IMG/VR virus record: IMGVR_UViG_3300044630_001354
Coordinates: 1-35,257 of that record
Length of the DNA stretch: 35,257 nt
Strand: one strand, 5' to 3'
Source: a virus
The position numbers were made by a program, and so were the translations under genes. The first letter of the stretch is position 1; the number at the start of each line of letters is the position of its first letter. The notes under the pieces were generated by a model that was not told the origin of the DNA, did not search any database, and saw only the letters and a list, made by a program, of their open reading frames with translations. Positions 1-35,257 of the stretch are shown piece after piece.

Positions 1-1079
1 CTAGTGTGAATGGCCAAACGCGCAACAGACTCGCGTATATCAATAGTTCCGGGCAACTTACAAGTTGGAATCCTAATGCAAACAGCACAGTCGCTGCACT
101 TGCAATCTCAGGTGACAATGTGTACATGAGCGGCGACTTTACAGCAGTTTCTGCAACAACGCGTAACCGTTTAGCCGCAGTCAACACATCAGGCTCACTG
201 CTTGCTTGGAATCCTAATGCAAGCGGTACAGTCTCTGCACTTGCAATCTCAGGTGACAACATTTATATGGGCGGTACATTTACCTTTGTTTACGACACAT
301 CCCGCAACCGCTTAGCGGCAGTCAATACATCAGGCTCACTGCTTGCCTGGAACCCAAGTGCAGGCAACGCAGTCTGTGCACTTGCAATCTCAGGTGACAA
401 TGTGTACATTGGCGGTGCGTTTACAACAGTCTCTGCAACGACTCGTAACAATGCAGCCGCAGTCAATACATCAGGCTCACTGCTTGCTTGGGATCCTAAT
501 GCAAACAGCACAGTTCGTGTACTTGCAATCTCAGGTGACAATGTGTACATGGGCGGTCAATTTACAACAATTTCTGCAACAACACGTAACTACATAGCCG
601 CAGTCAACACATCAGGTTCGTTGCTTGCTTGGGATCCTAATGCAAACAACTTTGTCTTTGCATTTGCAATCTCAGGTGACAGTGTGTACATGGGCGGTGT
701 ATTTACGTCAGTCTCTGCAACAGTGCGCAACCGTGCGGCCGCAGTCAATACATCAGGCTCACTGCTTGCTTGGAACCCAAGTGCAAGCAGCACGGTTTTT
801 GCGCTTGCAATCTCAGGTGACAATGTGTACATGGGCGGTGTATTTACGTCAGCCTCTACAATTGCTCAAGAAAGAATAGCCGCTATTAACACGCTTGGGG
901 CAACACTGGCTGTTACGTACGGGGCAAAAGCAATTGCGCAAACATCTACTGTCTACAGTTTAGTGAATACTCCTGAAACAATATTAGTTCATTCGCCAGT
1001 TCCGTACCGCACGTACGGTATATTTATATCTATTAAAAAATCTGACAATAAAGTCATTAATTTTAGGGAGCAATTATGA
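1..1079 (+). CDS. Beta-propeller adhesin-like protein, 5' partial
   Basis: The reading frame is open to the left edge of the window, and the first possible start (GTG at 6) falls inside a repeat, so the true start lies upstream. The visible protein is almost entirely a 47-residue repeat with the core SGDNVYMGGxFT, then RNRLAAVNTSGSLLAWNPNA. Six SGD-VY-GG motifs are visible and a seventh blade probably lies upstream. Such GG-FT repeats form beta-propellers related to the DUF5122/delta-60 class and are common in secreted actinobacterial and phage fibre proteins. About 70 non-repetitive residues close the protein. It opens a block of fibre and glycosyltransferase genes, so a virion surface or receptor-binding role is inferred, not shown. 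The end overlaps the next gene by ATGA, suggesting coupled translation. Confidence 0.75.
   Translation, partial: SVNGQTRNRLAYINSSGQLTSWNPNANSTVAALAISGDNVYMSGDFTAVSATTRNRLAAVNTSGSLLAWNPNASGTVSALAISGDNIYMGGTFTFVYDTSRNRLAAVNTSGSLLAWNPSAGNAVCALAISGDNVYIGGAFTTVSATTRNNAAAVNTSGSLLAWDPNANSTVRVLAISGDNVYMGGQFTTISATTRNYIAAVNTSGSLLAWDPNANNFVFAFAISGDSVYMGGVFTSVSATVRNRAAAVNTSGSLLAWNPSASSTVFALAISGDNVYMGGVFTSASTIAQERIAAINTLGATLAVTYGAKAIAQTSTVYSLVNTPETILVHSPVPYRTYGIFISIKKSDNKVINFREQL
30..870 (+). repeat. Tandem 141-bp coding repeats
   Basis: In-frame 141-bp units (47 codons) are strictly phased: the word GCAGTCAA recurs at 177, 318, 459 and 600 and again further on. Units are highly similar but not identical; variation is concentrated in the few codons after the GG of the GGxFT motif and around the WNPNA segment. 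There are about six units. They encode propeller blades of the surface protein and could support blade-number change by recombination. Confidence 0.85.
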
Positions 1080-1333
1080 AAATTGAAATCTGGACACCCG
1101 GTGAGCCATTAGGTCACTTTAGCGCAGAGGAAATGACCGCTATTCGCGGCGAAGGGACCGGCCCAATTGTGGCCGTCATTGACGAACAAGGTGGATGTGC
1201 TATTGTTCAGCCAATCGACCCTCAAACAGGAGAAGACTGGCTAAATGAAGAAGACGCTATTGCGTTCGCAGAGCGCTATCTCAATCCTCCCGCTGACGCC
1301 GCAGCTGAAACAGAAACTCCAGAGCTTTCATAA
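1076..1333 (+). CDS. Hypothetical 85-aa acidic protein
   Basis: ATG at 1076 overlaps the stop of the propeller gene (ATGA) and is preceded by AGGGAG at about 1065-1070, so the start is well supported. The product is acidic with no signal peptide or membrane segment. It reads as a small compact domain (residues 1-70, ending in an amphipathic segment EEDAIAFAERYL) with a disordered tail rich in Ala, Glu and Thr. I do not recognise the family. Its coupling to an adhesin suggests a chaperone, capping protein or small virion component, but this is context only. Confidence 0.75.
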   Translation: MKIEIWTPGEPLGHFSAEEMTAIRGEGTGPIVAVIDEQGGCAIVQPIDPQTGEDWLNEEDAIAFAERYLNPPADAAAETETPELS

Positions 1334-1372
1334 ATTTTTGTAAAATTTAAAGTAAGCTACAATAGATACATT

Positions 1373-1397
1373 TTTTTGCGCAAAAACCGATTATAGT
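1373..1397 (+). promoter_or_regulatory. Palindrome plus TATAGT -10-like element
   Basis: The 107-base gap 1334-1440 is AT-rich. It holds a perfect 14-base palindrome TTTTTGCGCAAAAA (1373-1386) directly upstream of TATAGT (1392-1397), a hexamer that recurs before other genes in this phage. It lacks the TG of the extended -10 seen elsewhere. The palindrome could be an operator or a weak bidirectional terminator. Confidence 0.35.
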
Positions 1398-1440
1398 ATC
1401 CCTCATAGTATACAGCAACAACAACACGACTGGACGCGGC

Positions 1441-2265
1441 ATGCAGGACCCGTACATTATGATTGCCACTCCATGCTACGGAGGGCTTATTCATGAACCG
1501 TATCTTAGAGGGCTAACTTCGCTGGTTACCCAAATTTCAAGTGCAGGGCTTCCAATTCATCTTTCTACAGTAGTAAACGAAAGTCTTATTACTCGTGCAA
1601 GAAATGAACTTGTCAAGCACTTTATGATGACAGACTGCACTCACTTAATATTTATTGACGCAGACATTGGGTTTGTGCCTGAAGACGTAATTCAACTAGT
1701 TAATCACAACAAAGACATCGTTGTTGGCGCGTATCCGCTAAAAGGTCTCCGCTGGTCCAACCTTGCGGAGCTTAAGGACTGCACTGATGTTGAAGAAGTT
1801 CGCCGTAGAGTTACAGAATACGTAGTTAACTTTCAATTTTCGTCAGAAGAAAATTTACAAAATGGCAGACTAGAAGTAGTGGAAGGGCTCATTGAAGTTA
1901 AAGACGCGGGCACCGGCTTTATGTGCATTAAGCGTGAAGTCATTGAAAAAATGATTAACGAAATGCCAGAGCTTAAGTACGAAAAAGAAGCACGCTTTCT
2001 TATGAATGAAAAAGACGACGGCGTCCGTTGGGCAATTTTTGATAGTGAAATTGACAAAGATGACGGTCGATACTTGTCAGAAGACTATTTGTTTTGCCGC
2101 CGTTGGCAACGTCTTGGCGGCAAGGTTTGGCTAGATCCAGAAATTACGCTTACTCATATGGGCACTTACGCATTTCAAGGTAGTAAGTTTTTTGAGTTTC
2201 AAGACGAGCAGCAGCAGCAGCAGCAGCAGGCAACGTCTCAGCAGCCTAAACTAATAGGCGGTTGA
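1441..2265 (+). CDS. GT-A fold glycosyltransferase (GT2-like)
   Basis: The 274-aa product begins with a nucleotide-sugar-binding strand (IMIATPCYGG, residues 7-16). It has an Arg-containing segment TRARNELVKHF near 51-61 and the DxD motif in FIDADIGF (D73, D75), which in GT-A enzymes binds the metal and sugar nucleotide. The second half contains GTGFMCIKREV and SEDYLFCRRWQRLGGKVWLDP, typical of the acceptor and metal region of family 2 enzymes. It ends in a Gln-rich tail with seven consecutive Gln. No membrane segment is seen, so it should be cytosolic. Surrounded by fibre genes and a second glycosyltransferase, it more likely decorates virion proteins or host surface sugars than DNA. A clear Shine-Dalgarno sequence is lacking; ATG 1441 is the first sensible start. 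Confidence 0.8.
   Translation: MQDPYIMIATPCYGGLIHEPYLRGLTSLVTQISSAGLPIHLSTVVNESLITRARNELVKHFMMTDCTHLIFIDADIGFVPEDVIQLVNHNKDIVVGAYPLKGLRWSNLAELKDCTDVEEVRRRVTEYVVNFQFSSEENLQNGRLEVVEGLIEVKDAGTGFMCIKREVIEKMINEMPELKYEKEARFLMNEKDDGVRWAIFDSEIDKDDGRYLSEDYLFCRRWQRLGGKVWLDPEITLTHMGTYAFQGSKFFEFQDEQQQQQQQATSQQPKLIGG
2209..2229 (+). repeat. (CAG)7 trinucleotide repeat encoding polyGln
   Basis: Seven perfect CAG codons near the 3' end of the GT-A glycosyltransferase gene encode Q7, followed after a few codons by another QQ. Length change would alter the tail without shifting the frame. Confidence 0.9.
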
Positions 2266-2266
2266 C

Positions 2267-3205
2267 ATGAACCCGCAAGGTGGAACTGAGTTAATGCTAA
2301 GCGCGTTACTAGAAAGAGTAGATCAAAAACTTCTTGAACAAGTAAATATTGTCTCAAGACCAGAAGACGTCGACCCAACTAAGAAACAAGTACTGTGGGC
2401 GCACGACATGCCGGCTGATATGCCGTTTATTGCTACACCAGTAGGCAGATCCTACTTTGACGGCATTGTATTTGTTTCATCATGGCAACAACAGATTTTC
2501 AATTTAAGCGCCGGTGTTCCGTTCACTGGCAGCACTGTAATTAAAAATGCAATTGAGCCTATTCAAAGAATACCGAAGGCATCTGATGGGACTATTCGTC
2601 TGATCTATCACCCAACGCCGCATCGAGGACTGCAAATTTTAGTACCAGTTTTTGTTGAGCTGTGTAAAAAGTATGACAATTTGCATCTTGATGTGTTTTC
2701 TAACTTTGATATTTACGCGCGTCCTGAAATGAATAAGCAATTCGAAGAGCTTTATGAAGTTTGTCGCGCGCATGAAAAAATCTCCTATCATGGCACTCAA
2801 CCAAACTTGACAATACGCGCAGCATTGCAACAAGCACACATTTTTTCGTACCCGTCAATTTGGCGTGAAACATCGTGTCTTTGCGCCATGGAAGCGATGA
2901 GTGCCGGCTGCATTACCGTTGCTCCTAACTATGGCGCACTCGCGGAAACGCTCGCAAATTTTAACATCACTTACGATTTTAATGAAAACGCACAAGCGCA
3001 CGGCAAGGCATTTTCAGACGCACTTGAGCACGCAATACTAAACATTAGTACTGATGAAACTCAGTCACGTTTAGACTTTCAAAAGTCATACGCGGACACA
3101 TTTTACGGCTGGGAGTCCCGCGTTGAGCAGTGGAACAGCTATTTAACATCTATTATTAACGCGCCAAAAAAGAAAATTGGCGGACTAACATGGAACCCAA
3201 GGTAA
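2267..3205 (+). CDS. GT-B fold glycosyltransferase (GT4-like)
   Basis: The 312-aa product is a retaining GT-B enzyme. The donor-binding half has RLIYHPTPHRGLQ (111-123) and the family's E-x7-E motif, E201 to E209, in WRETSCLCAMEAMSAG. The ATG lies 1 nt after the previous stop, so the two glycosyltransferases are co-translated. The protein starts directly at MNPQGGTELM, the glycine-rich donor loop. GT4 enzymes normally have 10-20 residues before this, so the N-terminal strand is unusually short; no better upstream start exists in frame without running into the previous gene. At 312 residues it is shorter than typical (about 350-400). Likely target: virion protein or surface glycan, from context. 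Confidence 0.8.
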   Translation: MNPQGGTELMLSALLERVDQKLLEQVNIVSRPEDVDPTKKQVLWAHDMPADMPFIATPVGRSYFDGIVFVSSWQQQIFNLSAGVPFTGSTVIKNAIEPIQRIPKASDGTIRLIYHPTPHRGLQILVPVFVELCKKYDNLHLDVFSNFDIYARPEMNKQFEELYEVCRAHEKISYHGTQPNLTIRAALQQAHIFSYPSIWRETSCLCAMEAMSAGCITVAPNYGALAETLANFNITYDFNENAQAHGKAFSDALEHAILNISTDETQSRLDFQKSYADTFYGWESRVEQWNSYLTSIINAPKKKIGGLTWNPR

Positions 3206-3210
3206 CATAT

Positions 3211-3393
3211 ATGGAAGCAAATCCAGAAAAAGTCATTGCTGACTTACTTAATCAAAATGCACAGCTGAGATTTGAAGCTGCAGTTTTGCGCGCTACTCTT
3301 CAAGAAGCCGCTGAAATTGAGCAAAAAATGAAACAGTCACAAAACTTTCCACCAGAAGCTTTAGAAGTTCTTTCTAAGCTTGATATTAGATAA
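3211..3393 (+). CDS. Small coiled-coil protein, paralogue A
   Basis: The product is 60 aa. I chose ATG 3211 over the in-frame ATG at 3190 because AAGG lies 8 nt upstream and because the start then aligns with a paralogue at 7563 (MEANPEKVIADLLNQN against MEVNTQAIIEDLLEQN). The core VIADLLNQNAQLRFEAAVLR has leucine and hydrophobic heptads of a short coiled coil. The tail contains an FPPEALEVLSKL segment absent from the two paralogues. It follows a GT-B glycosyltransferase with a few bases overlap or none depending on start. Function unknown; a small oligomeric scaffold or adaptor is the simplest guess. Confidence 0.7.
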   Translation: MEANPEKVIADLLNQNAQLRFEAAVLRATLQEAAEIEQKMKQSQNFPPEALEVLSKLDIR

Positions 3394-3409
3394 GAGATAG
3401 GGACATAGT

Positions 3410-3553
3410 ATGAGCACAGAAGTAAACGCCCAAAAAGTGATTAACAACTTACTTGAACAGAACAAGCAGCTTACGTTCGAAATTGCAGTTCTTCGCGCGC
3501 AGCTAGAGCAAGACGACGCAAACGCTGTTGACGAACAACCACCCAGCGAGTAG
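3410..3553 (+). CDS. Small coiled-coil protein, paralogue B
   Basis: A 47-aa ORF starts at ATG 3410 with AGGGA at about 3399-3403. The sequence VNAQKVINNLLEQNKQLTFE is strongly similar to paralogues at 3211 and 7563, which shows it is a real gene despite its size. One amphipathic helix (residues 8-33) is followed by an acidic, Gln/Pro-rich tail (EQPPSE). It sits 16 nt after paralogue A, a tandem duplication. Function unknown. Confidence 0.75.
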   Translation: MSTEVNAQKVINNLLEQNKQLTFEIAVLRAQLEQDDANAVDEQPPSE

Positions 3554-3642
3554 ATAGATTTTTTATACAGGTCTGCTGTGTACAGACACTATGCGCGATA
3601 AGCAAAATCAACCAAACAAGCCGCCTTTTGAGGAGAAATAGC

Positions 3643-3804
3643 ATGACACATGAGCCAATAACAAAAAAAGAGTTTATAGAACAAAACCCGTTTGGAACCA
3701 TCTCTAAGCAAAATTTTGACGGTTCCATGACACTATTAACTCAAGAAGAATACATTGAATGGATTGAATTTTCTAGAGGAATTTGGGATGATGAATCTAT
3801 CTAG
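3643..3804 (+). CDS. Hypothetical 53-aa protein
   Basis: ATG 3643 has a strong Shine-Dalgarno sequence (GAGGAGAAA, about 3630-3637). The product is acidic and aromatic-rich (LTQEEYIEWIEFSRGIWDD) with no membrane segment or cysteine. I do not recognise it. It is preceded by an 89-nt gap holding a small inverted repeat (GTCTG...CAGAC) and followed by a promoter-like element for the fibre genes. The strong ribosome site is the main reason for calling it. Confidence 0.6.
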   Translation: MTHEPITKKEFIEQNPFGTISKQNFDGSMTLLTQEEYIEWIEFSRGIWDDESI

Positions 3805-3830
3805 CAATTTGAAATACCATGTAGTTGATA

Positions 3831-3839
3831 TGGTATAGT
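3831..3839 (+). promoter_or_regulatory. Extended -10 promoter, probably leaderless
   Basis: TGGTATAGT ends 6 nt before ATG 3846, so transcription would start at or within 1 nt of the start codon. No Shine-Dalgarno sequence precedes that ATG, which fits a leaderless mRNA as commonly used in Actinobacteria. The same 6-nt spacing recurs at 7548-7556. Confidence 0.55.
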
Positions 3840-3845
3840 TGATAT

Positions 3846-4364
3846 ATGGCTATTGATTTCCCTAACTCACCCGATCCTGGGACCAATCATACAGTAGACG
3901 GAAAAACTTGGACATTTACTGATGGTAAGTGGGCGCTCAATGTGGGCGTTGGTGGTGTTCAAGGTCCGACTGGTGCGACAGGGCCAAGTGGCACTCCCGG
4001 CGCAACGGGTGCATCAGGCGCAGCAGGGAGCTGGGCAACTACGCAGTCTGTAACAGGTCCTTCTGGGGTTTCTGGAAGTTCTACTACTGGATACACTGTT
4101 GTATCTGGAGACGTAGGAAAAATGATTGTATGCTCAAGCAGCGGTAATAGCAGTATTACAGTTAATACAACAACTGGATTTTCAGCGGGTCAGTCAGTTG
4201 ATTTTATAAGCACTGGCAGCGGCAGATTTCAATTTTCAGCAGGAGCCGGCGTGTCAGTGAACTCAACGCCAGGTCTATATCTGAGGACTACGTATTCTTC
4301 TGCTACTCTGTACTGCACTGCTGCAGACACCTACGTTGTATTTGGCGACACGAGTGTATCATAA
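3846..4364 (+). CDS. Short collagen-like tail fibre protein
   Basis: The 172-aa product has three parts: an N-terminal PDPGTNHTVDGKTWTFTDGKW segment typical of phage fibre attachment regions (residues 8-30), a short collagen-like Gly-X-Y stretch (about 38-60, GPTGATGPSGTPGATGASG), and a C-terminal beta-rich knob (about 75-170) containing GSGRFQFSAGAGVSVNS and a LYLRTTYSSATLY strand. The knob resembles the end of the fibre at 29538-30881. Collagen-like triplets in phages form trimeric shafts. The stop codon overlaps the next ATG (TAATG). Role: virion fibre or host-binding accessory, inferred. Confidence 0.75.
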   Translation: MAIDFPNSPDPGTNHTVDGKTWTFTDGKWALNVGVGGVQGPTGATGPSGTPGATGASGAAGSWATTQSVTGPSGVSGSSTTGYTVVSGDVGKMIVCSSSGNSSITVNTTTGFSAGQSVDFISTGSGRFQFSAGAGVSVNSTPGLYLRTTYSSATLYCTAADTYVVFGDTSVS

Positions 4365-5425
4365 TGCCTGCGCACAGAGGGACAGTTGCTTCAAGCATTA
4401 CTGAACTGCCAACGGCAACTATCAATGCTGTCACTAACTTCAACCAAGACCGAGCCACATTCAACGCCACAGTTAGTGCGAACTATCAAAGCACAACAGT
4501 TAAGTTTCAGTACAACACTACAAACAACTTTGCTTCTTTTACGGAGGTAACTGCTACTGGTTCACCTGTTACTGGTCAATCTGTTGCTGTGTATTTCAAC
4601 GCAACTGGCTTGTCTGTTGGCACGACTTATTATGTTCGAGCTGTTATTAGTAACGGTATTGGGACAGTAACTACATCATCAACGTCATTCACAACTTGGT
4701 CGCTGAAGACCTACACAAAAACAACTGCTGGAACTGTTAACAACGCTGTGTATTTACAGACAATTACACCTACTGGTGGCTCTGCTGTCACCCCATTTAT
4801 CTTCAATGTGTTCTTCTTCGGAGGTGGAGGTGGAGGTGCTGGTGGTGGTGGAGGTGGTGGTGCTTATTACATCAACGACACAAGCAACATATCTGCAACA
4901 TCAGCAGTTAGTTCTTATTTGAATGTGACTGTTGGTGCAGGTGGTTCTGCTGGAAACCTTGCTGATACCAACGGTGGTGCTGGTGGTACTTCAACTATTT
5001 CTGGAAGTTCTTTCCCCACATTGACTGCTACTGGTGGTGGAGGAGGAGCGCAATCAACAGTAGGTACAGGTGGTTCTTCAGGTTCAGGTACAAGTTCATC
5101 ATATGGTGGTGGTACTGGTTCTATAACTTCTACTGGTAGTGGCAAAGACATTGTTTACCATACGGCTGCTGGTGGTGGTGGAGGCAACTTCAACGCTGGA
5201 GACAATGGACATACTGATGGCAATGGATACGGTGGTTCAGGTGGATATGGTGGACAGGCTTTTGGTTACGCTGGTGGCTCTGGTGGTGGAGGTTATGGTT
5301 CTACAGCAACTGGTCAAGGAAACAGAATTCTTTTTGGTGGCAATACAGGCGTGTACGGTTGTGGTGGTAACACCCAATCTGCTGGTACAGCAGGAATGTG
5401 CTATTTTCAATACTATGGACCATGA
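4364..5425 (+). CDS. FN3 plus glycine-rich adhesin-like fibre
   Basis: The 353-aa product has an N-terminal fibronectin-III-like domain (about 15-112; VKFQYNTTNNF, LSVGTTYYVRAVISNGIG) and then a region of about 210 residues dominated by glycine: runs of six and seven Gly near 152-166 and repeated GGSGGYGGQ-type segments. Long polyglycine sandwiches are known from receptor-binding adhesins of T-even-like phages (S16 gp38 type), so a host-recognition tip is a reasonable inference. Glycine is encoded largely by GGT, giving a base composition unlike the neighbouring genes. Translation is coupled to the upstream fibre through TAATG. Confidence 0.7.
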   Translation: MPAHRGTVASSITELPTATINAVTNFNQDRATFNATVSANYQSTTVKFQYNTTNNFASFTEVTATGSPVTGQSVAVYFNATGLSVGTTYYVRAVISNGIGTVTTSSTSFTTWSLKTYTKTTAGTVNNAVYLQTITPTGGSAVTPFIFNVFFFGGGGGGAGGGGGGGAYYINDTSNISATSAVSSYLNVTVGAGGSAGNLADTNGGAGGTSTISGSSFPTLTATGGGGGAQSTVGTGGSSGSGTSSSYGGGTGSITSTGSGKDIVYHTAAGGGGGNFNAGDNGHTDGNGYGGSGGYGGQAFGYAGGSGGGGYGSTATGQGNRILFGGNTGVYGCGGNTQSAGTAGMCYFQYYGP

Positions 5426-6471
5426 TTATGAACATTGAACCTTTTAACCTTGACGTTGTAAACAAATACAATATGTTTTTTATGTTGCAAAAACTAAACG
5501 CAACATCAACAATTAACCTGTACTACCAAGAAGTAAACAACGACGTACCATTTGAAGACTGCGCGTTATTTAAAATGACAAACGGCCAAGTCCTTGTAGC
5601 GTTTCCAGAGTATTTTACCCACATCAGCAAACACAACATTGTCGCAACAGATGGGGTCGTATCAGAAATAGTTAGCCTTCAAATTTTTGAACGCATTCAT
5701 CAATACTACAAACACGGTGTAGACAGCATTGACGCTGGTGGGTTTACCTTTATGAACTCTGCGCCTGTGCCATCGTTTGACAACCAATGGCGATGTGACG
5801 CTGGACTCTACGGTGTTGAACTATTTGCAGACCCACTAGGCGATTCAACAATTGCCGTGCCGGATGCAGCTGATGCTTTACTTGTTTATGAACCGATACT
5901 GTCTATCAATGGCGTGGCTCATCTTGTTTATATTGAACGACAAAACAAAAACAACAAGACAGAGTTGATGAACAATTCATCTACGCCTTTTGCTACATAC
6001 AGTTTAGGTGAGGCTTTGAAGTTGATTTTGGAATGGGCGCAAGTATCGCAAGCACCATTTAGCAACACGGAATCTGTAGCATTGAAGGCGTTTGAGTTTG
6101 CACAACAATTGGGAATAGAAGAAACGCTTGTGTCTAACCAGCCTGATATGCAAATCTTTGAATATCTAAAGGGTAATCCAACGGCTCGTGTGCGACCAGA
6201 AAATGTCCAGCCGTTGTCACCAGACACAGAAGTGTTTATCAAAAAGAACATGGCATACTCCTGTTTATCTGCCCTTTTATCTTTGTACCCAGATTCTTGT
6301 AACTTAAATGAAATAGTCGCCATTGAGCAAGTAAAATTAAATAAAGAAATTGAAAACTTAGCGCATATGACAAATGCCTTACCTGATAACTCAGACGCAA
6401 CTTACTTTATACAATCACGCACTCAACTATTTAATAAGAAAAAAGAACTGTTAGAATCTGTTTTCCAATAA
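5422..6471 (+). CDS. Hypothetical 349-aa protein in fibre module
   Basis: ATG 5422 overlaps the previous stop as ATGA; ATG 5428 (MNIEPFN) is the alternative. The product is not obviously repetitive, with a mixed alpha/beta N-terminal two-thirds (VLVAFPEYFTHI, SINGVAHLVYIER) and a helical end (IEQVKLNKEIENLAH, FNKKKELLESVF). No signal peptide, membrane segment or catalytic motif is evident. Its position between an adhesin and a glycosyltransferase suggests a dedicated chaperone, a fibre-linked subunit or a modification partner. I do not recognise the family. Confidence 0.75.
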   Translation: MIMNIEPFNLDVVNKYNMFFMLQKLNATSTINLYYQEVNNDVPFEDCALFKMTNGQVLVAFPEYFTHISKHNIVATDGVVSEIVSLQIFERIHQYYKHGVDSIDAGGFTFMNSAPVPSFDNQWRCDAGLYGVELFADPLGDSTIAVPDAADALLVYEPILSINGVAHLVYIERQNKNNKTELMNNSSTPFATYSLGEALKLILEWAQVSQAPFSNTESVALKAFEFAQQLGIEETLVSNQPDMQIFEYLKGNPTARVRPENVQPLSPDTEVFIKKNMAYSCLSALLSLYPDSCNLNEIVAIEQVKLNKEIENLAHMTNALPDNSDATYFIQSRTQLFNKKKELLESVFQ

Positions 6472-6488
6472 CAATTTAAAGGACTACT

Positions 6489-7550
6489 ATGCGGTTTCAT
6501 GTAGTTTCACTACCTCACACAAATACAACTGAAGATTTTACAGCTTGCGCTTATACAGAAAAAGTCCGTAAATTCTGCATCATGATGAAGAACCTTGGGC
6601 ACACAGTATTTCTTTACGCAGGAGAATCAAATTCTGCGCCTTGCGACGAGTGGATTACGTGTATTACTGAAGAACAGCGTTTAAAAGCCGTAGGCAATAA
6701 TCACTACTCGGCCGCATCGTTTGACTGGAATCTGCCTCATTGGGTTGAGTTCAACAGCAACGTCATTAAGCGTATTAAAGAGCGCCTTGAACACAAAGAC
6801 TTTATTTGTCTTATTGCCGGTTACGCATCTAAACCAGTTGCTGATGCTTTCCCTGACGAGTTAAGCGTAGAGTTCGGCATTGGCTATGGTGGGTCATTTG
6901 CCCCATACAAGGTCTTTGAATCATATGCATGGATGCACTCTTGCTACGGGTCCAAAGTTACTGACCCCCACGCCCTTGACGGCAAGTTTTACGACACAGT
7001 TATTCCGTCGTATATTGATGTAGACGATTTTCCATTTCAGGAAACGCCAGATGACTACTACCTCTACATGGGACGCCTTATTGAGCGCAAAGGCTATCAA
7101 ATAGCAGTAGATGTATGTAAACATCTTGGAAAGCGTTTAGTAATTGCCGGGCAAGGGGTACCGCCAGCGTACGGTGAATACGTAGGAGTAGTCGGCACAG
7201 AAGAGCGAGCTAAACTAATGGGCGGTGCAATAGCCGTGTTTACACCTACAATTTATGTAGAACCATTTGGTACAGTTGCTGTAGAAGCAATGGCCTGCGG
7301 CACTCCCGTTATCTCCACAGACTGGGGCGCATTCACCGAAACTGTAATTGATGGGCTGACTGGCTACCGATGCCATACTCTTCAAGAATTCATAGATGCT
7401 GCTGAAGCGGCGCCTTGGCTAAATAGAGAACTAATTAGTGACTATGCAAAAGACCGTTATGGTCTCGATACCGTTGGTTTGATGTACGAAAAATACTTTA
7501 ATCGTCTACTTAGTTTGTGGGGAGATGGCTGGTATGAACTACGAAAGTGA
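6489..7550 (+). CDS. GT-B fold glycosyltransferase (GT4 family)
   Basis: The 353-aa product is a standard-length GT4 enzyme. It has an N-terminal Rossmann-like acceptor half, then LYMGRLIERKG (192-202, Arg196 and Lys201 contact the donor phosphates in the family) and the E-x7-E motif in VEPFGTVAVEAMACGTP (E258, E266). STDWGAFTETVIDGLTGY completes the donor site. AAGGA at 6478-6482 precedes ATG 6489. It is unrelated in detail to the other GT-B enzyme at 2267 but, like it, is followed by a small coiled-coil gene. Cytosolic; target unknown, probably a virion or surface structure. Confidence 0.85.
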   Translation: MRFHVVSLPHTNTTEDFTACAYTEKVRKFCIMMKNLGHTVFLYAGESNSAPCDEWITCITEEQRLKAVGNNHYSAASFDWNLPHWVEFNSNVIKRIKERLEHKDFICLIAGYASKPVADAFPDELSVEFGIGYGGSFAPYKVFESYAWMHSCYGSKVTDPHALDGKFYDTVIPSYIDVDDFPFQETPDDYYLYMGRLIERKGYQIAVDVCKHLGKRLVIAGQGVPPAYGEYVGVVGTEERAKLMGGAIAVFTPTIYVEPFGTVAVEAMACGTPVISTDWGAFTETVIDGLTGYRCHTLQEFIDAAEAAPWLNRELISDYAKDRYGLDTVGLMYEKYFNRLLSLWGDGWYELRK

Positions 7551-7556
7551 TACTAT
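7548..7556 (+). promoter_or_regulatory. Extended -10 promoter, probably leaderless
   Basis: TGATACTAT ends 6 nt before ATG 7563 and overlaps the stop of the upstream glycosyltransferase. The next gene has no Shine-Dalgarno sequence. The same word, TGATACTAT, lies on the minus strand at 35171-35179. Confidence 0.55.
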
Positions 7557-7562
7557 AGACAT

Positions 7563-7703
7563 ATGGAAGTAAATACACAGGCAATCATTGAAGACTTATT
7601 AGAACAGAATAAGCAACTCACATTGCAATTATCAATTGCTAGAGCAATAGTTAGTCAGCTTCAGGCGCAGGACCAGGCGCAGGGCGAGAAGACCGAGTCT
7701 TAG
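7563..7703 (+). CDS. Small coiled-coil protein, paralogue C
   Basis: The 46-aa product, MEVNTQAIIEDLLEQNKQLT at its start, is clearly homologous to the products at 3211 and 3410. The helix (residues 5-38) is followed by a Gln-rich tail (QLQAQDQAQGEKTES). It follows a GT-B glycosyltransferase as paralogue A does. It is the last plus-strand gene and its final 53 nt overlap, tail to tail, the end of the minus-strand WhiB gene. Probably leaderless. Function unknown. Confidence 0.7.
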   Translation: MEVNTQAIIEDLLEQNKQLTLQLSIARAIVSQLQAQDQAQGEKTES

Positions 7704-8160
7704 TCTTCTTTGCTAGTTTACTAGCGTGATATGCGTTTACCGCATTAGCACTGGTTCTACTTTTCCATTCAAATTCACATTCTTCACAGATAACTACTTT
7801 CATAGTAGTCCACCTTCCGCCATCAGGCGCGTCTCTAACTTCTACACTTAGTTTACTTGGCCTTGCGCCGCAGTATGGGCAGTTTGGGAACCGCTGTCTT
7901 CTAATCTCCTGCCCAGTGTGAGACACCGATAAAGCACGGCGAATTTCAGTTTCATCTTTTCCACCCCACACTCCCCATATTTGCTTATTGTCGAGCGCCC
8001 ACTTAAGACATGTTTTTCTTACTGGGCAACTAAAGCAAAGATTCTTTACTTCGTATTTTTCACTCAGTACATTAGAAAAGAAAAACGGCTTTAAGCGTTT
8101 GTTAGCAGGTTTTCTGCACTCAGCATCGTCGTGCCAGGATAGATCGCCGAACTTAGACAC
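7651..8160 (-). CDS. WhiB-family regulator with C-terminal zinc ribbon
   Basis: The 169-aa product has all four Fe-S cysteines of WhiB proteins (C15, C42, C45, C51) and the GVWGG turn (63-67), followed by a basic segment. WhiB proteins are nitric-oxide and redox-sensitive regulators that bind the host primary sigma factor. Unusually, residues 94-128 add CPYC...CEEC (C94, C97, C125, C128), a zinc ribbon, making the protein longer than the usual 80-130 residues. A Lys/Ala/Pro-rich tail follows. The start is GTG 8160, overlapping the upstream gene by 8 nt; no ATG precedes the first cysteine. It probably redirects host transcription during infection. Confidence 0.88.
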   Translation of the reverse strand: MSKFGDLSWHDDAECRKPANKRLKPFFFSNVLSEKYEVKNLCFSCPVRKTCLKWALDNKQIWGVWGGKDETEIRRALSVSHTGQEIRRQRFPNCPYCGARPSKLSVEVRDAPDGGRWTTMKVVICEECEFEWKSRTSANAVNAYHASKLAKKTKTRSSRPAPGPAPEAD

Positions 8161-8491
8161 TGAAATCGACCCAGGTTACTTCCAAAACCTCGTCTACTTC
8201 GTCACCTTCTCGCGTCTCTCCAAGCTCGTCACAGACTGCATAGTCGATGTCGCCATCTACGACACCGGCAAATCCGTGAGTTACTCGTGCTTTTTCAACA
8301 AATCTAAAACCATCGCCAAGCGTATCAGCAGAACCGTCTCTTTGCAATGCAGAAGCCAGGGCTCTGCCGACAATTTCGTGCTCAATATCGACGTGTCCTA
8401 CAGTGAAAAAGACTGGATCAAAAGATTCAGAACTAAATCCTTTTCCAGTCCATTCAGACCACAGGCACTCTCCAGTTCTTAGGTCTCGCAT
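8153..8491 (-). CDS. Hypothetical 112-aa acidic protein
   Basis: The ORF begins at ATG 8491 and ends 8 nt inside the WhiB start, so the two are co-translated. The product is acidic, especially the C-terminal third (DELGETREGDEVDEVLEV). No motif is recognised. A long open frame also exists on the opposite strand here, but promoter-like sequence upstream and the operon overlap favour the minus strand. It may act with WhiB; this is context only. Confidence 0.6.
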   Translation of the reverse strand: MRDLRTGECLWSEWTGKGFSSESFDPVFFTVGHVDIEHEIVGRALASALQRDGSADTLGDGFRFVEKARVTHGFAGVVDGDIDYAVCDELGETREGDEVDEVLEVTWVDFSV

Positions 8492-8497
8492 GCTATG

Positions 8498-8527
8498 TCA
8501 ATAATACACTGTGTAGGTAGCTCTCAA
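8498..8527 (-). promoter_or_regulatory. Promoter-like TTGAGA/TATTAT before the WhiB operon
   Basis: Read on the minus strand, TTGAGA is followed by about 15 nt and TATTAT, ending near 8501, 9 nt before ATG 8491. This is a short but plausible sigma-70-type pair. Nearby (8530-8605) GAGTGC occurs twice and GGCACT once in a 120-base gap, giving a GCACT-TATG-AGTGC hairpin that could be an operator. Confidence 0.35.
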
Positions 8528-8611
8528 GGCACTTATGAGTGCTTATTGCCAAGTTTATATCTATCACTTTGTATAGTCGTGGAGCGGCTCTGAGTGCCTC
8601 TCACTGGGTTT

Positions 8612-9124
8612 CTATACGGCAGTTACATACCCGTCTTGGTGCGGCCACAGATAAGTGTACGTCGGAGGCGCAGATCCAGTGTCTTCGGCCCAGCCAAATT
8701 TAGTATACCAATCGTAGTTTTTGCACAATAAGGCTGTTCTGTGCGTAGAGCACAGATCTGAGAAATACTGAGCGTCTTGCATCCACGAAGGCAAAACAAG
8801 CTCATGTGAGATACGACCTAGCTCTAATGCTTTATCGTATGTGCGGTACGTCTTTTCGAGCAAGGTAGACTTATAGCCACGAGATCGCCATTCAAAATAG
8901 GTAGCAGATATGTAGGACACAAGCAAAGTTTCATGGCCTCGCCACATTCTGGCTACAGGGTGGTTTGACCAGCCTTTTGGCTTACGATCATTGCCGTCCG
9001 GGTCGAGCTCGCACACTGTAAGAAGACACTGCCATGCTTCTAAAGTTTGCTTATGAAGACGCTTGCTGTCTAAGTGAGCCGCTGTCAACTCAAATGACTG
9101 AGTGTTGGTTAAAAATGATTGCAT
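8612..9124 (-). CDS. Pyrimidine dimer DNA glycosylase-like (MSMEG_6728-type)
   Basis: The 170-aa product matches the pattern of the actinobacterial MSMEG_6728 family: MQSFL at the start, then LDSKRLHKQTLEAWQCL (about 18-34) and GWSNHPVARMWRGHETLLVSY (about 51-71). That family is annotated as related to T4 endonuclease V pyrimidine dimer glycosylases, which cut the glycosyl bond at UV-induced dimers. The second half (YLWPHQDGY near the end) is less conserved. A UV-repair role suits a phage of sunlit water, but assignment is by remembered similarity. It has its own extended -10 promoter and is monocistronic or leads into the WhiB operon. Confidence 0.6.
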   Translation of the reverse strand: MQSFLTNTQSFELTAAHLDSKRLHKQTLEAWQCLLTVCELDPDGNDRKPKGWSNHPVARMWRGHETLLVSYISATYFEWRSRGYKSTLLEKTYRTYDKALELGRISHELVLPSWMQDAQYFSDLCSTHRTALLCKNYDWYTKFGWAEDTGSAPPTYTYLWPHQDGYVTAV

Positions 9125-9149
9125 ATGTAGTCCGTTTGTCGTTTGACAT

Positions 9150-9158
9150 CATTATATC
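9150..9158 (-). promoter_or_regulatory. Extended -10 promoter TGATATAAT
   Basis: On the minus strand TGATATAAT lies 25 nt before ATG 9124 within a 61-nt intergenic gap. No good -35 is visible at 17 nt, consistent with an extended -10 promoter. Confidence 0.55.
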
Positions 9159-9185
9159 AAACAATAATGCAACTACTGTAATCAA

Positions 9186-10433
9186 TCACTTTTTGTCTGC
9201 GTACCAGCCCTTGCGAACAACTTGACGACTGAAACCTTTGTCAGTATTTACAAGCCATTCACGGTCGCCAATAAGCTCTCCTTGCGGGCCACTAGGCTCG
9301 CCATTGAGGGCAGCGACAGCTGCGTCACCAATCCATTTTGCTGCCTGAGCAGCAACTGCCTTACCCCAAGTAGCTGACAGTGCCGAATAGCCTTTAGCTT
9401 CAACAAACTCCCAGCTATCTGGCAGCCCCTGAATACGAGCAGCTTCTCTGTGAGTAATTAAACGCGGCTGCGTTGGGTGAATAACATGATCCAATGCGCC
9501 ACCAGTAAGAACATGGCACCAAGAATTTGCAGACCATCGCCCAGGCATTGAGAAACCCATGTAATAGTCTTTCTCAAGAATCTTTTCTTGAAGTGACAAC
9601 CAGTTTTGCGGAAAGTTTCCGCCGTTCTTGTCTACAGCCGCACGAAGAGCTTTATTTATTGGTGTCTGTTGAGGCCAACCGTCAGCTCCAAGAATGTCAA
9701 AAATTTCTTTAATTCTTGTAGCGCCCATAGTCTGTTTTGCCATATGACCATTTACAACTCCACTTTGATTGCGAAGATCTTTAACGTACTTCGAACCTTT
9801 ACCGCTGTATTTTTGGGACTCCCATTGAATAGCGCAATGCTCAAGGTCGCCAATGACATCCATCATTGTTGGCATTTCTGCTGGTGCAATTGCCTCGGCT
9901 CCGAATGGCATACCTTGCTCTACTGCAGTCCAGAAATACCGAGAACGATATGAAAATCCACCAACCTGTAGGTTGTTCATTTTCACATGATAAAGATCAT
10001 ATTTTTTTCCAGATAATGTCTCAAGCATGTCACGATATTTAACCATCGTTTCTCTGCCTTGAGTATACGCTTGCTGCACGCATTCAAATACAACCATTTT
10101 TGGCTTTACCTTAGCCGCATATCGCATGAACGCACGAGTATGCTCGTGAGCAGCAGCGTCTGGCCCTCTATTTGCAGGCCCTGACCACACAGACCAGCCT
10201 GAGCACGGTGGGCAGCCCATAACAACGTCAGCCTCTAATACTGGCCAATCTTCTTCATCATTTGAAAAAAATGCAGACCAGCTATTGCCAAGATGATGTC
10301 TATTTAGCTCAGCAACTGGATTGCCAAAATTCAATGTCCCTGTACGTAGAGTCATTTCCATTCCTGCGTTTACAAAGCCATAGCTCATAAACCCAGCAAG
10401 TCCGTTACAATCAATAAATGTCGGTTTTGACAT
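9186..10433 (-). CDS. DNA (cytosine-5) methyltransferase
   Basis: The 415-aa product carries the C5-methyltransferase motifs in order: a variant motif I (FIDCNGLAGFMSYGF, 6-20) for S-adenosylmethionine binding, motif IV GCPPCSGWS with nucleophile C77, motif VI as FECVQQ (E117; the usual ENV reads ECV), motif VIII FSYRSRYF, a target-recognition region of about 150 residues, then the C-terminal HREAARIQGLPDSWEF and ATWGKAVAAQAA (motifs IX-X). It should be catalytically active. No restriction enzyme adjoins it, so it is an orphan phage enzyme, perhaps protecting against host restriction. Its own promoter (10469-10477) separates it from the glucosyltransferase-like operon. Confidence 0.9.
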   Translation of the reverse strand: MSKPTFIDCNGLAGFMSYGFVNAGMEMTLRTGTLNFGNPVAELNRHHLGNSWSAFFSNDEEDWPVLEADVVMGCPPCSGWSVWSGPANRGPDAAAHEHTRAFMRYAAKVKPKMVVFECVQQAYTQGRETMVKYRDMLETLSGKKYDLYHVKMNNLQVGGFSYRSRYFWTAVEQGMPFGAEAIAPAEMPTMMDVIGDLEHCAIQWESQKYSGKGSKYVKDLRNQSGVVNGHMAKQTMGATRIKEIFDILGADGWPQQTPINKALRAAVDKNGGNFPQNWLSLQEKILEKDYYMGFSMPGRWSANSWCHVLTGGALDHVIHPTQPRLITHREAARIQGLPDSWEFVEAKGYSALSATWGKAVAAQAAKWIGDAAVAALNGEPSGPQGELIGDREWLVNTDKGFSRQVVRKGWYADKK

Positions 10434-10468
10434 TGCTTATACCTACCTTGTCAGTTTAGCAGATTTAC

Positions 10469-10477
10469 ACTGTATCA
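10469..10477 (-). promoter_or_regulatory. Extended -10 promoter TGATACAGT
   Basis: On the minus strand TGATACAGT overlaps the end of the upstream gene and lies 35 nt before the methyltransferase ATG (10433). It matches the recurrent TGATAYART word of this phage. Confidence 0.5.
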
Positions 10478-10780
10478 TGCTATTGATGAAGTCCCGTGTA
10501 ATTTTTCACCAACTTCATAGCCGCATGCCGCGTATCCCGCAATATCTGTCCACGTGTCGTCTTGGAAGCCGTTTTTATTTGCGTATCTGGCTACCTTGAG
10601 ACCGACCATCATCATCGCAACGTCTTCTTGGTTTATCTCAATTCCAAGAATTACTGACCATATCTTTGCTATGCGCAGAAAGTTATCTTCAGGTTTGCCG
10701 TATTGAACGTCTCTATCGCCAGAGATGATTCGCGCTGCTTCTACAAGACAGGCATCTCTGCCTTTCATTTTACTTGCCAT
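10475..10780 (-). CDS. DUF6378-like phage protein, 101 aa
   Basis: I chose ATG 10780 (MASKMKGRD), overlapping the previous gene by 11 nt; an extension to 10825 is possible but runs deep into the upstream gene. The signature YGKPEDNFLRIAKIWSVIL and EDVAMMMVGLKVARYA, then DTWTDIAGYAACGYEVGEK, is the pattern of the small helical DUF6378 proteins common in phages. Their function is unknown; association with nucleotide metabolism genes is frequent and holds here. Helical throughout, soluble. Confidence 0.7.
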   Translation of the reverse strand: MASKMKGRDACLVEAARIISGDRDVQYGKPEDNFLRIAKIWSVILGIEINQEDVAMMMVGLKVARYANKNGFQDDTWTDIAGYAACGYEVGEKLHGTSSIA

Positions 10781-10985
10781 CTTCTTCAATCTTTGTTCGC
10801 ACAAAAACAGTGGCATTGTACACATAGTCTTTATTGACAGTGGTTTCTTGCTCGATGTCTATTTCTGCGCCTGCTGGCAGTTCAGCAGAACTATCGCCGC
10901 TAAACTTTCTCCACGAGTCCCTAGCGCTTATGATTACTCCATCTAAAGTGTATGCACTTACTTTTAGCTTTACTGCTACTCTCAT
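10770..10985 (-). CDS. Hypothetical 71-aa protein
   Basis: ATG 10985 overlaps the preceding stop by 1 nt (TAATG). The product begins with a beta-hairpin-like stretch (VAVKLKVSAYTLDGVIISARDSWRKF) and ends in charged residues; alternating hydrophobics suggest an all-beta fold. No cysteines or membrane segments. I do not recognise it. Tight coupling on both sides makes it a real operon member. Confidence 0.65.
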   Translation of the reverse strand: MRVAVKLKVSAYTLDGVIISARDSWRKFSGDSSAELPAGAEIDIEQETTVNKDYVYNATVFVRTKIEEDGK

Positions 10986-11212
10986 TACTGAACTTTCTTT
11001 TCTAATATATTTGGCGAATAAAATGTGCGCTTTAAGATTGGCGCTTTATCGTCAATTGACTTCACAATAAAGTCTCCGCTTTTTATTTCAAGAACTTCAC
11101 AAATTCTCCCATTATGCGAAAGACCGAGCTTATGAGAAAACGCATCGTCCTTTACCTTGACTACGTCGCCAGCCTTCGTGTTTTGCGCGTGTGCTTGAAT
11201 CCACTCTGTCAT
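10985..11212 (-). CDS. Hypothetical 75-aa SH3-like protein
   Basis: ATG 11212 is preferred: GGAGG sits just upstream (minus strand GCGGAGGCCGTAATG) and it overlaps the previous stop as TAATG; the longer frame from 11248 lacks such a site. Residues 10-60 (AGDVVKVKDDAFSHKLGLSH, GRICEVLEIKSGDFIVKSID) look like a small SH3/KOW-type beta-barrel with a GDxVKVKDD start. Function unknown. Confidence 0.65.
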   Translation of the reverse strand: MTEWIQAHAQNTKAGDVVKVKDDAFSHKLGLSHNGRICEVLEIKSGDFIVKSIDDKAPILKRTFYSPNILEKKVQ

Positions 11213-11679
11213 TACGGCCTCCGCGCTGGGCACGCCACGGTAGAGCATGATGTAACATCGTAGTCATCAAGCGCACGGGCACACATTGCACATTTCATAC
11301 CAGCATCTAAAACTCTGTAGCCATTCTTCTGGCGATCAGCGTTCTTCTGCATTTTCTTGAGATATTCTTCATCAAGCTCTTTGTCCGTAGCTCCGGCAGC
11401 ACAAAGAATGTTTGCGACAAAGTGAAGAACATCAACGCATTCTTTGACAATTTCCTTCCGATCAGCGTACGGCTCGTCATGTTGCCAAGGCTTCCAAGAA
11501 ATAGCTTTACGAACTTCAGCTAATTCGTCATCAATGGCAAGCATATTCCAGCGAATATACTCAATTAGTGTATTGAGGTCTTCTGGTTCATTGCCGTGAA
11601 ATTTAGAATAGTCTGCATTGTAAACATCTATTTGCAGTTGCTTGGTTTTTTCAAGCCATTTATTAAATAATACTGACAT
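11212..11679 (-). CDS. All-alpha NTP pyrophosphatase (dUTPase/dCTPase-like)
   Basis: The 155-aa product has the metal-binding signature of the MazG/dimeric dUTPase superfamily: DDELAEVRKA (E52, E55), then EIVKECVDVLHFVANIL (E80, D83), with the WKPW and KNADRQKNGY segments typical of phage dUTPase_2-type enzymes. These cleave dNTP to dNMP plus pyrophosphate. T4 gp56, which destroys dCTP and dUTP so that hydroxymethyl-dCTP is used instead, belongs to the same broad superfamily. A C-terminal Cys set (C120, C123, C135, C140) adds a zinc-knuckle tail. AAGGA precedes ATG 11679, and the gene overlaps the upstream glycosyltransferase by 17 nt. Substrate (dUTP or dCTP) cannot be told from sequence. 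Confidence 0.75.
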   Translation of the reverse strand: MSVLFNKWLEKTKQLQIDVYNADYSKFHGNEPEDLNTLIEYIRWNMLAIDDELAEVRKAISWKPWQHDEPYADRKEIVKECVDVLHFVANILCAAGATDKELDEEYLKKMQKNADRQKNGYRVLDAGMKCAMCARALDDYDVTSCSTVACPARRP

Positions 11680-12694
11680 TTTGTATCCTTAGGGTTGTTT
11701 CTAACTTGTGTCTTACTGTATCCCGCGACGGTATTGCCGCGATGAACTCTTCTTTTTGTGTGACCGATAGCTCATACATATCAATGTACGACATTTCTTC
11801 AATACCTGCCGCAAGATGTGACCACGCAGAACCTATAGTAGAAGTTGTACGCCACTCACTGGCAATAGGCGTAGCCGCATTTAATGACTGAACCCATCGA
11901 TGATTCCACCAAACAAGCCCGTCGTTCGATGGGCTAAGCAAAGATCCGATAGATTTCCCTATGAAATTAAAGACATCGAAATCATTCGCGCTTCTTTTAT
12001 GCTTCATCGGCGAGCACGGCAGACTTAGAGAAGACATCGTAGATTTAGACCACTTTGTAGTGTCAGTATCTACGGACCAGCGTCGTATCTTATCTCTAGG
12101 TATTTTAGCAGAACCTTCAGCTATGTAGTGCGAGTCTACGCAAATATCTACTAGTGAGTCGTTTGCGCCTTTCGGCAGCTTTTCTTCTATTTTCTTATTG
12201 ACAAGCCATGGCATGTGCGGGTAAATAGTAGTCGGCCATACACTATTTGCTAAAAACGTAGTGCCGCCAATGACAGATGCTCTTGCTTTATCGTTAAGTA
12301 TGACGTGCTCGTATTGCTTTCGCATAGCGTTAAACGGCGTAAACAGTTTACCACTTTCTTTTTCTACTGCACGAAGATTTGCAGATATTTTAGAAGGCTC
12401 GGGAGCGTCAATAAGTAAGGTAAGTCTCTCGTCATTTTGAAGCAGATTGATCATGCTTAAAACTCCGTATGCTTTATTGGCAGTAATGCTTAACACGGGC
12501 GCAATTCCTAGCACAATAGAGTCGTATTTTTCAAGATCGTCTGCCGTGAGTAGCACTGACGGGTTTAGCCAGTCTACAGTATGACCGTATTCTTCAAGAA
12601 TAGAAGAAATGGCGCCTGTGAACGAAACAGATTTGCAATTAAGACGTTTTGAAGACTGCGGCGAAGTCATTCCTGTAACGAGTACATTTGCCAC
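11663..12694 (-). CDS. BGT-like GT-B glycosyltransferase, second copy
   Basis: The 343-aa product starts at GTG 12694, overlapping the upstream stop by 1 nt. It is a diverged paralogue of the preceding gene: MANVLVTGMTSPQ against MKILMTGFTALQI, EEYGHTVDW against EECGHHVDW, YDSIVLGIAPVLSI against YDVIWVNLAPLNSL, and WWNHRWVQSLNAATP against WWRSRFMYAAKIGSI. The layout (N-terminal Rossmann half with an Asp after a core strand, LLIDAPEP; C-terminal donor half with WW-x2-R) follows the T4 beta-glucosyltransferase plan. No E-x7-E motif of GT4 enzymes is present. Probable role: sugar transfer to a modified base in phage DNA, inferred. Confidence 0.6.
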   Translation of the reverse strand: MANVLVTGMTSPQSSKRLNCKSVSFTGAISSILEEYGHTVDWLNPSVLLTADDLEKYDSIVLGIAPVLSITANKAYGVLSMINLLQNDERLTLLIDAPEPSKISANLRAVEKESGKLFTPFNAMRKQYEHVILNDKARASVIGGTTFLANSVWPTTIYPHMPWLVNKKIEEKLPKGANDSLVDICVDSHYIAEGSAKIPRDKIRRWSVDTDTTKWSKSTMSSLSLPCSPMKHKRSANDFDVFNFIGKSIGSLLSPSNDGLVWWNHRWVQSLNAATPIASEWRTTSTIGSAWSHLAAGIEEMSYIDMYELSVTQKEEFIAAIPSRDTVRHKLETTLRIQNVSII

Positions 12695-13896
12695 TATCTT
12701 GTGCCGTCTGGGTTGATCTTCAGTCCTTTATCTTCAACAAGCGCGCGATTTACAATACGATTACAATGTTCAACAAATGCGCTATACGGTGGCATGTGAG
12801 GACGAAGAGCGTCGCCTTGCGCCTTAGCAGCTTCTGCCAATCCTGCATCGCTCATTGCTTCTACTTCTTTAATCGTGAGCTTGTATGGCCTGCCTAACGG
12901 ATTACCTTCGCCTTTGTCTGTAACAAGAATAGAACCAATCTTAGCGGCATACATAAACCGACTCCGCCACCACCCAGAGCCTGCGTGAGGGTACGGAGGC
13001 GAAAGAATACCCCAGTAATCATTATAGAAAGAAAGAACGTCTGCCTCGCTGTCAAGACGCTGTCCGCCAAACTTCTTAATTAGTTTGCGGCTGCCAATGA
13101 TTTCAACTGGCCATTCTGGCTTCTTGCGCTCAAGCCAAGTATCGTGCGGCATTAGCGCGCCTAGAACCCACTTACGTTCCTTAAGACCCGTGTCCTTAGG
13201 TTCTGATGTAGCAAGAATGTCGTAAATTGTTGGACTAGGATCAAGTGCTTCAATCCCATTCATTTCAGCAGGCATACGCTTTCTTACAAGAGAACGATCA
13301 CCGAATGAATACATTGGGCACGCAGGGACTAAACCGTATGACCATCGCTCAGCAAGCATCGCCGCCGCGATAGCAACAAGTTGACCTTCGTGTTGCTTTA
13401 TGTTTTCATCTGTGTCATTAAAAAAGTATCTGCCAACTGCGCATTTAGCAGCAGCATCTGGGTCTGCATCTCGGATACGAGCAAGTGTAACTTGCGCATC
13501 TTCATAACTATAGTAAGTCGCTGGCTCATCTCCACGAGGGCCACTTAGCAAATACTTGTACAGAAGCTCTGGGTGATTTTTCAACGCGCGGCACGCATTG
13601 AAAACTGAACTAAACTGCCAGTCATCAAAAAAGCCAACAGCGGGTATTCCCGAAGAGAGAGCATACAGTGCGCCCATTGCGCCTTGTCTGCCATTGAGCG
13701 AGTTAAGTGGCGCAAGATTTACCCAGATAACATCGTACATAGATAGATCTTCACCTGGAGTAACTCGTCTCCAGTCGACGTGGTGACCGCATTCTTCGAG
13801 TGCTTTAACAATCGATGCGGGTACGTCAATTTTTTGAATAGTGCGTCGTTCAGTGTTAATCTGAAGCGCAGTAAAGCCTGTCATTAGAATTTTCAT
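12694..13896 (-). CDS. BGT-like GT-B glycosyltransferase, first copy
   Basis: The 400-aa product resembles T4 beta-glucosyltransferase in plan: N-terminal MKILMTGF strand, a helix with VKALEECGHHVDW (30-42), a strand YDVIWVNLAPLN (54-65), and GFFDDWQFS (D91/D92) where the T4 enzyme has its catalytic Asp100 in a TDIR segment. Asp spacing from the YD strand is 37 residues here and about 40 in T4, as I recall it. The C-terminal half has GSGWWRSRFMYAAKIGSILVTD, comparable to the T4 donor-site strand and Arg. T4 BGT adds glucose to hydroxymethylcytosine in DNA. It stands first in an operon with a paralogue and a dCTPase/dUTPase-like enzyme. Similarity is by pattern, not search. Confidence 0.6.
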   Translation of the reverse strand: MKILMTGFTALQINTERRTIQKIDVPASIVKALEECGHHVDWRRVTPGEDLSMYDVIWVNLAPLNSLNGRQGAMGALYALSSGIPAVGFFDDWQFSSVFNACRALKNHPELLYKYLLSGPRGDEPATYYSYEDAQVTLARIRDADPDAAAKCAVGRYFFNDTDENIKQHEGQLVAIAAAMLAERWSYGLVPACPMYSFGDRSLVRKRMPAEMNGIEALDPSPTIYDILATSEPKDTGLKERKWVLGALMPHDTWLERKKPEWPVEIIGSRKLIKKFGGQRLDSEADVLSFYNDYWGILSPPYPHAGSGWWRSRFMYAAKIGSILVTDKGEGNPLGRPYKLTIKEVEAMSDAGLAEAAKAQGDALRPHMPPYSAFVEHCNRIVNRALVEDKGLKINPDGTR

Positions 13897-13920
13897 AAAA
13901 CCTGTCTTTGTAGTATGCTG

Positions 13921-13962
13921 GCGTGCCAGAACTGTATCTTAAGGAAAACAATTCTGACACGC
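13921..13962. other. Intergenic 14-bp stem-loop with T11 tract nearby
   Basis: GCGTGCCAGAACTG (13921-13934) pairs with CAATTCTGACACGC (13949-13962) around a 14-nt loop; 12 of 14 are Watson-Crick pairs, and the other two are G-U wobbles in the minus-strand RNA. On the plus strand a T11 tract begins 9 nt later (13972-13982). The loop, read on the minus strand, contains AGATACAGT, like the -10 at 10469. It lies between the SSB-like gene and the glucosyltransferase-like operon, so attenuation or a promoter inside the loop is possible. Confidence 0.6.
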
Positions 13963-13991
13963 TCAACAACATTTTTTTTTTTCTTTCTTAT

Positions 13992-14567
13992 TTAGAAAGG
14001 CGCTGCTGGCGGTGCAGCAACCGGTGCTTCTGCAGCAGCAACAGGAGCTTCTGCAACAGGTGCAGGTGCAGGTGCTGGTGCAGGTGCAGGTGCAGGTGCA
14101 GGTGCTGGTGCAGGTGCCGGTGCCGGAGCTGGTGCCGAGACAGGAGCCGGTGCAGCAGCATTAGGGGCATTGTAGTACGCTTTAATTTCGTTCTTCTTCT
14201 GGCCTTGCCATGTACGAGAACCAATTTGCGCACGGAAGCTTCGGCCATTCAATGCCTGCTCAATCTGTGCGTTGCTTGGGCTTGTTGCAAAGAATTCACG
14301 GCCGAGACCGAGTGCATTCATCTTGCGGAAGAAAATTCCAAGTGCGGTTGGATTGTCAGTTGAAACAACTAGGTTGTCCCAGACGAGACGCTTTGCATGA
14401 GCACCGGTCTGAACCTGCGCCTTAACTGCAAACATTGTCTTGCCTGACTGCGATACCTTTGCGGTGGCTTCTACGATTGCAAGATCGTAATCACCATCCG
14501 GGAGCGGGTCGTAACTCCCGACATCGCCGGCTTCTTTAACTAGGTCTCCCCAATTTAATGTGCTCAT
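13992..14567 (-). CDS. DUF669/SSB-like ssDNA-binding protein with PA-repeat tail
   Basis: Residues 1-130 (LNWGDLVKEAGD, PLPDGDYDLAIVEATAKVSQSGKTMF, GRSFRAQIGSRTWQGQKKNEIKAYY) match the DUF669-type phage proteins that sit next to Sak4-like ATPases and are thought to bind single-stranded DNA through an OB-like fold. A Pro-Ala linker (about 137-190) follows, and the last two residues are Pro-Phe, like the partner-binding tip of bacterial SSB. The acidic residues usually present before that tip are missing. ATGA overlap couples it to the ATPase gene. A role in recombination-dependent replication is likely. Confidence 0.65.
   Translation of the reverse strand: MSTLNWGDLVKEAGDVGSYDPLPDGDYDLAIVEATAKVSQSGKTMFAVKAQVQTGAHAKRLVWDNLVVSTDNPTALGIFFRKMNALGLGREFFATSPSNAQIEQALNGRSFRAQIGSRTWQGQKKNEIKAYYNAPNAAAPAPVSAPAPAPAPAPAPAPAPAPAPAPAPAPVAEAPVAAAEAPVAAPPAAPF
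14059..14136 (-). repeat. Hexanucleotide repeat encoding (Pro-Ala)n
   Basis: Thirteen consecutive hexamers of GGTGCN type (one is GGAGCT), read on the minus strand, encode the alternating Pro-Ala linker of the SSB-like protein. Third positions vary little, indicating slippage expansion. Unit-number change keeps the frame. Confidence 0.85.
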
Positions 14568-15349
14568 GATTGTTCACCATGTCCTTCTGTTTTTGTTGTT
14601 GTTGTTTTTTCCGGACGTGGTCCGAAAACTATGTCAAGCATTGCCTCAATTCCGAGGTGTTGCTGCTCAACGATCTTACCTAGACGGCCTTGAACTCGCT
14701 CGCCTGCTTCGTACTGATTTGTACGCTCAACGTACATACGACGCGCTTTGTATGGCGGCTGCGTTGGGTCTTGACTAGGGAATTCTTCAACGCTAATTGC
14801 GCCAAGAATGTCGTAGAAATATGGAGCTTGGATAGCAAGCTGACCTTGAAGGTACGGACGGTATCTACCATCTTGCCCTTGTCGTGCCATTGCTGTAAGA
14901 ACTACTGCCTCTATCGGGTTAGTCGGGTGCATTGTAAGATCTCGGAGATCTCGAAGTAACGCGCCCATGTGACGAAGAAGTTCGCCCCACTGTTGCATTT
15001 GCATTTGATTTTTTCCAGCAATGTTATCAACGCACTTAACTTGAAGCTCAGATACTGAGTCAATGATAAGTGATTTGAACTGATGCTTACCGAGCTGTAG
15101 CCACTGATATGCCTTGAGCACTGTGTCGTAGTCTGTAACGTTGACAACGCATGTATCCCAAGTGCCATCAGCTACTGGTGGCTCCTCGCGTAGTGGATCC
15201 CAATACTTAACGTTGATTGGCAAGAAACGATGTCCGCCTTCAACGTCGAGCATGAGACGTGGATATGGTGCTGTGACTGCAAAGGTAGATTTACCAACCT
15301 TTGATTCGCCATAGACCATAATAGTTAGTGAACGTTGTACTTGTGACAT
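14564..15349 (-). CDS. Sak4-like RecA-fold ATPase/recombinase
   Basis: The 261-aa product has Walker A GESKVGKST (14-22 from this start), a Walker B-like strand FKSLIIDSVSEL, and a following region (NQMQMQQWGELLRHMGALLRDL) typical of Sak4-type single-strand annealing or recombinase ATPases in phages. ATG 15349 is preferred because AAAGGA lies about 10 nt upstream; ATG 15358 is in frame but only 1 nt from it. The tail is charged and repetitive (TTTTKTEGHGEQS). It adjoins the SSB-like protein and a RecB-like nuclease, forming a recombination set. Confidence 0.78.
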   Translation of the reverse strand: MSQVQRSLTIMVYGESKVGKSTFAVTAPYPRLMLDVEGGHRFLPINVKYWDPLREEPPVADGTWDTCVVNVTDYDTVLKAYQWLQLGKHQFKSLIIDSVSELQVKCVDNIAGKNQMQMQQWGELLRHMGALLRDLRDLTMHPTNPIEAVVLTAMARQGQDGRYRPYLQGQLAIQAPYFYDILGAISVEEFPSQDPTQPPYKARRMYVERTNQYEAGERVQGRLGKIVEQQHLGIEAMLDIVFGPRPEKTTTTKTEGHGEQS

Positions 15350-15350
15350 G

Positions 15351-16310
15351 TCATTCATTTCCTTTTATCTCTGTTGTTTTGTAATATGCATATGGGTCAT
15401 CGACCTTATACAGTTCGGTGATTGCTTGCTCGGCGGCGCTACCGTCGTCGAACAGTGGGCAAACAGCGAAGAATTGGCATTTCCATTTACAGTCCCTACT
15501 AGGACGTGGGTATGCCACGAAATTAACGTCTGCTCCGTTATCAAGAGCTTTGCGAGTATCCATCATGTCTTTGACTGCGCCGTGTAGGCGATTCCAGAAT
15601 GCACGAAGCGCAAACTGATTATGACGAACTTCCATCTGCTCATAGAATGGTGGTTTTGCATTTGCAGTGCGCTTTACTTTCTTTAACATCGTAAAGATTC
15701 CGCCTTCGGAACGTTCACCTTCTTTGTTTTGCGCAGCCTCAAGAATCATATAAGTAAGAATCTGCTCGTTCATGTGCGCAAGACTTGCAAACTCTGTAAA
15801 TGAGCCGCCGACTGTTTTAAAGTCGCGAAACATACGAACCCCATCTGCCTTACGACGCACGCGCATGTCAAGTTTACCCTGTAGCTCTACTTCGCCACCG
15901 AACATTGGCATTGAAATAATCTCCTCTGTTGAGATCATTTCAAGCTCAGCATCAATACCATTCTCGTCTACCCATTCAAGGTAGCCTTCAAGCATAATAC
16001 GGCCGAGCTCTGCTTCACTGTCTAGATCCATAGTGTCACGAAAGCTTTCACGAAGAAGCTGCTTATCAACTTCAACTAACTGCGAGTGCGCTTCAAGTAG
16101 CGGGATTCCAGCGGAGTAGTACGCGTCTAGTGCAGCGTGCACACGAGAGCCTAGTGCAAGTGCTCCAGTAAAGTTCTGAGTCTGTGGCTGAAGTCTACGG
16201 TAATAGCTAAGCCACCATTTACGACGACAATCCTTGAATGTTTGAATCTCAGAGTTAGAGATTTTTATTGGGCCTCTAGGAGAAATTTCTACTGGCGTAA
16301 TATCTGTCAC
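15351..16310 (-). CDS. PD-(D/E)XK nuclease, RecB/Cas4-like with Fe-S cysteines
   Basis: The 319-aa product opens with KISNSEIQTFKDCRRKWWLSY (first Cys C28), has His58 in LGSRVHAALD, the PD-(D/E)XK core in GKLDMR (D148) and FRDFKTV (D163, K165), and three more cysteines at C274, C278 and C284 near the C-terminus (RDCKWKCQFFAVC). One N-terminal plus three C-terminal cysteines is the Fe-S arrangement of AddB/Cas4 nucleases. It probably resects DNA ends for the neighbouring recombinase. ATGA overlap with the helicase gene indicates coupled expression. It is not linked to any CRISPR array here. Confidence 0.85.
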   Translation of the reverse strand: MTDITPVEISPRGPIKISNSEIQTFKDCRRKWWLSYYRRLQPQTQNFTGALALGSRVHAALDAYYSAGIPLLEAHSQLVEVDKQLLRESFRDTMDLDSEAELGRIMLEGYLEWVDENGIDAELEMISTEEIISMPMFGGEVELQGKLDMRVRRKADGVRMFRDFKTVGGSFTEFASLAHMNEQILTYMILEAAQNKEGERSEGGIFTMLKKVKRTANAKPPFYEQMEVRHNQFALRAFWNRLHGAVKDMMDTRKALDNGADVNFVAYPRPSRDCKWKCQFFAVCPLFDDGSAAEQAITELYKVDDPYAYYKTTEIKGNE

Positions 16311-18100
16311 AATGTCTCTTTACTATCTTGAAGCATACGCAAGAGCTGATGCTTATCTTTTACAATATTTTCGAAGTTGTCTGCTTTTGCATCTAGCACA
16401 TCGATAACACGTTCTTCAATCGTTCCTTCTGTAACATAATCCATGATGACCACAGAATCGTGAATCTCTGAGCCAATACGATGAACTCTGTCTAGGGCTT
16501 GCTTATAGTCAACCAAAGACCACGGACGCTGAAGCATCACAAGACGTCGCGCAGCAGTAAGCGTGATACCGACACCGCCTGCCTGAGCAGTAAACAAGAT
16601 CCACTTAATCTTTCCAGACTGAAAATCATCAACAGCTTTCTGCCGTTGGTCTTCGTCTTGTGCTCCGGTAATTAAGCCGTGAGGAATTTTAGCGTCAGTC
16701 AGCGCTTTACTGAGAAGTTCAATGAGCTGACGAGATACTGCGCAGACTGCTACAGAGTCTTCGCCAAAGTCGCCATTTTTGATGTCGTCCATAAGAGCAT
16801 CTACTTTACAAGAAGGCTCGGTGAGTAAAGTTCTCATTTCTCCGGTAATTTCATCGATACTTATTTCTGCGTATGAACTAGCAAACTGTAAAAGACGTGT
16901 TGTTTGTGTAAGTGCGCTTGGCGCCACTACTGCTCCGCCGTCTTCTAGTTCTGCAATCATTACCTCGAGCATTTGCTTGTAGGCTTTCTTTTGCTTAGTA
17001 GACATCTCGACATCGCGACGCTCCTTAAGCACTGGTGGCAACCACGGCAGAACTCGCGCCTTTAACATACGACGCATACGCGGGTTGATAGTGGCATAGA
17101 ACTCGTCATTCATATGCGGCTTCACACCAATAACCATCATGCCACCGAAGGCATTTAGCATAGTGTCAATCATGCGATCAATCCACCGAGTCTTGCTTGG
17201 CCATTCTTCTGGAGATAGCCAATGAAGAATAGACCAAAGATCTAAAACGTTATTGGCAATCGGCGTACCAGTCAATGCAAATCTAATATCTGCGTCGCCA
17301 GTTGCTGCCCATAGCGCACGTGTTTGCTTGGACTTAGGATCCTTCGAGCGGTGAATCTCGTCCGCCACGACCGACTTAAAATCAATTTCGTTAAGTTCCC
17401 GTTTATGAACTTCACAACGGTTCTGAGTGACACTTTCATCATGGCCGCCGCATTCGGGGCAGCGCGCTAATGCAATAGACCCATACGATGCTAACTTCGA
17501 GTGAGTACGAAGAGACTCCCAGTTAATGATATACACATCGGCATCTGTTTCAAATTGCTTGCGTCGCTGCCCAGCAGAACCTTTGATGACTTGAACACGA
17601 GCTTCAGGCCACCACATCTTGTACTCACGTTCCCAGTTCTTCTTAAGAGTATTTGGGCATGCAATTAGCGTAGGAAATACTTCTTCAGTCTTTTTCATGT
17701 TTTTAAGCGCACGAATTGTTTGTGCAGTTTTTCCTAGGCCAGGCTCGTCAGCGAGCAGTGCACGACGGGCCATTGATAAAAATGCTACGCCAGCGCGCTG
17801 GTGAGGGAACAAATCTTCGTCACCTTCGTATGTATCTAAGTCCCTAAGAGAATTAGCCGGATCTACTCGTACAGTTCTTTCATTAGCCGCCCAGGCAGTT
17901 AGCTTTGGCCCAATTGATAACTCTGTCTTGAATACAGCTCTCAGTGCTAAGCATGATGCCCAGCTTAAAGGTAAACGCCACGCTTGATCTTTTGCGTTCC
18001 ACGATGCACCAGGTATGCTCTTGCACAGTTCCTTATAACGCCATTCCGTTTCAATGCGGATGTGCTCGTCTGTATCGTTGAGCTCTACGTTTACTGGCAA
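16307..18100 (-). CDS. SNF2-family DNA helicase
   Basis: The 597-aa product has an N-terminal HARP-like segment (about 8-56), helicase motif I DEPGLGKT (118-125), motif II DEIH (247-250), motif III LTGTP, then in the C-terminal RecA lobe ILFTAQAGGVGITLTAA and the motif VI segment QALDRVHRIG. A small Cys cluster (C214, C217, C229, H232) sits between motifs Ia and II. Such SMARCAL1-like helicases remodel or anneal forked DNA in phage replication. The start is TTG 18100 with AGAGG 6-7 nt upstream; no in-frame ATG is available. Promoter at 18131-18139. Confidence 0.88.
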   Translation of the reverse strand: MPVNVELNDTDEHIRIETEWRYKELCKSIPGASWNAKDQAWRLPLSWASCLALRAVFKTELSIGPKLTAWAANERTVRVDPANSLRDLDTYEGDEDLFPHQRAGVAFLSMARRALLADEPGLGKTAQTIRALKNMKKTEEVFPTLIACPNTLKKNWEREYKMWWPEARVQVIKGSAGQRRKQFETDADVYIINWESLRTHSKLASYGSIALARCPECGGHDESVTQNRCEVHKRELNEIDFKSVVADEIHRSKDPKSKQTRALWAATGDADIRFALTGTPIANNVLDLWSILHWLSPEEWPSKTRWIDRMIDTMLNAFGGMMVIGVKPHMNDEFYATINPRMRRMLKARVLPWLPPVLKERRDVEMSTKQKKAYKQMLEVMIAELEDGGAVVAPSALTQTTRLLQFASSYAEISIDEITGEMRTLLTEPSCKVDALMDDIKNGDFGEDSVAVCAVSRQLIELLSKALTDAKIPHGLITGAQDEDQRQKAVDDFQSGKIKWILFTAQAGGVGITLTAARRLVMLQRPWSLVDYKQALDRVHRIGSEIHDSVVIMDYVTEGTIEERVIDVLDAKADNFENIVKDKHQLLRMLQDSKETL

Positions 18101-18130
18101 CTCTTTACCTCTTGTCGTTTTGTTAGTATC

Positions 18131-18139
18131 ACTATATCA
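18131..18139 (-). promoter_or_regulatory. Extended -10 promoter TGATATAGT
   Basis: On the minus strand TGATATAGT lies 30 nt before the TTG start of the helicase gene in the 97-nt gap 18101-18197. It would transcribe the helicase, nuclease, ATPase and SSB-like genes as one unit. No -35 is visible at the usual spacing. Confidence 0.55.
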
Positions 18140-18197
18140 TATACTAAGCAGAAATCTGCACTTTACACAGAATTTGTCTTAGTATCTTTTAGATGTT

Positions 18198-18668
18198 TTA
18201 TTGTTGCAGCAGTCTGAGCGGCGTCCAACCGTTCTTTGCCAAATACAACAAGCCATGACGAATTGCGTCAATAGCATGACCTTCGCCACCTTTATGCCAA
18301 TATCCAAGTTTTTTAACCGCCTCATTAGGAAACATACGCTTAGCATCGGCTGGACTTTGGAATTTAAGATCGGCATCTTTCAATCCAGCGTCTCGCATAA
18401 TCTGCTTGAGCACGCCGATCTGCTCTAAAGAATACGGAGCCTGCGAGTTTCTAACAGTCTGCGCATTTATTGTAAACCGTTCACAGACAATCTCAATAGG
18501 AATATTCTCAGCCTGCGCGCTCGCAATAATCTCACGAGTAGGCGCAGCAAATTCATTTGGCTGATACTCACCTGACATAATTAAATGAGGCTCTTCGTTT
18601 GTAGACCAACCAAAACATGCAACGCCTGTTGCTTTACCGGGGTCAACCGCAAGCACAATCCTTTTCAT
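18198..18668 (-). CDS. RuvC-like Holliday junction resolvase
   Basis: The 156-aa product has an RNase H-like core: AVDPGKATG (D9), the acidic VCERF (E63) and HAIDAIRHG (D134, H138), matching the RuvC-type catalytic acids for two-metal cleavage. Length is usual for the family (about 150-175). It begins in a TAATG overlap with the polymerase gene. Resolution of branched replication or recombination intermediates before packaging is the expected role. Confidence 0.82.
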   Translation of the reverse strand: MKRIVLAVDPGKATGVACFGWSTNEEPHLIMSGEYQPNEFAAPTREIIASAQAENIPIEIVCERFTINAQTVRNSQAPYSLEQIGVLKQIMRDAGLKDADLKFQSPADAKRMFPNEAVKKLGYWHKGGEGHAIDAIRHGLLYLAKNGWTPLRLLQQ

Positions 18669-20494
18669 TAGTATTTATCTCCCCAGGTCTCCATTGGACC
18701 ATCAATCCCTGAGGTGAGCGGAACTGCCCAGCCTTCAGTTGTTGTCATGCATTCTTTTACAATACGCATAATTTCTTCAGCATCCTTACGTGGCGCATTA
18801 AGAACAATTTCGTCATGCACTGGGACAATTAGTAGCTCAGTGAGATCTGCTTGGTCTAGTTTTACAAGATTACTCTTGAATACTTCAGCAGCTCCACCTT
18901 GAATTAGATAATTTACTAAAGTATATACACGATTGTCGTCGCAAGGAATACGTCTGCCAGTCCATGTATATACATACCCCTGACCTTCGCTCTTGAATCT
19001 ACGCATACCAATGTCTTCAATCTGTCTTTGGAAATATGCCATTCCCGGAAATCTAGCGTCAAACGTATCTGATACTAGTTTCATCTGTGATTCGTGTACT
19101 CCGGCAGTTATTGCTTGCTTAGCAACACCAGCGCCGTAAAGGCGACCGTAAACCATTGACTTAATGAGATTACGACGTTTATCAGACTTAGGCATTGTCG
19201 GATCGTTATAAACATCACGACCGATTTCGGTAAACGGATCAGACCCTGTCGAGTCTGCAATGTTGAACATGCTCACTAAGTTAGGGTCCTGTGAAAGACT
19301 AGCAAACATTCTAAATTCAACTTGGTCAAGGTCTGATGTAACAATCACATGATTATCGTCTTTTGGAATAAACGCACGACGAACTACATCATCACCTTTT
19401 GGCAAGGTCTGTAGAGCTGGGTTTGTGATTGACATACGAGATGTTCGCGCACCGAGCGTACGAACAGACGGGTGAACAACTCCGTCAATTGACTCAGTCA
19501 AAAAGTTAGAGAAGTACGTGTTAGCAAGTTTGTCAGCCTTACGTTGCTTGAGTACAGTATCAGCGAGGTTTGCGATCTCCTTGTTGTCATCAATCATTAG
19601 TTTCTTTAGCTGATCTTTTGTGCAAGACTTCTGCCCAGTCGGTGTGTACTCAGTAATATCTGCACCAAGACTTTCAAACAGTCTTACAAGTTGTTGATTA
19701 CTCGTGATTGATGTGCCGCCGTACGTTTGCTTTGCCCAGGACTTGACTGACTCCGCGTAGTTATTGAGTTCATCGAACTTTTGTTTGGAGTAGTCAAGAT
19801 CTACACGAGCTCCGTTGATTTCCATACGAGTAACAATACGACGTGTTGCCATCTCAAGTTCGTATGGTCTGCTGTACGGACCGTCTGGGCCGCATTTTTT
19901 ATAAAACTGTTCCCACAATCTAGTAGTAAGTACGCAGTCTAATGCGCCATACGACCAATAAGGCTGAAAGTTTATAGGAACAGTTCCCCATGTCCACCCG
20001 TTTTTAGAAAGCTCTACATCCAAAGTGTCTTGTAATGCAACTGCACGGCTATCAATATTAAGTGCTGCAAGTCTTTTAAGCGCGCCTGAGCCGAGCGGAT
20101 CAATAATATGCGCCATGATCATTGTATCGTGCGCACGATGCCAAGGTAGTTCCCAACGGGACTGAACTGCAAACCAACGAGCTTCGAACGCAATGTTATG
20201 ACAGATAATAGGACCATCAAACTTATCCATGCCTTCGTAGAAGACACCTTTCCATTCGTCCCACGGAATAGACCAGCCTTGTTCTCCATCGCCAACCTGA
20301 ACTAAACGAAGACGGCCGTGCCACGGAGAAAACGCGTGATCTCGTGGATTCCCCGGAAGCTCACCAGTTTCAGTGTCAACAGCGAGAGCATTATGCGGGC
20401 GACGCTCGCTTAACCATGCAAGAAAGTCATTGGCTTTTTGTACGTTATCTACTAAGTGCAATTGCACATTTGAAAGATCATGGGTATTTGGCAT
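18668..20494 (-). CDS. DNA polymerase I (family A) with 3'-5' exonuclease
   Basis: The 608-aa product has a DEDD exonuclease domain (DTE at 40-42, ICHNIAFEA at 97-105, YGALDCVLTTRL at 182-193) and a family A polymerase domain: motif A SDLDQVEFR (D388), O-helix RNLIKSMVYGRLYG (R441, K445, Y449, Y453) and motif C VHDE (D561). There is no 5'-3' exonuclease domain, as in T7-like and many actinophage polymerases. Tyr449 is at the E. coli Phe762 position, as in T7 polymerase. GAGG precedes ATG 20494, and the gene overlaps dCMP deaminase by 17 nt. It is the replicative polymerase. Confidence 0.93.
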   Translation of the reverse strand: MPNTHDLSNVQLHLVDNVQKANDFLAWLSERRPHNALAVDTETGELPGNPRDHAFSPWHGRLRLVQVGDGEQGWSIPWDEWKGVFYEGMDKFDGPIICHNIAFEARWFAVQSRWELPWHRAHDTMIMAHIIDPLGSGALKRLAALNIDSRAVALQDTLDVELSKNGWTWGTVPINFQPYWSYGALDCVLTTRLWEQFYKKCGPDGPYSRPYELEMATRRIVTRMEINGARVDLDYSKQKFDELNNYAESVKSWAKQTYGGTSITSNQQLVRLFESLGADITEYTPTGQKSCTKDQLKKLMIDDNKEIANLADTVLKQRKADKLANTYFSNFLTESIDGVVHPSVRTLGARTSRMSITNPALQTLPKGDDVVRRAFIPKDDNHVIVTSDLDQVEFRMFASLSQDPNLVSMFNIADSTGSDPFTEIGRDVYNDPTMPKSDKRRNLIKSMVYGRLYGAGVAKQAITAGVHESQMKLVSDTFDARFPGMAYFQRQIEDIGMRRFKSEGQGYVYTWTGRRIPCDDNRVYTLVNYLIQGGAAEVFKSNLVKLDQADLTELLIVPVHDEIVLNAPRKDAEEIMRIVKECMTTTEGWAVPLTSGIDGPMETWGDKY

Positions 20495-20966
20495 CTTCGT
20501 CCTCTATAACTGTCACTTCAATATCGCACTTGCGTAGATATTCTAATACGCCGTACGGGTTACGGTGCATGTCTGCTTTTTTAAGTCTACAAACCACGTG
20601 AGTAATCCCAGAGTTTGATATTAGTTTAGCGCATTGCATACATGGCGCACTGACAATGTAAATAGTACCGCCAAGACTACGAGAACGATCTACGTACAGC
20701 AAGGCGTTTGCCTCAGCATGTATAGACGGGCACGCGTCGTACAGTCCGTCAAGAGGAGTCTTGCCTTGCGCGCGTTCGCACCAATTTATGCACTCGCCTT
20801 GCTCTGGCCAATTTGCTGATGGGCCGTTATAGCCAGTTGCTACAATATGATTATCTCGAGATACAACTACTGCGCCCATTTGAGCTCTAGTGCATCGAGA
20901 TCTTTTAGCTACTGTTTCTGCTACTGCTAACCATGTTTCATGCCACGATGGCCGTTCGTCTGTCAT
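20478..20966 (-). CDS. Deoxycytidylate (dCMP) deaminase
   Basis: The 162-aa product has the cytidine/dCMP deaminase zinc site: SIHAEANAL (H83, E85) and APCMQCAKL (C109, C112). An additional Cys-rich N-terminal part (C25, C59, C63) resembles phage dCMP deaminases with a second zinc. It turns dCMP into dUMP for thymidylate synthesis and, in hydroxymethylcytosine phages, helps drain the dCMP pool. ATGA overlap with the upstream small gene. Confidence 0.88.
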   Translation of the reverse strand: MTDERPSWHETWLAVAETVAKRSRCTRAQMGAVVVSRDNHIVATGYNGPSANWPEQGECINWCERAQGKTPLDGLYDACPSIHAEANALLYVDRSRSLGGTIYIVSAPCMQCAKLISNSGITHVVCRLKKADMHRNPYGVLEYLRKCDIEVTVIEDEDAKYP

Positions 20967-21145
20967 TCGTCTTCTTCTGGTTGATTTATCATTGCGTCTG
21001 ATATAGTCCCTGTAAGAATTTTAGCAATGAGTTCTATAGAGTCTCTTCTAGAAAAACCAGCTTCTTTTAGAGTTACGTACAATTCATGCATAGAAACTGC
21101 TGCAGCTTTTAGCGGAGACTGCTCGTCAAAATCAAAATTACTCAT
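20963..21145 (-). CDS. Hypothetical 60-aa protein
   Basis: ATG 21145 with AAGGA about 10 nt upstream; it overlaps the previous gene by 8 nt and the next by ATGA. Two predicted helices (LKAAAVSMHELYVTLKEAG, RRDSIELIAKILTGTI) between acidic ends. No recognised family. The genes on both sides act on pyrimidine nucleotides, so a small regulator or partner is possible. Confidence 0.7.
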   Translation of the reverse strand: MSNFDFDEQSPLKAAAVSMHELYVTLKEAGFSRRDSIELIAKILTGTISDAMINQPEEDE

Positions 21146-21998
21146 TACTAGTTTTTCCTTTATTTTTCTGTACTGCAGTAATCATAGCATTAGCGTGCCA
21201 CAGTTCAGCGGCGTTTAGTTGCGGAATAATTGTGTCATTATCTACTGTATTTAATGCTTTGAGTGCTGACGCGCTTACGTCAGTCCATGTAGAGCCCGTT
21301 ATGCTTGGGATATCGACAAGATCATTGGTATACGTAAGACTTTCAGCGGATGTGTAATGCTGTTCATAAATGTGCAATGACCCTACATGATGAGCGTACT
21401 TACCAGGCTCTATGCCTAAAACAGACGCTAGAGCAATCTGCACCTGGGTAAATTGAAAAAAATCGTATGCGGCGCCAAGCCATACATCGTTTGAACGCAT
21501 ATACACGCTCATGTTGAGCTTGTCATTGCGGATACGGAACTGATGAAGAACTGTGCAAGGGTAGTCGCGTTTATTTGGCTGATTGTCGTACTCTGGATTC
21601 CATATTGTCACAACAGCCTGCCGTGAGTCGGAGTCGCTTTTAAGTTTATCAATAACTGCGTCGTACTGGCCACTAGTGCGTAACCCGTACGCTCCGTGAA
21701 AAATGCCGCTGTCTTCTGTGTAATTCTTAAACTGCGGCCCAATTGCAATTACAGTCTTTGGAAAACTTGTACCAGACAATAGTTGACAAGCTTCAACTGC
21801 GCCAATCCCTGGAACAGTGCCGCGGCCAACTTTGACAGGGAGTGTGTGATACACATCATTAATATAAATAACGGCATCTTCTATTTCTCGCGTATTCATT
21901 CCACGAGGAGCGGCCTTTTCTCCATGTCTAAGAACATGACCAACAAGATCTACGTATCCATTAACGCCATCTTGTATTTCAATAACTGAAGCACTCAT
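21138..21998 (-). CDS. Thymidylate synthase-fold enzyme, probably dCMP hydroxymethylase
   Basis: The 286-aa product has the thymidylate synthase framework: FHGAYGLR, DSRQAVVTIWNP, catalytic Cys148 in YPCTVLHQF, RSNDVWLGAAYDFFQFT (168-184) and SLHIYEQH. Aligning RSNDVWLGAAYD with E. coli ThyA RSCDVFLGLPFN puts Asp179 at the position of Asn177. Asn there recognises dUMP; Asp is characteristic of dCMP hydroxymethylase, and T4 gp42 uses Cys148 and Asp179. His147 of ThyA is Thr here. I therefore favour conversion of dCMP to hydroxymethyl-dCMP (or methyl-dCMP), with true thymidylate synthase as the alternative. ATGA overlap couples it to the kinase upstream. Confidence 0.75.
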   Translation of the reverse strand: MSASVIEIQDGVNGYVDLVGHVLRHGEKAAPRGMNTREIEDAVIYINDVYHTLPVKVGRGTVPGIGAVEACQLLSGTSFPKTVIAIGPQFKNYTEDSGIFHGAYGLRTSGQYDAVIDKLKSDSDSRQAVVTIWNPEYDNQPNKRDYPCTVLHQFRIRNDKLNMSVYMRSNDVWLGAAYDFFQFTQVQIALASVLGIEPGKYAHHVGSLHIYEQHYTSAESLTYTNDLVDIPSITGSTWTDVSASALKALNTVDNDTIIPQLNAAELWHANAMITAVQKNKGKTSNE

Positions 21999-22981
21999 TT
22001 ACTTGCAATCTTTCTTTTGTTTGCCTGTTGAATTTGTAAACCGTACTCGCTACGATCATCGTCCATTGCCGCCCGTGGGTGACGAATAGTGACATAGTCA
22101 TCTACATGAACTGTAGTCCTAAGAATAAATCGTTCTGCTCCAGTACCTAAAGCTATAATCGTAGGACGGCCAAGTTTTGCATGCAAATTTACTAATTCAT
22201 CTGAACCAATCCAGCGAGTGCTAATAATACCAACATTTTTCCACAAATCTTCAGGGAATGCTTCAAAAAGAAACTCGCTGTAACTGCCAGGCGTTGGGAT
22301 AAACGGAAGATTATGAATATTAGCAAATTCACTATTGTCGTTGAAGTCATCACCGAGCAAAAGAATCTGCGGGCGAGATGACCCAATATAGCTAGGATAC
22401 GCGCGCAACCACTCAACGCGCGCAGCTACTGCATTTGCCACATCAATAATATGACTTGCAAAACCAGGCAGACTTTCAAAACTTGTTTTACCAGGCATAA
22501 TTGTCTCGGTAAGAATGGCAACCTGAGACGTTTCTATATACGCATTGTAGATTTCTTCAAGTTCTGACATTTCAATGTAGTCATCGCCACGCGCGGCTAC
22601 TCTTTCCCGTATAACATCAAGTTTTTGGAATAACATAAACTGTGCCATTCCACGAGACTGCATAAACAGCTCCACCCAGCGCCAGCCTGACTTGCCAAGA
22701 AGACCGTACCCGTCAGTATTAGTGTGAGGGCGCTTAGTTGGCGCGTAAGTACGTTCGCCCCAGTGCCAGCGATCTGCAATATGCACGGACTCATAAAGAT
22801 CTGCACTTTCAAGACTTGCGGCGTATTCATAGAGAAGACATTCACGAGTCTCTTCTGGCGGTCTACCTTTATGATGATCGACAATTTGAAGACTCGGCTG
22901 CTTAACCAGCAGCTGCGATTTAATTGCCGCAATCAGCGAACTTTTGCCTGCGCCATCGGCGCCTTCAATAGCAATAAACAT
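21995..22981 (-). CDS. dNMP (thymidylate-like) kinase fused to UDG-like domain
   Basis: Residues 1-195 are a thymidylate-kinase-type P-loop kinase: EGADGAGKSS (6-15), IADRWHWGERTY (D70, R71) and a LID-like segment RERVAARGDDYIEM. Residues about 205-315 form a separate domain: ILLLGDDFN, NLPFIPTPGSYSEFLFEAF, then a strand-turn GRPTIIALGTGAERFI and a terminal HPRAA. That order (G-D/E start, ALG-x-A helix, HP motif) recalls the uracil-DNA glycosylase superfamily, but this is tentative. Kinases of 200-210 residues are normal, so 328 is a real extension. It would phosphorylate dTMP or the product of the neighbouring hydroxymethylase. Confidence 0.72.
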   Translation of the reverse strand: MFIAIEGADGAGKSSLIAAIKSQLLVKQPSLQIVDHHKGRPPEETRECLLYEYAASLESADLYESVHIADRWHWGERTYAPTKRPHTNTDGYGLLGKSGWRWVELFMQSRGMAQFMLFQKLDVIRERVAARGDDYIEMSELEEIYNAYIETSQVAILTETIMPGKTSFESLPGFASHIIDVANAVAARVEWLRAYPSYIGSSRPQILLLGDDFNDNSEFANIHNLPFIPTPGSYSEFLFEAFPEDLWKNVGIISTRWIGSDELVNLHAKLGRPTIIALGTGAERFILRTTVHVDDYVTIRHPRAAMDDDRSEYGLQIQQANKRKIASK

Positions 22982-23007
22982 GTCATTCGTCTTTCTGTTA
23001 GATGTTG

Positions 23008-23016
23008 ATTATATCA
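23008..23016 (-). promoter_or_regulatory. Extended -10 promoter TGATATAAT
   Basis: On the minus strand TGATATAAT overlaps the stop of the upstream gene (23014) and lies 27 nt before ATG 22981. It is identical to the element at 9150-9158 and would drive the kinase, hydroxymethylase-like, deaminase and polymerase genes. Confidence 0.55.
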
Positions 23017-23484
23017 GGGAATCATTTCAATTCTGTAGACTGACTCAATGCCTTTGTCAGCCACAGAAGATTCTTCAAGCAGCCGTTGTGCCACATGCGT
23101 TAAATATTTAGCGCCACCGTTGTCAAATTTGTAAAGCGCCTCAAGTACTGCATTCGGGTCGTCACTGACCTGCGCCCAGTATCTATTCTTTTCTGGGAAT
23201 ACAACTTCTGCCATAAGCGACGGCTTACAGTCGTCGCAAGGGACTACATCACTAACGACATCCTGCGAGCTTATTTCTTGTAGACCGTATCTTTTGACTA
23301 AATGGCAAGCGCCTGTGTGGTATATGACAGACACGCCAATACGCGATAGTACGTATGAGCCATTGTCTGTTTTATAAAGTTCAAACTCAATCCATCGGTT
23401 TGAGCCACGGCGATACGATGACGATTTGCCAAGCAGCTTGCCGTTAAACTTTAGGATTCTCGATCCGTCTTTTACTTCGATCAT
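23014..23484 (-). CDS. Hypothetical 156-aa protein with CH...CxxC
   Basis: ATG 23484 is the first gene of the replication half, directly behind a promoter with a palindromic operator-like site. The N-terminal half is beta-rich (SRILKFNGKLLGKSSSYRRG, WIEFELYKTD). Mid-protein YHTGACHLVKRYG followed by VPCDDCKPS looks like a small metal-binding unit (Cys, His, Cys, Cys). The C-terminus is helical. I do not recognise the family. Position next to the main regulatory gap suggests an early-expressed protein. Confidence 0.65.
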   Translation of the reverse strand: MIEVKDGSRILKFNGKLLGKSSSYRRGSNRWIEFELYKTDNGSYVLSRIGVSVIYHTGACHLVKRYGLQEISSQDVVSDVVPCDDCKPSLMAEVVFPEKNRYWAQVSDDPNAVLEALYKFDNGGAKYLTHVAQRLLEESSVADKGIESVYRIEMIP

Positions 23485-23506
23485 ATAAGTGTCTCTCTAT
23501 GATTAC

Positions 23507-23525
23507 ATTTGATCAAATTTTATCA
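23507..23525 (-). promoter_or_regulatory. Extended -10 TGATAAAAT with overlapping 12-bp palindrome
   Basis: TGATAAAAT (23517-23525, minus strand) precedes ATG 23484. A perfect palindrome ATTTGATCAAAT (23507-23518) overlaps its downstream end and would cover the transcription start. This is the geometry of a repressible promoter. It lies at the border between tail and replication genes. Confidence 0.5.
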
Positions 23526-23528
23526 CAT

Positions 23529-23555
23529 AGAGTATGCACAAGCCGTACATACTCT
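23529..23555. other. Perfect 8-bp stem-loop upstream of the promoter
   Basis: AGAGTATG (23529-23536) and CATACTCT (23548-23555) are perfect inverted copies around an 11-nt spacer. No T tract follows on either strand closely enough for a standard terminator. Either an operator half-site pair upstream of the promoter at 23517-23525 or the end signal of the tail transcript. Confidence 0.5.
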
Positions 23556-23597
23556 GTAAATAATAAAATATGTTTTTTAGCCGCACTAGGTTTATAT

Positions 23598-24848
23598 CTA
23601 TTGCGTATTTATTTCACGCGCCTGCATTGCGCCACTTTGAGCAGTATCATTGTCAACTACCACATCAAAATCAGTGTCAGATCGTATAGCCATTACAACC
23701 CAACTAAACTTTTGAAAAGGGTTCCGCGATTCGTTAACTTCAAACACCTTAATTTTGCCGTTGCGCACGGCAGAGTACGCAAGTTGAGCGACCTGAGCGT
23801 CACTGTTATCTACCTCTGCAGTTAGCAGTACTGTTCTATTTTCTTGTCTAGTTAAAGCTTCAAAGTACTCAGGCAATTCAATTTCTACTTCGCCATTGAC
23901 TAGTTCTGATATGCCTCTGTAAAACACATCGAGAGTCGGCCCTTCTATAGACGCATGAACTAATTTTTTATCTGGGTATAGCGGGTGGTTTATTTTGAAG
24001 AATTTTGCTGCGCCAGAAATAGTGGCTGTAGCGACTACGTTACCGTCGTATATACCCACAGACTGTAGTGTAGTACCGCTATTGTTTTTTGTTAGCACAC
24101 TAAGTACTGAGTTAACGTAGCCAGTGCCACGACTTGTGTAGAACGCACCTACGTTACTGTACGTGCCGCCGATTGCTGATCTGCCGTCCAAAAAAATACC
24201 GTTGGTCTGATACACAACTTTTTCTCTAATATCTGCGTCTAAAGTACTGTTTGTATTTACCCAAAAAGCGGTGCTTGCTTGCTGAGTCGACCCAATTGTG
24301 TATAGCGCATACGCATTATTTGGGCTATCATAAAATTCACTTCTGTACGACCCACTTGATATAGTTGTAGTAAACGTGCTGCCACTGCTGAACACTACTC
24401 TTGATCTCAAAATGCCATCAGCGCTTACTCTAAATGGCGCATCAGTATAGTTAGCTCCGCCAAGCCACATTTGCCCTACCGCATCAACATGAAAAGAAGA
24501 AGTGTCAAAATCGCCGATGTCAATCGTACCACCGCTAATTGCACCAGTAAAAAACGCGTTTCCGTTAGCGTCAATGCGAAATTTGCTTGCTGTAATGTGA
24601 CCGTCAGAGCCTATCGTAATTGAGCCTGCAGGCGCAAACGAACCAGTTGCTGTTTTTACGCCTGTGTAGATTGATGTTACGTCAACCACCCAACCACCAA
24701 TAGCGCCAGGCTGCAGACTAGCAGTAGACACCGCGTTTGTGCCAAGCTCGACAGGGCCAACTCTTTTTTGTAAGCCTGAGACTTTTGTTTGAAGATCTAT
24801 AAGTCTTTGCCCAACAGTACGCTTACTTCGTTTTAGATTACTCGCCAA
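23598..24848 (-). CDS. Tail fibre/tailspike-like protein with self-assembly tail domain
   Basis: The 416-aa product starts with a basic coiled-coil-like segment (LKRSKRTVGQRLIDLQTKVSGLQKRV), then GDGHITASKF/GNAFFTGAISGGTIDIG-type repeats common in fibres (about 75-150). The C-terminal part has AKFFKINHPLYPDKKLVHASIEGP (around 280-303), the hallmark of fibre end domains that trimerise or act as an intramolecular chaperone. The start is TTG 24848 with GAGGT upstream, inside the 11-nt overlap with the Tal-like gene; no ATG is available. Host contact is the expected role. Confidence 0.78.
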   Translation of the reverse strand: MASNLKRSKRTVGQRLIDLQTKVSGLQKRVGPVELGTNAVSTASLQPGAIGGWVVDVTSIYTGVKTATGSFAPAGSITIGSDGHITASKFRIDANGNAFFTGAISGGTIDIGDFDTSSFHVDAVGQMWLGGANYTDAPFRVSADGILRSRVVFSSGSTFTTTISSGSYRSEFYDSPNNAYALYTIGSTQQASTAFWVNTNSTLDADIREKVVYQTNGIFLDGRSAIGGTYSNVGAFYTSRGTGYVNSVLSVLTKNNSGTTLQSVGIYDGNVVATATISGAAKFFKINHPLYPDKKLVHASIEGPTLDVFYRGISELVNGEVEIELPEYFEALTRQENRTVLLTAEVDNSDAQVAQLAYSAVRNGKIKVFEVNESRNPFQKFSWVVMAIRSDTDFDVVVDNDTAQSGAMQAREINTQ

Positions 24849-26817
24849 CTTTGTCTACCTCCCACTCAGTGATCAGGCCTAAATCAACCTGCTCAGGAAA
24901 CGATGGATTATCTGGAACAGAAACTTTAAATGATTCTATTTTTCTCACAAGAAGATCAGATCTTGGTTCTAGTTTGCTTAAAAGACGCTGCTGAACAAAG
25001 TAGTCATCAATAATTAGACAGCACCAGTCGCCGGGGCTGTATGTCCCAACCTGCGGAGCTAGCGAGCCATTAACAGATACTTTTATGTCGGTTACGGGCG
25101 GACGAAACTCGGAAATATATCTACTAGCATAGTCGTACAACGCTTCTTCATTGATTAAATCATTTTTAGAAGTTTCGCCGTCAAGCAATGGCCAGCCGTC
25201 ATTGAGAAGATCTTTTGCGCTTGCGACTGCATAAGGCTGACTTGCGTCTCCAGTAAGTGCTGGATCGTTGCCAACAACAAAAAATCTTGTTGCAGCGTCT
25301 TCTGCAGACTCGTCAATGCTAACAGTGCTAATATTTCCGGGAAACTCAAAAACAAGATTTTGTGCGCCAAAACGTGTAATTGGAGAAGCTTCTCCAGAAG
25401 GTGGAGGATTTGGGAAGTTAATGGGTATTAAAACAAACGTTCTTTTAAAAGAAGAAGTAGCTACGTCATATGAACAATCAATGCGATACTCAAAACCGTT
25501 AATTGAGTCTGAGTATGTGTCTAATTCTTCGCCGACCGACTTGAGTTCAAATCCTCGCAATATTACGTTTGAAAGATTAACACCACTATAGTCTGTTGTT
25601 GAATACTCAAGGCCGAAATCTGCGTTACCACTAAACGGCCCAAACGTATTAGACCATAGCGATGGTACAACAGTTGCTGTGCCGCTCGTGGCACCAGAGT
25701 CAATGTTACTGCCAAAGTATGAAAAATACGTAAACTGGTTTGCCGCTGGCACGCCTGTAATAGCAAATTTACCGTTAAACACCGTCGCGCTTAGCGACGG
25801 GTCGTCAACACCAGATACCTCAACTACGTTACCTACCGAAAAGCCGTGAGACGCGGATGTAGTCAAAGTAGCAGTGCTACTTGGCGCGTCAAATTGCCGC
25901 AATGTAACAGATCGCGCAACAGAGGACACAGCTGTTGACGCAACATTTGTTGCTGTTTTTTGGTATGAAACAGTATTACTAGTAATTGCAGACGCTTCGT
26001 GAGCGCCATTAAAAGTGCTGTCTACATTCTCGATATCTACAACCTGCCCGACAATCACATCATGTGCTACAGAAGTAGTAAGTGTGGCAGTATTGCTTGT
26101 CAGTACTTTATTTGTAATGTTGTATCTGTTTTGCAGACTTGGCTCGATTTCATTATTTGCAAATGCCATATCTTTAAAGTCGCTAAGAACTGTGTCAATA
26201 AGACGACGCACGTAGTCGTAGCTGTCAATGCGAACGGTAATAGTTACTCCAGTATACGAATCGTTTGGTAGACCAGTGATAGTGGCTGAAAAGGTAGTAG
26301 CAGTTGGCGCAGGACTAGCAAGCACAGTCCTTGCGCCATTATAGCTAGATAAAGAACCAACAAAATCGATGCGTAAAGGCATACCTGCTGAGAATGGGTA
26401 CGTTGCGTTTGTTAGTGTAACAGCAGCAGTGCCGCCTGACGCAGTAATAGACGCCTCAAACTGATGACTGTACGTTTTCCAGACATTGCGATGGTAAAAA
26501 TAGCTTGTAAACTCAGAACCGCTAATACTCAACTCACGGTTAGCGGCGGAATACGCGCGCGACCATATGATTCCGCCCCAAACGCATTCGTTGTTACGTA
26601 CAACGTAAAGAGCGGTCTTTCCGGGCATTGTGTACTCGTACATATTGTACGCAGACGTTGCATCAATGATAGGCATACTTGCGCTGAAACTGCCAGCGCT
26701 TTTAATTGCGCGCTCGTAGGTTACGCCTTTTAGCGGCAGTTCTGCAATAACTTCGTTTGATAGAATGTCAGCAACAAAGTATCTGTACTCTGCTACTAAT
26801 GGGTCAAATACCGGCAT
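24838..26817 (-). CDS. Gp37/Tal-like tail hub protein with inserted repeat modules
   Basis: The 659-aa product follows the minor-tail pattern of siphovirus ReqiPepy6 Gp37-like proteins: VIAELPLKGVTYERAIKSAGSFSASMP (24-49), ALYVVRNNECVWGGIIWSR (69-87), and a C-terminal half ending EQVDLGLITEWEVD. The segment from about 120 to 384 holds three related insertions, the clearest at 236-300 (SNTATLTTSVAHDVIVGQVV, VDSTFNGAHE) and 303-384. A similar module occurs in the Dit-like protein. These hub proteins sit below the distal tail ring and carry host-contact domains. GGAG precedes ATG 26817 by 9-10 nt. Confidence 0.78.
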   Translation of the reverse strand: MPVFDPLVAEYRYFVADILSNEVIAELPLKGVTYERAIKSAGSFSASMPIIDATSAYNMYEYTMPGKTALYVVRNNECVWGGIIWSRAYSAANRELSISGSEFTSYFYHRNVWKTYSHQFEASITASGGTAAVTLTNATYPFSAGMPLRIDFVGSLSSYNGARTVLASPAPTATTFSATITGLPNDSYTGVTITVRIDSYDYVRRLIDTVLSDFKDMAFANNEIEPSLQNRYNITNKVLTSNTATLTTSVAHDVIVGQVVDIENVDSTFNGAHEASAITSNTVSYQKTATNVASTAVSSVARSVTLRQFDAPSSTATLTTSASHGFSVGNVVEVSGVDDPSLSATVFNGKFAITGVPAANQFTYFSYFGSNIDSGATSGTATVVPSLWSNTFGPFSGNADFGLEYSTTDYSGVNLSNVILRGFELKSVGEELDTYSDSINGFEYRIDCSYDVATSSFKRTFVLIPINFPNPPPSGEASPITRFGAQNLVFEFPGNISTVSIDESAEDAATRFFVVGNDPALTGDASQPYAVASAKDLLNDGWPLLDGETSKNDLINEEALYDYASRYISEFRPPVTDIKVSVNGSLAPQVGTYSPGDWCCLIIDDYFVQQRLLSKLEPRSDLLVRKIESFKVSVPDNPSFPEQVDLGLITEWEVDKVGE

Positions 26818-26851
26818 ATAAAATTCTCCATGTCATTCCGTTATTAGTATA

Positions 26852-28063
26852 CTACCCGATCCACCCGGATCTGTAGTACACTTTGAGAGAAGCTGTAGCA
26901 TTAGCTGCGCCTTCGTCAATAAACTTAATTATGTTTGCGCCAGGCTGAAGAGTAACCCAGTCCGTAAGAGTATCAATGTATGTTCGTGCGCCAAACGTAG
27001 ACCCATTTAGACCGACCTCCCGCTCGTGCGTATCAATTTCCAAATAGTCAGCGTCGCGAGTCACTGTGCCCGAGCTTGCTTGAGACACCACGGTAGTTGC
27101 AGTAAGAGCATAGCGAATTTTATTTGTGCCAGCGTCTACATCTGTCAGTACATGCAAACCGTTGAACGTAGAATCTACGCCAGCGACAGTGACTGTATCG
27201 CCTTCTACAAGATTGCCGACTGAAGATACTGTAAGAATGGCTTCATTAGACGTCAGCTCTTTATTTGTCACTGTCAGAACTTCTGATGCACGAAGAGTAC
27301 CTGTAATTGTCAGTACTTCACCAGTAGTTTCATTAATTACAGTGGTGTCACCTACTGTAGGTCCAGTAACTTCCAAAAACACAGGAACAGAAATATTACC
27401 TAAGTTAGTAATGGACTCTTGGCCGTCTTGCGTTGTCGCAGCGTTTTTGCAAGGTATAGTCACAAGGCCATAGCCGTCTGGGTCAGAGTCGTCCCACGAG
27501 TATTTAATCGGATCGGCAGCTCGTAAACCAATTGAAAAATCTATGCGACCACGCGCAGTAGTACTTGTAATACTTGGCCGACCGCTTAGACGAACGTACG
27601 CTGCTCGAGTAGGATTCTCCATAGTCTTTAACCATGCCCCGGTGTACACTAAACTCGTTGCCTCGATAAGAGTGTTACGTGCGGCTGGCGAAAGACTCGG
27701 GTCAGGCGAAAGAATAGAGCCTGTAAGAGTTATTTGACGAGCCTGCCACCGCCCACGAGCATCGTATGAACCATCACGCCAGCCTCGAGTTACATCTGGG
27801 ATGTCTGGATCTGGGTGAACCCACCAACCTTCAATGTCTGTGCATACCCAGATAACGTTATTTGCATCAATAGTGTTGAAAACTAAGCTACCAAGAATAA
27901 CGTCCGACTGAAGCTTCATGCCGGAAAAGACTGGCGGCGGAAGAGGAATTAAAGTTCTATCGACAGCTGTTGTTTCAATGCCTTGACTTGGCCCGTCATT
28001 GTATGCGTATGAGCCGTATTCGCCTTCACCATAAAATGTAATTGGAGTGTAAAACATACTCAT
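26852..28063 (-). CDS. Dit-like distal tail protein
   Basis: The 403-aa product has the distal tail protein layout: an N-terminal hexamer-forming domain with WVCTDIEGWWVHPDPDIPD and GRWQARQITLTGSILSPDP (72-123), IDFSIGLRAADPIKYSW (174-190), and a C-terminal galectin-like half ending ANIIKFIDEG...LKVYYRSGWIG. An extra module (about 266-335: LTSNEAILTVSSVGNLVEG, VDSTFNGLHVL) is inserted in the C-terminal half. Dit rings link tail tube and hub. ATGA overlap with the adhesin upstream; ATG 28057 is a minor alternative start. Confidence 0.8.
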   Translation of the reverse strand: MSMFYTPITFYGEGEYGSYAYNDGPSQGIETTAVDRTLIPLPPPVFSGMKLQSDVILGSLVFNTIDANNVIWVCTDIEGWWVHPDPDIPDVTRGWRDGSYDARGRWQARQITLTGSILSPDPSLSPAARNTLIEATSLVYTGAWLKTMENPTRAAYVRLSGRPSITSTTARGRIDFSIGLRAADPIKYSWDDSDPDGYGLVTIPCKNAATTQDGQESITNLGNISVPVFLEVTGPTVGDTTVINETTGEVLTITGTLRASEVLTVTNKELTSNEAILTVSSVGNLVEGDTVTVAGVDSTFNGLHVLTDVDAGTNKIRYALTATTVVSQASSGTVTRDADYLEIDTHEREVGLNGSTFGARTYIDTLTDWVTLQPGANIIKFIDEGAANATASLKVYYRSGWIG

Positions 28064-29541
28064 TCGCTAATCCCGTTTACTACAGCAGATGAAGCGTCAG
28101 AGTACGGCCCGCTGCCGATAACGTTAGTTGCGAGCACACGGAAAATGTAACTAGTGCCGTTAGCAGTTAGACCAGACGCCACTACAGATGTAGAATTGTT
28201 CAAGTTTAAGAAAACAACACCAGGTGCATTTACAATGCCCCACAACGTGAAGTCTCCACCAACAACAATGTCGCCGTCAGACTGAAGTGCAAAACACTCA
28301 ACGTAACCATTTGGCGTATTAGTATCTGTAGTAAACGTAGTATCTCTAGTGCCGTCAGAGTTTAGGCGAACAATGCAATCTACTAATACACCGTTCCAAT
28401 AAGCAAACTCACCACCAACAAGTATTTTACCATCAGACTGGACTGTTGCTACGTTGATAGGCAAGCCGTCAGAGCCTGTACCAACGTTTGTCGTAAAAGC
28501 TGTGTCTCTAGTGCCGTTAGAATTGAGGCGAACAATGGCTCCAACATTTACTCCGTTCCAATTGCCAAAATCGCCACATACGAGAATTTTGTCATCAGAC
28601 TGCACTGCTACAGAATAAACGGAAGGGGCAACTGCGCCTGCTCCAGTGTTTGTAGTAAAAGTTGTATCCCGAGAGCCGTTAGTGTTCAAACGAACGATGC
28701 CTCTTACAGTTGCTATAACTCCCCAAGTAGTAAAAAGTCCGCCCACAATAATTTTGCCGTCAGATTGAATTGCTATTGTATTAATGCTGCTATCGCCGCC
28801 TCCTGCAACATTAAAGGTAAAATCAACCTCTCTTGTACCGTCAGAACTTAGTCTAACCATACGGCCCACCATTGCACCGTTCCAAGTAGTAAACGAACCA
28901 GCTACAATAATTTTACCGTCAGATTGAATTGCTACTGCAAAAACAGAGCCATTAGCACCAGTACCAGTATTTGTTGTAAAAGTAGTATCTCTAGTGCCGT
29001 CTGAGTTTAAGCGCACGATACGGTTTACTGTTGTACCGTTCCAAGTGGTGAACTGGCCTCCTACAACTATTTTACCATCAGATTGAATTGCTATAGAAGT
29101 GACAACTTGCTGAGCGGCAGTACCGACGTTTGTAGTAAACGCAGTATCTCTTGTACCGTCAGAGTTTAAACGAACAATACGGTTTACTGTTGTACCGTTC
29201 CAAGTGGTGAACGAGCCGCCTACAATGATTTTTTTATCAGACTGTGTCGCTACTGCATTGACGGCGCTGCCAGCACCAGTACCGATGTTTGTTGAAAAAA
29301 CAGTATCTGCGCCGCTTGCTGGCTTTGAGTACGTAGACCATGTAGAGCCACTATTAGTAGAGTACTGAATTGTGTAATCTGTAATAGCGCTGCCACCGTT
29401 GCTTACTGGGGCATTCCACGAAACAGGCATATCATAGTTAGCGCCGTTAGCCACTGACACAGCCGCGACGTTTAGAGGCTTGCCTGGGCCACCAGGACCG
29501 CCGCCACTACTAGACGCAAGACCAACAAAACCACGAGTCAT
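28060..29541 (-). CDS. DUF5122 seven-repeat propeller inside a split FN3 domain
   Basis: The 493-aa product begins with a Gly-rich linker and half an FN3 domain (PGKPLNVAAV, GGSAITDYTIQYSTNSGSTW, to about residue 75). Next come seven delta-60/DUF5122 repeats, each with an (A)xQSDGKIIVGG core followed by FTTWNGTTVNRIVRLNSDG and RDTTFTTN. The protein closes with the missing FN3 strands (SGLTANGTSYIFRVLATN, SGPYSDASSAV). The repeats thus sit in a loop of one FN3 domain. Seven repeats suggest a seven-bladed propeller. Virion adhesin role is inferred from its place between tape measure and Dit. ATGA overlap with the preceding gene. Confidence 0.8.
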   Translation of the reverse strand: MTRGFVGLASSSGGGPGGPGKPLNVAAVSVANGANYDMPVSWNAPVSNGGSAITDYTIQYSTNSGSTWSTYSKPASGADTVFSTNIGTGAGSAVNAVATQSDKKIIVGGSFTTWNGTTVNRIVRLNSDGTRDTAFTTNVGTAAQQVVTSIAIQSDGKIVVGGQFTTWNGTTVNRIVRLNSDGTRDTTFTTNTGTGANGSVFAVAIQSDGKIIVAGSFTTWNGAMVGRMVRLSSDGTREVDFTFNVAGGGDSSINTIAIQSDGKIIVGGLFTTWGVIATVRGIVRLNTNGSRDTTFTTNTGAGAVAPSVYSVAVQSDDKILVCGDFGNWNGVNVGAIVRLNSNGTRDTAFTTNVGTGSDGLPINVATVQSDGKILVGGEFAYWNGVLVDCIVRLNSDGTRDTTFTTDTNTPNGYVECFALQSDGDIVVGGDFTLWGIVNAPGVVFLNLNNSTSVVASGLTANGTSYIFRVLATNVIGSGPYSDASSAVVNGISE

Positions 29542-30881
29542 GACGCTGAAAGGTTACCAATCAAGTACCAGGTGTTTGTAGCACGCTTAATAAGAGTGCC
29601 AGCAGAGTACTGCGTAGAAAGATATAGTTTTGACGAGTCAGAGTAGATAGCTACTCCAGCGCCAGCAGCAAATAAAACTTTACCAGATCCGTTTCTAATA
29701 ACAGTAATCTGCGCGCCGATTGGGAATGCTGTAGTGTTCGGCGGGATAGTTACCGTTGCATCTGAAGAGTTAGTCATTTCTATTAAGGTGCCTTGATCTG
29801 CTAACACTAGCGTGTAGTCGCTTGACTGCTGAGCAATTGACGAAGGCCCAAGCACAGTTGTTCCAGCAACAGTAAGACCGTTGTTTATTGTTGTTGTGCC
29901 GGTCGCTGCGCCAATGCTCAGCGCTGTTGCTGCGCCAGCAAAGTTTACTGTTGTCGCTGTCGAGTTAACAAGAGAAAAAGTTGAGCTGTCAGTAGTTAGT
30001 GAAGTCGTTACTTGAGGCGACGTAGCGAGAACAACGTTTCCAGACCCAGTTGTAGACGTTATACCAAGAGTACCATCGCCCGCAGACGTTGTTACAATGC
30101 CATTGCTTGTTAGACTGCCAAGTTTCTTGTTTGTCAGTGACTCTGACCCAGCAAGAGTTGCAACTGTGCCAGATGCTGGCAGTGTCAAAGATGTTGTAGC
30201 GTCTACAGTAAATGTTACAGCGTATGCGCCAGACGTTGTTAAGTTGCCGCCAAGAGTAATTGTCTTGCCAGTGTTTGCAACACCTGTGCCGCCGTATTGA
30301 CCAGCAACAACTGAACCTTGCCATGTTCCACTGCTAATTGTCCCAACGCTTGTCAGACTTGATGACAGTACGTTAGCAGCAAGTGTCGCGCCCGTGATAG
30401 ATGCAGCCGCGTTAAACGCATTATAAGTGCTTCCGTCTGTTGTGAACTCCCAAAGATCTGTTGTCTCGTTCCAGCGCACTGAGACGTTTGTTGAAGTACC
30501 GCGTTCTACTTCTATGCCTGCATTCTCAGTTGGCGAGCCAGCCACGTCGCTATTAAGAATAACGATATTATCAGACACGCTTAGAGTAGCAGTGTTAATA
30601 GTAGTGGTAGTGCCGTTTACAGTTAAGTCACCGCCTATTGTGATAGCTCCAGATACTGCAAGAGACGTCAGTGTTCCTACTGAAGTAAGACTAGACGATA
30701 CTACATTAGATGCTAGCGTCGTGCCTGTAATGCCGCTTGCTGCTGCCTTGCTCGCAACAGCCTGACCGCTCGCCCAGACAAATCTGTTGTCAATGGCGTT
30801 GATTGCAGCATTAAGTACTGTGCCCCAACCTGTGTCGCCGTTTTCTGGTAATGGCGTTACGCCGTCAATTAGTAGTGTCAC
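29538..30881 (-). CDS. Beta-rich tail fibre/structural protein
   Basis: The 447-aa product starts at GTG 30881 (CGGAGAA upstream). The N-terminus LIDGVTPLPENGDTGWGTVLNAAINAID (4-31) is a common phage fibre anchor. Then come Ser/Thr/Gly-rich repeats (VSSSLTSVGTL occurring more than once; VNGTTTTINTATLSVSDNIVILNS) typical of triple-beta shafts. The C-terminal knob (GSGKVLFAAGAGVAIYS, LYLSTQYSAGTLIKR) resembles that of the collagen-like fibre at 3846. It lies directly after the tape measure gene, an unusual place for a fibre. Confidence 0.75.
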   Translation of the reverse strand: MTLLIDGVTPLPENGDTGWGTVLNAAINAIDNRFVWASGQAVASKAAASGITGTTLASNVVSSSLTSVGTLTSLAVSGAITIGGDLTVNGTTTTINTATLSVSDNIVILNSDVAGSPTENAGIEVERGTSTNVSVRWNETTDLWEFTTDGSTYNAFNAAASITGATLAANVLSSSLTSVGTISSGTWQGSVVAGQYGGTGVANTGKTITLGGNLTTSGAYAVTFTVDATTSLTLPASGTVATLAGSESLTNKKLGSLTSNGIVTTSAGDGTLGITSTTGSGNVVLATSPQVTTSLTTDSSTFSLVNSTATTVNFAGAATALSIGAATGTTTINNGLTVAGTTVLGPSSIAQQSSDYTLVLADQGTLIEMTNSSDATVTIPPNTTAFPIGAQITVIRNGSGKVLFAAGAGVAIYSDSSKLYLSTQYSAGTLIKRATNTWYLIGNLSAS

Positions 30882-30922
30882 CGTAGGGTTCTCCGTTTCA
30901 AATGTTCATTAGTAATCATAAC

Positions 30923-33900
30923 CTATGCTGCCCCTCTTCTAAGCTGAAAAGCAAGTTGTCTGTTGACGAGTGCTGCTAGTTCTACCTCGTTCATGCCAGG
31001 CGACGGGTAGACATTGAGAGTGATACCGCCGCCTGTGCTGCCAGACAGCATAGCAATTATGGCTTTATCTCTCTTAGAAAGTCCATCAGGGTCAAGAGGC
31101 TCGACACGCTCTGCTTTTCCAGCCTCGCCAATACGGGCAAGAGTTCCGCCCGGCGTTGGGTTGATAATACCACCTTCGGCAAGTTCTGGAATGTCTGGAA
31201 GTCCAATAGTGAATCCGCCAAATGAAATGCCGGCAACTTTTACTTTTGGAATAGTAAAGTCTAGGTTGTTCCAGCCGCGGATAATAAAGTTGATAGCGTT
31301 TCTAAATGCGCCAACAATTGTGTCGCGCACTCCGCCAAAGATAGACACAGCACCTCTGACAGCACCAGTAATAAAGTCCCATGCTCGACTAAACGCTGTT
31401 TGAATCCCAGACCATATGGTCCCGAACACGCGGCCAATTGCGTCAAACACTGGTCTAATGACGTTATTCCATGCAAATGTAATTGCGGTAGTAATGATGG
31501 TCCATATGGTATTGAAATAAAATAAGATACTGTCCCACACGAGACGGAACACAATACCAAACGCTTCAAAAATTGGTCTAATGACGTTATTCCATGCAAA
31601 TGTAATTGCGGTAGTAATGATGGTCCATATGGTATTGAAATAAAATAAGATACTGTCCCACACGAGACGGAACACAATACCAAACGCTTCAAAAATTGGT
31701 CTAATGACGTTATTCCAAACAAAACTAAGAACTGTGCCAATTGCGGCTATTGCAAGACGCACGAGCGCGAACGGGATAAGCAGCGGCGGAAAAAGACCAA
31801 TTAAAAAAGCAATAAGTCCTTGGAATATACCTCTAATTACTAGAACTAGTCCGCCAACAATGTTAGCTACACCGCTAGACAGGCCTTCCCATGCGCCTGA
31901 AAAGTCTCCAGTAAAAAGGCGAACAACTCCCATAATAATACTAAAAAGACCCATGACAACTTTTATAACACCGCCAATTATTTTCATCAATCCGATAATG
32001 CCGTTTTTTAGAACACTAATAGCAGCTGGGATAAGCACCTTTAAAAGCGGTATGATAAACGCAGCAAGAAAGTCTCCAAAAGCTTTAAAACCGTTTGTAA
32101 TTGATTGGCCAGAGCCACTACTAAAAATGCTACTAAACGCCTCGCGAACCTCTTTCACTGCGTCAACAAGCGCGCCCCAAATCGCTTTTCCAAGATCAGC
32201 AAGAGCGTTTCTAAACTTCTCACTTTCCATATATGCACGAACAAGCACGTAGACAAGAGCAGCAACGCCTGCCATAAGCCCAATTGCTGCGCCCGCCGCC
32301 ATGCCCATTGTGCCTGTTAGAAATGTGAACACGGCGCTAAGCGGCGCCCACACCGCCTGAGCCATTCCAATTATATAGTACCCAAATGCTATAAAAACGC
32401 CTTTTAAGACCATAATCGCAAGCTTAAAACCGTGTAAAACAGCAAGTACGTTAAATATTTTTTTCACAAACTCGTTTTCAAAGATGCTTGCTGCAAAGTT
32501 TACTGCTGTAGTTAGGACTTCAAAGAATGTGATAATACTACCAGACTCCATAAAAGCAACTATAAATCTTGCCATTCCTTCAATAAACTTGCCGAATGCG
32601 GGAGCTGCTCCGACAAGATGATCAAAACCGACAGCAAGTGTGTCAACAGCGCGAGAAATGCTATCTAAGAACTCTCCTGTACCTGCTTGCGTAGCAGACT
32701 TAGCAATAATCTTAAATATTTTGCCAAATATTCCGGCTGTTTTTAAGAAATTTTCAGACGCTCCTCTAAAGTATTCTTTTAATGACCCGTCTTCAAGAAC
32801 AGCCTTTGACCAGTCCTTAAATTTTTGTGTGTTTCTTTCTAACGCGTCGAAGATTAGTTGTCCGCCGCTGCCAGGGCCAGACGCGGCCTTGCCCATGTTA
32901 ATCAAACCGCCAATTAAGTTCCCAATAATGTCGCCTAATTGCGCGGCAGCATCGCCGGCTTTATTGAACATATCTGTCAGTTTGCCGCCTTCATTCTTAA
33001 GAATGTCGGCGTTTCTCCACCCGTCAGTTAATGCAACAACCCAGTCTGTAAATCTACGGATTAAAGGATCTGCCGCTGCAAGAACAGCCACAAATACGCC
33101 ATAGAGATTGCCAAGTACTTTTCCAAGTTTTCCTATCGTGTCAATATTTGTTCTACCGACAATCTCAAAGTTCTTTAAATTATCAGTACTTGTTACAGCT
33201 TTTGCAAAGTCAATTGCTGCGTTGCCAAAAGCGCCGCCTGTGTCTTTAAGAAGAGGTATTAGTACTGGAAAAAATTTATCAACAAGAGTTTGTATTGCAG
33301 TTTGTAATGGTGCAAAAAGCTTCTCGCCTGCTGCGTCTTTGAGCTCTTGAATCTTTGGCTTAAGATTTGCAAGAAATTTTGCAAATTCTTGCCCTGCTTT
33401 TGACAGTTTATTAAATTCATCAAGTGCGCCGCTACCTTTTCGCGCCTTATTTAGTTCAAGTTGTGCTTTTGCAACAGCTTTAGTAGCCTGCTCGTTCTCG
33501 TAGATAGCATTAACTACCTCTTCGGATTGCGCTATTTGTTCGTCGCTATTTAGCGTTCCGTCTTTAGTTACACGGTTTTGCTCATCTGCAAGATCTTTGC
33601 TTGTGTCTACGGCTCTTCTATAGTTGAGATCCGCTTCTTTAAATGCAAGTTCTGCTTCTTTACGTGCCCTTGAGTTTGGTGGCAAGTCTTGAACTCGAGC
33701 AAGCGTAGCCCTTGCATCATTAAGAGCCATCGCAGCTCTTGTTTCGGCAATTGCTGCGTCTTCAATACTAAACGTAAGTTGTTCAATTCGTTCATTTGCG
33801 TCGCGATACGCTTTTTCAAGAGCTTTTGTTGAACGTCTTAGTCGTTCCTGCGCGGAGCGAAATGCTTCAAGTTTTGCAGGCACTTGATCTATAGCGGAAG

Positions 33901-34321
33901 TCTTCGCTCTTCCGAGCTCGCCGACAGCTTTAAACACACCGCCAAGCGCGAGCTTTGCTGTAATGGCTGCTTGCATTATAGCCGTGAGCATAGATGGCAA
34001 TACTACAAGAGCCGGTCCTGCTGACGCCGCTTGAGAGCCAAGTGCAAATAGACCTGCGCCAGCCGAAGCAAGAACAGGCACTAACGCAGAAATAGCAGAC
34101 TGTAAATAGTAACTTTTAGTGACTAGCCCATTGATAGAGTCGTAAACTGCATCAGCCTCTCTGCCTATTTGCGCAAAAGATTTCCTGCTATTCTTAAAAA
34201 GATCGCCGATGTCGCCTCTGCCTTGCAGTGACTGAATTTTACTAACTGCACGCTTTAGCTCAGCTTCAAAGTCAGTGGTAATCGCTCTAATTCTTATGCT
34301 TGCTGTGCCAACTAAAGCCAT
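30923..34321 (-). CDS. Tape measure protein
   Basis: The 1132-aa product, the longest in the window, lies after two overlapping chaperone-like ORFs. It has an N-terminal RIRAITTDFEAELKRAVSKI segment, a coiled coil (about 145-295), several long hydrophobic stretches (for example MAAGAAIGLMAGVAALVYVLV and repeats of FAWNNVIRPIFEAFG), and a C-terminal LAEGGIINPTPGGTLARIGEAG motif seen in many tape measure proteins. At about 0.15 nm per residue this predicts a tail near 170 nm. The Shine-Dalgarno AGGAGGTG is the strongest in the window. The third quarter contains perfect 123-bp repeats. Confidence 0.93.
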   Translation of the reverse strand: MALVGTASIRIRAITTDFEAELKRAVSKIQSLQGRGDIGDLFKNSRKSFAQIGREADAVYDSINGLVTKSYYLQSAISALVPVLASAGAGLFALGSQAASAGPALVVLPSMLTAIMQAAITAKLALGGVFKAVGELGRAKTSAIDQVPAKLEAFRSAQERLRRSTKALEKAYRDANERIEQLTFSIEDAAIAETRAAMALNDARATLARVQDLPPNSRARKEAELAFKEADLNYRRAVDTSKDLADEQNRVTKDGTLNSDEQIAQSEEVVNAIYENEQATKAVAKAQLELNKARKGSGALDEFNKLSKAGQEFAKFLANLKPKIQELKDAAGEKLFAPLQTAIQTLVDKFFPVLIPLLKDTGGAFGNAAIDFAKAVTSTDNLKNFEIVGRTNIDTIGKLGKVLGNLYGVFVAVLAAADPLIRRFTDWVVALTDGWRNADILKNEGGKLTDMFNKAGDAAAQLGDIIGNLIGGLINMGKAASGPGSGGQLIFDALERNTQKFKDWSKAVLEDGSLKEYFRGASENFLKTAGIFGKIFKIIAKSATQAGTGEFLDSISRAVDTLAVGFDHLVGAAPAFGKFIEGMARFIVAFMESGSIITFFEVLTTAVNFAASIFENEFVKKIFNVLAVLHGFKLAIMVLKGVFIAFGYYIIGMAQAVWAPLSAVFTFLTGTMGMAAGAAIGLMAGVAALVYVLVRAYMESEKFRNALADLGKAIWGALVDAVKEVREAFSSIFSSGSGQSITNGFKAFGDFLAAFIIPLLKVLIPAAISVLKNGIIGLMKIIGGVIKVVMGLFSIIMGVVRLFTGDFSGAWEGLSSGVANIVGGLVLVIRGIFQGLIAFLIGLFPPLLIPFALVRLAIAAIGTVLSFVWNNVIRPIFEAFGIVFRLVWDSILFYFNTIWTIITTAITFAWNNVIRPIFEAFGIVFRLVWDSILFYFNTIWTIITTAITFAWNNVIRPVFDAIGRVFGTIWSGIQTAFSRAWDFITGAVRGAVSIFGGVRDTIVGAFRNAINFIIRGWNNLDFTIPKVKVAGISFGGFTIGLPDIPELAEGGIINPTPGGTLARIGEAGKAERVEPLDPDGLSKRDKAIIAMLSGSTGGGITLNVYPSPGMNEVELAALVNRQLAFQLRRGAA
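31452..31717 (-). repeat. Two identical 123-bp tandem repeats plus partial third
   Basis: Copies at 31452-31574 and 31575-31697 are identical by eye, and a partial third copy starts at 31698. Each adds 41 residues containing FAWNNVIRPIFEAFGIVFRL to the tape measure protein (about residues 874-956). Absence of silent differences implies recent duplication. Confidence 0.92.
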
Positions 34322-34372
34322 GTCTCTTCACCTCCTTCTGCTGCGTCATATACTATTTTATCCTGTCTATAA

Positions 34373-34822
34373 CTAGCCTAGTGGAGCATCAAGTAGCCGC
34401 CCAAACGGCTTAGAAGACCCTTCATTTATTTCAGTAGCTGGCACGAATGGTTTTACAGCAGAGAATGATTTAACCATTGGGTCTACAGGGGTAGGTATAT
34501 CGTCGTTTAGTGGGTCATCTAACGCGCTGAAATCAGTAGTTGTAGAAGACGACGAGCCATACTTATACGAGCGTAGGTACAGCTCTCTATAAATAGTGCT
34601 ACGCATTTTATCTCGAGCTTCCATTTGTTCTCCAGAAGCAAAATTTGCATCTTCTTCAAAATAGTAATGAAAAACGTCTATAAGATCTGCTGCATTTAGA
34701 CTCGTAAGATCGAGCCCAGATGCTACAGCTTTGCCATTAACATACGGCCAGAGGTCTATTGCCCACTCGGCAAAGCTTCTGGCCGCACCGTAGGGCGGTC
34801 GGTATACTGCTCGACCAACCAC
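34373..34822 (-). CDS. Tail assembly chaperone, downstream frame (gpT-like)
   Basis: This ORF overlaps the preceding one by 67 nt and lies in its -1 frame, just upstream of the tape measure gene, the classic arrangement of lambda G/GT-type chaperones. Residues include SFAEWAIDLWPYVNGKAV and DLIDVFHYYFEEDANF, then an acidic, low-complexity tail (SSSSTTTDFSALDDPLNDD). The listed start is a GTG at 34822 without a Shine-Dalgarno sequence, so the product is more likely made as a frameshift extension of the upstream ORF. The -1 frame is open from about 34871. Confidence 0.7.
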   Translation of the reverse strand: MVGRAVYRPPYGAARSFAEWAIDLWPYVNGKAVASGLDLTSLNAADLIDVFHYYFEEDANFASGEQMEARDKMRSTIYRELYLRSYKYGSSSSTTTDFSALDDPLNDDIPTPVDPMVKSFSAVKPFVPATEINEGSSKPFGRLLDAPLG

Positions 34823-35112
34823 TCGATGATGCTGCTTAATGTTTCCATAGACACTAAACGATCAGGATCTTCAGCAAGAACATTAAATCGCTCATAGCTT
34901 TCTGGGATAAGTACTGTTTTAAAGAAAACAGTAATTACAGCCACGGCCTCGCCAGGGTTGTCGCTTGACGACCCTGCAACAAGGTTTAGAACTGTCTTGC
35001 CAGGGATTTCAGCCCTGCATGTAAATTCTTCATCATGAAGCTTAAACGTAATAAGTTCAGCAGGTGCTGAGCCGTTAGAAGCTCCTGATCCAAAGTCTTT
35101 AAATCTTGCCAT
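34756..35112 (-). CDS. Tail assembly chaperone, upstream frame (gpG-like)
   Basis: The 118-aa product: ITFKLHDEEFTCRAEIPG (21-38) and an alpha-helical half (AVAVITVFFKTVLIPESYERFNVLAEDPDRLVSMETLSSIIEWLVEQYT) match the small chaperones that coat tape measure proteins in actinophages. GGAGAA precedes ATG 35112. The end overlaps the -1 frame ORF described above. Gene order chaperone, chaperone, tape measure supports the call. Confidence 0.75.
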   Translation of the reverse strand: MARFKDFGSGASNGSAPAELITFKLHDEEFTCRAEIPGKTVLNLVAGSSSDNPGEAVAVITVFFKTVLIPESYERFNVLAEDPDRLVSMETLSSIIEWLVEQYTDRPTVRPEALPSGQ

Positions 35113-35168
35113 CTAATTTCTCCATATCTATTAGTCGTGATGTCACGTCGACGTATAGCGCGTCATTA

Positions 35169-35257
35169 CTATAGTATCAAAGGAAGCGAGTCAGCCAGGT
35201 ACCTATTTGCCTTAGTTCCAGGATGCATAACTGCCCTTGAGTAGACAATTCGGCTGC
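35169..35257 (-). CDS. C-terminus of a head-tail connector/completion protein (partial)
   Basis: A frame open to the right edge ends at TAG 35169-35171. It encodes about 28 residues containing MHPGTKANRYLADSL. An HPGT-x-x-N-x-(Y/F)-L ending is typical of HK97 gp10-like tail completion proteins. Most of the gene lies outside the window. Its direct adjacency to the tail chaperones leaves no room for a major tail protein gene between them. Confidence 0.55.
   Translation of the reverse strand, partial: SRIVYSRAVMHPGTKANRYLADSLPLIL
35171..35179 (-). promoter_or_regulatory. Extended -10 promoter TGATACTAT upstream of tail genes
   Basis: On the minus strand TGATACTAT lies 59 nt before ATG 35112 and overlaps the stop of the preceding gene. 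It is identical to the plus-strand element at 7548-7556. A perfect palindrome ACGTCGACGT (35145-35154) lies downstream within the leader, a possible operator. Confidence 0.5.

Follow-up and report, generated by a model that had tools for sequence, protein, structure and literature searches.

The gene encoding the WhiB-zinc ribbon protein lies in a virus record of 35,257 bases, analysed over its whole length and referred to here as the window, whose genes include those for a tape measure protein, a DNA polymerase and a C5 methyltransferase (9186-10433). The coding sequence occupies 7651-8160 on the minus strand, begins with a GTG start and encodes 169 amino acids. Residues 9-76 (7933-8136, minus strand) constitute a WhiB domain, which was matched by Pfam Whib (PF02467) with an E value of 7e-16 and 58.9 bits against a curated cut-off of 23.6. 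The domain contains C15, C42, C45 and C51 in the spacing C-x26-C-x2-C-x5-C, a GVWGG turn at 63-67, and the aromatic residues F27, F28 and W65. It is followed by RRALSVSHTGQEIRRQRFPN and a C4 zinc ribbon (residues 94-128; 7777-7881, minus strand) with the knuckles CPYC (94-97) and CEEC (125-128). A brief conserved segment (FEWKSRTSANAV) comes next, and then a lysine-rich tail that opens with a predicted helix (residues 138-157; 7690-7749, minus strand). C97 and C125 are separated by 27 residues. The original prediction of a complete WhiB domain followed by CPYC and CEEC 27 residues apart was confirmed by the ORF, the Pfam match and the cysteine positions. The AT-hook RGRP, a trait of the WhiB7/WblC class, is absent from the 169-residue translation.

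A 46-residue ORF on the plus strand (7563-7703) covers the final 53 nt of the WhiB gene, the region encoding its Pro/Ala-rich tail; in phage DSL-LC01 an annotated glycosyltransferase gene overlaps the same end. Elsewhere in the window, 6-1079 and 28060-29541 encode proteins composed of short repeats (for example GGSFTTWNGTTVNRIVRLNSDGTRD) that are possibly propeller-like tail or fibre proteins.

Directly upstream of the WhiB gene lies an orphan gene, which we designated the partner gene (8153-8491, minus strand). It encodes 112 amino acids and overlaps the start of the WhiB gene by 8 nt. In relatives the partner stop codon falls 1-17 nt inside the WhiB ORF, except in two distinct sequences (L043 and L046), which have gaps of 59 or 40 nt instead. 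Searches of Pfam and of PDB sequences gave no useful match to the partner, and PHROGs gave a single match (E 0.058, 1 of 10 members). A putative -10 element of the two-gene operon, TATTAT, is located at 8501-8506 (minus strand), 9 nt before the partner ATG; relatives most often have TACAAT. The upstream region (8492-8530 in the window, and its counterparts in relatives) contains a conserved ACARKA-TACAAT-like block. In 24 of the 36 clusters compared, the end of TACAAT or of a variant is separated from the start codon by 8-10 nt, and this spacing suggests that the message is nearly leaderless; some of the 36 have a misplaced start or a doubtful element.

The distribution of the fusion was assessed by scanning viral and cellular sequence collections. 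A first IMG/VR scan with a single sequence recovered 50 relatives. Because the earlier queries contained the ribbon, a scan with the WhiB half alone was added, and it yielded 418 confirmed relatives. Among the best 80 of these, 79 possess the ribbon and the other is truncated by a contig end. This result is informative for close homologues only, since one of the scan's two peptide patterns extends into the linker and fused proteins supplied the profile. The converse scan, with the ribbon alone, yielded 555 confirmed relatives, of which the best 80 comprise 79 with a WhiB domain and one that starts at a contig edge; many contigs are shared between the IMG/VR scans. Among INPHARED records, 602 match the WhiB half, and tblastn found the ribbon in eight: DSL-LC01 and seven Microbacterium phage records (one with its accession masked, and one phage entered twice). 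One INPHARED ribbon search also lists a chance faecal match. Four Arthrobacter records match across both halves in a divergent form, and the two that were read (L003 and L059) have a shorter ribbon loop; profile comparison by hhalign showed one of these Arthrobacter ribbons to be related to the family, with a probability of 90 and an E value of 1.6e-6. The same fusion, which it had been proposed to seek in other actinophages, is present in IMG/VR relatives, in DSL-LC01 and in Microbacterium phages, and in divergent form in Arthrobacter records.

Of the 36 and 27 pattern matches from two scans of GTDB genomes, none was confirmed; the scans used few peptide patterns, which distant cellular relatives could escape. 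A cellular origin of the fusion was set aside on the zero confirmed relatives in these two pattern-based scans. A plasmid search with the ribbon part only found nothing. Within the searches made, the WhiB-zinc ribbon fusion was found in viruses only. Ten large fusion-bearing records carry one to three WhiB genes each, with more than one in 6 of 10, and the seven Microbacterium and Arthrobacter records that were searched carry one each. Among the papers listed on phage WhiB and zinc ribbons or fingers, and on Microbacterium phages, no title or abstract opening describes the fusion. The words zinc and cysteine are absent from the available text of a phage WhiB survey (PMC8612146), and the accessible part of the DSL-LC01 paper mentions WhiB proteins of that phage without mentioning zinc.

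The partner gene accompanies the fusion throughout these collections. In the scan with the WhiB half, the partner adjoins the WhiB gene in 79 of the best 80 loci among 418, and the other starts at a contig end. A separate IMG/VR scan with the partner as query gave 429 loci; among the best 80, the WhiB gene is adjacent in 73, and the other seven contigs end no more than 160 nt past the partner. Of these 73 loci, 70 match the ribbon pattern, two are cut, and one (L345) has the ribbon with an extra cysteine. The INPHARED records that match the window partner are the same eight as the ribbon records, DSL-LC01 and the Microbacterium phages. These results show close linkage of the partner and WhiB-ribbon genes, a two-gene unit with the partner first. 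In the two Arthrobacter phages read, a small ORF precedes the WhiB gene but has no detectable kinship to the partner family. A second WhiB gene, without a ribbon, is located upstream of the partner in L043 (3205-3483), L046 (5042-5326), L092 (4227-4601) and L118 (4264-4602), and directly precedes the partner in the last two.

Conservation was examined in an alignment of 33 proteins including that of the window, assembled from ORFs of IMG/VR relatives and named phages after identical and contig-cut rows were dropped and outgroup WhiB proteins (L060-L064) were excluded. All eight cysteines, four in the WhiB domain and four in the ribbon, are unchanged across all 33 of these complete, non-identical proteins, which indicates that the ribbon is more than a chance arrangement. 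Several other ribbon residues are nearly invariant: R116 (32 of 33), W117 (30), W132 (33), R135 (33), S137 (32) and N139 (33). In ten pairwise comparisons most synonymous sites differ and there are few non-synonymous changes in both halves; the ribbons of the window and L004, for example, differ at 32 of 44 synonymous sites and at 4 of 160 non-synonymous ones. At the sequence level, these comparisons show purifying selection on the WhiB half and the ribbon half alike. In 27 of 32 relatives the ribbon part resembles that of the window as closely as the WhiB half does, or more closely. The mean net charge, with related rows unweighted, is +4.1 for the linker and ribbon (window, +2) and +4.2 for the lysine-rich tail (window, +4). 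In the Microbacterium branch the linker and ribbon carry little net charge (-2 to +3), and DNA binding by this part is accordingly not favoured there.

A full AlphaFold model built from 22 aligned sequences predicted the WhiB helices, strands at 104-110, 119-125 and 131-133, and the helix at 138-157. Confidence was moderate, with a mean pLDDT of 75 (58-68 in the other four models) and a pTM of 0.60; residues 137-141 fell below 50 and the loop block 111-120 scored 69. A model of the ribbon alone repeated the same elements, with a mean pLDDT of 78.6 and ten-residue blocks over 97-146 at 80-91. The models thus predict a three-stranded sheet that carries both CxxC knuckles, and they support a folded C4 ribbon fused to the WhiB domain. 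The proposal of an appended ribbon is supported, as the ribbon is retained in 79 of the best 80 homologues from the scan with the WhiB half, the other being contig-cut, and is predicted to be mostly ordered.

In a Foldseek search of the PDB, the best matches to the full model were WhiB1, WhiB, WhiB7 and WhiB3 in complexes with sigma-A or RNA polymerase, with a best E value of 1.2e-3. A fold search of viral models with the full model placed a 142-residue protein at the top (E 6.7e-9, 31% over 114 columns), followed by viral WhiB proteins. The ribbon alone gave no significant Foldseek match, the best (E 0.095) being to another fold, and this is not evidence of a new fold. The ribbon alone also gave weak structural matches to the transcription-type ribbons of Rpb9, RPA12, TFIIS and NrdR, which had Z scores of 3.0-3.5 and were tied with chemokines and other unrelated small folds. 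In profile libraries the window ribbon resembles those of Lar, VdcD, FdhE and TFIIS, all under curated cut-offs. The NCBIfam model with the best E value across 17 relatives is VdcD, a small decarboxylase subunit (2.1e-6), and the best PDB sequence match is ShdD, a protein of the same kind (E 0.09). The Lar model TIGR03655 matches the window protein with an E value of 1.6e-4 and 21.9 bits against a cut-off of 39.6, and Pfam Lar (PF14354) with 13.8 bits against 28.6; at E values up to 1, these models match 14 and 13 of 17 relatives, respectively. Assignment of the ribbon to a known named family was rejected, as Pfam, NCBIfam and PHROGs gave only sub-threshold or non-specific ribbon matches for the window protein.

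In WhiB3, alanine substitution of F31, F32 or W76 abolishes binding to region 4 of sigma-A (PMC10245118). By alignment, the equivalents in the window protein are F27, F28 and W65. Among the 33 relatives, W9 is kept in 32 and F27 in all; position 28 is F in 27, Y in two and H in four, and position 65 is W in 28 and R in five. The exceptions include the Microbacterium phages (L002 and L055-L058), which have R at position 65 in 5 of 5 and H at position 28 in 4 of 5, and in which the turn reads GTRGG or GTRAG, not GVWGG. Identity of the Microbacterium proteins to the window protein is 49-56% in the ribbon part versus 35-45% in the WhiB half. Because this branch keeps the ribbon and degrades the sigma contacts, ribbon and sigma contact appear to be separable functions. 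The original prediction that the ribbon could replace the contacts of the host WhiB is not supported for the window protein, in which F27, F28 and W65 are all kept and an additional contact is the better fit; only for the Microbacterium branch is replacement plausible. A phage-encoded sigma factor was considered as an explanation for that branch. A match to Sigma70_r4 over 21-25 of 50 positions was found in 5 of 5 Microbacterium phages (above the cut-off in two), 0 of 2 Arthrobacter phages and 1 of 6 freshwater records, and Sigma70_r2 in 0 of 13 phage records; this candidate was rejected as too weak.

The sequence TGATAYART, named beforehand as the promoter to examine, occurs at six sites in the window versus 1.34 expected: at 9151, 10469, 18131 and 23008 on the minus strand and at 20999 and 24357 on the plus strand. 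Four of these sites begin 35-44 nt upstream of ORF starts and two precede no ORF. One extended -10 element, TGATATAAT (9151-9159, minus strand), lies upstream of a pyrimidine dimer glycosylase gene and is at most a candidate WhiB target; another, TGATACAGT (10469-10477, minus strand), lies upstream of the C5 methyltransferase gene. For the window and related loci, TGNTAYART was counted 5-60 nt upstream of a mechanically defined ORF set that includes false ORFs, giving 27 non-redundant sites versus 0, 4 and 2 in three control windows. The excess in the window and the enrichment upstream of ORFs identify TGATAYART as a genuine promoter-like element of these phages. Neither a -35 nor any other clear element was found between -60 and -1 in 28 non-redundant sites, many of which represent the same orthologous promoter; no position exceeded about 0.42 bits (A at -37 and T at -13 were highest). 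A box for the ribbon or the WhiB domain upstream of the extended -10 was rejected on the same alignment. Mycobacterial promoters, too, commonly have a weak -35 (PMC10245118), so a missing -35 does not single out a WhiB-dependent promoter class.

Actinobacterial viruses, many of them from freshwater, probably use the WhiB-ribbon protein and its companion gene to steer host RNA polymerase to viral genes. A phage WhiB survey leaves the function of these proteins open and reports that the TM4 WhiB represses host whiB2 (PMC8612146), so that repression instead of redirection is possible for a phage WhiB. Our best explanation, which we hold with roughly even confidence, is a phage-borne Wbl factor that would bind host sigma-A while its ribbon and basic helix make additional contacts with promoter or polymerase, the orphan protein serving as helper. 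The factor would be made as the product of the second gene in the two-gene unit, the first encoding the small orphan protein. Its [4Fe-4S] WhiB domain would dock on region 4 of the host main sigma factor via F27, F28 and W65, and the linker, ribbon and basic helix could from there contact the upstream DNA of the promoter or an adjacent surface of the polymerase. The holoenzyme would thereby be biased towards phage promoters. The orphan partner probably acts with the WhiB-ribbon protein in the same step. The proposed sigma docking rests on the conserved contact residues, and the proposed promoter or polymerase contacts rest on the architecture and on analogy with the AT-hook of WhiB7.

Zinc ribbons often bind protein rather than DNA. 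The main rival, which we regard as a tentative possibility, is that the ribbon is a protein-binding module that holds the orphan partner, or another polymerase subunit, beside a sigma-docked WhiB domain. The partner is tied to the fusion in a way that fits such a module (the same eight INPHARED records, all uncut IMG/VR loci counted, and usually overlapping ends), the ribbons of VdcD and ShdD gave the best NCBIfam and PDB sequence matches, and the near-neutral linker and ribbon of the Microbacterium branch point in the same direction. The two Arthrobacter phages read, however, have the ribbon behind an ORF that is not detectably of the partner family.

A more elaborate scheme, which we consider unlikely, would make the orphan protein and the WhiB-ribbon protein a two-part device for sigma appropriation that follows the logic of AsiA and MotA. 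The WhiB domain on region 4 of sigma-A would weaken recognition of the -35, and the ribbon and partner would place the polymerase on extended -10 promoters that lack a clear -35; the Microbacterium version would have shed the contact with host sigma and would run on just the ribbon and partner. Quite unlikely, and marginally behind that scheme, is a ribbon that is only a tail for stabilising the fold or for dimerisation, without a target of its own. Moderate model confidence and the failure to find a target site are consistent with such a tail, but near-invariant non-cysteine residues and retention of the ribbon where the sigma contacts are lost argue for a specific job. It is highly improbable that the WhiB domain carries the ribbon as a restriction-alleviation module of the Lar type: the TIGR03655 and Pfam Lar matches and the neighbouring C5 methyltransferase gene would suit such a role, but the window scores lie under the curated cut-offs and the VdcD and FdhE ribbons match the relatives about equally or better.

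WhiB is described as the most abundant regulator class of actinobacteriophages (PMC8612146) and serves as a marker gene of freshwater actinophages (PMC6802176, PMC10914622). Among host proteins, the available text of a 2018 family review recognises a DNA-binding motif in WhiB7 only (PMC6282962), and an Arg-rich motif of WhiB3 was reported later (PMC10245118). The ribbon described here is a C-terminal module of another kind. Hundreds of contigs from viruses match it (418 and 555 confirmed relatives in the scans with the WhiB half and with the ribbon, the best 80 being inspected in either case); it is linked to an orphan partner, and it makes the question of how phage WhiB proteins find their targets directly testable. 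The Microbacterium branch, with the ribbon but without the sigma contacts, provides a natural separation of the two functions.

The window protein was compared with 16 other phage WhiB proteins from 15 records, hand-picked from two match lists. Eleven have tails without cysteine, one (Bromden gp79) has a single cysteine, and four have a different C-terminal cysteine module: MooMoo (L061), SuperGrey (L064), JackieB (L062) and mu1/6 (L407). The frequency of such modules is not to be trusted from this sample, because three of the four sit among five proteins from the top of a list, where alignments reach the tail, and the spread list gave 1 of 11. The expectation that WhiB proteins mostly stop a short way past their basic segment holds in part: in this biased sample 11 of 16 tails are free of cysteine and 4 of 16 have other modules. 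Like the window protein, these four are phage-encoded WhiB proteins with a C-terminal cysteine module; the modules differ from the window ribbon in spacing and share no evident sequence with it. Since the modules differ, phage WhiB proteins may gain metal modules repeatedly, and the addition of a cysteine module behind the WhiB domain apparently happened several times in phages. Among the proteins compared, the exact design of the window ribbon was seen only in the window family, with a divergent form in Arthrobacter phages. The TM4 WhiB, known here from the literature alone, is phage-encoded as is the window protein.

The ribbons of Lar and VdcD share the CPxC and a second CxxC knuckle with the window ribbon and give weak profile matches under curated cut-offs, but they are described as small proteins on their own and not as WhiB fusions. 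Those of Rpb9, RPA12, TFIIS and NrdR have a like topology with two cysteine knuckles, the resemblance to the window ribbon being structural and weak. AsiA and MotA of phage T4 are small proteins that work on sigma region 4, with extended -10 promoters lacking a clear -35. No homology is known between AsiA or MotA and the WhiB-ribbon protein or its partner; the likeness lies in the proposed logic, and the role here is a proposal. The closest parallel in architecture is WhiB7/WblC, of class V of the Wbl proteins, which has the four-cysteine WhiB domain, the G[V/I]WGG turn, the aromatic residues for sigma-A region 4 and a further module at the C terminus, which in WhiB7 is an AT-hook that binds DNA (PMC6282962). 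The window protein instead adds a C4 zinc ribbon and a helix, is viral only in these searches, and is linked to a partner gene.
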